Positions 1-64,000 of a stretch of 64,000 nucleotides of DNA are shown in pieces. The first letter of the stretch is position 1. Each line of letters begins with the position of its first letter. The stretch is from Multifurca ochricompacta (lineage: Eukaryota; Basidiomycota; Agaricomycetes; Russulales; Russulaceae), in contig WTXG01000126.1 of NCBI GenBank assembly GCA_022496185.1, positions 46,071 to 110,070 on the forward strand, written 5' to 3'. The notes under the pieces are model-generated. The model worked only from the letters and a program-made list of their open reading frames with translations. It did no database searches and was not told the origin of the DNA. The translations under genes were made by a program, and so were the position numbers.

Positions 1-725
1 TATCAAAGATAGGAAGAGGTTGGCGCGTTGAAAAGGGTTAATGATCTGGGGGACATCGTGGTTAAAGTTTTTGAAAGTGGTGAACTCTAACATAAACTTT
101 TTGCTTTGTGATCGGTCCCCTGTGAATGTCTGTGGTAGTACACCTGATAGACGTCCTGACGGTGGGGGAATGTTCGGGGGCAGCATGGCTGGGGGTGGTG
201 GCGGGGGGGAGCTGGGTCTGGGAGCTGGGCGGCAATGGTAGACATTCTTTGTAAAACGGGGCGACAGTGTTGGTAGATTGTATGGAGATCTGGGGAGTTG
301 TCAAAGCAGGGGCTCTGGACGTGGCAACTCCGGGTGCAACTGGGGTTGTAGTCGACGCTAATACCAGTGCTTCTTCACTATGTTCTTCTACGTACTCTTC
401 TGGTTCAGAGTCCGTGACAATGGCCGGGGGATTTTCTCTCCACGGTCCTAATCCAAATTCAGGTGGGGCAGGTCCTGTAGTGACCCAAGAGTGTCGGCTA
501 TCCGAGTATCGGATACGATACCAAACCCTCTTTTCGTCGTCGTATTCTACCGGTTGGTATCTTCCGTCGTGATAGACGTAGTATCCAAACTCGGACTCAA
601 AGTCTTTCCAGGTGGCAGAACCAAGTGTCTGCTGTGAAAGATTATTCTCGTCCCTTCGTTCGATGAGCTCTTCTTTAAACAGGGTCTGACTGCGGCTGGA
701 AGCCACGATGAGAGACTTGACTTGA
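1..725 (-). pseudogene. gypsy-1 copy a: gag N-terminal fragment
   Basis: Reading on the minus strand from the end of the LTR at 726, the frame gives a gag-like protein (residues SQTLFKEELIERRDE, then GYYVYHDGRYQPVEYDDEKR). An acidic and proline/threonine-rich middle follows, then FMLEFTTFKNFNHDVPQIIN near the window edge. The same order of segments occurs in the second copy at 10232-11110. The frame changes around a C-rich run near 170-240, so the copy is broken or the run is misread. The element continues beyond the left edge of the window. Assignment to Ty3/gypsy gag rests on the layout and on the zinc knuckle in the related copy. No pol is visible here. Confidence 0.7.
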
Positions 726-1317
726 TGTTACGCCCGGTGCGGGACGTTCCACACGACTTGTGTGACAGCGCGATTCGTAGGTTCGGGTAAGAAACCAATA
801 AGGCTTCTTGGAGATGAGACGGGATGAGTCAAAGTCAAAGGGGCGCTCCCTAAGACGATGTTGAACGGAAAAGTACCAGAAGTACTTGAGACGATTGAGT
901 CAAAGACAAACGGAGAAGTCCAGAAGACAGGCACCGATGTATTCAATAAGTCAAGTCTGAGGTCTACAATGTAGCTACAGCGGACTTATATACGTAACTC
1001 GATGAGCGTCTATGAGATAAGGATACGGAGTCAAGTGGGCCCGAATATACGGAAGCGGACGGCGTAAAGTCTAGCTTCTGATAGGGTATTAAGTAAGTGT
1101 CCGGTCGTAAAGATAACGAGATAAGCGATAACAAGATAAGAGTCAATCACAAGCAAACAACAGGTCAACAAGTCCCAAGCGAATCACGGGGATGGGAGCA
1201 GGGCACGTGAGGGGTCCCACGATGGAGACGTGATCGAGAAGTGTAGAGTGGATGGCAAGGATGGGTCGTCGTTGGGGAGTAAAAAGAAAACGGGGACAGA
1301 CGGTAGAGGTTGTAACA
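726..1317 (-). repeat. gypsy-1 LTR, copy a (5' LTR)
   Basis: A 592 bp block bounded by TGTTAC and GTAACA. It aligns end to end with the 593 bp block at 11111-11703, and in both places a gypsy-1 gag follows on the minus side. This fits the 5' LTR of a minus-strand element. Its right edge falls exactly where the 573 bp palindrome arm begins (1318), so gypsy-1a appears to have inserted into that arm. Confidence 0.75.
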
Positions 1318-1536
1318 CAGACAAAGTCCAAACAATAAACATGAGGGAGAAAGGCCATTGGCCACTACAGAAATCACATGTTACATGGTGTATCAGTCAG
1401 CTACTGCGGAATGTGAGAAAGAAAGTAATAATGATAATGTAAAAGTCCGAAACTCCGGTATCTAATCTAATCTACAAAGTAGCTAATCTAATCACCTGAT
1501 GCCTGAAGCATCACCGAACATCTTCTGTGTTCAACA
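1318..1536 (-). repeat. Truncated copia A-type LTR in the left palindrome arm
   Basis: This is the reverse complement of the first 219 bp of the solo LTR at 2295-2793. It ends at 1536 with the LTR terminus (reverse complement of TGTTGAACACAG), followed by CTATT, the reverse complement of the AATAG target duplication of the other copy. The remainder of the LTR is cut off by the gypsy-1 LTR at 1317. Confidence 0.85.
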
Positions 1537-1940
1537 CTATTGCCTCCAGACTCAGCCTCAGCCAGTCCACAGTCTCTAGGACACTCAGAAACCTCCTTCC
1601 CAACCATCAGTCACCTCATTTTGGTCATCCTTCCAGGCTCTCTGCTACCTCTGAACATGCTATCATGATACAAATCACCACAGGAAAGGTTGGCAATGCT
1701 GTCCAGGCCACAAAGCACATCAATTCCATCATCCCCAACCATGTCTCTTCACAAACTGTGCATTGGGTTCTTAAACAACATTCATTCAAGGCTGTAACAA
1801 AGAAGAAAAGGCCACTACTCTCTGCAGTACATTGCAAGAAGCACTTAGCCTTTGCTTTGAAGTACCAAAACTGGACTATGGAGGACTGGAAGAGGGTGAT
1901 TTGGTCAGATGAGACCAAAATCAACAGGTTTGGGTCAGAT
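1537..1940 (+). pseudogene. Tc1/mariner transposase fragment (plus-strand copy)
   Basis: The open frame reads TIASRLSLSQSTVSRTL (a helix-turn-helix), a run of basic DNA-binding sequence, and then VIWSDETKINRFGSD. The WSDE motif carries a catalytic aspartate typical of Tc1/mariner DDE transposases. The frame then enters the reverse complement of its own upstream sequence at about 1941, so the downstream catalytic residues are missing. The upstream start seen in the frame lies in LTR sequence and is not native. Not functional. Confidence 0.75.
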
Positions 1941-3230
1941 GCCAGTCCTCCACAGTCCACTCTCTGTACTTCAAAGCAAAGGCTAAGTGCTTCTTGCAAT
2001 GTACTGCAGAGAGTAGTGGCCTTTTCTTCTTTGTTACAGCCTTGAATGAATGTTGTTTAAGAACCCAATGCACAGTTTGTGAAGAGACATGGTTGGGGAT
2101 GATGGAATTGATGTGCTTTGTGGCCTGGACAGCATTGCCAACCTTTCCTGTGGTGATTTGTATCATGATAGCATGTTCAGAGGTAGCAGAGAGCCTGGAA
2201 GGATGACCAAAATGAGGTGACTGATGGTTGGGAAGGAGGTTTCTGAGTGTCCTAGAGACTGTGGACTGGCTGAGGCTGAGTCTGGAGGCAATAGTGTTGA
2301 ACACAGAAGATGTTCGGTGATGCTTCAGGCATCAGGTGATTAGATTAGCTACTTTGTAGATTAGATTAGATACCGGAGTTTCGGACTTTTACATTATCAT
2401 TATTACTTTCTTTCTCACATTCCGCAGTAGCTGACTGATACACCATGTAACATGTGATTTCTGTAGTGGCCAATGGCCTTTCTCCCTCATGTTTATTGTT
2501 TGGACTTTGTCTGGCACTTGTGGACTTATTCCCAGTGCACAGACCATCCCTTGAAGAGTATATAAGGGTGTCTGTTTCGTCCTCTACACTTCAGAGTTCT
2601 TCTAACATCTGAAGTGTAAGTTCCTCTTTACTATCTACTTTACTATTAGACTAACGTTCTTATGTAGAACTTTCTTTGTCTAGGTCAGTAGTATAGTTAA
2701 TATAGAGTTCTTCTAACATCTGAAGTAACTTTCTTTGTCTAGCCTTACATGCTAACCCTACAGTCAGTATGCTGTGCACATGCCTGTTTTACAAATAGTG
2801 TCAGTGGAATGACCTTCAGAGGCCAGAGAGAGCATGTTTTCTTTCTGAGCAGAGGAGGTGGGGTGCATTGGGAAATTATAATATTCTGGGAATGTAAACC
2901 ATGCTTAAATAGCTCTATTCCAGGTCCCATCAATATTAAGACAACTATGGTAACCATATATTAAGGATTGGTTGCTGTACATTTGGTGGAGCATCAGATT
3001 CTGATATTTCTGATACCCACTCACAAAACTGAGTCAATGAGTCCCCAATTTGAAATGGGCATAGCTCCACAAGTTTTGATCAGAATTACATAATCATTGT
3101 TGCATTACATAACCCTTATCTTGTACCTTTTATGGTCTACCAAGACTGTGTTTATATTTGTTTTGGCTGATGTGATATTCAACAAACAGTGCAAAAGTGC
3201 AAAACATTGACTCAGTTTTGTGAGGCACTG
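1941..3230 (-). mobile_element. Tc1/mariner element, 5' part, interrupted by a solo LTR
   Basis: On the minus strand the element starts at 3230 with CAGTGCCTCACAAAACTGAG, next to a TA dinucleotide at 3231-3232, as expected for Tc1/mariner. An inverted copy of CTCACAAAACTGAGTCAATG lies at about 3022-3042, so the end can fold. The leader 2794-3204 shows no gene. The transposase N-terminus (2294 down to 1941) is identical to the plus-strand copy and stops in the palindrome. A solo LTR (2295-2793) splits the element. The insertion site is inside the zinc knuckle of a gypsy-1 gag. Confidence 0.75.
2295..2793 (+). repeat. Solo copia A-type LTR (TSD AATAG)
   Basis: A 499 bp LTR running from TGTTGAACACAG to CCTGTTTTACA and flanked on both sides by AATAG. 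It belongs to a subtype with TTCTTCTAACATC in the leader. TATA box TATATAAG is at 2559-2566. The leader exon is 2593-2615. The intron-like segment is 2616-2667 (GTAAGT, GACTAAC, TGTAG) and the second exon 2668-2683. The repeat at 2704-2742 equals the two exons joined, 39 of 39 bases. No internal element sequence is attached. Confidence 0.92.
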
Positions 3231-3691
3231 TATGGCCTTGTGCTTTGCAGCAAAAGCATCTCCCTTTCTTCATTAGTGTCTGCCTTTCATCCTTGGTGAG
3301 CATGGCCCATGCCCTGGTTCTGTCTGCTGAAGTGTCCATGGTGTTTGGGTCTCTCTGGGAGGTATGTACAGGTTTAATCCCGAAGGCAGCCTTCCACTGG
3401 TTGCGGGTCTTTCCCTTCTTGGTGTCGACTCCAAAGCGTGTCTGGAAGTCGAGATAATCTTGCTGCTGTCGGTGCGCAGCATCTACCCATCCATCCCAGT
3501 CCTGAGGGTGGTGGAATTGGATGATGTTTTTGACTAATGGGTTAGGCAACCCTTGGGAGAAGAGGTCCAATGTTGCCTCTTCATCTGTGTCATATCTGGC
3601 TCTGTTGGCCAAACTTCTGAACTTTGCTACATAAGCATCCAGATTTCCCTTCTCCATTTTCAGGGATTTCAGCTCTTGGGCAGCCTTTTGT
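3231..3691 (-). pseudogene. gypsy-1 copy b: gag C-terminal part
   Basis: The minus frame reads QELKSLKMEKGNLDAYVAKF, then FRSLANRARY, then LFSQGLPNPLVKNII. These resemble the conserved retrotransposon gag domain. It ends in the zinc-knuckle start CFCCKAQGH. The Tc1 element inserted at a TA within that knuckle (3231), so the final cysteine is lost. Upstream it is cut by copia B#1. The frame resumes across that insertion at 10232, where the protein reads DAFTDGQAKQ and joins QKAAQELKSL. Confidence 0.85.
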
Positions 3692-4206
3692 TGTCAAACA
3701 ATCATGCTGCTGGTTATACTGACTGTGGTTAGTAGCGGTTAGGCTAGAAGACAAGTTATACTTCAGAGGAAGAAGAACTCTTATAATACTATACTACTGA
3801 CCTAGAAGACAAGTTATCTACACAGAGAATGTTAGTCAAAGGAAAAGTAGAAAGTAAAGTAAAGACAACTTACACTTCAGAGGAAGAAGAACTCTGAAGT
3901 GTAAAGGTCAAAACAGACACCCTTATATACCCATAGGGGCCAGGGGAAATGGTCTGTGCGCACTGGGAATAAGTCCACAAGTGCCGGACAATTGGCAGAG
4001 AGGGATAAAGGCCATTGGCCAAAGAGATATCACATGCTTACTGCGCATTACTAAGTCCATCACTAATCAGCTGAGTAAGGAGAGAAAGAAGTGTAATAAA
4101 GATATCATAAAAAGTCTGAAACTCTGGAACCTAAGATCTAATCTTATCTACAGCTAAAGCAATCCTTAGATGCCTGAAGCATCTCCAGACACGTCCCGTG
4201 TCAACA
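3692..4206 (-). repeat. Copia B#1 3' LTR
   Basis: A 515 bp LTR. Read on the minus strand, the leader exon is 3895-3874. The intron-like segment is 3873-3818 (GTAAGT, TGACTAAC, GTGTAG) and the second exon 3817-3802. The joined repeat is at 3781-3744, 38 of 38 bases identical to exon 1 plus exon 2. The short purine run GGAGGGA just inside the LTR is a likely plus-strand primer. Confidence 0.93.
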
Positions 4207-4470
4207 TCCCTCCATGGTGAAGGCATTGATCATTAAATGGAAATGAGTTGAATGAGCACACTGTTGTTCATAATTGAACGAACATGTCGCCAGCCAGAGA
4301 TCCAACTTCTCTAACTCTTTGTGAGTTTTGCGTACGAGTTGTAGATTCGCTTATGCAACTCTACACACCTCTTGCATCACTCTCGAGGTCGAGAATGTGC
4401 TCATGTGGCATGGTGGGAAAGTGAGACTGGTGTACAAAGTCTCCAGATTCCAGCTCATTCCAGTACTAGT

Positions 4471-7400
4471 CCAAATCCAGTTACCATGTGATCAAAAGAT
4501 GATCTAGGCAGAGACTTTGTAAGGCCATCTGCTAGCATCTCTCCAGTGGGAGTTCACACCAAGTCTATCTGGTGTGATTCTACATACTCCCTAATGGCAT
4601 GGTACTTTATTGGTATGTGCTTTGATCACCTTCCTGTGACAGGGTTTAATGCAAGATCTACTGCACCCTTATTGTCACAATGCAGTTGTATGGGTGAACT
4701 AACTTCATATCCCAACTCCTGCATGAATGTCCTATACCACACTGCCTGATTTGAAGCCTCAGCTAGGCTCATATACTCAGCTTCAGTGGTGGACTGTGCT
4801 ACTGTCTTTTGTTTCCTGGAACACCAACTAATGGCTCCATTGGCTAAGAAAAAGACATAGCCAGAGGTGGAGTGGTGGTCCTCTTGATCTCCCCATGAGG
4901 AATCCGCAAAGCTGTGAAGGCCTACTTCACCATTCCCTCCAGAATAGCGCAACTTGTAGTCTTTTGTAGCATTTAGATAAGCTAAGACATATTTTGCTAG
5001 TTGCATGTGCTGCTGGGAAGGGTTGGAAGCAAATTGGCTAAGGCGTGCAACAGCAAAACTAATGTCAGGTCTGCTTCCAATCTGCACCCAAAGCAGAGAC
5101 CCCATTAACTGCTGATACCTCTTAATATCAGAGGTAGATGCCTGGTCTTCAAACTTGACCAAATGAACATCCACGCCAGAGGGTAGAGGAGTATATACTG
5201 GGTTGGAATCCCCCATTCCAAACCTCTCAACTATGGAGGATACATAGGCTGTCTGGTCGATGTCCAGTGTCTTGTTAGGACGGTCCCTGGTGATGTTAAC
5301 TCCAAGGTAGGACTGGATTTCACCAAGATCGGTCATCTCATATCGGCTAGATAGAGAGTCCTTCAGCCATTGTATCTTCTTAGTGGAGGACCCAAGTATA
5401 GTGATGTCATCAACATATAAAATGACGAAAAGTGAACCATCCCCCTCTTGGTGATGATACACATATACTCCTGCATCAGAGTATGTCCGAGTAAAGCTCA
5501 GTTCATTGAGAACTGCATGAAATTGCAAGTTCCATGCTCGGGAAGCTTGTTTGAGGCCATACAGAGCCTTCTGCAGCCTACAAACTTTGGACTCTTGTCC
5601 AGCAACGACAAAACCAACAGGTTGCTCCATATAAATCTCCTCATCCAGATCGCCATGTAAGAATGCCGATTTGACATCCATTTGGTGGATTTCCCAATCC
5701 TCAAGCACGGCCAACACTAATAGTAGTCTAAGAGACTCAAATCTGGCGACTGGGGAGAAGGTTTCATTGAAGTCCACCCCCTCTATTTGGGTGAACCCTT
5801 TTGCTACAAGCCTAGCACGAAAGCGTCCATCTGCTTTCAATTTAAAGACCCACTTGGACTTTACAGCCTTTCTACCTTCAGGAAGGTCTTCAAGGCGCCA
5901 CACTTTAAGTTTTTCTAAGGCATCAATTTCATATTGACATGCCTCAAGCCAATCACTGGCATTATCAGACTCCATTGCTTCTTTAAATGTAAGAGGATCC
6001 CTGTAGGGCGATCCTGCAGCATTTAACAGATCCATCTGACTAAGTCTGGAAGAACCCTGCACAAACTCTGCATTATCCTCGTTGTAGAAGCGAGGATTCA
6101 GACAATGATTTCGATTGGGATGTGCAGTATCCAAGTCTAAATCTTCTTGGATTGCCCTATCTTGTCGTTCAGAGTGTGGACTTGTCCTCTGAAAATTAGG
6201 TTGAGGAAGTCTGCCTGCAATCCTTTCTGATTTCCTGATTGCACGGGTTCTTTTGGGAGGGGAGGATGGTTCCATAACTTGTGATGGAGGGGTCTGATAT
6301 ATAGTCTGAGGGTGTGTGGTGTCTACATTACATGTGGGTGTGGTAGGCTGTGGTGGTAATTGAGGAGGTACGATGTCCTCCTGTTCCTCTTCCAGGTCTT
6401 CCTCATCTTGAGGAGCCTCAGGAACATGTGTAGCTGTTGCTGGTGGTGGCTGGACTGGGCCACTAGGTAAAGTAAATGAGCCACCTTGGCTAGGTTGCTC
6501 TATTGATTTCTCTGCTCTGTTGTCCTTATCAGAGCAGGATGGGAAGGATCTCTCATCAAATGTAACATCTTGTGAAGAGATGAGAGACTGGGTATGACTA
6601 TCCCAAAGTGTGTAGCCCTTAGAAGTGGGCTCATACCCGACAAAGACGGCTTCCCTGGCTTTGGGATCTAATTTACGCCGCTTCCCCTCTGGAACATGAT
6701 AGTAGGCTTTGCAACCAAAGACCTTGAAATACGAGACATCTGGTTTGTTCCCAACCAGAAGCTCAAGCGGAGTTTTCCACTTATTAGAATGGATGGGAGT
6801 TCTGTTATATATATGACATGCTGTTTCAACAGCACACTCCCAAAAACCAAGAGATAGGCCAGCATCGTGCAGCATGCTAGTGCCTTTTTCCATTATGGTT
6901 CTATTAAATCTCTCGGCCCTTCCATTCTGTTGTGGACTATACGGCATCGTAAGTTTATGCTCTATGCCAAAATCTTCAAGCATTGCCTTCAGCACCTTGT
7001 TCACATACTTGCCACCACGATCTGTATGAAGACACTTAATTTTATGATTGAATTTGTTTTCAAGTAGTGTCTTCAGTTTACTAAAAACTGGTGTAAACAG
7101 ATCTTTTGACTTCATTGGAACGATTAAAGCATATCTGCTAAAGTCGTCCAAGAAAGTGGCAAAGTATAGATTCCCTTGTATTGAACTGCACTGCAAGGGA
7201 CCTACAAGATCACTATGAAGGATCTCAAGGGGGGCTGATGCGCACTTTGAAGATGGGGGAAATGGAAGATGATGGGACTTGCCCATTTCACAGCCATAAC
7301 ACGGCTTGTCTTCCACTTGGCTATTACTGATTTTGAGGCCTTTAACTGCCTCTGGAGCATATCTTTTCAGGGCCTCTTTTGACATATGGCCCATCCTCTG

Positions 7401-8777
7401 ATGCCAGATTTCTAGTGAGGCAGATGCAGATGTATGGATACTACTTAGGACGTGTTTGCCTAGTACCCAATACAATTTGCCAAACTTCCATGCTTCCGCT
7501 ATGATATTATTGCCATATTTTATTGTTGCCTTCTTATTATTGAAGAACACAGTTGCCCCTTTTTCTACTAGGGCACTGGTGGAGAGTATTTTATGTCCTC
7601 CAGGCATGTGGAGCACATTGCTCAATTCTAAGTCAAAACCTTGATCAGTCCTGATGATCACGGTACCAACTCCATTTGTTTTGACTATGGAGTTGTCACC
7701 TAGTGATACTTCATGGGTGGTGTCGACTTTATACGTATCAAAGTCTTCAAGGTTGGGACTGAAATGAGCCGTTGCTCCACTATCAAGCATCCAATAATCT
7801 GAGTTGATATCCAGATTATAGGTGTGAACATAAAGGCAAATGCAAGGTGCTTCTTGCACCTCCTCTATTTTGCCACTACCATTAACTATGGTGGCTATAG
7901 TATTAACATGTTGGGCCTCAGCCCTCTTCTTGTTCCCTGCCTTGCCCTTTTTGGCATTTTCTAGGTCCTTCTTCTTCTTTGCACAAGCATTGGACTTGTG
8001 TCCAGGCTTTTGGCAATAGAAGCAGACCACCCCTTGTGAACCAGGGGCAGCAGCGGGAAGTGGTGATAAATATTTTGGTTTGTTTGATTTGACGGGTGCT
8101 ACCTTAGATAGGACAGCACTACCACTTCCCAAGGGACCCGCCAGGCGACTTTCCTCATTTAGGAACCTCTGCACAAGGTCCTGAGGAGAGAGTCGCTCTG
8201 GATCGCCAGAGGCCAGTATGGAGCCAGCAATGGCACTGTAGGAGTCTGGGAGAGCTTTTAACAATATAAAGCTCATCTGGAGGTCATTGACCTCCATCCC
8301 ATTCTCCCTAAGGGTACTCCTGGCATCCAGAACCTTTTGTAATTGGGTTCTGAATGTCTGTCCTTCATCAAGACAGAAGGACACCAGGGCAAGCCACAGA
8401 TTATATGTGGCCATGCTACCTACAGAGCCATACAGCCGCTCCAACTTGTTATACTTCTCACTAAGAGAAGGATAGTTGGCATCAGAAGCTACTTGAGAGT
8501 AGACTTCTTGGGTAACGTTAAGAAAGAGGAGCCCAATAAGCATTTCCTCTTCTCCCATCCATTCCCTAAGGATGGGGTCAATTACTTCCTTCTGCATTTT
8601 CTCCTTTTCCTCCTTGTCCTCTGGGAGGAGGGGCATGTCAGGGTAGGGCGTCAGAATGTGCCTCCTGAGCCCATTCATCCTCAAGAGGGCATTGAAATTG
8701 GCAGACCAGACCTGCCAGTTGGAGCCATCAAGGCGCTCCATCTTGGAGGAGGGAGGGAAGACAATTGAGGATGGCAT
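4471..8777 (-). CDS. Copia B#1 Gag-Pol polyprotein (stop codons near the C-terminus)
   Basis: An uninterrupted frame of 1,383 codons runs from 8777 to 4626. Domains in order: UBN2-type gag (from about residue 15), zinc knuckle CFYCQKPGHKSNAC (about 251-264), aspartic protease WMLDSGATAHF (about 326-336), GAG-pre-integrase WHQRMGHMSKE (about 456), integrase core with HSDLVGPL and HTDRGG (about 513-590), reverse transcriptase with YVDDITIL (about 1120), and RNase H ending in LHCDNKGAVDLALNPVTGR. A TGA at 4628-4626 stops the frame where copia A reads RRSKHIPIKYH. The same frame continues to about 4471 as a recognisable RNase H tail, with a second TGA at 4556-4554. Both stops look like CGA to TGA changes and are also present in copia B#2. 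The start MPSSIVFPP is conserved in the other copies. Confidence 0.92.
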
Positions 8778-9704
8778 TTGTGAGATGTTTTAAAGAGGTG
8801 TTCCTGGTTCCAAGGAGCAGTTAGAACCAGTGCCCAGGTCTCGCTTAAGAGTGCCACCCCATACTGTGGCACTATGCTTCAGAACCTAAGAAGGTCCTGC
8901 CTCTGTTGTGCGACTTTCTAGGTATAGTAAAGCTATCTAGCGCAATCCTGCAACTAGACATAGGCTCTGGTAGACTAGCCAGAGTGTCTAGTGTAATCAG
9001 GACTGGGAGTCATGTCATGGAGGAGCCAACCACAAGTTCCATTAGAGACAAAGGGGGTATAGCCCTTCCTCTAATGCTGGTGGTGGAGTCCATGATTAAG
9101 CCCTAGATGATTGGGGCCATGACTAAGTAGATGTCTAGTCTGTCTCTGGTAGGGTGTGGTTACCCTACAAAGGCAACGGATGCTTATGCCCAGAGATGAA
9201 GACTATATCTACTATGTATAGACTATAGTAGTGCAGCCTACTTGTATCGAGCCCAAGCGTCATGGGAGTGACTACCCATGCCTTGTTCTAGACCCTAAAC
9301 TCCACATGCGGGTTGCTAAACCCGGCTTACAGATAGAGCCAAGCATTGACTGGACTTAAAGCCACAAGCTTCTGGCTATAGGCCTACTAAGACTATCTAT
9401 GGGATGAAAACCCAGCTACAACTAAGAAATTACTAATACCTAGTGCGCACTCAAGGAGCTTAAGGTGTTTCACCCACTTAGGGTCCCTCATCACCTTTTG
9501 CAAGAACCCCGAAGGGCTAGCAAAACAGTTCAGGATGAGCAGTAAACTGTGTCATCCTGTGGGGTGTTAAGGTGCACAGAAAGTAAATAAGAAAGCTCAC
9601 TGAAAAAGCTGGTGGGAAAGACTTTGAAGCTTTTGTGAGCTTGAGTGCAGGAGCGAGTTGGGCTGTAATGAACAAAAGGGAATTACAGATCAGTATGAGT
9701 GGCA
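8778..9704 (-). other. Copia B#1 untranslated leader
   Basis: About 930 bp lie between the primer site and the gag-pol start. No convincing frame is present. The leader is conserved in sequence in copia B#2 (25190-26112) and B#3 (34777-35702), and in general layout in copia A (27738-28659). It may hold packaging signals, which I cannot identify. Confidence 0.6.
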
Positions 9705-9716
9705 GGGCCCATAACC
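9705..9716 (-). promoter_or_regulatory. Primer-binding site, half initiator-Met tRNA type
   Basis: Directly next to the 5' LTR the minus strand reads GGTTATGGGCCC. This is complementary to the anticodon arm of initiator-Met tRNA, the half-tRNA primer known from Drosophila copia. The same site follows the 5' LTRs of B#2 (25178), B#3 (just below 35715), copia A#1 (just below 23550) and A#2 (27726). Confidence 0.8.
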
Positions 9717-10231
9717 TGTCAAACAATCATGCTGCTGGTTATACTGACTGTGGTTAGTAGCGGTTAGGCTAGAAGACAAGTTATACTTCAGAGGAAGAAG
9801 AACTCTTATAATACTATACTACTGACCTAGAAGACAAGTTATCTACACAGAGAATGTTAGTCAAAGGAAAAGTAGAAAGTAAAGTAAAGACAACTTACAC
9901 TTCAGAGGAAGAAGAACTCTGAAGTGTAAAGGTCAAAACAGACACCCTTATATACCCATAGGGGCCAGGGGAAATGGTCTGTGCACACTGGGAATAAGTC
10001 CACAAGTGCTGGACAATTGGCAGAGAGGGATAAAGGCCATTGGCCAAAGAGATATCACATGCTAACTGCGCATTACTAAGTCCATCACTAATCAGCTGAG
10101 TAAGGAGAGAAAGAAGTGTAATAAAGATATCGTAAAAAGTCCAAAACTCCGGAACCTAAGATCTAATCTTATCTACAGCTAAAGCGATCCTTAGATGCCT
10201 GAAGCATCTCCAGACACGTCCCGTGTCAACA
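9717..10231 (-). repeat. Copia B#1 5' LTR
   Basis: A 515 bp LTR that drives the element. TATA box TATATAAG is at 9954-9947. The leader exon is 9920-9899, the intron-like segment 9898-9843, the second exon 9842-9827, and the joined repeat 9806-9769 (38 of 38). The leader exon starts about 34 nt after the TATA box, a normal distance for a transcription start. Confidence 0.93.
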
Positions 10232-11110
10232 TTTGTTTGGCCTGCCCATCTGTGAATGCATCCTTGAACCACTGGGCAATGGTTTCCCAGAGGCCTTCAC
10301 TTGTGGTGCGACGCCCACTTTCAATCTGTTTGTTCAGCCACTCCAGCTGTTCCATTGTCCAGTTGTCCACCACTTCTCCCCGAATTAGAGATAGGAATAG
10401 ATTGGCACACTGGAAGGGATTGATAATCTGGGGGATGTCATGGTTGAAATTTTTGAAGGTCGTGAATTCCAACATGAACTTTTTGCTTTGTGAGCAGTCC
10501 CCTGCAAATGTCTGAGGCAGTACTCCTGATAAGCATCCCAAAGGTGGGGGAATATTCAGTGGTAGCATGATCGGTGGGGGTGGAGGGGCGGAGGGGCTGG
10601 GTCTGGGAGTTGGGTGGCAATGGTGGACATTTTTTGTCGAGGTGGGGCGATGGTGTCAGTGGACTGTATAGATATCTGAGGAGTTGTCAAAGCAGGGGCT
10701 CTGGACGTGACAACTATGGGTGCAACTGGGGATGTAGTCGATGCTAATACCAGTGCTTCTTCACTGTGTTCTTCTACATACTCTTCTGGCTCGGAGTCCG
10801 TAACAATGGCCGGGGATTTTCCCTCCATGGTCCTAATCCAAATTCAGGTGGGGCGGGTCCTGTAGTGACCCAAGAGTGTCAGCTATCCAAGTATCGGATT
10901 TGATACCAAACTCTTTTCTCGTCATCATATTCTACCAGTTGGTATCTTCCATCGTGATAGACATAGTATCCAAACTCGGTTTCAAAGTCTTTCCAGGTGG
11001 CAGAGCCAAGTACTTGTTGTGAAAGATTATGCTCGTCTCTGCATTCAATGAGTTCTTTGCAGAAGAGGGTCTGACTGCAGCTGGAAGCCACAATGAGAGA
11101 CTCAACTTGA
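10232..11110 (-). pseudogene. gypsy-1 copy b: gag N-terminal part
   Basis: The minus frame begins near 11091 with residues SQTLFCKELIECRDE and contains GYYVYHDGRYQLVEYDDEKR, closely similar to copy a at 1-725. A stop and frame changes break it between 10540 and 10880. It recovers as FMLEFTTFKNFNHDIPQIIN and then LFLSLIRGEVVDNWTMEQLE up to DAFTDGQAKQ. It continues at 3691 beyond the copia B#1 insertion. It is a dead copy. Confidence 0.8.
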
Positions 11111-11703
11111 TGTTACATCTGGTGTGGGACATTCTACACAACTTGTGTGACAGCATGATCTACAGGTTCAGGTAAGAAACCAATAAGGCTTCTTGGAGTT
11201 CAGGTGAGATGAGTCAAAGTCGAAGGGGCTGTTCCCTAAGACAATGTTGAGCGGAGAAGTGCCGAAAGCACTGGGACGAACGAGTCAAGGATCCAAGGGG
11301 ATGTCCAGAAGACAAGCACTGATGTATTCAATAAGTCGAGTCTGAGGTCTACAATGTAGTTACAGCAGACTTATATATGTAATCGAATGGGTGTCTATGA
11401 GATAAGAGACTGGAGTCAGGTGGGCCCGAATATACGGAAGCAGAGGGTGTAAAGCCTGGCTTCTGATAGGGTATTAAGTAAGTGTCTGGTTGTAAAGATA
11501 AAGAGATAACAAGATAAAAGATAAGGGGTCAAACATAGGTACACAGTGAGTCAACAAGTCCAAAGCGAGTCACAGGGATGGAAGCAGGGCACATGAAGGG
11601 TCCCAGGATGGAGATGTGATCAGGAAGTGCAGAGTGGGTGGTAAGGTGGGGTCGTCATTGGGAAGGGTAAAGAAAATGGGGTTACTTGGCAGAGACTGTA
11701 ACA
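11111..11703 (-). repeat. gypsy-1 LTR, copy b (5' LTR)
   Basis: A 593 bp block from TGTTAC to TGTAACA, alignable end to end with 726-1317. It lies immediately upstream of the gypsy-1b gag on the minus strand. It abuts the gypsy-2 gag at 11704, so gypsy-1b probably inserted into gypsy-2. The matching 3' end is not in the window. Confidence 0.75.
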
Positions 11704-13483
11704 CTCTTGGACACGACTGGAAATGCCTTTGAGATGGTCGCATCCTTCCTGTGAACGAATATCTCAGTAATTTCCCCAACATCAACCTCATCAGCAACCT
11801 TGACCCCCACACATTCTACGGAACATACAATGGAAAAGAAGTCTGTTGGTCTGACACCCATACAGTGTGGGTCTATCTTAATAACCACCATGTCCAATTC
11901 CCAGTTGCTTCTATCACCTCAGACAAAGAAGAAGCATCCCAGTCCCTTGAAGCTGTAGAGCAATCCCTTCGTGCTATCACCCTCAGAACCCCCCCTACTC
12001 TCCCATCCATATCCCTTGCCTCCACAACTACTGCTATTGCTTCACACCCTCCAAAGACACCAACACCTCTAAATATCATGAGTACTATTGCTGCCTCCAG
12101 TGGAAAGATCCTGGGATCATCCCCAGAATCTTTTGACGGTCAAGCTTCTAAAGCAGAACATTTCTGGTCTCAACTAGCCAACTACTACTACCTGAATGAA
12201 GGTGCCTTCACTGATGAGAGTAGATGAGTCTCTGCAGCCCTCACCCACTTTAAACTTGATACACCAGCAGGAGAATGGGCCAGAGACCACACCAACACTG
12301 CACTCCAAGCCAACCCCCCTTCCTTTGGGACTTGGGACCACTTCAGAATTGACTTTGAAAAACAGTTCATTCCAGTAGAGAGTCACCTCCTGTCCACCAA
12401 AGCCATGTATGAAATTCGCCAAGGCACTCACCCTTCAATGACTGGTACCAAGAATGGTCCACCCATGCTACTCATGCTACAGTGGATGAAAACACCAAGA
12501 TCTATGCCTTCTGAAGCATGATCAATCAAGGCCTAGGACAGAAACTCCTTGGACTATCCCCCCAGCCTACCACACTCCATGATCTTGTCACTAAGGCCAG
12601 AGAATTTGATGCAGCATGGCAGCTTTATGGCAAACCACCAAGCCTCGGCCTCTCCATCTGCACATTGGAGAAGCCACCACTGACAACCCAGAGACCCAAG
12701 TCAACTTTGTTGCCTCTTCCCAGCCCAGAAACCCTAACACCCCTCCATGCACTACCAAGTTGACCCCAGAAGAAAAGAAGTATCGACAAGAAAACAAACT
12801 TTGCTTCTATTGTGGGAAGCCTAATCACATTGCCAATCAATGTTGCAGCAAGACCAGGGCCATCCAAGGTCAAGGACCTCCTCGCCCTACCCCAGTAAGA
12901 GCCCTAGCCTCAGAAGAAACACCCCCCCAAGCACCACAACCTCCCCCTGACTACCTCTCAGTATCTGCCACCAAGAGCTATGAAGATCCAGTACCATACA
13001 TGATGGATGAAGATGGACCTTTGGATTTTTAACACATCCTACAGCTGCACTGTCTGTGAGGACTTCTTGTAACCCCAGTGTTCCTTGTATGAGCCACTCT
13101 GCAGTCCTAGATAACCTTGGTTTTGAGCATGTATCCTTGTTAGTGACTAGAAATGCTAGATCACCTTCTATTGTGCTCAAAGCAGAACTCATTGGATGAA
13201 ACACTAGGAAGAAAATCAGTGTGCATGCCCTAATAGATAGTGGGGCAGAAGGATTAATAATCCACCAAGACTATGCCAAAGCACATCACCTAACCTTGAG
13301 CACCCTTGCCAAGCCTCTCTGAGTCAAGAATGTGGATGGAACTAGTAATGCTAATGGAGCCATTTACCACACCACAACCCAAATCCTATGACTACCCCTC
13401 TGAGACCAATACCATGAAGAACTTGCAGAGTTCTATGTCACTAATATAGGGGACCATGACATTATCTTAGGAACTGACTGGCT
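11704..13483 (+). pseudogene. gypsy-2 gag and protease fragment
   Basis: Plus-strand Ty3/gypsy remains. A gag-like frame carries FDGQASKAEHFWSQLANYYYLNEGAF and then, after a stop, VSAALTHFKLDTPAGEWA. Further on come a zinc knuckle CFYCGKPNHIANQC (about 12800-12842) and a protease ALIDSGAEGLIIHQDYAKAH (about 13228). It reaches IILGTDWL at 13483, where copia B#2 is inserted. Stops TGA at 12225, 13320, 13389 and 13401 sit where CGA (Arg) would be expected. There are frameshifts around 12500-12600. The frame continues in inverted form at 24780-24044. Confidence 0.85.
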
Positions 13484-13991
13484 TGTCAAACAATCATGCT
13501 GCTGGTTATACTGACTGTGGTTAGTAGCGTGTTAGGCTAGAAAGACAAGTATACTTCAGAGGTTGAAGAAACTCTATTACAACTATACTACTGACCTAGA
13601 AAGACAAGTATCTACAAGAGATGTTAGTCAAAGGAAAGTAGAGAGTATAGTAAGACTTACACTTCAGAGGTTGAAGAAACTCTGAAGTGGAACAGACGAA
13701 ACAGACACCCTTATATACCCATGGGGGCCAGGGGAAATGGTCTGTGCACACTGGGAATAAGTCCACAAGTGCCGGACAATAAACAGAGAGGGATAAAGGC
13801 CATTGGCCAAAGAGATATCACATGCTTACTGCACATTACTAAGTCCATCACTAATCAGCTGAGTAAGGAGAGAAAGAAGTGTAATAAAGATAACATAAAA
13901 AGTCCGATACTCCGAGATCTAATCTAATCTAATCTACAGCTGAAGCGAACCTAGATGCCTGAAGCATCTCCAGACACGTCCTGTGTCAACA
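13484..13991 (-). repeat. Copia B#2 3' LTR (TSD TGGCT)
   Basis: A 508 bp family B LTR. Exon 1 is 13683-13661, intron-like segment 13660-13612 (49 nt), exon 2 13611-13596, and joined repeat 13575-13537 (39 of 39). The left flank is TGGCT (13479-13483). Its partner duplication is AGCCA at 24776-24780, on the far side of an inverted segment. Confidence 0.92.
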
Positions 13992-16900
13992 TCCCTCCAT
14001 GGTGAAGGCATCGATCATTAGGTGGAAATGAGTTGAGTGAGCACACTGCTTGTTCACAATTAAATGAACATATCGCCAGCCAGAGATCCAACTTCTCTAA
14101 CTCTTTGTGAGCTTTGCATACAAGTTGTAGATTCGCTTATGCAAGTCTACACACCTCTTGTGTCACTCTCAAGGTCAAGAACGTGCTCATGTGGCATGGT
14201 GGGAAAGTGAAAATGGTGAACCAAGTCTCCAGATTCCAGCTCCTCATTCCAGTACTAGTCCAAATCCAGTTACCATAAGATCAAAAGATGATCTGGGCAG
14301 AGACTTTGTAAGGCCATCTGCCAGCATCTCTCCAGTGGGAGTTCACACCAAGTCTATCTGGTGTGATTCTACATACTCCCTAATGGCATGGTACTTTATT
14401 GGTATGTGCTTTGATCACCTTCCTGTGACAGGGTTTAATGCAAGATCTACTGCACCCTTATTGTCACAATGCAGTTGTATGGGTGAACTAACTTCATAAC
14501 CCAACTCCTGCATGAATGTCCTATACCACACTGCCTGATTTGAAGCCTCAGCAAGGCTCATATACTTGGCTTCAGTGGTGGACTGTGCTACTGTCTTCTG
14601 CTTCCTGGAACACCAACTAATGGCTCCATTAGCAAGAAAAAAGACATAGCCAGAGGTGGAGCGGCGGTCCTCTTGATCTCCCCATGAGGAGTCCGCAAAA
14701 CCATGAAGGCCAACTTCACCATTCCCTCCAGAGTAGCGCAACTTGTAGTCTTTTGTAGTGTTTAGATATGCTAAGACATACTTTGCTAGTCGCATGTGCT
14801 GCTGGGAAGGGTTGGAAGCAAATTGGCTAAGGCGTGCAACAGCAAAACTAATGTCAGGTCTGCTTCCAATCTGCACCCAAAGCAGAGACCCCATTAACTG
14901 CTGATACCTCTTAATATCAGAGGTAGATGCCTGGTCTTCAAACTTGACCAAATGAACATCCACGCCAGAGGGTAGAGGAGTATATACTGGGTTGGAATCC
15001 CCCATTCCAAACCTCTCAACTATGGAGGATACATAGGCTGTCTGGTCGATGTCCAGTGTCTTGTTAGGACGGTCCCTGGTGATGTTAACTCCAAGGTAGG
15101 ACTGGATTTCACCAAGATCGGTCATCTCATATCGGCTAGATAGAGAGTCCTTCAGCCATTGTATCTTCTTAGTGGAGGACCCAAGTATAGTGATGTCATC
15201 AACATATAAAATGACGAAAAGTGAACCATCCCCCTCTTGGTGATGATACACATATACTCCTGCATCAGAGTACGTCCGAGTAAAGCTCAGTTCATTGAGA
15301 ACTGCATGAAATTGCAAGTTCCATGCTCGGGAAGCTTGTTTGAGGCCATACAGAGCCTTCTGCAGCCTACAAACTTTGGACTCTTGTCCAGCAACGACAA
15401 AACCAACAGGTTGCTCCATATAAATCTCCTCATCCAGATCGCCATGTAAGAATGCCGATTTGACATCCATTTGGTGGATTTCCCAATCCTCAAGCGCAGC
15501 CAACGCTAATAGTAGTCTAAGAGACTCAAATCTGGCGACTGGGGAGAAGGTTTCATTGAAGTCCACCCCCTCTATTTGGGTGAACCCTTTTGCTACAAGC
15601 CTAGCACGAAAGCGTCCATCTGCTTTCAATTTAAAGACCCACTTGGACTTTACAGCCTTTCTACCTTCAGGAAGGTCTTCAAGGCGCCACACTTTAAGTT
15701 TTTCTAAGGCATCAATTTCATATTGACATGCCTCAAGCCAATCACTGGCATTATCAGACTCCATTGCTTCTTTAAATGTAAGAGGATCCCTATAAGGCGA
15801 TCCTGCAGCATTAAGTAGATCCATCTGACCAAGTCTGGAAGAACCTTGCACAAACTCTGCATTTTCCTTGTTGTAGAAGCGAGGATTCAGACGACGATTG
15901 CGATTGGGGCGTGCAGTATCCAAGTCCAAATCTTCTTGGATTGCCCTATCTCGTCGTTCAGAGCGTGGACTTGTCCTCTGAAAATTAGGTTGAGGAATTC
16001 TGTCTGCAATCCTTTGTGATTTTCTGATTGCCTTGGTTCTTTTGGGAGGGGAGGATGGTTCCATGATTTGCGATGGAGGGGTCTGATATATAGTCTGAGG
16101 GTGTGTGGTGTCTACATTACGTGTGGGTGTGGTAGGCTGTGGTGCTAATTGAGGAGGTACTATGTCCTCCTGTTCCTCTTCTAGGTCTTCCTCATCTTGA
16201 GGAGCCTCAGGAACATGTGTAGCTGTTGCTGGTGGTGGCTGGACTGGGCCACTAGGTAAAGTAAATGAGCCACCTTCTGAAGGTTGCTCTACTGGTTTGT
16301 CTGCTCTGCTGTCCTTATCAGAGCGGGATGGGAAGGATCTCTCATCAAAAGTAACATCTCATGAAAAGATGAGAGACCGGGTACGACTATCCCAAAGTGT
16401 ATAGCCCTTAGAAGTGGGCTCATACCCAACAAAGACGGCTTCCCTGGCTTTGGGATCTAGTTTACGCCGCTTGCCCTCTGGAACATGATAATAGGCTTTG
16501 CAACCAAAGACCTTGAAATACGAGACATCTGGTTTGTTCCCAACCAGAAGCTCAAGCGGAGTCTTCCACTTATTAGAACGGATGGGAGTTCTATTATATA
16601 TATGACATGCTGTCTCAACAGCACACTCCCAAAAACCAAGAGACAGGCCAGCATTGTGCAGCATGCTAGTGCCTTTTTCCATAATGGTTCTATTAAATCT
16701 CTCGGCCCTTCTGTTCTGTTGTGGGCTATACGGCATCGTAAGTTTATGCTCTATGCCATAATCTTCAAGCATTGCCTTCAGCGCCTTGTTCACATACTCA
16801 CCACCACGATCTGTATGAAGACACTTGATTTTATGATTAAATTTATTTTCTAGTAGTGTCTTCAGTTTATTAAAAACTGGTGTAAACAGATCTTTAGACT

Positions 16901-17457
16901 TCATTGGAACGATTAAAGCATATCTGCTAAAGTCGTCCAAGAAGGTGGCAAAGTATAGATTCCCTTGTATTGAACTGCACTGCAAGGGTCCTACAAGATC
17001 ACTATGAAGGATCTCAAGGGGGCTGATGCGCGCTTTGAAGATGGGGAAATGGAAGACAATGGGACTTGCCCATTTCACAGCCATAACATGGCTTGTCTTC
17101 CACTTGGCTATCATTTATTTTGAGGCCTTTAACCGCCTCAGGAGCATATCTTTTCAGGGCTTCTTTAGACATATGGCCCATTCTTTGATGCCAGATTTCA
17201 AGTGAGGCAGATGCAGTTGTATGGATAGTGCTTAGGACGTGTTTGCCTAGTACCCAATACAATTTGCCAAACTTCCATGCTTCCACTATAATGTTATCAC
17301 CATATTTTATTGTTGCCTTCTTATTATCAAAGAACACAGTTGCCCCTTTTTCTACTAGGGCACTGGCGGAGAGTATTTTATGTCCTCCAGGCATGTGGAG
17401 CACATTGCTCAGTTCCAAGTCGTAACCTTGATCAGTCCTGATGACCACGGTTCCAAC
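13992..17457 (-). pseudogene. Copia B#2, 3' half: integrase, reverse transcriptase, RNase H
   Basis: The minus frames 17448-17014, 17114-16359 and 16064-14415 together give GAG-pre-integrase WHQRMGHMSKE, integrase (HSDLVGPL, HTDRGGEY), reverse transcriptase (YVDDITIL) and RNase H. They are very close to copia B#1. There are breaks near 17040-17110 and 16100-16360. The frame ends at the same TGA as in B#1 (14415), and the second TGA is also shared. The region is cut at 17457 by copia A#1 after GTTGG. The remaining gag-protease part of the same element lies inverted at 24781-27221. Confidence 0.9.
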
Positions 17458-17988
17458 TGTGAAACAGGCATGTGCGCAGCATACTGACTGTAGAAGTTAG
17501 CGGGTTAGGCTAGAAAGACAAGTTATACTTCAGAGGTGAAGAAAACTCTATTGTACTATACTACACACCTAGAAAGACAAGTTATCTACATGAGACGGTT
17601 AGTCAAAGGTAAAGTAGTAAGTAAGAGAAATGGGACTTACACTTCAGAGGTGAAGAAAACTCTGAAGTGTAGAGGACGAAACAGACACCCTTATATACTA
17701 TCCAAGGGATGGTCTGTGCACTTGGAATAAGTCCACAAGTGCCGGACAAAGTCCAAACAATAAACATGAGGGAGAAAGGCCATTGGCCACTACAGAAATC
17801 ACATGTTACATGGTGCATCAGTCAGCTACTGCGGAATGTGAGAAGGAAAGTAATAATGATAATGTAAATAGTCCGAAACTCCGGTATCTAATCTAATCTA
17901 CAAAGTAGCTAATCTAATCTAATCTACAAAGTAGCTAATCTAATCACCTGATGCCTGAAGCATCACCGAACATCTTCTGTGTTCAACA
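17458..17988 (-). repeat. Copia A#1 3' LTR
   Basis: A 531 bp LTR. It is longer than its relatives because a short segment around TACAAAGTAGCTAATCTAAT (about 17899-17945) is duplicated in tandem. Exon 1 is 17663-17641, intron-like segment 17640-17586 (55 nt), exon 2 17585-17569, and joined repeat 17549-17510 (40 of 40). Confidence 0.92.
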
Positions 17989-18279
17989 TCCCTCCATGCT
18001 GAAGGCATCTGGTCATTTATGGGAAATGAATTGAATGAGCACACTGCCATTACAATTAAACGAGCATATCGCCAGCCACAGATCCAACTTTTCTAACTCT
18101 CAAGTGCGGTTTGTGAGTTTTGCATACGAGTTGTAGATTCGCTTATGCAAGCTGAATGCTTGACATATCTACTTCGTACACACCACTTGCGTCACTCTCG
18201 AGGTCGAGAACGTGCTCATATGGCATGGTGGGAAAGTGAGACTGGTATACAAAGTCTCCAAATTCCAGCTCTTCTCATT

Positions 18280-21200
18280 TCAGCATAAGTCCAAGTCCTT
18301 TACCATGGTTTCAAACGATGCTCTTGGTAGAGACTTAGTGAAGCCATCTGCCAGCATCTCACCTGTAGGGGTTCGCACTAGTTCAATTGTGTGCGATTCA
18401 ATGTACCCCCTAATGGTATGGTACTTGATAGGTATATGCTTTGACCGCCTTCCTGTGACAGGGTTTAATGCTAGATCCACAGCACCCTTATTGTCACAAT
18501 GGAGTAGTATAGGGGAGGATACCTCATACCCTAGTTCCTCCATAAAAGTCCTATACCACACTGCCTGATTTGCAGCCTCGGAGAGGCTCATATACTCGGC
18601 TTCAGTGGTGGACTGTGCTACTGTTTTCTGTTTTCTGGAACACCATGAAATGGCACCATTTGCCAAGAAAAACACATAGCCTGAGGTAGAGCGGCAGTCC
18701 TCTTGATCTCCCCATGAGGAATCTGCAAAGCCATGAAGGCCACTCTCACCATTCCCTCCAGAATATCGCAACTTGCAGTCTTTTGTACTATTAAGATATT
18801 TTAAGACATATTTTGCAAGTCGCATGTGATCTTGAGAGGGGTTGGAAGCGTATTGACTAAGGCGCGCCACAGCAAAACTGATGTCGGGTCTGCTTCCAAT
18901 CTGCACCCATAGCAGAGACCCCATCAACTGTTGGTACTTCTTTATCTCAGAAGTAGATGCCTGGCCATCAAACTTGACCAGATGAACATCAGCGCCAGAG
19001 GGAGTGGAGTATATACTCGGTTGGAATCCCTCATCCCAAACTTCTCAATAATAGATAAAACATAGGCTGCTTGATCAATTTCCAGCGTCTTATTAGGACG
19101 ATCCCTGGTGATGTTAACTCCAAGGTATGACTGGATTTCTCCCAAGTCAGTCATCTCATATCGACTAGATAAAGACGACTTCAGCCATGTTATTCTATAT
19201 TCGAAGATCCAAGTATAGTAATGTCATCTACATAGAGAATGACATACAGTGAATCACCCTCCACCTTTTGATGAAACACATATACTCCTGCATCAGAGTA
19301 CGTCCGAGTGAAGCCCAGTTCATGAAGAACTGCATGGAATTGTAGATTCCATGCTCGGGAGGCTTGTTTGAGGCCATATAGTGCTTTTTGTAGCCTGCAA
19401 ACTTTGGACTCTTGACCAGCAACGACGAAACCAACAGGTTGCTCCATATAAATCTCTTCATCCAGATCGCCATGTAGGAATGCCGACTTGACATCCATTT
19501 GGTGGATTTCCCAATCCTCTAGCGTAGCTAGCGCTAGTAATAATCTAAGTGATTCGAATCTGGCGACTGGTGAGAATGTTTCGTCGAAGTCCACCCCTTC
19601 TATTTGGGTGAAACCTTTTGCCACGAGCCTAGCACGAAACCGTCCATCTGGTTTCAGCTTAAAAACCCATTTTGACTTGACAGCCTTTCTTCCTTTTGGA
19701 AGATCTTCAAGGCGCCATACATCTAGTTTATCTAAGGCATCAATTTCATATTTACATGCCTCAAGCCATTCACTGGCATTGTCAGACTGCATTGCCTCCT
19801 GAAAAGTCAGGGGGTCTCTGTAAGAGACGCCTGCGGCATACAGCAACTCCATGTGTCCAAGTCTGGTTGAACCTTGCACGAACTCTGCATTATCCTCATT
19901 ATAAAATCGAGGATTCATGCGGCGTGAACATTTAGGACGGGCAGTATCAAGATCTAAATCTTCCTGCACAGCCTGGTCACGTTGCTGAGAGCGTGGACTT
20001 TCCCTAGTAAATACTGGTTGGGGAAGTCTGCCAATAGCCTTTTTCTTAGACTGTCTTTTGGCACGGGTTCTTTCGGGGAGTTCTGATGGTTCCAAGATTT
20101 GGGATGGAGGTGTCTGATAGATGGTCTGATCATGTGTGTCAAGCTCATTATCGGGTGTGGTAGGCTCTGGATTTACTTGAGGAGGTTCCACTACCTCCTG
20201 TTCCTCAACCTCGGTGTCCTTGTCTTCAGGAACCTGAGGAACTGTGGCTATTGCTGGTTGAGGCTGGACAGGCCTCTCAACTTCTAGTAAAAAGGTGTAA
20301 CTTTTTCTTTTGTTTTCCCTTGCTGTCCTTGGCAAGGTTGGATGGGAAGGACCCTCATCAAATGTCACATCTCTTGACAATACGAAGGATCGAGTATGCA
20401 TGTCCCAAAGGAGATATCCTTTAGAGTGGGGTGCATACCCGACAAAGACTGTCTCCCTGGCTTTGTGATCCAGTTTACGTCTTTTGTCCTCTGGGACAGT
20501 GTAGTAGGCTAAGCAGCCAAATATTTTAAAGTAAGAAACATCTGGAATGTCCCCATCCAGAAGTTCTAGCGGTGTCCTCCACTTATTAGAACGGATAGGC
20601 GTTCTATTGTATATGTGACAGGCTGTTCGCACTGCACATTCCCAGAAGCCAAGGGAAAGACCAGCATGATGCAGCATACTGGTGGCCTTTTCCATGATGG
20701 TTCTGTTGAACCTTTCAGCCCTTCCGTTTGTTGTGGGGAATATGGCATTGTCAATTTATGCTCTATGCCAGCCTTCTCAAGTATTGACTTTAGCTCCCTA
20801 TTACGAATTCGCCACCTCGATCTGTATGTAAGGTCTTTATTTTCCTGTCTGTTTTGTTTTCCAGGAATGCCTTAATATTACTGAAGACCGATGTAAATTC
20901 ACTTTTAGCTTTCATAGCAACAACTAAAGCAGTTCTGCTAAAGTCATCTATGAAAGTGGCGAAGTATAGGTTCCCTTGAATTGAAGTAGATTGCAAAGGA
21001 CCAACTAGGTCACTATGAATGACTTCCAAGGGTGCTGAAGCTCTCTTTTGAGAGGGAGGGAATGGAAGACGGTGTGATTTTCCCATTTCACAGCCATAAC
21101 ACGGCTTGTCTTCCACTTGGCTATTATCTATACTAAGGCCTTTTACAGCCTTAGGAGCATGTCTTTTGAGGGCCTCTTTTGACATATGACCCATGCGCAA

Positions 21201-22630
21201 ATGCCAGGTATCAAGGCTACTTGATGCAGATTTGTGGGAAGCAGTATTTAGATTCTGCATAGTTTTCCCAAAGACCCAATAGAGTCCCATAGCCTTGACA
21301 CCTTCCGCTATAATTGCATTATTGTACTTTATTTTGACCTCAGATGGAGAAAATTCCACTGAGCCGCCTTTGTCTGTGATGCAGCTTGTGATAGTATTCT
21401 TTCACTACCAGGCATATAGAAGACGTTATTTAACTCTAACTCGTAATTGTTTCGAGTTTTGAGTATAACTTTGCCTGTTCCTTCGACTTGGACTACTGAG
21501 CCATCACCAATTGTCACCGAGTGTCCCTTGTGTGGGAATACTCAGAGAAATCATCTAAGTATGGTGTAAAGTGAGTGGTGGCTCCACTGTCCATCATCCA
21601 AGGATTGCTGCCATCATCGACTTCTTGCGTATGTTCGGTCATATATAAAGTGAAATGCGAGGTGTCTCATGCACCTCCTGTATTCTGCCACTACCATTAA
21701 CTATGGTAGCTACTTGTGTGGAGTTATTATGTACACTGGGGCCTTGCCCCTTCCTCTTGTTGCCCTTTTTGCCTGCATCAGCATTGGCTCTGTCCTGTTT
21801 CCTTTGCCGACATTCGTTAGCCTTGTGGCCCGGCTTCTGGCAATAGAAGCAGGTGACATCATTGGACGATGATGCACCTGCAGGTTGTGGCGTGAAAGAT
21901 ACTTGTTTTTTATTTTTATTTTTGTTGACATGGGCTGCCTTGTTAAGGGCAGCCCCAACACCACTTCCTGCGGGGCCGGCTAGTCGGCTTTCCTCATTTA
22001 AGAACCTTTGTACAAGGTCCTGAGGGGAAAGGCGGTCAGGAGGACCTGACGCCAGGATTGAGCCAGCAATGGCATTGTAGGATGGAGGTAGGGATTGGAG
22101 CAAAATAAAGCTCAACTGGAGATCAGAGATCTCCATCCCATTTTCCTTGAGAGTACTCCTCACATCCAACACACGCTGCAACTGGGGTCTGAATGTTTCC
22201 TTCTTCCAAGCGGAAAGGAGGATACAGAACACCACAAGTTGTAGGTGGCCATGCTCCTACTGAGCCATAGAGCGATTCCAAACGCTCATATTGGCATTGA
22301 CAGAAGGATAAGTTCTGTCAGAGGCAATTTGGGAGTATGTTTCTGGTGATGTGACCATCACCAGAACTCCCATGAGGACTTCCTCCACTCTGTTCCACTC
22401 CTGGTACATTGGCTCTGACCATGATGCAAAGCGTTTGGCGTACTCGTCATCCTTTTCTCCATCCTCTGGCTTGGGAGCATTAGGAACTCAGGGGCATCAT
22501 GCGTGATGTGCCTCTTCATTCCATTGATCCTCAGCAGGGCAGTGAAGGACACCGACCACTGCTGCCAGTTGGAGCCATCAAGCTTATCAAACTTGAAGGT
22601 AGGGGGGAAGACGATGGAAGACATTTGAGA
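18280..22630 (-). pseudogene. Copia A#1 gag-pol, broken
   Basis: Minus-strand frames follow the copia order. Gag comes first (start MSSIVFPPTFKF near 22625), then zinc knuckle CFYCQKPGHKANEC (about 21850). Integrase pieces lie at 21359-20790, C-terminal integrase plus reverse transcriptase at 20695-19190 (501 codons, YVDDITIL), and an intact RNase H tail at 18927-18280 ending FETMVKDLDLC. Several single-base shifts break it. Three of them (after ASQTK, at MPYSPQQ, and after YTPLP) are identical in copia A#2 and lie in short homopolymers. Others, for example near 19195 and 22490, are private to this copy. No single intact polyprotein can be made. Confidence 0.88.
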
Positions 22631-23549
22631 TGATTTTAAAAAGGTTGATCCTGGTTCCAAGGAGCAGTTAGAACCAGTTGTCCAGGTCTCATTGAAGAGG
22701 GCCCGTCCATTCTGTGGCGCTATGCTTCAGAACTTAAAAAAGTCCTGCCTCTGATGTGCGACTTCTAAGTAGTATAGTAACTGTCTAGCGCCATCTACAA
22801 CAAGTCCTAAGCCCACATCAGGGGGACATTGTGTAAATAGATGGGGAGTCATGTCATGGAGGAGCCAACCGCAAGTTCCACTAGAGACAAAGGGTATAGA
22901 GCCCTTCCTCTAGTGCTGGTGGTGGAGTCCATGATTAAGCCCTAGATGATTGGGGCCATGACTATAGTAGACTATTAGGTTTCCTCTGGTTGGGGCGGAC
23001 CCCCAATGAAAGCAGCGGGTACTTCTGCCCAGAGACGAAACCCTCTAGCTACTGTGTATATACTATAGTAGTTCAAGCCTACTTGTATCGAGCCCAAGGT
23101 CATGGGAGTGACTACCCATGCCTTGTTCTAGACCCTAAACTCTACCAGCAGGTCGCTAAACCTGGCTTACGGATCGAGCCAAGCATTGACTGAACCTATA
23201 GCCCCAAGCCTTCTGGGCAAGTGGCCTACTAAGACTATGGATGGGACGAAAACCCAGCTACAACTAAGAATACTATTTACTTAGAGCGCACATGAGGAAC
23301 TTAAGGTGTTTCACCCGCTTAGGGTCCCTCATCACCTCTTGCAAGAATCCCCTGAGGGACTAGCCAGACAGATCAAGGTGGGCACATAAAGTGCACCACC
23401 TTGTGGACAGTTAAGGGCAAGAGAAAAGAAATTGAAGCTCACTGTGACGGTGATTGGGAAGATGAGTCTTGAAGCAGTGAGCTTGAAGAAAGGTTGGACT
23501 GATCAAATAGAAAGTACAGATCAGTTAAGCGTGCTCAGGGCCCATAACC

Positions 23550-24043
23550 TGTGAAACAGGCATGTGCGCAGCATACTGACTGTAGGTTAGCGGTTAGGCT
23601 AGAAAGACAAGTTAACTTCAGAGGTGAAGAAAACTCTTATACTATACTACACACCTAGAAAGACAAGTTACTACATGAGACGGTTAGTCAAAGGTAAAGT
23701 AGTAAGTAAGAGAAGGGACTTACACTTCAGAGGTGAAGAAAACTCTGAAGTGTAGAGGACGAAACAGACACCCTTATATACTATCCAAGGGATGGTCTGT
23801 GCACTGGAATAAGTCCACAAGTGCCGGACAAAGTCCAAACAATAAACATGAGGGAGAAAGGCCATTGGCCACTACAGAAATCACATGTTACATGGTGCAT
23901 CAGTCAGCTACTGCGGAATGTGAGAAGAAAGTAATAATGATAATGTAAATAGTCCGAAACTCCGGTATCTAATCTAATCTACAAAGTAGCTAATCTAATC
24001 ACCTGATGCCTGAAGCATCACCGAACATCTTCTGTGTTCAACA
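23550..24043 (-). repeat. Copia A#1 5' LTR
   Basis: A 494 bp LTR. Compared with its partner it lacks many single bases scattered through the R/U5 half. Exon 1 is 23746-23724, intron-like segment 23723-23671 (53 nt), exon 2 23670-23655 (16 nt, one base shorter than in the partner LTR), and joined repeat 23637-23599 (39 of 39). The repeat shows the same one-base loss as exon 2. Confidence 0.92.
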
Positions 24044-24780
24044 ATTGTTATATCCCCAGCAGATATCAAACTTGGTGAAGTAGCGAGCATGGTGGGGTTT
24101 GTCAATGAGTTCTGGGATCAAGGGTAGGGGGTAGGCATTCTTTACTGTGATTTCATTCAAGGCTCAATAATCTTGGACAGGACGTAGTTTTCCATCCTTC
24201 TTTTTTACAAAGAAGAAGGGGCTAGCAATGGGGGACTTGGATTCTCTGATATATCCCTTGGCAAGGTGGTCATTTAAGAAAATGTCCAGGGCTTTCTGTT
24301 CTTCAGGGGTGAGCTTGTAGATGCCACAGTCTCGCACTTTGGCATCTGGTTTGAGTTCTATGGCATGGTCCCATGGTTGATGCTGTGGCAAACATTGAGA
24401 GGCTTTCTCTTCAAAGACAGATCGGTATGCGAGGTATTCAGGAGGGAGTTGGTCTTCTAAGGATGTAGGGGTCTTTACTTGATCTGCAGCAATCTGAGTA
24501 GACATGGTGGTCTTGGCACAGATGTGGACAATGAATTTGGGAGGCACTTCTTCTGGAGTAATCATGGGGTGATCTGTGATTAGGGCTGCAAAGGTTTCTG
24601 CTGCTGCTATGAGTGTCTGGTCCATCAGGGGTTTTACTGTGATTGTAGACAGAGTGGGGCAAGAGGGGTGTGTTGAAGCAAAGGTCAGAGGGGTCATGGT
24701 AAGGGTGCAGGATGTGGGGCAATGTTTAAGGTCAGGGTGTCATCTTTCCAGTTTACTTCTGGGTTGTGGCAATGTAGCCA
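24044..24780 (-). pseudogene. gypsy-2 reverse transcriptase fragment, inverted
   Basis: On the minus strand the sequence continues gypsy-2 after GTDWL. It reads HNPEVNWKDDTLTLNI, then the linker, then the reverse transcriptase N-terminus (WDHAIELKPDAKV, YKLTPEEQKALDIFL, SPIASPFFFVKKKDGKLRP). It is cut at 24044 by the copia A#1 LTR. The flank AGCCA at 24776-24780 pairs with TGGCT at 13479-13483. Its orientation is opposite to 11704-13483, which it must originally have followed. Confidence 0.88.
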
Positions 24781-25177
24781 TGTTGACACAGGACGTGTCT
24801 GGAGATGCTTCAGGCATCTAGGTTCGCTTCAGCTGTAGATTAGATTAGATTAGATCTCGGAGTATCGGACTTTTTATGTTATCTTTATTACACTTCTTTC
24901 TCTCCTTACTCAGCTGATTAGTGATGGACTTAGTAATGTGCAGTAAGCATGTGATATCTCTTTGGCCAATGGCCTTTATCCCTCTCTGCCAATTGTCCGG
25001 CACTTGTGGACTTATTCCAGTGCGCACAGACCATTTCCCCTGGCCCCATGGGTATATAAGGGTGTCTGTTTCGTCTGTTCACTTCAGAGTTTCTTCAACC
25101 TCTGAAGTATACTTGTCTTTCTAGCCTAACACGCTACTAACCACAGTCAGTATAACCAGCAGCATGATTGTTTGACA
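24781..25177 (+). repeat. Copia B#2 5' LTR, intronless form
   Basis: Only 397 bp, against 508 bp for its partner LTR at 13484-13991. After the TATA box (about 25051-25058) it has one copy of the leader, in the joined form. The TTCTTCAACCTCTGAAGT part runs straight into ATACTTGTCTTTCTAG, and U5 follows. The intron-like segment, the spacer and one repeat are missing. The result equals a doubly spliced leader. A deletion between the two direct repeats would give the same sequence. The primer site GGTTATGGGCCC follows at 25178. Confidence 0.9.
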
Positions 25178-27221
25178 GGTTATGGGCCCTGCCGCTCATA
25201 CTGATCTGTAATTCCTTTGTTCATTACAGCCCAACTCGCTCTTGCACTCCAAGCTCACAAAAGCTTCAAAGTCTTTCCCACCAGCTTCTTCCAGTGAGCT
25301 TTCTAATTTACTGTCTGTGCACCTTAACACCCCACAGGATGACGCAGTTCACTGCTCATCCTGAACTGTTTGGCTAGCCCTTTGGGGTTCTTGCGAAAGA
25401 TGACAAGGGACCCTAAGCGGGTGAAACATCTTAAGCTCCTTGAGTGCACACTAGGTATTAGTAACTTTCATAGTTGTAGCTGGGTCTTCGTCCATAGATA
25501 GTCTTAGTAGGCCTATAGCCAGAAGCTTGTGGCTTTAAGTCCAGTCAATGCTTGGCTCTATCTGTAAGCTGGGTTTAGCAACCCGCATGTGGAGTTTAGG
25601 GTCTAGAACAAGGCATGGGTAGTCACTCCCATGACACTTGGGCTCGATACAAGTAGGCTGCACTACTATAGTCTATACATAGTAGATATAGTCTTCATCT
25701 CTGGGCATAAGTATCCGTTGCCTTTGTAGGGTAACCACACCCTACCAGAGACAGACTAGACATCTACTTAGTCATGGCCCCAATCATCTAGGGCTTAATC
25801 ATGGACTCCACCACCAGCATTAGAGGAAGGGCTATACACCCTTTGTCTCTAATGGAACTTGCGGTTGGCTCCTCCATGACATGACTCCCAGTCCTGTTTA
25901 CACTAGACACTCTGGCTAGTCTACCAGAGCTTATGTCTAGTTGCAGGATTGCGCTAGACAGCTTTTACTATACCTAGAAAGTCGCACAACAAAGGCAGGA
26001 CCTTTCTAGGTTCTGAAGCATAGCGCCACAGTATGGGTGGCACTCTTAAGCGAGACCTGGGCACTGGTTCTAACTGCTCCTTGGAACCAGGAACTTTTAT
26101 CACATCTCAAAAATGCCGTCCTCTATTGTCTTCCCTCCTCCTCCAAGATGGAACGCCTCGATGGGTCGAACTGGCAGGTTTGGTCTGCCAATTTCAACAC
26201 CCTTCTGAGGATGAATGGGCTCAGGAGGCACATTATTATGGCCTACCCTGATATGCCCCTGCTCCCTGAAGATAAAGAGGAGAAGGAGAAAATGCAGAAG
26301 GAAGTCATTGACCCATCCTTAGGGAATGGATGGGAGAAGAGGAAATGTTAATTGGGCTACTCTATCTCAATGTAACCCAGGAGGTTTACAGTCAAGTAAC
26401 CTCCGATGCCGATTATCCTTCTCTATTTGAGAAGTATAATAAGTTGGAGTGGCTTTATGGCTCTGTAGGTAGCATGGCCACATATAATTTGTGGCTTGCC
26501 CTGGTGTCCTTCCGTCTTGATGAAGGACAGACATTCAGGACCCAATTACAAAAGGTCCTGGATGCCAGGAGTACCCTCAGGGAGAACGGGATGGAGGTCA
26601 ATGACCTCCAGATGAGCTTCATTTTGCTGAAAGCTCTCCCAGACTCCTACAGCGCAATTGCCGGCTCCATACTGGCCTCTGGCGATCCAGAGCGACTCTC
26701 TCCTCAGGACCTTGTGCAGAGGTTCCTAAATGAGGAAAGTCGCCTGGCGGGTCCCTCGGGAAGTGGTAGTGCAGTCCTGTCAAAGGCTGCACCTGTCAAA
26801 TCAAAAAATCAACAAATTTATCACCACTTCCCGCTGCTGCCCCTGGTTCACAAGGGGTGGTCTGCTTCTATTGCCAAAAGCCTGGACACAAGTCCAACGC
26901 TTGCGCAAAGAAGAAGAAGGACCTGGAAAATGCCAAAAAGGGCAAGGCAGGGAACAAGAAGAGGGCTGAGGCCCAAAATGTACATACTATAGCCACTGTA
27001 GTTAATGGTAGTGGCAAAATAGAGGAGGTGCATGAAGCACCTCGCATTCGCCTTTATGTGCACACCTATAATCTGGATATCAACTCAGATTATTGGATGC
27101 TTGATAGTGGTGCAACGGCTCATTTCAGTCCCAACATTGAAGACTTCAATACATATGAAGTCGATCACACCCATGAAGTATCACTGGGAGACAACTCCAT
27201 AGTCAAAACAAATGGAGTTGG
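25178..27221 (+). pseudogene. Copia B#2, 5' half: leader, gag, protease (inverted)
   Basis: The leader is 25190-26112 and gag starts at 26113 (MPSSIV). Plus-strand frames give the gag domain (DGSNWQVWSANFNTLLRMNG), the zinc knuckle (CFYCQKPGHKSNAC, about 26862) and the protease (WMLDSGATAHFSP, about 27095). It stops at KTNGVG (27221), where copia A#2 begins after GTTGG. One base is missing in a C-run near 26310, and there is a shift near 26810. The next residues of this protein are found at 17457 on the minus strand, as expected for an inversion. Confidence 0.9.
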
Positions 27222-27725
27222 TGTTGAACACAGAAGATGTTCGGTGATGCTTCAGGCATCAGGTGATTAGATTAGCTACTTTGTAGATTAGATTAGATAC
27301 CGGAGTTTCGGACTATTTACATTATCATTATTACTTTCCTTCTCACATTCCGCAGTAGCTGACTGATGCACCATGTAACATGTGATTTCTGTAGTGGCCA
27401 ATGGCCTTTCTCCCTCATGTTTATTGTTTGGACTTTGTCCGGCACTTATGGACTTATTCCAAGTGCACAGACCATCCCTTGGATAGTATATAAGGGTGTC
27501 TGTTTCGTCCTCTACACTTCAGAGTTTTCTTCACCTCTGAAGTGTAAGTCCCATTTCTCTTACTTACTACTTTACCTTTGACTAACCGTCTCATGTAGAT
27601 AACTTGTCTTTCTAGGTGTGTAGTATAGTATACAGAGTTTTCTTCACCTCTGAAGTATAACTTGTCTTTCTAGCCTAACCCGCTAACTTCTACAGTCAGT
27701 ATGCTGCGCACATGCCTGTTTCACA
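27222..27725 (+). repeat. Copia A#2 5' LTR
   Basis: A 504 bp LTR with TATATAAG at 27487-27494. The inferred transcription start is near 27520 (CAGAG, about 33 nt downstream). Exon 1 is 27521-27543, intron-like segment 27544-27598 (GTAAGT, TTGACTAAC, CATGTAG; 55 nt), exon 2 27599-27615, and joined repeat 27634-27673 (40 of 40). The block 27616-27673 starts with GTGTGT and ends with TTTCTAG, so it could itself be a second 58 nt intron containing the repeat. Confidence 0.94.
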
Positions 27726-27737
27726 GGTTATGGGCCC

Positions 27738-28659
27738 TGAGCACGCTTAACTGATCTGTACTTTCGTTTTTTTTGATCAGTCCAACCTTTCTTCAAGCTC
27801 ACTGCTTCAAGACTCAATCTTCCCAATCACCGTCACAGTGAGCTTCAATTTCTTTATCTCTTGCCCTTAACTGTCCACAAGGTGGTGCACTTTACGTGCC
27901 CACCTTGATCTGTCTGGCTAGTCCCTCAGGGGATTCTTGCAAGAGGTGATGAGGGACCCTAAGCGGGTGAAACACCTTAAGTTCCTCATGTGCGCTCTAA
28001 GTAAATAGTATTCTTAGTTGTAGCTGGGTTTTCGTCCCATCCATAGTCTTAGTAGGCCACTTGCCCAGAAGGCTTGGGGCTATAGGTTCAGTCAATGCTT
28101 GGCTCGATCCGTAAGCCAGGTTTAGCGACCTGCTGGTAGAGTTTAGGGTCTAGAACAAGGCATGGGTAGTCACTCCCATGACACTTGGGCTCGATACAAG
28201 TAGGCTTGAACTACTATAGTATATACACAGTAGCTAGAGGGTTTCGTCTCTGGGCAGAAGTACCCGCTGCTTTCATTGGGGGTCCGCCCCAACCAGAGGA
28301 AACCTAATAGTCTACTATAGTCATGGCCCCAATCATCTAGGGCTTAATCATGGACTCCACCACCAGCACTAGAGGAAGGGCTCTATACCCTTTGTCTCTA
28401 GTGGAACTTGCGGTTGGCTTCTCCATGACATGACTCCCCATCTATTTACACAATGTCCCCCTGATATGGGCTTAGGACTTGTTATAGATGGCACTAGACA
28501 GTTTACTATACTACTTAGAAGTCGCACATCAGAGGCAGGACTTTTTTAAGTTCTGAAGCATAGCACCACAGAATGGACGGGCCCTCTTCAATGAGACCTG
28601 GACAACTGGTTCTAACTGCTCCTTGGAACCAGGATCAACCTTTTTAAAATCATCTCAAA
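27738..28659 (+). other. Copia A#2 untranslated leader
   Basis: About 920 bp lie between the primer site and the gag start. There is no credible frame. Parts resemble the copia B leader, for example the stretches around CAAGGCATGGGTAGTCACTC and GGCCCCAATCATCTAGGGC, so the two families share ancestry here. Confidence 0.55.
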
Positions 28660-31600
28660 ATGTCTTCCATCGTCTTCCCCCCTACCTTCAAGTTTGATAA
28701 GCTTGATGGCTCCAACTGGCAGCAGTGGTCGGTGTCCTTCACTGCCCTGCTGAGGATCAATGGAATGAAGAGGCACATCACGCATGATGCCCCTGAGTTC
28801 CTAAATGCTCCCAAGCCAGAGGATGGAGAAAAGGATGACGAGTACGCCAAACGCTTTGCATCATGGTCAGAGCCAATGTACCAGGAGTGGAACAGAGTGG
28901 AGGAAGTCCTCATGGGAGTTCTGGTGATGGTCACATCACCAGAAACATACTCCCAAATTGCCTCTGACAGAACTTATCCTTCTGTCAATGCCAAATATGA
29001 GCGTCTGGAATCGCTCTATGGCTCAGTAGGAAGCATGGCCACCTACAACTTGTGGTGTTCTGTATCCTCCTTTCACTTGGAAGAAGGAAAACCATTCAGA
29101 CCCCAGTTGCAGCGTGTGTTGGATGTGAGGAGTACTCTCAAGGAAAATGGGATGGAGATCTCTGATCTCCAGTTGAGCTTTATTTTGCTCCAATCCCTAC
29201 CTCCATCCTACAATGCCATTGCTGGCTCAATCCTGGCGTCAGGTCCTCCTGACCGCCTTTCCCCTCAGGACCTTGTACAAAGGTTCTTAAATGAGGAAAG
29301 CCGACTAGCCGGCCCCGCAGGAAGTGGTGTTGGGGCTGCCCTTAACAAGGCAGCCCATGTCAACAAAAACAAAAACAAAAAACAAGTATCTTTCACGCCA
29401 CAACCTGCAGGTGCATCATCGTCCAATGATGTCACCTGCTTCTATTGCCAGAAGCCGGGCCACAAGGCTAACGAATGTCGGCAAAGGAAACAGGACAGAG
29501 CCAATGCTGATGCAGGCAAAAAGGGCAACAAGAGGAAGGGGCAAGGCCCCAGTGTACATAATAACTCCACACAAGTAGCTACCATAGTTAATGGTAGTGG
29601 CAGAATACAGGAGGTGCATGAGACACCTCGCATTTCACTTTATACTATGACCGAACATACGCAAGAAGTCGATGATGGCAGCAATCCTTGGATGATGGAC
29701 AGTGGAGCCACCACTCACTTTACACCATACTTAGATGATTTCTCTGAGTATTTCCCACACAAGGGACACTCGGTGACAATTGGTGATGGCTCAGTAGTCC
29801 AAGTCGAAGGAACAGGCAAAGTTATACTCAAGACTCGAAACAATTACGAGCTAGAGTTGAATAACGTCTTCTATATGCCTGGTAGTGAAAGAATACTATC
29901 AACAGCTGCATCACAGACAAAGGCGGCTCAGTGGAATTTTCTCCATCTGAGGTCAAAATAAAGTACAATAATGCAATTATAGCGGAAGGTATCAAGGCTA
30001 TGGGACTCTATTGGGTCTTTGGGAAAACTATGCAGAATCTAAATACTGCTTCCCACAAATCTGCATCAAGTAGTCTTGATACCTGGCATTTGCGCATGGG
30101 TCATATGTCAAAAGAGGCCCTCAAAAGACATGCTCCTAAGGCTGTAAAAGGCCTTAGTATAGATAATAGCCAAGTGGAAGACAAGCCGTGTTATGGCTGT
30201 GAAATGGGAAAATCACACCGTCTTCCATTCCCTCCCTCTCAAAAGAGAGCTTCTGCACCCTTGGAAGTCATTCATAGTGACCTAGTTGGTCCTTTGCAAT
30301 CTACTTCAATTCAAGGGAACCTATACTTCGCCACTTTCATAGATGACTTTAGCAGAACTGCTTTAGTTGTTGCTATGAAAGCTAAAAGTGAATTTACATC
30401 GGTCTTCAGTAATATTAAGGCATTCCTGGAAAACAAAACAGACAGGAAAATAAAGACCTTACATACAGATCGAGGTGGCGAATTCGTAAATAGGGAGCTA
30501 AAGTCAATACTTGAGAAGGCTGGCATAGAGCATAAATTGACAATGCCATATTCCCCACAACAAACGGAAGGGCTGAAAGGTTCAACAGAACCATCATGGA
30601 AAAGGCCACCAGTATGCTGCATCATGCTGGTCTTTCCCTTGGCTTCTGGGAATGTGCAGTGCGAACAGCCTGTCACATATACAATAGAACGCCTATCCGT
30701 TCTAATAAGTGGAGGACACCGCTAGAACTTCTGGATGGGGACATTCCAGATGTTTCTTACTTTAAAATATTTGGCTGCTTAGCCTACTACACTGTCCCAG
30801 AGGACAAAAGACGTAAACTGGATCACAAAGCCAGGGAGACAGTCTTTGTCGGGTATGCACCCCACTCTAAAGGATATCTCCTTTGGGACATGCATACTCG
30901 ATCCTTCGTATTGTCAAGAGATGTGACATTTGATGAGGGTCCTTCCCATCCAACCTTGCCAAGGACAGCAAGGGAAAACAAAAAGAAAAGGTTACACCTT
31001 TTATACTAGAAGTTGAGAGGCCTGTCCAGCCTCAACCAGCAATAGCCACAGTTCCTCAGGTTCCTGAAGACAAGGACACCGAGGTTGAGGAACAGGAGGT
31101 AGTGGAACCTCCTCAAGTAAATCCAGAGCCTACCACACCCGATAATGAGCTTGACACACATGATCAGACCATCTATCAGACACCTCCATCCCAAATCTTG
31201 GAACCATCAGAACTCCCCGAAAGAACCCGTGCCAAAAGACAGTCTAAGAAAAAGGCTATTGGCAGACTTCCCCAACCAGTATTTACTAGGGAAAGTCCAC
31301 GCTCTCAGCAACGTGACCAGGCTGTGCAGGAAGATTTAGATCTTGATACTGCCCGTCCTAAATGTTCACGCCGCATGAATCCTCGATTTTATAATGAGGA
31401 TAATGCAGAGTTCGTGCAAGGTTCAACCAGACTTGGACACATGGAGTTGCTGTATGCCGCAGGCGTCTCTTACAGAGACCCCCTGACTTTTCAGGAGGCA
31501 ATGCAGTCTGACAATGCCAGTGAATGGCTTGAGGCATGTAAATATGAAATTGATGCCTTAGATAAACTAGATGTATGGCGCCTTGAAGATCTTCCAAAAG

Positions 31601-33013
31601 GAAGAAAGGCTGTCAAGTCAAAATGGGTTTTTAAGCTGAAACCAGATGGACGGTTTCGTGCTAGGCTCGTGGCAAAAGGTTTCACCCAAATAGAAGGGGT
31701 GGACTTCGACGAAACATTCTCACCAGTCGCCAGATTCGAATCACTTAGATTATTACTAGCGCTAGCTACGCTAGAGGATTGGGAAATCCACCAAATGGAT
31801 GTCAAGTCGGCATTCCTACATGGCGATCTGGATGAAGAGATTTATATGGAGCAACCTGTTGGTTTCGTCGTTGCTGGTCAAGAGTCCAAAGTTTGCAGGC
31901 TACAAAAAGCACTATATGGCCTCAAACAAGCCTCCCGAGCATGGAATCTACAATTCCATGCAGTTCTTCATGAACTGGGCTTCACTCGGACGTACTCTGA
32001 TGCAGGAGTATATGTGTTTCATCAAAAGGTGGAGGGTGATTCACTGTATGTCATTCTCTATGTAGATGACATTACTATACTTGGATCTTCGAATAATAGA
32101 ATAACATGGCTGAAGTCGTCTTTATCTAGTCGATATGAGATGACTGACTTGGGAGAAATCCAGTCATACCTTGGAGTTAACATCACCAGGGATCGTCCTA
32201 ATAAGACGCTGGAAATTGATCAAGCAGCCTATGTTTTATCTATTATTGAGAAGTTTGGGATGAGGGATTCCAACCGAGTATATACTCCACTCCCTCTGGC
32301 GCTGATGTTCATCTGGTCAAGTTTGATGGCCAGGCATCTACTTCTGAGATAAAGAAGTACCAACAGTTGATGGGGTCTCTGCTATGGGTGCAGATTGGAA
32401 GCAGACCCGACATCAGTTTTGCTGTGGCGCGCCTTAGTCAATACGCTTCCAACCCCTCTCAAGATCACATGCGACTTGCAAAATATGTCTTAAAATATCT
32501 TAATAGTACAAAAGACTGCAAGTTGCGATATTCTGGAGGGAATGGTGAGAGTGGCCTTCATGGCTTTGCAGATTCCTCATGGGGAGATCAAGAGGACTGC
32601 CGCTCTACCTCAGGCTATGTGTTTTTCTTGGCAAATGGTGCCATTTCATGGTGTTCCAGAAAACAGAAAACAGTAGCACAGTCCACCACTGAAGCCGAGT
32701 ATATGAGCCTCTCCGAGGCTGCAAATCAGGCAGTGTGGTATAGGACTTTTATGGAGGAATAGGGTATGAGGTATCCTCCCCTATACTACTCCATTGTGAC
32801 AATAAGGGTGCTGTGGATTTAGCATTAAACCCTGTCACAGGAAGGCGGTCAAAGCATATACCTATCAAGTACCATGCCATTAGGGGGTACATTGAATCGC
32901 ACATAATTGAACTAGTGCGAACCCCTACAGGTGAGATGCTGGCAGATGGCTTCACTAAGTCTCTACCAAGAGCATCGTTTGAAACCATGGTAAAGGACTT
33001 GGACTTATGCTGA
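28660..33013 (+). pseudogene. Copia A#2 gag-pol, five or six single-base breaks
   Basis: Gag and protease form one frame, 28660-29961 (433 codons: DGSNWQQWSVSF, zinc knuckle CFYCQKPGHKANEC, protease WMMDSGATTHF). It shifts at about 29930. Integrase continues at 29931-30725 (HSDLVGPL, HTDRGGEFVN) and shifts at MPYSPQQ. Integrase C-terminus is 30596-31009, and reverse transcriptase 31102-32352 (MDVKSAFLHGDL, YVDDITIL). RNase H lies at 32367-32762 and then 32813-33013, ending FETMVKDLDLC. Most shifts fall in runs of the same base. Three are shared with copia A#1. The product as read is not functional. Confidence 0.9.
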
Positions 33014-33302
33014 AATGAGAAGAGCTGGAATTTGGAGACTTTGTATACCAGTCTCACTTTCCCACCATGCCATATGAGCACGTTCTCGACCTCGAGAGTG
33101 ACGCAAGTGGTGTGTACGAAGTAGATATGTCAAGCATTCAGCTTGCATAAGCGAATCTACAACTCGTATGCAAAACTCACAAACCGCACTTGAGAGTTAG
33201 AAAAGTTGGATCTTGGCTGGCGATATGCTCGTTTAATTGTAATGGCAGTGTGCTCATTCAATTCATTTCCCATAATGACCAGATGCCTTCAGCATGGAGG
33301 GA

Positions 33303-33807
33303 TGTTGAACACAGAAGATGTTCGGTGATGCTTCAGGCATCAGGTGATTAGATTAGCTACTTTGTAGATTAGATTAGATACCGGAGTTTCGGACTATTTA
33401 CATTATCATTATTACTTTCCTTCTCACATTCCGCAGTAGCTGACTGATGCACCATGAAACATGTGATTTCTGTAGTGGCCAATGGCCTTTCTCCCTCATG
33501 TTTATTGTTTGGACTTTGTCCGGCACTTGTGGACTTATTCCAAGTGCACAGACCATCCCTTGGATAGTATATAAGGGTGTCTGTTTCGTCCTCTACACTT
33601 CAGAGTTTTCTTCACCTCTGAAGTGTAAGTCCCATTTCTCTTACTTACTACTTTACCTTTGACTAACCGTCTCATGTAGATAACTTGTCTTTCTAGGTGT
33701 GTAGTATAGTATAATAGAGTTTTCTTCACCTCTGAAGTATAACTTGTCTTTCTAGCCTAACCCGCTAACTTCTACAGTCAGTATGCTGCGCACATGCCTG
33801 TTTCACA
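33303..33807 (+). repeat. Copia A#2 3' LTR
   Basis: A 505 bp LTR nearly identical to 27222-27725. Exon 1 is 33602-33624, intron-like segment 33625-33679 (55 nt), exon 2 33680-33696, and joined repeat 33716-33755 (40 of 40). Only three bases (AGG) separate its end from the next LTR fragment. Confidence 0.93.
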
Positions 33808-33810
33808 AGG

Positions 33811-34298
33811 AGATGTTCGGTGATGCTTCAGGCATCAGGTGATTAGATTAGCTACTTTGTAGATTAGATTAGATACCGGAGTTTCGGACTATTTACATTA
33901 TCTTTATTACTTTCTTTCTCACATTCCGCAGTAGCTGACTGATGCACCATGTAACATGTGATTCCTATAATGGCCAATGGCCTTTCTCCCTCTATTTGTT
34001 TGTTTGGACCTTGTCCGGCACCTGTGGACTTATTCCCAGTGTGCACAGACCATCCCTTTGGGTATATAAGGGTGTCTGTTTCGTCTCTTTCACTTCAGAG
34101 TTCTTCTAACCTCTGAAGTGTAAGTGCCTTCTATACTATCTACTTAACTATTAGACTAACGTTCTCTATATAGAACTTTCTTGTCTAGGTCAGTAGTATA
34201 GTAATATAGAGTTCTTCTAACCTCTGAAGTAACTTTCTTGTCTAGCTTAACCCGCTAACTCATTACAGTCAGTATGCTGCGCACATGCCTGTTTCACA
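33811..34298 (+). repeat. 5'-truncated copia A-type LTR
   Basis: A 488 bp LTR lacking its first 13 bases, butted against the copia A#2 3' LTR. It belongs to the subtype of the solo LTR at 2295 (TTCTTCTAACCTC in the leader). Exon 1 is 34097-34119, intron-like segment 34120-34173 (54 nt), exon 2 34174-34188, and joined repeat 34208-34245 (38 of 38). On its right it interrupts a copia B gag after CGTTC. The partner flank is gone. Confidence 0.9.
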
Positions 34299-35714
34299 CG
34301 TTCTCCCTAAGGGTACTCCTGGCATCCAGAACTCTTTGTAATTGAGTTCTGAATGTCTGTCCTTCATCAAGACAGAAGGACACCAGGGCAAGCCACAAAT
34401 TATATGTGGCCATGCTACCTACAGAGCCATAAAGCCATTCCAACTTATTATACTTCTCAAAAAGAGAAGGATAATCGGCATCGGAGGTTACTTGACTGTA
34501 AACCTCCTGGGTTACATTGAGGTACAAAAGACCAATCAACATTTCCTCCTCTCCCATCCATTCCCTAAGGATGGGATCAATGACTTCCTTCTGCATTTTC
34601 TCCTTCTCCTCTTTATCTTCAGGGAGCAGGGGCATGTCAGGATAGGTGGTGATAATATGCCTCCTAAGCCCATTCATCCTCAGCAGGGCGTTGAAGTTGG
34701 CAGACCAAACCTGCCAGTTGGACCCATCGAGGCGCTCCATCTTGGAGGAGGGAGGGAAGACAATTGAGGACGGCATTTTGAGATGTAATAGAAGTGTTCC
34801 TGGTTCCAAGGAGCAGTTAGAACCAGTGCCCAGGTCTTGCTTAAGAGTGCCACCCCACACTGTGGCGCTATGCTTCAGAACCTAGGAAGGTCCTGCCTCT
34901 GTTGTGCGACTTTCTAGGTATAGTAAAGCTGTCTAGCGCAATCTTGTAACTAGACATAAGCTCTGGTAGACTAGCCAGAGTGTCTAGTGTAACCAAAATT
35001 GGGAGTCATGTCATGGAGGAGCCAACCGCAAGTTCCATTAGAGACAAAGGGTGTATAGCCCTTCCTCTAATGCTGGTGGTGGAGTCCATGATTAAGCCCT
35101 AGATGATTGGGGCCATGACTAAGTAGATGTCTAGTCTGTCTCTGGTAGGGTGTGGTTACCCTACAAAGGCAATGGATACTTATGCCCAGAGATGAAGACT
35201 ATATCTACTATGTATAGACTATAGTAGTGCAGCCTACTTGTATCGAGCCCAAGTGTCATGGGAGTGACTACCCATGCCTTGTTCTAGACCCTAAACTCCA
35301 CATGCAGGTCGCTAAACCTGGCTTACAGACAGAGCCAAGCATTGACTGGACTTAAAGCCACAAGCTTCTGGCTATAGGCCTACTAAGACTATCTATGGGA
35401 CGAAAACCCAGCTACAACTAGGAAATTACTAATACCTAGTGCGCACTCAAGGAGCTCAAGATGTTTCACCCGCTTAGGGTCCCTCATCATCTTTTGCAAG
35501 AACCCCAAAGGGCTAGCCAAACAGTTCAGGATGAGCAGTAAACTGCATCATCCTGTGGGGTGTTAAGGTGCACAGACAGTAAATAAGAAAGCTCACAGGA
35601 AGAAGCTGGTGGGAAAGACTTTGAAGCTTTTGTGAGCTTGGATGTGCAAGAGCAAGTTGGGCTGTAATGAACAAAGGGAAGAACAGATCAGTATGAGCAG
35701 CAGGGCCCATAACC
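34299..35714 (-). pseudogene. Copia B#3 leader and gag fragment
   Basis: On the minus strand the leader (35702-34777) is followed by a gag start at 34776 (MPSSIVFPPSSKMERLDGSN). The frame runs to RSTLREN at 34299, where the truncated LTR intervenes. Nothing downstream of gag residue ~159 is present next to it. It is a 5' remnant of a third copia B copy, close in sequence to B#1 and B#2. Confidence 0.88.
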
Positions 35715-36216
35715 TGTCAAACAATCATGCTGCTGGTTATACTGACTGTGGTTAGTAGCGTGTAAGGCTAGAAAACAAGTATACTTCAGAGGTTGAAGAA
35801 ACTCTATTACAACTATACTACTGACCTAGAAAACAAGTATCTACAAGAGACGTTAGTTAAAGGAAAGTAAAAAGTATAGTAAGACTTACACTTCAGAGGT
35901 TGAAGAAACTCTGAAGTGAAAGAGACGAAACAGACACCCTTATATACCCATGGGGGCCAGGGGAAATGGTCTGTGCGCACTGGGAATAAGTCCACAAGTG
36001 CCGGACAATTGGCAGAGAGGGATAAAGGCCATTGGCCAAAGAGATATCACATGCTTACTGCGCATTACTAAGTCCATCACTAATCAGCTGAGTAAGGAGA
36101 GAAAGAAGTGTAATAAAGATAACATAAAAAGTCCGATACTCCGAAATCTAATCTAATCTACAGCTGAAGCGAACCTTAGATGCCTGAAGCATCTCCAGAC
36201 ACGTCCTGTGTCAACA
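35715..36216 (-). repeat. Copia B#3 5' LTR
   Basis: A 502 bp family B LTR. Exon 1 is 35912-35890, intron-like segment 35889-35841 (49 nt), exon 2 35840-35826 (15 nt), and joined repeat 35805-35768 (38 of 38). Right flank TTTAT. The matching duplication is not in the window. Confidence 0.9.
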
Positions 36217-36493
36217 TTTATTTTCTGTAGTACTACTGTCTACTACTGTCTACCATAAACAGCCATATCTGTACCTGTACTGTACCTGTCAGCAATCCAG
36301 TGAGTACAAAAAATGGATGGTGGACAGGTCAGCCATACCCATCCTATTACTGTCAAATGGACAGCCATTACCATAAAACAGATGGTGTGCAGCCCTACAA
36401 GCCATGCACATCACTACTAGGACCAATACTTCAAGTTTGATGTACAGATAACAAGAAAAAGGATTAAGTAAAAGAATTGTTTGTTACACTTCT
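36217..36493. other. Unassigned spacer between LTRs
   Basis: 277 bp with no frame of note. There are short CTGTACCTG/CTACTGTCTA repeats near 36229-36290. It is probably genomic DNA downstream of the NLR gene, since the solo LTR to its right has matching flanks. Confidence 0.4.
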
Positions 36494-36998
36494 TGTTGAA
36501 CACAGAAGATGTTCGGTGATGCTTCAGGCATCAGGTGATTAGATTAGCTACCTTGCAGATTAGATTAGATACCGGAGTCTCGGACTTTTTACATTATCAT
36601 TATTACTTTCTTTCTCACATTCTGCAGTAGCTGACTGATACACCATGTAACATGTGATTTCTGTAACAGCCAATGGCTTTTCTCTCTCATGTTTATTGTT
36701 TGGACTTTATCTGGCACTTGTGGACTTATTCCCAGTGCACAGACCATCCCTTGAATAGTATATAAGGGTGTCTGTTTTGTCTCTTACACTTCAGAGTTTT
36801 CTTCACCTCTGAAGTGTAAGTCCCATCTCTCTTACTTACTACCTTACCTCTGACTAACCATCTCGTGTAGATAACTTGTCTTTCTAGGTGTGTAGTATAG
36901 TATAATAGAGTTTTCTTCACCTCTGAAGTATAACTTGTCTTTCTAGCCTAACCTGCTAACATCTACAGTCAGTATGCTGCGCACATGCCTGCTTGACA
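36494..36998 (+). repeat. Solo copia A LTR downstream of the NLR gene (TSD CTTCT)
   Basis: A 505 bp LTR flanked by CTTCT on both sides (36489-36493 and 36999-37003). TATATAAG is at 36759-36766. Exon 1 is 36793-36815, intron-like segment 36816-36870 (55 nt), exon 2 36871-36887, and joined repeat 36907-36946 (40 of 40). It lies 66 bp past the stop codon of the NB-ARC-TPR gene. Its promoter points into that gene on the opposite strand. Confidence 0.94.
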
Positions 36999-37064
36999 CT
37001 TCTACACTAGTCACAACATTCCAAACATAGTACACAGCTGTTTATAACAACCTGACCAATGTCC

Positions 37065-40000
37065 TCACTTCCAAGATAATTTCCCCATTTTGGATACTGC
37101 ATTATTCAGGAACTTCTGATTGTATTCTGTCCATCTTGGATCTTGTACTTCCTCAAATATGTTTTGGGCCTTCTCCAGCATGCTCTTGGCCTCTTTAAAT
37201 TGTGACCTTTCCATAAGTACCCTTCCCAACCCATTTAGAGCATATCCTTGACCCAAAGAACTCTGAGCAGCTCCATAATAATTAATAGCATTTTGAAATG
37301 AAGCATCTGCCAAGTCTAACTTGTGTAGTTCCAGATATACCCTTCCAAGCCCTTCATAATCTTGTCCCTGACCATAGGGAAGGTTTGCAGTTTTATGGAG
37401 TTCTAAAGCTTTCTGATATGAGGCTTCAGCTTCACTGAATTTTTCAAGACTTGAATAGGTGTCTCCAAGCCCTTTATGATCATTTCCCTGCCATAATACA
37501 TTATTGGCAGTCTTATGAAATTCAAGAGCTTTCTGAAAACACTTTTCTGCCTCATCAAGCTTTCTCATGTCTGTATATGTGTGCCCAAGCAGACAATAAT
37601 CATTTCCTTGACTCAATGCAATATCAGCAGCCTGATGAAGTTCCAAAGCCCTCTTCAAAGAAGCTTCTGCTTCATTTAATTTTCCAAGTACACGATATAT
37701 CCTTCCAAGCCCATAAAGGCAATTTCCTTCAACTAGAACATCACCAGAGGTTCCTTGGAGTTCTGAAGCTTTCTCATATACAGCCTTGGCCTCATTTAAT
37801 GCATCTGCTGTTTCATAGACTTGGCCAAGCTGAAATAGGATCTCAACATGGAGAGGAGTGTTTTGATATGAGCTGGACATGCATAGACTCTCTGCCTGTT
37901 GCATTTTGTGTTTTGCACCTTCAATGTTGCCTGAAAACCGATACAGATTTCCCCATTCCTGAAGACACTTTACCAACAATGATGTGTCTCCATGTTTTTG
38001 CTTCACAAAGTCAACAGTCTGACTGATCAGCTTATCAGAAAAGTCTCCAATAGTTTGATGGAACCATGTAAAATTAATGATAGCACTGACAAGCCTTGTA
38101 TGGCCTTCATAGTTTGACTGTAGAAGACCAAACAGCATGGCCTTTGTGTTATTTGCTTCCAAAACCATCTCAGCATAGTCATGTGCTTCTTGATGATGGG
38201 AAGATGCCAAAGTGATATAGAACTCCTTCAGTGAAGCTTCATGCCTAGGTGACATAAACCCTTGCTTATTGCAAAAGTGACGAATAATTGGATGAGTTTG
38301 ATATCTCTCTCCACTCATGATTATCAAGCTGCATTGCTGGAGCACATGTAGTCCAGAGTGCATCTCTATGTCTCCAAGAATCTCTTCAAATTTATCCACT
38401 TGTTTGATATGCATTCCATCTGGAAGCATGCTGAGAACACCAAGTAGATCCTTGGCAGATGGATTGGCCTTCATCCTCCCACTATCAATAGATAGCTGGA
38501 TAGAGTATTCAACATTTAACAGCTTATGAGCCTGTCCCCTTTGAAGAATTCCTGTCTGCTTTTTACACCATTCTTTCCACAATAATGATGGTGGTGTGAC
38601 CTGGGAAAGATGGGCCAACAAATCGATGGCAAGAGGAACATAATCCACTGCATTCAGAAGCTTCTCTGCAGATTCATCATAAGTGTCACTAATCTTCTGC
38701 CAGATTTGTTTTCCAGCACCATGGCTCAGAGTCTGTAGTGGCGGGAGATTAGGTTGTGTCCACTGTGTACGGGCTGGCCTCTCTGTCCCTCTCATTGTGA
38801 TCAGTACTGTGATAGATTGCAGCTCAGTAATCCTGGACAGTAGTTGTTCAACAGAATGCTTGGTATCACTATCCTGGTCCCAAGGTGATTCAAAGTTATC
38901 AAGACACAGTATGCACTCCTTTGCGACCAACGCAGCATGAATGTGAGACCAGGATGCATCTGAACCCGACCTGAAGACGCCGAGTGACTTGGCAAGTTCC
39001 ACCAAGAGAGCTCCGGATGAGAAGATTGATTCACAAGGAATGAAAAATCTAGCACGACCAAAGTATTCTTGGACACGGTCATGGGTGAGGACTGCATTGG
39101 CAAGGGTTGTTTTTCCATGGCCGCCAGGCCCTAGAATTGCGATGTGGGCAGGATGAGAACCAATGTTGGTGAAAATCATGTGAATGATCTGAGCAAGTTC
39201 CGTGTCGCGGCCGAAGAATATCTGAGGTTTGGATGGCATGGATCTGAGTGATGTCAGTTCCATGGCACGCAGAACGTAGAGATGAGGGGCGCCTACATGA
39301 ATTCGGTTGTTTGACTACGTTCACTAGGGTGGGTGGTAACCTGCTGGATGGGGTCAATCAACCGGTTTCACTTAAAAATGTCAGGCTGCATACCTTGCGC
39401 TCTTGGATTAATTGGGTTAAGAGCGATAAAATCAAGTTAGCCTGCAGACAAATGTTTATATGAAAGATATGAAGAAGGTGCAAAGACTGACCTGGAAAAC
39501 TTGAAGTACATTGGATAACTTGCTGTCGTATTGCTTGACCTTCCTCAATATATCTGTGCGGAGAAGCACTTTCTTGATTCCTCTGACATCCACACACCGC
39601 TGCAAGGCGTCGTCCATTCCGTCAAGGTCCCTTGTTTATGATCAGAGCACGAAATATACGAGAATAACGGGACATACTTCTGAAGAGTTCTAAGGATATC
39701 ACGCAACCCCGGTGGCAGTTCATCCTCTTTCAGATCGTGCGCTTGACACATTTCTCCGACATTGACGAAGACGCTCCCCACGTTGGCTAGCTTTTCCATG
39801 ACAGCTCCCCACTCTTCCTTATATACCTTGACATCCTGTTAACATGCTGATCAACATACGAGACAATTAATAGAGCAGCAGGTGACAAACATCTCGCATC
39901 TTGAGCGCTTGAAGTATGATGCCAGCGATTGGGGAGATGTAGGGGATCTTTCCGGCCAATGAACTAACTTCCTTCAGAGCGGCGAGAGATGTCTCGACCG

Positions 40001-40201
40001 CTCCAATCGCGACATCAACTCGTCCACTGATTGGCTCCGATGAGGCTGGATCGACGTTACCAACGGCTGAGAAGGGCCTAGTGAGCTGGAGAAAACGATG
40101 AGCAAGGGTGACTGACATTCACAGTCCGGCTGTTCGGTACGAGATGGCATGTGGAGGACACTGCGGATGGTTTCCCTGAATGAGAACGATTTGGATTGCA
40201 T
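37065..40201 (-). CDS. NB-ARC/TPR NLR-like protein
   Basis: A STAND-type signalling ATPase. The large last exon (39292-37065) carries PQIFFGRDTELAQI, Walker A GPGGHGKTTLA and Walker B-like ECILCLDNFE, followed by a helical section. At least six tetratricopeptide-like repeats (for example AEASLKRALELHQAAD, AEKCFQKALEFHKTAN) fill the C-terminal third. Upstream exons read by splice signals are 40201-40117, 40066-39891, 39835-39678, 39630-39492 and about 39441-39399. They encode a predicted helical N-terminal region (VETSLAALKEVSSLAGKIPY, MEKLANVGSVFVNVGEM), as is common in Agaricomycete NB-ARC proteins. Using a GC-AG intron before the last exon, the total is 942 residues in one frame; that junction is uncertain, as is the AAG acceptor at 39631. 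A known role for such proteins is non-self or damage sensing; that this one does so is inference. It is divergent from the NACHT gene at 40527. Confidence 0.85.
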
Positions 40202-40526
40202 ATTTGGACTTTGATGTTGATGGGTAGTTTGTCGAGTTCGAGAGAGCAAAGGTGTCTGGTGGCTGTTGAGCACAACTGAGGTTAGATAAGCGAGTTACCT
40301 AAACGGGATCGCTATTTTTTTTATTTTTAATTTGACATTATTATATGGCTGGCACTTCCAACAGTGGTTGCGGAATGAAAGACATGGCCATCTCCAGTAT
40401 CAATGGGCGGCGTTCTATCATGTGTCCTGCGCGTCTATCAGCCATCTTTCATCTCGGCGAAAGTTTCCCTTCCTTCTACTGCAAACTTGCTATCGCCCCC
40501 AGGTCCTCCGGACTAACATCGACGTG
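40202..40526. promoter_or_regulatory. 325 bp shared upstream region of the two NLR genes
   Basis: This is the only spacer between the start codons of the minus-strand NB-ARC-TPR gene and the plus-strand NACHT gene, so it must hold both promoters. A segment at about 40268-40304 (TGAGGTTAGATAAG followed by TACCTAAAC) matches the ends of a small inverted-repeat element at 44089-44441. An A/T-rich stretch lies at 40312-40342. Confidence 0.6.
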
Positions 40527-43500
40527 ATGTCTCGGAATCCATCTGCATCCACCTCCACGTCGCATTTTCAATCTATCTTCAATGGTGCCTTGAAAGCGTA
40601 CCGGAGGCAAACCAAGAATGATCTTGCTACTCATCCTCTAGCTGCCCAATTACAAACGTGCGACTCTCCCAGTGCCATTTTGGCCGTGCTTCAAGGCCAA
40701 GTCCAGGAGTTTGCCGGATCTCGGGGTGGCAATGATAGGTGGGGAAAGTGGCTCGGTCCAACCGTGAATGTTCTCTATGCATTTTCCGCCACTCTCGGAG
40801 AAGGCGCTGGCTTGGTAAGTCACAAGATATTGGCTCATGCATGTTCTACCATCTCGATATCATATCGATTCCATAGGTATTTTCGCCTGCGAAAGTGATA
40901 TTTGCTGGTATCGGTGTCCTCCTCCTTGTAAGAATTTTCTGTAACCCTCTGCCTCCCAGACTGACATCGGGGTGTCTTAGGCGGCTAAGGATGTTAACGC
41001 GAGCCGAGACGCGCTCCTCAACCTATTCGAGCGCATCGAAAACTTCTTTAAGCGTCTCGAGACTTATACCGAGGTGCCACCAACTGCAGCAATGACTGAT
41101 ATAATAGTAAAGATTATGGTTGAAGTTCTTGGTATCCTTGCCATCGCGACAAAGGACATTAAGCAGGGATCTGCGAGTGCGTTCATCCACAGCAATAATA
41201 GTAGGTTTCCATTGACATATCTTGATTTAGAAAAATATCTGAAAAAATTGGCGGGAAGGACGGATATCGAGGATGCAATAGGGAGGCTAGACAAGCTGAC
41301 ACATGACGAAGCTCTGATGGCAACTGCACAAGTCCTAAAGCTCACACACAGCATTGGTGACAAAGTGACATCGACGGCGAATGAGGCCAAAGTAATCATG
41401 CAGCAGACGGCAAACAACGTCGACAAAGTGAAACGTTAGTAATTTCTTAACGGCAACCTTGTTGGCTACTGACGCTGAATCGCGATCATCGCAGAGAATC
41501 AGATACGACAGGACCTTCGAAGATGGCTCTCTCCACCTGATCCATCAATTAATCAGAACATTGCACGCGCCGCTCACCATAGTGGGACTGCGTCGTGGTT
41601 CTTCCAGGGTAGTATGTTCAAAGAGTGGAAGTCATCTGGCTCGCTCTTGTGGGTCCACGGAAAACGTACGTTCACCCTGCCATTTACATCCTCACTCCCC
41701 CTTATGTTATTGGGGTCTCACAGCGGGCTCCGGGAAGAGCATCCTATGGTTCGCGAATCGCCGAATATTTACTTTGTAGAGACTCACGTCGTCGGCCAGC
41801 TCCACGATAATTGAAGACATCGCGGCCATGGACAAGGCGGGATTAGTCTCGTTGGCATACTTCTATTTCGATTTTAGGGACACTACTAAGCAAGATCGCC
41901 GAAACCTCCTCGCCTCTCTTCTCTTCCAACTATCAGCTCACTCAAATCATCGTTGCAATGTACTGTCCAGCCTTTATTCCACGCACGACAGCGGCACACG
42001 ACAACCGAGCGATGACGTTTTAATCCAATGCCTAAATTCGATGCTCTCACTTCCAAACCAAGGGCCAATCTACATTGTTGTGGATGCGCTAGACGAGTGT
42101 CCGAACACGTCTGGCTTGCCATCTCCTCGGGAGCAGGTCCTTGACCTCTTGAAGGAGTTGGTGGGACGTTCCCTGCCAACTGTTCATATATGCGTTACTA
42201 GTCGGCACGAGATCGACATTCGATCCAGCCTCGAACCTCTGACAACACTCCACGTGTCCCTTCACGACCAAAGTGGACAAAAAGAAGATATCATCGAATA
42301 CGTCAGTTCTGTGGTTCAGTCGGACACAAGAATGCGGAGATGGAGAGAGGAAGACAAGAATCTGGTTATCGAGACGCTATCCGAGAGGGCGGATGGAATG
42401 TAAGGGCTATCTTTGATCTGTGGCGTGAGTTTTTTCATATCCTGAACAGGTTTAGATGGGTTTTCTGCCAACTGGAGACCCTACGGTATTGCCTCCCACC
42501 AAGTGTTCGCCGTATCCTCGAGGAATTACCCGACAGTCTCGACGAAACTTATGAGCGAGTATTGAAGGATATCAACAAGGCTAACCGAGAGCATGCCCAT
42601 CGTCTCCTACAATGTCTCACCGTTGCTGTCCGACCGCTGCGTGTCGAAGAACTTTCGGAGATACTTGCCATTGACTTCAGTTCGGCACAACGAGGAATTC
42701 CGAGGTTGAATGTGGGTTGGAGATGGGAGGATCAAGAAAATGCGGTGCTTTCGACCTGTTCCAGTTTGATCTCTGTCATCGGCGATGAAGGCGGTTATCA
42801 AGTGGTTCAATTTTCGCACTTTTCGGTCAAGGAATTCTTGGTGTCGAGCCGACTGGCAGGTTCAAGTAGAGATGCATCGCAGTATCACATAGATCTCGAA
42901 CCAGCTCATACTATCTTGGCGCAAGCTTGTTTAAGCGTACTACTTCGGTTGGACGATCGGGTTGAAAGAGACAGTGTCGAGAGTAGATTTCCCTTGGCAG
43001 GTTATGCCGCTCGACACTGGGTTGACCATGCCCACTTCGGAGACGTGTCATCACGCATAGAGGACGGGATGGACGACCTCTTTGACTCGTTCAAGCCACA
43101 TTTATTCGCATGGCTCCGGTTAAAGAACATAGACAAAGACTGGGGAAATTCCTTCTTTCGAGTCAACCCGAAAGAACTGGGCGTGGTTCCCTTGTATTAT
43201 TCTGCCCTGTGTGGATTTTATAATCTGTCAGAACGGCTGATCACCAAGAATCCAGAGCATGTGAATGCCAAGTGTGGTAGCCAGAAGACCCCGCTGGTGG
43301 GGGCTCTACAGAAGCAACACTTACAGGTTGCGGATCTACTGTACAAACATGGCGCAAACTTGGACATTCGCGGCAATTTTAACAGGACTCTACTACATGC
43401 ATCATCAAAGGATGGCCCCGTAGGCACTGCTTTGTGGCTGCTTGACCATGGCGCAGATCTGAATGCCCTCGGCTACCAGGACTGGAGCCCACTGCATCTG

Positions 43501-43857
43501 GCGGCAACTAACGGACACTTTGAAATTGTCCGCATGTTACTGCAGCGCGGCGCACCTATCAACCCTCGAGGTAGTGATGGTTGGACACCATTGGAAGGGG
43601 CATCAAATAATGGCCACCCTGACGTCACACGATTTTTACTAAAGCAGGGCGCAGACGTGAACTCACAAGATGAGAACCTCGAAACAGCGTTGCACCGGGC
43701 TGTACACCATCGGAGGCTCGAGGTCGCACGGCTGCTACTTGAGCATGGTGCGAACGCAGAGCTGAAGGATATCAAGGGTAGGACTCCACATCAGGTTGCA
43801 TTAAAAAATGGATATCAGGAGAGTGCGAGCTTGTTGTCAGAATATGGCGCCAAGTGA
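40527..43857 (+). CDS. Goodbye-NACHT-ankyrin NLR-like protein
   Basis: Eight exons give one 980-residue frame: 40527-40814, 40877-40927, 40981-41176, 41231-41434, 41495-41665, 41724-41748, 41800-42399 and 42450-43857. The N-terminus (FQSIFNGALKAYRRQTKNDL, LATHPLAAQLQTCDSPSAIL, AVLQGQVQEF) fits the fungal Goodbye domain. A middle helical part (YLKKLAGRTDIEDAIGRLDK) follows. The NACHT domain has Walker A GKPGSGKS assembled across the fifth and sixth exons, and Walker B IYIVVDALDECP. The C-terminus has about six ankyrin repeats (DWSPLHLAATNGHFEIVRML, GWTPLEGASNNGHPDV). Length and order match a family common in Agaricomycetes. Probable cytosolic sensor; its trigger is unknown. The exon of only 25 nt (41724-41748) sits inside the P-loop. 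Confidence 0.9.
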
Positions 43858-44088
43858 GCGTATTATAATGTTGTGTGTACACAACTACTTGAGGCGGAGA
43901 TTATCTCAGGATTATTAATTTCTTCCATACAGCACTATGCATGGTTCACTGCCTGTTCGCTGTAAACCAAGGCAGAACAGTTGGTGGAACGGTATCATTT
44001 CATTGGTTAGGGGAGTTCATAAATTTGATAGATATAGGTGTCATGATCATGTGAGCCAGAGGTAATCAATCAGAGGGTGGCTCTGCAG
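43858..44088. other. Intergenic, 3' of the NACHT gene
   Basis: No frame or repeat was recognised in these 231 bp. They probably include the 3' untranslated region and poly(A) site of the ankyrin gene. Confidence 0.4.
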
Positions 44089-44441
44089 TGATGAACACAA
44101 CCTGAGGTTTAGATAAATGAAACCACCTAGAATGGTAGTTGTAATTCAGTTATATTGAGTGAACTCTACACTAAAAGCATCCTGTAAAGAGTGTGCTTAT
44201 AGTAACCAAGACAATAAAGGATTGTGTCTTAATCATCTAAGTATTCACAGGAAAGTAAAATGCAGTCCAAGTCCTGCTGCACATAGTTTGCAATTGATCC
44301 AAGCTGGCCACTGATCCGTTTTCAACACAATCCATAACTGAAATGAGTATCATCTTTACCACGCATACAACTGACACCATTACTGTAGTTATCTCACTAT
44401 TTGTTTAGGTAGCACTTATCTAACCTCAGCTGCGTTCATCA
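44089..44441. mobile_element. Small inverted-repeat element (MITE-like, about 350 bp)
   Basis: The left end TGATGAACACAACCTGAGG and the right end read in reverse (TGATGAACGCAGCTGAGG) are imperfect inverted repeats of about 28-30 bp. No coding frame lies between them. I see no clear target duplication. A related end occurs in the NLR promoter at 40268-40304. Confidence 0.5.
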
Positions 44442-44455
44442 AGTGTTGTAGTTTT

Positions 44456-45438
44456 AAGTCACCCAACTCTCCCCCACTGCTGACATCCCTAAAGTGGTAA
44501 TCTTGTCACACAACTATGATTTGTAATAATATTTATTTTAAAAAGGGAGTTATCGTTGAATATTTATTTTAAAAAAGAAAGTTATCAACAAAATAAATGT
44601 CATTACAAATCAGTTGGAGAAAGATCTCAGATAAGGATTAGATAAGAACTTTGGTGTTCTCGCTACTGTCTAACTATTTTACAAGATTTTTACACCATGC
44701 CTTGGAACATTTTTTTTGTAGCAGGAGTGTTATTGCCCATTGCATGGACAGGAGGAGGGAGGATGTTAAGCATTTTCACTATTAAGTTTTTTTTTTGGAA
44801 ATTGATTTTATTCATGCTTCAAGGCCTTGCCCAAATCACACAGCTACAGCCAGTACATAGTGACTACTGTTGTGAACATGAGAGAAGGGTGGAAACCACC
44901 ATGTGTAAAACCTCTTGGTAGAGGGAAACAAGAGAGACAGTGTGTAATAGAGGAGTGGGGAGGGGAAGAGAGCCTGTGTGTTGGACAAGAAAGGCGAACT
45001 TACCCATACTACCCAACATCACCAACTCAGACCTAATCCAGCTCACGAGGTCATCTCACCAAAGGAGGCCTTAAGGCCCACATGTCCTGGATAAAGGTGA
45101 GCAAATCCTCAATGTAAGGTTTGCAAGTGAAGAGTATGTGCCATGGAGGCAGGTCAAGTTCCAGAGCCCAGTCAGGCAGGAATTGGAGATACTGTCGATG
45201 GTCGGAGTAGAGGGGGCAGTGGAGGAGTGCGCGAGGGAAGATGAGGGGGGTGAGGTCGTCGCATGAGCAGAGCTGGTCTTTCACTATTAGGTAACTGTTG
45301 TCTACATGTCACATGACTTTGATTTGTAATGATTTTTTCGATAACTTTCCTTTTTAAAGTAAATATTATTACAAATCACAGTCGTGTGACAATATTACCA
45401 CTTTAGGGATGTCAGCAGTGGGGGAGAGTTGGGTGGGC
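44456..45438. mobile_element. Non-autonomous TIR element, 983 bp, 10 bp TSD
   Basis: Both ends carry inverted repeats of about 100 bp or more. The left CACCCAACTCTCCCCCACTG, then GACATCCCTAAAGTGGTAAT, is mirrored at the right end. Inside each end another inverted pair (TTTGTAAT/ATTACAAA) occurs. TTGTAGTTTT flanks both sides (44446-44455 and 45439-45448). Long ends plus a 9-10 bp duplication suggest a Mutator-like superfamily, but the family is not proven. The centre holds only a short minus frame (45284-45051) with an ALLHCPLYSDHRQYL segment that vaguely resembles the C-terminal region of LINE reverse transcriptases. Confidence 0.75.
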
Positions 45439-45627
45439 TTGTAGTTTTGTTGTCGCGTCGTCTCATTACATAAGCTGGCGGACGCAAATCCCACACCCAC
45501 GCTTAAACCACAGTCATGCCTCCCGAGTAAGGAGTGCGTGGGTACCAATCCCCGTCGCTAGACGCCTCATATAAGAGGTTGAGGACGCGATGCATGTTCA
45601 TCTAAGGTCACTTTCATCTCAATTGTA

Positions 45628-47523
45628 ATGGTAACTTGGATACTTGGTAGTGATAATTCATTCCACCTCTTGGCTGTGGTCACCCTCCTGGGTGCTATAT
45701 GCTGGTTTATTACCTACCTCTCCAAGAGGTCCTACCGTAACCTTCCTCCAGGTCCCAAAGGTCTCCCCTTCATAGGAGATGTTCGACACGCTGTGGATCC
45801 AATTTGGTTGGCTTCACCAGAACGCAAGAATGAATACGGTGAAACACCCCATCTACCTCTCTCTATCCATGCTTACACCCTTTGAGGTGAACTAATGTAT
45901 ACCAGCACTCTCGGTCAAGGCATCCTCGTCATTAACAGTCAACGCGTCGCCATCGACCTTCTCGAAAAGCGATCCAACATATATTCAGATAGACAACGTT
46001 TCATCTCCGCAGGCGACTACATGACAGAGAACCTGTCGTTCACCTTGACACCATACGATGATGTGTACGCTATCAATTCCCCATCTTAATTCTTTAATGA
46101 TCTCTCTTCAGATGGCGCCGCTTTCGCCGTGCATCCATGGATAGCTTCTCCAAGTCCGCAGTATCGCGCTTTTACCCCATCCAGAATCGCGAGGCAATAA
46201 TGCTGACGCTTGGGTTCATGAAGAGTCCTTCCGCTCTGCAGAAGCACTTTGAACGACATGCGTTGTCCATCCTACTATCCGTCAACTATCACCATCCACC
46301 CACACAATCAGAAGACGACCCTATTGTCGTGGCCCTCGCCAATCATGTACGGCGCTTGTTGCACGAAATGGAGCCAGGGGTGCGTCTGGTCGAGTTTTTC
46401 CCTTGGTTGAGGTATATTCCTAGTAGGTATGTAGATATTTTGCGAGTCGTAAACATCCCCTTATTAAGCTCTGCAGATTCACACAGTGGAAGCAGAATGC
46501 ACGGTTCTACTACAACCATGACTCACTGATGTTTGAAGGACTTGTCAAGAAGGTTGCAGACGACCTAGTACGTGCCCGTTTTCATGACTCGTTGTAGAGA
46601 TATCTGATTGTAGTTATTGACTTAGGCAAATGGAATTGATCAACCGAGCTTTAGCGCGTCATTGATAAAAAATCAAAGCAAACACAACTTGTCGGAACGC
46701 GAGCGTGCTTGGCTTGCAGGTGATATGCTGTGCGTACACGTTGATGTACTTCCTCGGGTCCTGACGAGTTTCTGAGGGGAACGCTTACCATAGTGCTGCT
46801 GGTACTGAGACAACGTCTACTACTCTCCACTGGTGGCTCCTCGCCATACTCGTATACCCAGACGTCCAAGCGCGTGCCCATGCCGAGCTCGACGAAATTG
46901 TCGGCTATGCTCGCCCACCTACATTTTCTGACCTTCCCTCCCTTCCTTACATCCGCGCGATGGTCAAAGAGACGTTGCGGTGGGCAGTGATCGCCCCTTT
47001 TGCTGTTCCACATGTCTCTACTGCAGATGACTGGTACGAGGGCATGTACATCCCAAAGGGCACGATCTGCCTCCCGAACATCAAAGTGCTCAATTCTGAC
47101 CCAAACGTGTTCGGGAAGGACGCCGAGCGGTTTGACCCAGCTAGGCACTTGAACAAGAAGGGCGAGGAGGTTAAGGCGGTGATGATGGACGGACGGGAAG
47201 AAGGTCATGTGACGTTTGGGTTTGGGCGACGATTGTGTGTTGGGAAGCATCTCGCGGAGGGAACCCTCGCGATTGACTTTGCAACGATGCTTTGGGCGAT
47301 GAAGTTCGAGCGTCCTGAAGGTGCAGTGAAGGGCGAGTTGGACGTGCATACCCTTGTCCGTTCAAGCCTGACAACGTAATGTGTTCCACCTTTGTAATCT
47401 GCCAAAAAAAAAAAAAAAAACTCATTGGTTTGTAGGCGACCTGCTCCTTTCGAATACAAGGCCCTTCCCCGTTTTCCGGAGGCTGTTGCTTTGCTCAAGG
47501 AAGCCCTGGAATTGTACCAATGA
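45628..47523 (+). CDS. Cytochrome P450 monooxygenase
   Basis: Seven exons (45628-45838, 45887-46064, 46112-46426, 46477-46567, 46626-46729, 46794-47375, 47436-47523) give 522 residues in frame, a normal P450 length. The N-terminus has a membrane anchor (FHLLAVVTLLGAICWFITYL) and the proline hinge LPPGPKGLPFIGD. The I-helix reads AAGTETTSTT, the K-helix ETLRW (E-x-x-R), followed by PHVSTADDWYEGMYIPKGT. The heme loop is FGFGRRLCVGKHLAEG with the cysteine ligand. It should be an ER-bound haem-thiolate oxidase. The substrate cannot be read from sequence. It resembles the P450 clan often annotated as O-methylsterigmatocystin oxidoreductase-like in basidiomycetes, which says little about function. 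The first intron uses an unusual GAG acceptor. Confidence 0.9.
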
Positions 47524-48330
47524 ATGAAACAGGAGGTACAAGGAGGGAATTTTTAAATGTCAAAATTGACTATGATGAGTTGTGCACAGACACCCCCCAC
47601 TGAGTTTGTTTACAATAATAGTAGACAGGTATTGAAGACATCCTGGTCCTCTTGGGGCTACAGGCTTGGTAGCATCAATAAAGGCTATATAAGCAAGGCT
47701 GGATGTCTGTGACTATTTAAACTAATTTAATCTTCCCTTTTAATTAGGGTTGTTGTACTCATTAGAGTGATGTGCATTGAACTATTAGGCCAGGAATAAT
47801 GGGCAAATTTAGCCTTTGCTAGGCAGAGAAAGCAGCAAGGAACAAGATTTTTTTAAAATTAGCAGCCCTGAATTACCACAAGTTACTAGGCACCACCCTC
47901 AAAAAAAAAAAACAATTGCTGCCAAATTTCAATCTCATTTTACACAACAATCTGAGTAGTTAGCGAACCCCCAACCCATTAAACATAAAAACTTACGAGA
48001 ACTGAGTTCACAGTAAGAAGAGATAGTGCTAGTGTATGTGTTATATGCTATATATGTATTCAATCATTATTTCATGCAGCTAGAAGAAGTTACAATTGTA
48101 AATAGAGACCGAAAGCGTCGCGCACAGCAAGACACAAAAAACGAAAGAGAGAGAGTGCTCCAATGAGAAAAAAAGATAGAAGATAATAAGACAATTGCGA
48201 TGCCTGTTCGTTCATTCGTTCGTCCGTTTGTAGCGTCCATCGTCCATCTGTCCATCTATTCATGCGCTCGTCTTCCAACAAAAAAAAACATGCCCCACGG
48301 TACTACGAGGCAGCAGCAGCAAAAGAATCT
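47524..48330. other. Intergenic, convergent 3' ends
   Basis: 807 bp between the stop of the P450 and the stop of the aspartic protease on the opposite strand. There are A-runs near 47900 and 48279. No gene, RNA or repeat was recognised. Confidence 0.4.
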
Positions 48331-50093
48331 TTAGAAAAGGTACAAAAGTGAGGTCCCCAACGCGCATATTAACAAAGCGACGTGTGACCACGCGAGCGCG
48401 CTATTAGGCGAAGCGGCATTCTCATGCGTACGTCCCGAGCCGGTCACGCTCGCACTCACAGAACCGATCGTAGCCGTAGGTACGCCTGCAGCCGTGACCG
48501 AGCTCTCCGCGTTCGCCGCGAGTGCAGCAAAGCCGACGGAGGGTGGTTTGGCACGAAAGACCGAGTAAACGTTCTTAAGAAAAGTGTCTCCGATGATCCA
48601 CGCGGGACCACCACTATTGCTCCCTTGAAATTCAAAGATCGCGCCGAGACATCGACCACTTTCGAGTTCTGTCAACTTGAAATCGGTAGGCGAGATAGAC
48701 CAAGACTGGCCACCGAAAGAGAGAGCGATGTTAACGGACGTCGAACAGGCTATATCGAAGAGTACATTTGTCAGTCCACATAACTACGGACAAATACGAG
48801 AGCACAACGCACGGTAGTTGTAATACCCTTGGAACTGGCCCGTTTCAGCGGCGGAACCAGGAATCTGCGCGTAGAGAGCACTGACTTGGGCAGTAGGCCC
48901 ACCGATAAGTGTTGTTCCTGTGTCGATGGCGGCATATGAGGATGAGCCAGAAGGTAGCGTGACCGAATTTGAATTCACGGTGAGGTTCGTGAGTGGAAGT
49001 GTCCAATATGTCACGGCATCTGAGGGAACATCTTGATAGTCTATTTGACCAGTATAAAGGGACGAGTTGGTGGTGCCTGCCAAGGAAACATGAGCTCGGG
49101 CTCAGGGGAAACGCATAACGTAATGATTTTGGAAACAAACCCATAGTGAAAACTCCTCCAGGCTCCTGATCCTGTGCATTCGTCACGTTCTGGAAGCGGG
49201 TAAGATAAAAGGCCATGACTGATTCGTCCCACACATTGCCCTCGTACAAAGACTGCCAGAAGGGAGTAACGCCCGAAGTGGAGAGAGATTTCCAGGCAAG
49301 ACCCATGAGCCCGGACACGGGTGCATTTAACAGACCGCCGGAGACTACGTCGCACAAGCCTTGGGAGATGAGATCGTTAAGTCAGGAAAACAGAACGAAC
49401 GAAAAAGATGACGGCTCAAGAGGAGACGGACCAAAGACCTGGTTGTTGACCTGAAAGCCGGCCATTTGAACGACGTCCCTCGCGAGTCCTCCACTGGCTT
49501 GGCCGCTGCCGTAAGTAATAGAAAACGACCCGGTAACGTTGGTGAATGTGGACGAAGAAGACGAATGGAAAGTCTCGAGGCCGCTACAACCTTCGGTACA
49601 GTCTGAATTGGCGATCCAGAGATCGGAGGAGCCTGTGTCGAGGATGACGTTATATGCGACGGGAGGGGTTCCAATAGCTATTGAACCAAAGTAACTGCGC
49701 GCACACGACCACAATTAACACGTCATCCATGAAATGTAGTGTACGTGTGGTAACCAGACGCACCTCGAATCAATGTTCTGATTCACCATCCTGATCGAGT
49801 GTCTCATTAGCAAAAGATGGACAGGAATTAAGGGGGATACGCAACAAGTTATATCCTGAAGAACGCTTGGTGGCAGATGGAGAACGACCGTATTTTCCTT
49901 CAAGAAACTGCTTCTGCTGCTTAGCCCAATTTCCCCATTCAGTGTCGTTGCGTTCGACTCTTGCACGGCGGAGAATGGGAACATGTAAGCCACGGGAGGA
50001 AGGTTGTCCATGAGACGCGGGGGCAGCGAGTGTGTGGTCAACACTGAAAAATAAACTCAAGGCGAAAGATATTGGCAAAACTTCCAAACGCAT
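48331..50093 (-). CDS. Secreted pepsin-type aspartic protease, probably GPI-anchored
   Basis: Six exons on the minus strand (50093-49846, 49790-49764, 49694-49432, 49359-49141, 49076-48813, 48749-48331) give 479 residues in one frame. A signal peptide is visible (MRLEVLPISFALSLFFSVDH, then TLAAP). Both catalytic motifs are present: VILDTGSSDLWIA in the N-terminal lobe and AAIDTGTTLIGGP in the C-terminal lobe. WIIGDTFLKNVYSVF is the conserved A1-family end. A serine/threonine-rich tail and a hydrophobic C-terminus (SALAWSHVALLICALGTSLL) suggest a GPI anchor. Expected to act at the cell surface or in the secretory path. One intron (49431-49360) ends in AAG instead of the usual CAG or TAG. Confidence 0.9.
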
Positions 50094-51206
50094 TATGGAG
50101 GGGGGGGGGGGGGAAATCCGGAATGAGATCTCTAGAGGGGTAAGGAGAAAGAGGATTTAAATAGGATAGAAAAAAAAAAAAGAAAAGGAAGAGGCTATCC
50201 CGAAAAAAAAAGAGCTCGACCGGCGAGGGATAAATAGATAGAAAGGATGGAATAAGGGGAGAAGGAGGAAGATTAGCCTTGCCTTCGCAGCGCTGGCAGC
50301 ACTTGGTTATTCGATCTTTGATTTGACGACTGACCGACCGCCAGTTTCGTTAACACTCATTCACGTGATCATATTCCCCCCCTACCCTTACTAAATCATA
50401 TATCATATATCCTTGTATTATATATTATCCTTTATCCCCTTGACTAGTAACCAAAAACAAAAAACTATTCCTCCTTCCTTTCCAGCAATAATTTTCAAAA
50501 TCCGCAATGCCGACCCACGGACGCGCAGTTGTAGCTGCGCTGCGCATCCTTTATGATGACCTCGGCGCCGCGTCGTCTTGGTTCTGCTGATATCTTGGCT
50601 AGCTTGGCACAGGCTTACACACATGGTCATGTAAAATCTATGTGCCATACACCACCTCGAGGGTGACCGGCTCCTCCTCTCCTCACCTCAAGATCGCACG
50701 AGCACTCCTGAAACACCGGTAACCTGGACTTTGTGAATGTGCTTGGCCTTGGATTTCCCGGCCCGTCCCGTTGGTTCACACAAATCCGACCCGCGGGGCG
50801 GGGGAGAGGGGCTGTGTAGCCCCCCATGTATATGGAATGTGGAATTCTCGCTTTGAGCACCTGGGTCACCAAATCTGTCTCACTAATGCTGTACGTGTAG
50901 GTAAGCAACAATGCAGTGACGCTTGCCGCCTCCTTAGACAGCTCGTGTCTCCTTGCCCTTCATCTCCTCCCTCTATTCCGGAAAATCAAAGAATGGTACT
51001 GTCATTTCATCAATGCCACCTGGAGCCTTTCGGTGATTTGAGTGGATGGACTTTGCGCTTATCATGCATGCATCTGGCTTGATCGTCGATTTGTCCACCT
51101 AATCCACACTACTTTTTGTATCTACTTTCACTTTTCTAATGGTCACAATGAGGCTTATGCTTAGCATTTCCTCTGTGCATTATGCTATACGTCAGACAAT
51201 CCGCGA
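50094..51206. other. Intergenic region upstream of the protease
   Basis: About 1.1 kb. It contains a G13 run at 50101-50113, A-runs at 50170-50180 and 50202-50210, and an A/T-rich segment at 50390-50425. It should include the protease promoter. I see no convincing gene. Confidence 0.4.
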
Positions 51207-52149
51207 TTGTCGGCAGCGTCGGACAACTCAAGCTCCGATAGATGGCACTGCACCGTTCGTGAACCGCTTTGCGTCATCATAAACCATCTCGCATTACCAC
51301 CAGTCCGTCATTACATATCCAATCAACACTTGGTCGCTCCACAAAACGTTCCGTCCGCAGCAGCACCATCATATGTATATCACGTATCCGTAGGCGCAGG
51401 CGCAAATGGGGATGAGTCAAAATCCACTTCAGGCCACCAACACCTCGGTTCGGGCTTACCACTCTTATGTTACCCTTGGACCCCTCACCCCCCGTCTGCC
51501 ATAGATGCGCCGCCCGTGCACGGCTCAGTCCCCGTCAAATTGGCATTGTTGAATGAGGGCGAAGTACTCCTGAACGAGGCCAAGATTTACAGTGCCTTTC
51601 CGCATGAGCTGCAGGAGGACTGTTGTCTTGATCTGCCTCAGGTCGTGCCCAAATCTTATGGGTACTACCAAGCCTCTCAAGAGGCATTCATATTCACCAA
51701 GAATGAGTGGAAGGAAATTCGCGCGGTACTTCGCACATTCTTACTGATCGAACACTGCGTTGAGGTAATCGACCCGCTATTTGAGAAAGAACAATAGTAT
51801 GTTTCCCCGAATCAGCAGAAACTGAAACAAACAAACAAACAAACAAACAAATAAATAATAGTTATAAAAAAAACAGGGAACACATTTTAACGCTTTTTAA
51901 ACCCCTACATGGGCCAACTTCATCCAGGGCTCACCTTCCCGACGGAATATCGTCATGCAGCTTGGCCCGCTCACGGTCCTGAAGGAAGAACGTTCTCTAG
52001 ACAATCCACCATACCCTTTCCTCGACCTTGGGCGTGGATTATCTGCCGACTTTGGCATTGACTATGAGCACCCCAAAACCCTAGCCGAGAGGAAGAAGGC
52101 CGAGATGACTTGGGCACAAGGACAGCTGAGCCGCTTTGACTATTGGTGA
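51207..52149 (+). pseudogene. Kinase-like protein remnant
   Basis: A plus frame 51207-51797 contains LLNEAKIYSAFPHELQED, then LPQVVPKSYGYYQASQEAF, which is like the N-lobe of fungal kinase-like proteins. After an A-rich break, a second frame, 51955-52149, reads LDLGRGLSADFGIDY and ends DYW. I see no lysine/aspartate catalytic set between them, so most of the catalytic domain is missing. The upstream half of the first frame may not be native. I call it a remnant rather than a gene. Confidence 0.4.
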
Positions 52150-53151
52150 TCATTTATCTCGGGCTAGAACCCTCAAGGCGAGAGAAAGACAGAGGTGGTG
52201 TGGTGGTGGTGGTGGGCAAGCTGTGAAATCTGCGTTACAAAGGATAGGGCATTTTTTGTTCCGTTCTGTCGATGGACTACGACTGGAGCTGTATTTTTGG
52301 GCTCTGGGTTTGTCTGTCTTGTTTTGATAGCGCACAACTGACTTAGACGTAGCCATGGTCGCATAGTCGCAAGCTGGAGAGACTGTGTTGGGGCAGATAA
52401 CACGAGTCAGGGACATTGTTACGGTGGACAGACTGTTCAGCGTGCGAGATCGTTTGTCAAGGCTATTGACGGAGTTCGGGTGAAGAGACTGTGCTTAGCG
52501 TGCTAGGCAAAGCAAGAAAATAGGTGGTATTCCTGAGCACTAAGGTCTGTAGAAACAGAGGAGCTCAAGACTAGCGAATACAAGAACAGTGTAGTGGCTT
52601 TAAATAAGAAAAGAAATTGATAACGTGCTATAGTATAAAGTCGTGTAGGTGACGTCGTATGCGTTGAAAAGCGTTGCTAGAGATCGAAACCAGTGGAGAA
52701 AAGATGAAGTAAAAAGATGTGTGTGTTGTGTGCGTCATAGCTGCTAACCATATATTGAGTCACGTGTTGTAGATATTTGATTAAGTGCCTTGCGCCACAA
52801 GGCACTGAGCTGACTCACACAAACTTACTCCATACAAGGCAAATCTCTGTGAGAATAATACCCATCTCTGGAGAAATCCCCAAACAGGATGTGAGCGCGT
52901 TTGATCGTGTCCACCCGCGTTATCGTAATAGTTCGAGTAGGACGAGTAGGACAGATCGGTGACAACTTCCAGCCGGCGAGTCGATCTGCTGCAAGGTGAT
53001 TTAACTCGGGAACCATCTCCGTCTTGATAATTTCCTTGAGCTGTGAGACAAAAGAGGGTGGGTGGCGTGTTCATGGTGACGGTATTGAGAGGGTACCTCA
53101 GAGTGGAAACAAATTATCTCACGGTTACGGCTCACACTCTCCTAAACCACC
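52150..53151. other. Intergenic, nothing recognised
   Basis: About 1 kb with a short GGT microsatellite at 52196-52213. No frame with recognisable motifs. The sequence is GC-moderate and not obviously repetitive. Confidence 0.4.
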
Positions 53152-53933
53152 ATGGCCAGAGCATTCACCTTGTTTTGTCTAGCTATCGAAAGCCAAAATA
53201 GATCCTATTGGGAACGTCTTCAAGCTTAAAATCTATTTGGAAAATGATATTTCAGACCTGCGAGAACTCATCAAGGCTGAGATGACTCCTGAACTGGACC
53301 ACCTCGTGGCGGATCAACTAATTGTCTGGAAGTTGTTGAAACTCTAGCACATTGGCCTTGCAATCTATGCGATCTCCGATGCGATCAAGGCCTTTGATTT
53401 CTCCTCCTACGAGACCGTTCAGGTCCTTCGCTCTGGTAAGAAGCTCTCTCAATACTGGGAAAACAGCCCAAATAAGGGTATTTTGCATGTAATTGTACAA
53501 AGTCCATGTATGTTTCAATCATTATCGGATTGCCACACATGTTTGACAATAATCCAGTGGTCGAAACACCCGAGTCGAAAGCATTTTCCTGGTGTCGATG
53601 CCATGATCTTCACAGATGATCATATAATTACAATTCAGGTGATGATCGCTCCTGAGCATAGTGTGAAGTCGAGGGGCCTTGTTCAAATTGCCAATAGTCT
53701 TGCAAAGGCGTTTCGAAAATCTCGAAAGTGGTGACATGTGTTTGTCACGGACAGGGCGAAGAATGCAGAAAGTTTGGTGAGAAATGGACAGAAAAAGATG
53801 TGAAAGTCAAGGACGGTGATATTTTCATTTCCATGTATTCCGCTGTTCTTGATGTCGGATTAAGGATGAAGAAGAGTGGAAAGAGTTGAGGGTATGTGGC
53901 AGTCGGCTATATGTGGTCATTAAGACTGATTGA
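53152..53933 (+). pseudogene. Crinkler (CRN)-like protein, frame broken
   Basis: Starts MARAFTLFCLAIES, then after a shift reads NVFKLKIYLENDISDLRELI, then KAEMTPELDHLVADQLIVWK, the pattern of the CRN ubiquitin-like N-terminal domain. Further on DFSSYETVQVLRSGKKLSQY, then WENSPNKGILHVIVQ, matches the end of that domain. A downstream segment is FPGVDAMIFTDDHIITIQVM, then VKDGDIFISMYSAV and EEEWKELRVCGSRLYVVIKT. At least two frame changes and a stop separate these parts; not all can be explained by introns. CRN proteins are known as effectors in oomycetes and also occur widely in fungi. The role here is unknown. Confidence 0.6.
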
Positions 53934-54338
53934 AGAAAATGATCAGGTGATGAAGGACATTGAAATATTTGAGGACGAAACAGCTGAAGTAGTTGAGGAA
54001 GCTGAAAACTGCGAGGTACAGAATAGATTTTGTAATGATATGATTGATATTGGTGATCTGCTGATCACTTCCAGTTTAGATAGAGGAAGATTGAAGTGAG
54101 CTGGGGCACTGTGATTATTGTCTGGTGTAAGTTAGCAGTGATGTGTTTTGTAGCTAATAGCATAGAAAGAAGCAATAAGCAAGAGTGTAAAGAGGCAGGA
54201 CCACACTGACACAGATTTTCCAGTCAGAGCGCTCGGTCAATGGATTTTTTTTTTTTTTTAGAAAACAAAAATAAAATTAGAATAATACAGTTCATATACA
54301 GCGCGATAAGGACACAATAATCAATCTGTACTCCTGAC

Positions 54339-54965
54339 TCAGGTCCGCTCTCCACGCAAACGACGGGCGAGGGCAAGGTCCTTGGGTTGAATGGTGACAC
54401 GTTTTGCATGAATGGCGGCAAGGTTGGTGTCTTCAAAGAGCGAGACGAGATAAGCCTCGGCGGCCTCTTGGAGAGCCATAACGGCGGAGGATTGGAAGCG
54501 CAAGTCAGTCTGGGGAACAAAAGATAGAAAATTAATGTTAGGGCTTCATTTTCACTGGAAGGGAGGTCACTGACCTTAAAGTCCTGTGCTATTTCACGCA
54601 CGAGACGTTGGAAGGGAAGCTTTCGGATAAGAAGCTCAGTCGACTTTTGATACCGACGAATCTCGCGAAGTGCGACCGTTCCGGGACGGAAGCGGTGAGG
54701 CTTCTTCACACCGCCCGTGACAGCCTAAAAAAAAAAAAACCCAGAGTCATTGTTATTATTATTTTCTTTTGAAAAAAAGACAACTGAAACTCACGGCGGC
54801 AGAAGTTTTACGTGCCGAAGATTTGGCAGCAAGTTGCTTACGGGGGGCCTTGCCTTGATAAACGAGGAGAGAGGAGAAAGAAAATTGAGCGACGCCTGGT
54901 GAATTATAAGTCATGTCCTACTTACCACCCGTAGATTTGCGAGCTGTCTGCTTGGTACGAGCCAT
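54339..54965 (-). CDS. Histone H3
   Basis: Four exons (54965-54926, 54853-54795, 54724-54575, 54509-54339) encode 139 residues. The start is [20 protein letters not shown] and the core [20 protein letters not shown], ending [14 protein letters not shown]. Canonical H3 has 136 residues. The extra three lie between the equivalents of K23 and K36, where the tail reads [18 protein letters not shown]. The exon 2/3 junction falls in this stretch. The first intron ends in AAG. It lies head to head with histone H4, as is common in fungi, so both are probably co-expressed in S phase. Confidence 0.95.
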
Positions 54966-55310
54966 TGATGCTTTGACGAGGAAAGAAAAGTGTTTTTAGG
55001 GGTCAAACGAGAGAGCGGATGAAATGAAAGTGCAAGTGCTAAATGGGCACCCCAAGTATTTATAAATTATAAAAGGACGCGTCGCGTCAAACACGTGCCT
55101 GCCTGGGAATCAACAATCAACAACAAATCAACAAAACTTTATTTCAGACCACGTGCACTTGTCCCGCGCTCCTATTTAATCCAGCCACGGCCTTCTGCCC
55201 TTCTCCAATTGCGTCACTGACTCCTTCTTCCTCTCAATCCCCACCTTTTATTGGTTTTCTTTTTTTTTTTTCAAACACCCTCTCTTTCCAACAACTCTTC
55301 TTTGTGAAAC
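54966..55310. promoter_or_regulatory. Shared H3/H4 promoter region
   Basis: 345 bp between the two histone start codons. A TATA-like ATTTATAAATTATAAAAGG lies near 55057-55075 and a pyrimidine-rich tract near 55221-55290 precedes the H4 start. CACGTG occurs at about 55094-55099 and again near 55150. Confidence 0.6.
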
Positions 55311-55736
<426 letters not shown>

Positions 55737-57283
55737 GCATTGTAACACATTGGGCTTAGTGATCTAGTCTTGTATTGCTATTGTAATTATATTTATTTTT
55801 TTTGCCATTTCTATCAGTGGGTGTGACTTCTAAGGGTGTTACCTTTATTCTGATATCTCTGGGGTGATTTGAATAACATACCGTATTGGCTGGACTTGGC
55901 TATTTGGTTTCCCTTCCCACGTTTGTTCATGGCTGGAGATATGTTTTTTAGCCATTGACACAGTGGGATTGTGGGTGTTGTTTTCTTAGAACTGCAGGTT
56001 GGTTACGGTCTGGACCCCGTTCCTTGTCGCCAATCTTCAGGTTCGTACATGGTTTCTGTGTCGCGACTTGGGCAGCAACTGGATGTGTGAATAGAAGTCG
56101 CCAATGTTCGATATTTGACGTTCTCTTGGACAAGTATTTAATCTGTAGTCGCGACTGCCCCAAAATCTCAAGGCGGAGCGGGAACAAATACTCCCCCCGT
56201 TATGACATTTCATATACCACGTTCCAAATGACGGTACCCACTTATTCCGATATCTAGTCGAGTGTTTTTCCGTTCCGCGCTTCTCGTCTTCTAGATCATT
56301 GATGTCTTTTTAAGTTAAGCTACCGATGACCTTTTTTTTTTTCCCTTCAGGAACTTTTTTGTTTTTTACCCTCCTCCCTATGAGATGAATTCGGTTTATT
56401 ATCCATGGTGTGGCCTTTTTATTATTCTTTTTTTTCAATCCGAGCAGCATGCACACTATTATTTTTTGGATGTTCTGTAAACACGTGACCAAGAAAGAAG
56501 AGGTTTAATCTAAGCGCCTTATTTGTTCGAGCCAAGCCGATGTGTGATTCGTCACATGTCACATGTCACACCCAACCCCCCAGGGCGGCGCAAACATACA
56601 AGAATACCCTCCCATAAAGCCTAGACAGTTGATGACGTTCATCAAAACATGATGTCGTTTTCTTTTTCTCGAAGGCGTCTCATTTGTTCCTCATTTAACG
56701 AAGTAAAAATTTTAAAAGATATTCAAAAAGAAAGAGAATGTAGGAGTGAAAAGGATGAGCAGTGCTGAGCACGTGCCAGTAAGAAGAAGCGGGAAGCGGG
56801 AAGTGGAAGGAAGAAGAAGAAGACCAGAACACCAACACACTGGTCGACGAACGACGACGAACGATTACTCTCTCTTTCTCTTGAACACGACGGTGTCTGT
56901 CGCGCTCGTAATGCGCTTATTCAATTCTTTCTGGCTTGGCTAGATTCCTCCCTCCCTCACTCTCCACTTTACACTTCCTATTCCCTTTCACCTAACCCCC
57001 TTTAGAACCAAATTTCTTTGAACAGATCCTGGGAAATCTCGTGGTCAAGAAAGGCCGTGATTTTTCCGCTGCCGCTCTAGCAAACCCCAATGGAACCGTA
57101 CCAAATAGCCGTAGTCGCCCCGAGCTTGAATATCCCCCCATCCATCCATCCATCCATCATAATAACTATACTACTTGCTGTCCGCGTCCAACGGACTGAA
57201 CTCATATATATATATATATTTTAAGAAAAAAAAAACGAACCTGCCTACTGTCTCTTTGAAAGGCGCCACCCCCACAATCAATC
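55737..57283. other. Intergenic between H4 and the F-box gene
   Basis: About 1.5 kb. It has T-runs near 56330 and 56428, a CATC/CCAT microsatellite at 57138-57160, and a TA repeat at 57205-57220. No gene recognised. Confidence 0.4.
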
Positions 57284-59192
57284 ATGTCTCTACTGCCATC
57301 TCTGGGTTATTATCACTCCTCCCGGGATTTCACCACTGCGACGACGAGGAAGACATCTCTGCCGTCGTCAGCCGGCAGGAGTTCCAACAACCTCGGAAGA
57401 AACAACCTTCCTAATGAGATACTCAATGCCATATTTGACTATCTCTCTTCAGACACGCTTACCTGCGTCGCCCTCGTCTCTCGTAGATGGTGCGCTAACG
57501 CAGATCGCCTCCTCTACTCTGCCATCACCATTAACGAAGTCCTCCCTCGCGCGTCTCTGTGTCCCCCTGCTACTGCTACTACTACTGCTACTACTCTGGT
57601 GTTGGTGCTGGTTATGGCAATGGCAATGACAATGGCTATGACGGTGCTGCTGCCACTTCTACGGCTGGCACCAAACTCATCAGGAATAACTTGCGAACGA
57701 TGCCCGCCGTACCCGCAATCACGTTAAGATGCTGTGAGACGTTATCTTCACACCCCCATCTCGCGAAATATGTTCGACGCTTCCACGTTCGTTGGCAAAC
57801 CGACTCGGTCGAAAGTCCAGTCTTGCTTTTCATCATCGCTCAGAACATAACCAAGACGCTCGTCCCGACGCTCGTCCATCTCTACTCGCTCGAGCTCTCC
57901 TTTGGTCTATCCGAGTACATATACATCCCCTCACCCTCACCCTCACCAACACCAACACCAACACCCCTCCTCGTGCCTTCCCCCTCCTTATCCTCCCCTC
58001 CTCCTCCTCAAACACGTTTTTTCCTTTCCCACCATTCTGCTTACCCTCCCTACGCAATCTAGCGCTTCACGGTACCGGAGGTGAACCCCCACCAGAACTA
58101 GTCCTACGCAATCATCCCACCCTCCTCCATCTCAAGCTTGGAGATTGTTATCACAGACCCATACGTCTCCAACCTGCCGATATCCCCCACCTCCGTTCCT
58201 TCCGTGGGTGTCCTACCACAGCAGCGTCCATCCTCCCGGGTAGGCCCGTACAAGTCCTCAGTTTGGTCGGTTACGAGTTCGTCACTGAGGAGAATTTGGC
58301 TTGTATTGCGGCTGGTAGTCTTCCCGTTCGCTCGCTCGACCTTTCCAGTATGTGCGTCACTCCGAACGTCCTTCGTAACGTCTCTCGACACTATCCCACG
58401 TTGAATGGCTCAAGGTTCGCCTCGCGCTTCGGCACGCGCTCCACTACGCACTCTCTGGTATAGTACGTAGCCATTTCAATTTTTTCTGTTCTCCTCTCTT
58501 CCCCTCCCCTCTTCCCATTCCTTTTTTTCAAGCGCTTATTATCCAACCTTATTATGTCAAAAAAAAAAAGAAACTGACGTATAGAGCGGCGGGCGCTTTT
58601 GGCCCTTCTCTTCTCTTTCTTTTTCTTTTTTTCTTTTTTTTTTTTTTTTTCAATTATAGCGGCTTCTGACGGCGCTTACCACGGTGCTGGCGGCCTTCTC
58701 CAACTTACGAGACCTAGATCTGTCCCCTACGAACGCCGTTCACGCTACCACGATCACCACCTCCACCTCCACCTCCACCACTATTGGTACTACCACAACC
58801 ACCGCTGCCGCAGCCGCGGCTTCTTCTCCTGTAGGAGTAGAAACAGGGACAGAAGCAGGAGCAGGAGCAGGAGCAGAAGTAAGAGTGGGCGTAGTAGGGG
58901 TAGGATCAGGAGGATCAGGAATGGATGTTACGAGCAAAACGCAATGGAGGAACAACGGCTGTGTATCGCTTGGATGGCGGCGTGCCCTACGCTTCGACGT
59001 GTCATATTTCCTTCTCGTACCGAGTGGTCGCTCTCCAAAGAAGGCACTTGGATATCCAAAAACCTCTTAAGCCCTCAACTTCAATCTCCATCATTATCAT
59101 TATCATCGTCATCGTCATCATCATCATCATCATCATCATTCCATCCATCATCACCATCACTGGGATCGTCCACTCCCAAGTCTCCCAAATAA
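57284..59192 (+). CDS. F-box protein with leucine-rich half, frame disturbed by microsatellites
   Basis: The N-terminal exon contains a clear F-box: LPNEILNAIFDYLSSDTLTC, then VALVSRRWCANADRLLYSAI. Later segments in other frames are typical of Agaricomycete F-box proteins: HPHLAKYVRRFHVRW and LYSLELSFGLSEY (frame of 57559), then LPSLRNLALHGTGGE, HPTLLHLKLGDC and VRSLDLSSMCVTPNVLR (frame of 57792). An intron with a long pyrimidine tract (about 58464-58659) follows. Then come LAAFSNLRDLDLS and, in another frame, CIAWMAACPTLRRVIFPSRT, ending in polyserine. Frame changes coincide with trinucleotide or hexanucleotide runs (57570-57660, 57935-58010, 58755-58925, 59090-59160). It is either a decaying gene or a gene with misread repeats. 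F-box proteins recruit substrates to SCF ubiquitin ligases. Confidence 0.7.
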
Positions 59193-59846
59193 TATTTTGG
59201 TGCGTTCTACCCCCTCACTTCTCTTCCTGATGCAGATACTCCATCCTTCAGTCACCGGAGTTGGCGGCACTAGCACTGGCACTAGCACCTCCCGCGCTCA
59301 GTCCTTGTCGATAGATTGTGACCACCACCAGCACCACCAGCACCACCACTCGCACTTATATGCGTCGCATCATAACATATCAACAACAACAACCATCATC
59401 ATCATCGCACATCTATGTGGGGCGGCTCCTTTCCTTTCGAACCGACTACTACCCGTACGTAAAAAAAAAAAAAAAAGAAAAGAAAAGTCATGGTACAGAA
59501 CGACAACAAGAACAAACACAACTGAAAATGTACAATTGTGAATAGATCATCTATGTGACGCGTCGAACTGCTCGAACTGCTATAGAGAGAGAGAGAGATT
59601 ACATAATATGACTTATTTCCAGTGTGACCTGCAGTTTACACTCAAGGGGGTTTGGAGAGTGGAGCGAGGGAGAGCGGGGGAAGGAGAAGGGAAAAAAAAA
59701 AGGGGGGGAAGGGCGAGAAGAGCGAGAAGGGTATACAAAGGGGCATCATGTGAAACCGAAATAGTGATGTAGCTACCTAGTCCTCATTAAATAAAACCGA
59801 AAGTCAAAAGGCCAGGCCAGGCCAGGGCTGGGCGGGAAGGGGGACG
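59193..59846. other. Intergenic, simple-repeat rich
   Basis: About 650 bp with CAC/CAT trinucleotide runs (59319-59410), an A-run at 59461-59476, a GA microsatellite at 59585-59598 and G/A-rich low complexity at 59640-59720. No gene. Confidence 0.5.
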
Positions 59847-62783
59847 TCATGAGACTTCAGACTCGTCAACGAATATATCAGTGTAGTGTTCGAGAATGGT
59901 CTCAATCGCCTGGATAGAAAGGAACACAAGTGAGTGGGAAAAAAAAAAGGGGGGGGGGGGAGGACTATCAGGAAGGGAGGGAAAAGAAGGGAAGGGGGGA
60001 ACCTGCCTTGTTCTGGATGGTCGCACCAGCGAGGCCATCCTGGCCGTTCACGCCATTAGGTACGGTGGGAGGGAATAAGGTGGGACCAAAGATGATCGCA
60101 AGATTTCCTATCGACATCGCGTTTTGCGTTTCGCATCGCACGATCCTGTTTTTTTTTTGCGCGACGAGGAAAAGATGAATATAAGTTAGCTACTGTTATG
60201 GTCCAAATATACGAGGATAAAGGGATAAGGGGACAGTCAGGGACATACTTGTGTAGATGACCCAGGAAGTATTTCAACATTGCATAGTTTGCATCAGGCA
60301 AATCGTTGACCCGCTCGTGAAGCCGGATATGTCTTAGGCGGTCATTCTCGATCTCTTTATCCCCCCCCCCCAAATCACTTTAGTCATTTATCCATCAACA
60401 AAAAAAGTACGATGCAAGTGCTCACTGGCTGCGTCTAAAAAACCTTGGTGTAATTGCATGGTCAGAAGCGGCTCCGGTAACTCTCTAAGCCAGAGCTTCA
60501 GGACACTTGTCACGTTGCTGATGTCACCTGACCACTCCTCAGCGTCGAGGTTCGTGGAGTCTAAATCTGGAGACATGCGTGCACATGAACGTTCTCGTGT
60601 GTTGTGCTGTAATGGTACCAGGGACACACACACACCTTTATCGAGTTTTTCTTTCAACCGAGTGACTTTACTCATCGTCCCGCCGATACGATAGATGCCT
60701 ACTGTCGTGATACCATACTTCTCAATCGCTTCGCAGCATTTCACCACGATCGGGGGCACATCCACACCATCACGCGCCATTTGTTCTGCGAGGTCGACGC
60801 CAAATGTGGGCCTACTGCGATCCGGCAGTTGTGAGTGACTACTGCTGGGGGTATTGGCGCTATGGGGTGTCGGATTCATGCGATCAACATGCTGGGGTAA
60901 AGGAGGAAGCTTAACTGGTGTTAGATAGCGTCGGGTCTCTGTGGCGATGGGCAAACTACTTACGAAGCCTTCGTGCTCCGGCCCCGTGCGGCGTGGACCT
61001 CGCTGTACGCCGCCATGTGCATACGCGTAATTCTGCATGTACACCTTAAAGTCGGATCGGTTGTCTATCGACTCGATGGTTGGTTTAAGACCCGGTCCTA
61101 ACCAAATCCTGTTTTAGTGAAAAGCAAACCCTGGGGCGCTGATTCTACGAGGCTCACCATCTTCTATACCAGTTGGCGCCAAGGTCGACCCATCACTCAA
61201 GACGATGCTTTCAAACAAGAAAGCATAGCGCGTGAGGTGGTATTGCGTTCCGAGATCTATCTCGTCGGCACACTCCTTCAGGGCCTAAATATACCCGATA
61301 TGAGCAAATGGCGCAGATCTCCGGCTTATAAGCACAGACGCGGAGTATCCGAGGAAGTTGAAAGTTGAAGTATTCCTGTCTCAAACCCTGTGTTTCTTGC
61401 ACCGACTTGTGGTACGCTTGGGAAGACGCTTGTACGCGAGCGCGAATATCGTCCTCCTGTCGTTGAATCTGGCAAGCGCAGGTAAGCTGATTCGTGTCGT
61501 GGGATCACACGTACAGAGGGAGAGCGTACGTTTCCTGGGTTCTTGCCCTTTAATAGAAGCCCACCCTTTGCCACCGCTTTACCGATTGCACGCTTCCCAC
61601 CGGCTTGCGTGCGAGCCTGAATGACTGAATCTTTTGTGGGTTCGCCCTCCTTCTGAAGTAGAATCCGACCGAGTTCTTCCATTGTGGTATCGAGACGCGC
61701 TTTGCTCTTCTCGGTGGTAACTTCAGACTCTTGCAAGTTACGCTCGTACCGAGTTGCAAGCTCCTTAGTCTAAACAAGTGAACTCCGATGTCAAGCTGGA
61801 GGGAACAACTCGCGTAAAGTGGGGGTAGATATACCGCTTTTCTGTTCTTATCCACTTCCTTAGCCAAATTCGCCAACTCTTCACTCATCTCGTTCAACCG
61901 CGAGGCAAACCGTAGTCTATTCTCGGCTATGATCTCGTGTATCTTCATAGTTGTTTGCCATGCATTGACGAAAGAGCTGTTAGAATGGAAATTGCCTAGT
62001 CAGGACAAGGGAATTCCCAAGAAAAGAAGAGAGAGATGAAGGTAAAAGGGTGGTGCGCACCCAGCTTTTCCGTCATTCATGGCGTATACCTCGGCGGTGT
62101 TCTTGGCAAGCTTTTGCATACCCCTTCCAAACTCTTCCTCAAGCACGGCACGCTTTTTGAAAAATACGGATGCCTCCTACGGACATAGGGAAAGAGGGTA
62201 GGCAGGATAGTAGGGAAGGTGGGAAGGGTTTGATGCTCAGAGGGGGATGTCACGCTGCCTGACGGTGGGAGCTTACCCTGCAGGATACCATACTCTGTTT
62301 GATCCTATCAAGTAATAAAGGCACCCCGCACTAAAGGAAGTGTGAGTGAGTGGGACATCCTAGGTGGATTTCAAGGCGTAAAAGACTTACATCGAGTTCA
62401 CATAGGGCTCGGAGGACATTCTCATCAAAACTGGGTTCCACGACGGAGATTGATTCGGTTTGGTTTACGGAGGTAACGTCAGAGCGCTGTGCGGCTAGTG
62501 GGAGACTGTTACGCCATCGGGCGGTTGCCGAGGAGGAAGGTTTGCCCGCCAAATCAATTTCTGTGCTAGATCTGGGGGACGAGGATGATTTGGAGGATAG
62601 AGAGGGTCTAGATGGAATGGAAACGTTGGGTAAATTGCTAGCGGAGGCGGGAATGGCGGGTTGTGTGGGATGGGATTGTGATTGAAAGGGATGAGAAGGG
62701 TGAGTGGCTGTAGGTGATCCCACGACGCCGTGACTATCGGTTGAGCTTGAAGCGACGAGATCATCTGTGATTCTAGTACTCAT
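59847..62783 (-). CDS. F-BAR and RhoGAP domain protein (Rgd1-like)
   Basis: The minus strand starts at 62783 (MSTRITDDLVASSS) and ends at 59847 (ILEHYTDIFVDESEVS). After a serine/proline-rich N-terminus the F-BAR region is spread over several exons: VLRALCELD (ends 62391), GVPLLLDRIKQSM, VLEEEFGRGMQKLAKNTAEV, then MKIHEIIAENRLRFASRLNE, SKARLDTTMEELGRILLQKE and YFNFQLPRILR. The RhoGAP domain begins TFGVDLAEQMARDGVDVPPI. It has the arginine-finger loop GIYRIGG, LKLWLRELPEPLLTMQ and ANYAMLKYFLGHLHK, and ends with AIIFGPTLFPP. Order and length fit fungal F-BAR-RhoGAP proteins that bind membranes and stimulate GTP hydrolysis by Rho GTPases. I did not fix every exon; around ten short introns are needed. 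Confidence 0.88.
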
Positions 62784-64000
62784 GACAAGTGTTTTTGAAA
62801 AGGTACGCGAATCAGCTACGCGCGGGAGAGGGGGATGAATGGATGAGATGAGGTGAATAAGATTCAAGTAATAAATGAGTCGAGTCGAGTCTAGGTTCCG
62901 TTGCCGTCGTCGTTGCGCTGTGGCTCCGAGTACCGATTACCGGGCCGAACACACTGCCTCTGCCTGCCTCTGCCTCTTGCTCTCGCTCTCCTCACTCTCA
63001 TTATCATTTATTATATTATATTATATTATATTATATAGATCACACATTACATGGTATATGGTACATCAGCAGTGGTAAAAGTAAATTTATACTTAACAGC
63101 CACGCGGGCAAGGCTTCGTTGTCTTGACTTTATTAGATATTTGCTGCATACTGCGTTAATCGAGTCAGGTAAGTTAACTATCCTCTTCTCAAACGGTTAT
63201 TTAAACGTACGATTGCTGACATGTCATCGCGCAAGGCTGGCCAGGATGCTGTCCTAAGTGTAGACGACTTCCCGCGCACGTATTTTGGCCGCAATCTGTC
63301 TGTAAACGGGGGGGGAGTCAAGTTAGGCGCATTGAAAATGACCAATAGTAACTTACACGCGAACGACCAGAAAATATTACCGCACCACATGGATGCTCTG
63401 TGTAACTCGTAACAGTGGTGCACATCTTTGAGAATCGTAGATTTCGAAGGCAGAGAAGTCGACCGGGGGGGGGATTTCAGAAAAATTCGAAGAGAAATCC
63501 CGACCAATCCGGAGGGAGGATGTTGAAAGTAGCGTCATCCCAAAAGTTCATTTATACGCAGACATCCTCGCTCGTGCTCGCCACAAGAAGAGGATCCGTT
63601 GGAAGGACTCCCTTACCAGTAGACCGGCATCTCAACCAAGTGACATCAGAAAAAGAACGGAGGGGTTCCACGGAGAAAGACAGTCAGGTCGGTACAAATC
63701 AAACACAGCGATATCGACGATGGAAGAAGAAAAATTGACGACGAGCACCCGTCCAAAAAGTCCAAAAAAAGGATTGCCCTTCACAAGAGTCCGCAACTCT
63801 ATGTGCTTAGCGCGAGGCGAGAGAGGAAAATATGTCCAGCTGTGCTAACGCCACACTCTCATATGGCCTTTTTTTGCCTGGAGCGGGCGGGCGGAGGGGG
63901 AGGACTGGGGACCGACAAGCGGAGAGCGGCGGTGAGGACGGAAAGAAACGACATGTGTCGAGGCACAATCAGCACAGGTAAGAGAGCAAGTGAATCTCCA
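62784..64000. other. Intergenic to window edge
   Basis: About 1.2 kb. It begins with the F-BAR gene promoter. A CTGCCT/CTCT tract lies at 62960-62998 and an ATATT microsatellite (TTATA repeats) at 63005-63038. Frames at 63221 and 63415 have no recognisable motifs. A gene could start beyond the edge. Confidence 0.4.

Follow-up and report, generated by a model that had tools for sequence, protein, structure and literature searches.

The window, by which we mean the whole 64,000-nucleotide stretch of Multifurca ochricompacta DNA that was analysed, is occupied by nested copia-type elements. Between LTRs of the same family as the LTR at 27222, which serves as our example, lies a copia-type gag-pol open reading frame of 1383 aa on the minus strand (4626-8777), whose domains follow the order Retrotran_gag_2, Pol_BBD, gag_pre-integrs, rve (514-615), SH3_retrovirus and RVT_2 (958-1198). 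Integrase thus precedes reverse transcriptase within a single polyprotein, as in Ty1/copia. The LTRs have TGTTG...CA ends and are flanked by 5-bp target-site duplications (TAAAG, GGCAT, CAAAT, CAATT, AATTT, CCCTT, TATCA, CCCCC and CTGGG), which is again the Ty1/copia arrangement; in one insertion (L132/L133) the LTRs end in ATA and the duplication is ACCCA, and no matching duplication was seen at L094/L095 or L096/L097. A primer binding site, GGTTATGGGCCCTG, follows the 5' LTR and the polypurine tract GAGGGA precedes the 3' LTR in 10 of the 11 LTR pairs listed, the stretch for L059 beginning only at the LTR; these two sites are likewise those of a Ty1/copia element. The family is thus a Ty1/copia LTR retrotransposon. 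Its closest proteins elsewhere, mostly from short contigs tagged ena or jgi, share 47-60% identity over most of the query, and one scan of viral_contigs gave no match. Outside the retrotransposons, the window carries host-type NACHT/TPR and ankyrin-repeat open reading frames at 37065-39263 (minus strand) and 42340-43857 (plus strand), the former with many relatives in Russulaceae.

The example LTR, TGTTG...TCACA, occupies 27222-27725 on the plus strand, with ends set by matches to other LTRs, and is directly adjoined by the primer binding site (27726-27739), which may indicate initiator-tRNA priming. The probable promoter is marked by a TATA box, TATATAA (27487-27493), about 34 nt upstream of the putative transcription start. 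The last bases of U3, TACACTTC (27513-27520), form one arm of an inverted repeat, being the reverse complement of GAAGT|GTA, which spans the donor of the first intron described here. The leader then consists of E1, a 23-nt segment (27521-27543) that would be the RNA 5' end and first exon; intron 1, a 55-nt segment GTAAGT...GACTAAC...GTAG (27544-27598) with GACTAAC close to its 3' end; E2, a pyrimidine-rich segment of 17 nt with the 3' end TCTAG (27599-27615); an 18-nt gap (27616-27633) beginning with GTGTGT, a candidate donor for a second intron; and a pre-spliced copy of E1 and E2 (27634-27673), equal to the two exons at 40 of 40 bases. After the copy, U5 starts with CCTAACCCGCTAAC...ACAG (27674-27695), a stretch resembling a further 3' splice site; all of these features are on the plus strand. 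An earlier note on this DNA had placed E1, the GT..AG segment, E2 and the copy correctly; it had overlooked that gap and copy together (27616-27673, 58 nt) are also bounded by GT...AG and make up a candidate intron 2.

The same note had reported a joined copy in 11 LTRs of the window, and indeed each of them has 0 mismatches, despite differences in E1 and E2 between LTRs that include indels. Besides the example, full leaders of the form E1-intron 1-E2-gap-copy with an exact copy lie at 2593-2742, 33602-33755, 34097-34245 and 36793-36946 on the plus strand, and at 3744-3895, 9769-9920, 13537-13683, 17510-17663, 23599-23746 and 35768-35912 on the minus strand. The leader at 13537-13683 has E1 and E2 identical to those of an LTR at 24781-25177 (plus strand) that the note had passed over, in which CACTTC-E1E2 is directly joined to U5 (25080-25124, C31:71150; E1E2 at 25086-25124), without intron 1 and without gap and copy. 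We call such an LTR a null form. A truncated LTR at 1320-1536, also unmentioned there, stops before the leader.

In the 53.8-Mb genome (605 contigs), a pattern made of E1 and the intron-1 donor was found at 1,524 sites and its reversed control at 0, which excludes a chance origin. The leaders examined were the first 100 listed of the 1,524 sites, the 11 window LTRs and neighbours on the same DNA; with 2 instances (at an edge or identical) dropped, these gave 111 different leaders. Sampling was by E1 and donor only and was therefore blind to the copy; the remaining members of the 1,524 were counted, their sequences unread. The copy is perfect in 97 of the 111 leaders, and 106 can be parsed, including nine with a mismatched or cut copy (L028, L060, L068, L069, L091, L094, L096, L097 and L104), of which L069 is additionally short of one E1 base. 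L053 has 1-nt indels, L086 has kept intron 1 and is missing gap and copy, and the leaders of L064, L071 and L088 are interrupted by other DNA. L064 and L071 share the same unrelated insert, beginning CAGTGCCTCACAAAACTG after TA, which is probably a different transposon that has inserted at TA.

The 3' end of intron 1 as defined by homology is AG in 104 of the 106 parsed leaders (the exceptions being L040 and L092), and a CTRAY branch motif lies 15-18 nt before it in 106/106, compared with 13/106 shuffled introns in which the motif was accepted anywhere in the last 25 nt. The 5' GT belonged to the search pattern and is therefore not independent evidence. By its GT...AG boundaries and branch motif, intron 1 appears to be a spliceosomal intron. 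E2 is directly followed by GT in 104/106 leaders, always as GTNNGT (GTCAGT 70, GTGTGT 31, GTATGT 2, GTTAGT 1), and E2, hence also the copy, ends in AG in 104/106, so that gap plus copy has intron boundaries exactly where the homology stops and looks like a second intron. The gap measures 17-20 nt in 104/106 leaders and gap plus copy 56-60 nt. In its branch motif, intron 2 is weaker than intron 1: strict CTRAY occurs in 31/103 leaders versus 13.7 after shuffling, the looser YTNAY in 69, no better than the shuffled 73.5, and TAAC in 85/103 versus 14.5. Masking of the intron-2 donor by intron 1 was considered as well; the effect is weak (61/103 against shuffled intron 1) and is not claimed here. 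The layout as such, an interrupted duplicate, could also result from an ordinary tandem duplication with a small insertion in its first half and no splicing at all, but we regard this as highly improbable given AG, GT and AG boundaries that are fixed by homology in 104/106 leaders each, a CTRAY motif in every leader and near-perfect tracking of the exons in 48 versions.

The LTR order is U3-E1-intron 1-E2-gap-[E1E2]-U5, and the copy tracks its own E1 and E2 nearly perfectly. The perfect leaders comprise 14 versions of E1, 38 of E2 and 48 E1/E2 combinations, and among these 97 leaders a foreign LTR's copy fits the exons in 250 of 9,312 ordered pairings (2.7%). Exons and own copy differ at 7 of 4,013 aligned positions (0.17%; 103 of the 106 parsed leaders, with L028, L060 and L069 left out as discordant or cut), a value that is low partly because of sampling on exact E1 and because the exons are, by inspection, poor in CpG. 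Against another LTR's copy the exons differ by 4.4% even where U3 differs by no more than 3% (73 pairs), and it is this difference between 0.17% and 4.4% that argues for a copy remade about every cycle. E1 and E2 change fast between insertions and the copy follows. In the same close pairs, intron 1 diverges by 9.6%, E2 by 6.4% and U3 by 2.0%; intron 1 (27544 onward) and E2 (to 27615), with their equivalents, thus diverge several-fold faster than U3. The earlier note had taken the segment to be spliced and the LTR to have received a reverse-transcribed version of the spliced RNA. The AG at the intron-1 3' boundary, the ubiquitous branch motif and 48 exon versions matched by their own copies all support this reading, which needs to be extended: the copy is renewed at about every replication cycle and does not record one past event, gap and copy resemble a second intron, and 49 LTRs have the doubly spliced form described below.

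Concordance between exons and copy might alternatively go back to one ancient reverse-transcription event, after which chromosomal gene conversion kept the two halves identical. In keeping with this, the LTRs of three insertions differ mutually yet agree internally, and exons and copy diverge less (0.17%) than do the two LTRs of several pairs (1, 2, 5, 6, 8 and 11 differences over about 505 aligned positions for six pairs that have target-site duplications). The conversion tracts would, however, have to be just 22-23 and 14-18 nt long, with 49-57 nt of unmatched sequence between them on one side. Discordant copies also occur and have persisted (L068/L069, L091, L094, L096, L097 and L104), and part of the low divergence is due to the sampling and exon composition mentioned above. 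We consider this explanation quite unlikely.

In the three insertions concerned (L027/L026, GGCAT; L030/L031, CAAAT; L050/L049, CAATT), the two LTRs differ by several indels, and one indel is common to E2 and the copy within a given LTR, which suggests intermolecular strand transfer or gene conversion. Because simple reverse transcription gives identical LTRs, renewal of the copy at each cycle must be supplemented by recombination or intermolecular transfer. One further insertion (L068/L069, CCCTT) carries E2 ending in ..TTATAG and a copy ending in ..TTTTAG in both LTRs; each version is also found elsewhere together with a copy that matches it (L072; L010 and L032), and the mismatch would be expected if two co-packaged sibling RNAs had each supplied one of the RNA ends.

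The last few nucleotides of the gap, at its junction with the copy, are the most variable part of the leader compared (15.5% in the closest pairs versus 2% in U3), and the junction differs even among near-identical LTRs. Under the cycle proposed below, this is where the RNA 5' end would be joined, and the variability is in its favour. Such variability would also be expected if the RNA ended together with the gap and strong-stop cDNA made from its spliced 5' end were attached there without homology, a jump from end to end that would require no unspliced copy in the RNA. We nevertheless think this route unlikely, as the gap is near constant in length (17-20 nt, as given above), its tail is mostly inherited within E1/E2 classes and the junction shows no A runs. 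The base preceding the copy is C in 13/106 leaders, as it is before E1; this would fit an RNA start one base upstream in some RNAs, and mutation is also possible.

At its end, U3 reads CACTTCAGAG (often CTTACACTTCAGAG), the complement of CTCTGAAGTG(TAAG), which spans the intron-1 donor. As an RNA that starts at E1 lacks this arm, it could hide the donor only in read-through RNA. We compared the predicted folding of both situations. The mean predicted hairpin energy is -21.9 kcal/mol when the U3 arm is present and -5.9 kcal/mol when the RNA starts at E1. If 8 nt of intron are included, the mean predicted probability that the donor is unpaired is 0.51 for RNA starting at E1 but 0.20 when U3 is added (0.43 with a letter-shuffled U3), the donor being less accessible with the arm in 102/103 leaders. 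The effect shrinks as more intron is added, with lower accessibility in 91/103 leaders at 20 nt and 67/103 at 30 nt; when the whole leader is folded, the probability is 0.29 versus 0.17 with U3 and is lower in 86/103. Arm conservation was assessed with a pattern that left CACTTC and CTCTGAAGT free. Among the 100 matches listed, CACTTC and GAAGT are each changed once, and 8 have A in place of the loop-side C of CTCT, so that the pair next to the loop is broken in 8/100; no change is compensated. The hairpin is therefore conserved, and its arms hardly vary and give no covariation support. On these folding predictions, the U3-E1 hairpin may hide the intron-1 donor at the RNA 3' end.

Joined E1E2 occurs at 1,537 sites genome-wide, versus 1,524 for E1 plus donor, and 50 of the 1,537 are directly preceded by the end of U3. 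This null pattern is outnumbered about 30-fold by the E1-plus-donor pattern (50 versus 1,524). At 49 sites, among them the LTR at 24781, it reads U3-CACTTC-E1E2-U5, with both segments exactly absent, L126 being something else; removal of both GT..AG segments from a full leader gives E1E2-U5, the same as the null form. The null forms span 31 E1/E2 versions, and their E1/E2 equals that of the nearest sampled full form in 1/49 and that of any sampled full form in 19/49. A U3 tree of 150 LTRs (four rows omitted), in which only 20 of 142 branches are well supported and which gives no direction of change, requires the null label to change 29 times, and well-supported branches force at least 9 of these changes; an earlier U3 tree of 157 LTRs, with L126 counted as null, needed 21 changes with 11 forced. 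Multiple forced changes on these trees mean that null forms arose or reverted repeatedly. Both LTRs are null in the single insertions L128/L129 (TAAAG) and L132/L133 (ACCCA), so that the change probably took place before or during reverse transcription. Null L108 (C5:46732, a 5' LTR) and full L040 (C5:40781, a 3' LTR) lie about 5.95 kb apart with U3 99.7% identical; their flanks, GTATG and ATACA, do not form a target-site duplication, and we rejected the pair as one element with mixed LTRs. It is possibly a recombinant element.

We put at about 0.7 the probability that this is a Ty1/copia-type element with two short spliceosomal introns in its R region, both of which survive reverse transcription. 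With transcription start, splicing and polyadenylation site inferred, we propose the following cycle. Transcription would start at E1. From the part of the RNA that derives from the 5' LTR, introns 1 and 2 would both be spliced out, such that the packaged RNA begins with E1E2-U5, and in the 3' LTR part both would stay. Strong-stop cDNA of E1E2-U5 would then find its landing pad (the 3' R) in the pre-spliced copy of the 3' LTR, anneal there and be extended into gap, E2, intron 1, E1 and U3. The product LTR would take U3 through the gap from the RNA 3' end and the copy through U5 from the spliced 5' end, so each cycle would rewrite the copy from the spliced end and inherit the intron from the unspliced end. 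Intron 1 of the 3' LTR may escape splicing since CACTTCAGAG, present in the RNA only there, could pair with CTCTGAAGTG across the 5' splice site, in line with the folding predictions; intron 2 might remain unspliced at that end through polyadenylation near the copy, as one possibility. End-specific splicing, a U3 hairpin that chooses the spliced end and a pre-spliced landing pad rewritten each cycle would together amount to a self-renewing intron, a combination to which we give slightly better than even odds.

The reverse-transcribed RNA would have to begin with E1E2-U5, as renewal of the copy would otherwise grow arrays. A model in which only intron 1 is spliced, predicting E1E2-gap-E1E2 leaders or such arrays, was rejected: searching for E1E2-gap-E1E2 by exact pattern gave 3 hits, all coincidences in U3. 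We also rejected a 5' end supplied in trans by null elements, in which case copies would not match each LTR's own E1 and E2. An intron in R without a copy would be expected to be lost in the next cycle, which would fit the rarity of LTRs with intron 1 only; no second leader of the L086 type was found among 40 candidates scored with the L086 junction.

Under the proposed cycle, a cDNA that landed on the upstream E1 instead of the copy would lose both introns and leave a null LTR, U3-E1E2-U5. Deletion between the two E1 repeats could do the same with the landing-pad step otherwise unchanged: recombination of E1 with the E1 of the copy yields exactly U3-E1E2-U5, and L086, with intron 1 only, fits a deletion between the two E2 repeats. 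That both LTRs are null in two insertions with target-site duplications speaks against it, and we treat deletion as a tenable but not the favoured origin of the null forms.

Beyond the copy, CTAAC..CAGT (27674-27695 and equivalents) is present in 102/106 leaders. The conserved CTAAC...ACAG resembles a 3' splice site and is possibly used in an mRNA that does not replicate; use of this acceptor in the replicating RNA was rejected, as it would delete the CTAAC..ACAG stretch, yet the stretch is kept in those 102 full leaders. It is also present, sometimes mutated, in the null forms listed.

Retrotransposition is the textbook route of intron loss. Here, with 1,524 E1-plus-donor sites and 97/111 leaders intact, an intron is kept in a segment that the two RNA ends share, next to a record of its spliced state. 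If the proposed mechanism is true, it shows how reverse transcription can pass an intron on, and how splicing can be confined to one of the two ends of an RNA that carry the same repeat. Each LTR would then be a DNA imprint of the RNA 5' end, the splice junction and the strand-transfer point of its last cycle, all readable from the genome alone. As to the benefit of a leader intron, it likely lies in the frequent need of basidiomycete genes for introns in mRNA accumulation. Studies on Cryptococcus (PMC3744415), Ganoderma (PMC7017817, PMC8379801) and Armillaria (PMC4935854) describe introns as needed or helpful for expression; they concern host genes and transgenes and offer a motive for a leader intron in a retrotransposon. 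No description of an LTR or R-region intron of such structure was found among the titles and abstract openings of an incomplete set of open-access literature. Two apparent precedents were set aside: the "intron in the LTR" of PMC5542766 refers to a vector named LTR1, and PMC4256276 concerns the gene ltrB.

Several retroviruses and retrotransposons share single aspects of this arrangement. HIV-2 and SIV have a spliceosomal intron in the 5' untranslated leader within R-U5, which overlaps R as it does here. Their packaged genome is the unspliced RNA and the intron needs no protection, whereas in the present family the reverse-transcribed RNA would be spliced E1E2, because a renewed copy requires a spliced template. 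In HTLV-1 and BLV, a 5' splice site in R, present at both RNA ends, joins downstream acceptors for subgenomic mRNAs. The donor thus lies in R in both cases, but the LTR of these viruses is not known to contain a whole intron, as it does here. The domain that contains the major 5' splice site of HIV-1 is a hairpin. This domain belongs to the leader RNA (PMC4974535); RNA structure at a leader 5' splice site is thus common to both systems, although the hairpin proposed here depends on U3 and would differ between the RNA ends. Ogre and the Arabidopsis copia element EVADE are, like this family, LTR retrotransposons with functional introns, which in their case serve subgenomic RNAs by alternative splicing, and EVADE is also a Ty1/copia element; unlike here, the passages on them in PMC12786077 mention neither an LTR intron nor a pre-spliced copy. 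PMC12786077 also recounts that spliced retrotransposon RNA of intron-marked Ty gets reverse transcribed. The product of marked Ty is intronless, whereas here intron 1 is kept in the product LTR and the spliced sequence appears to be written beside it.
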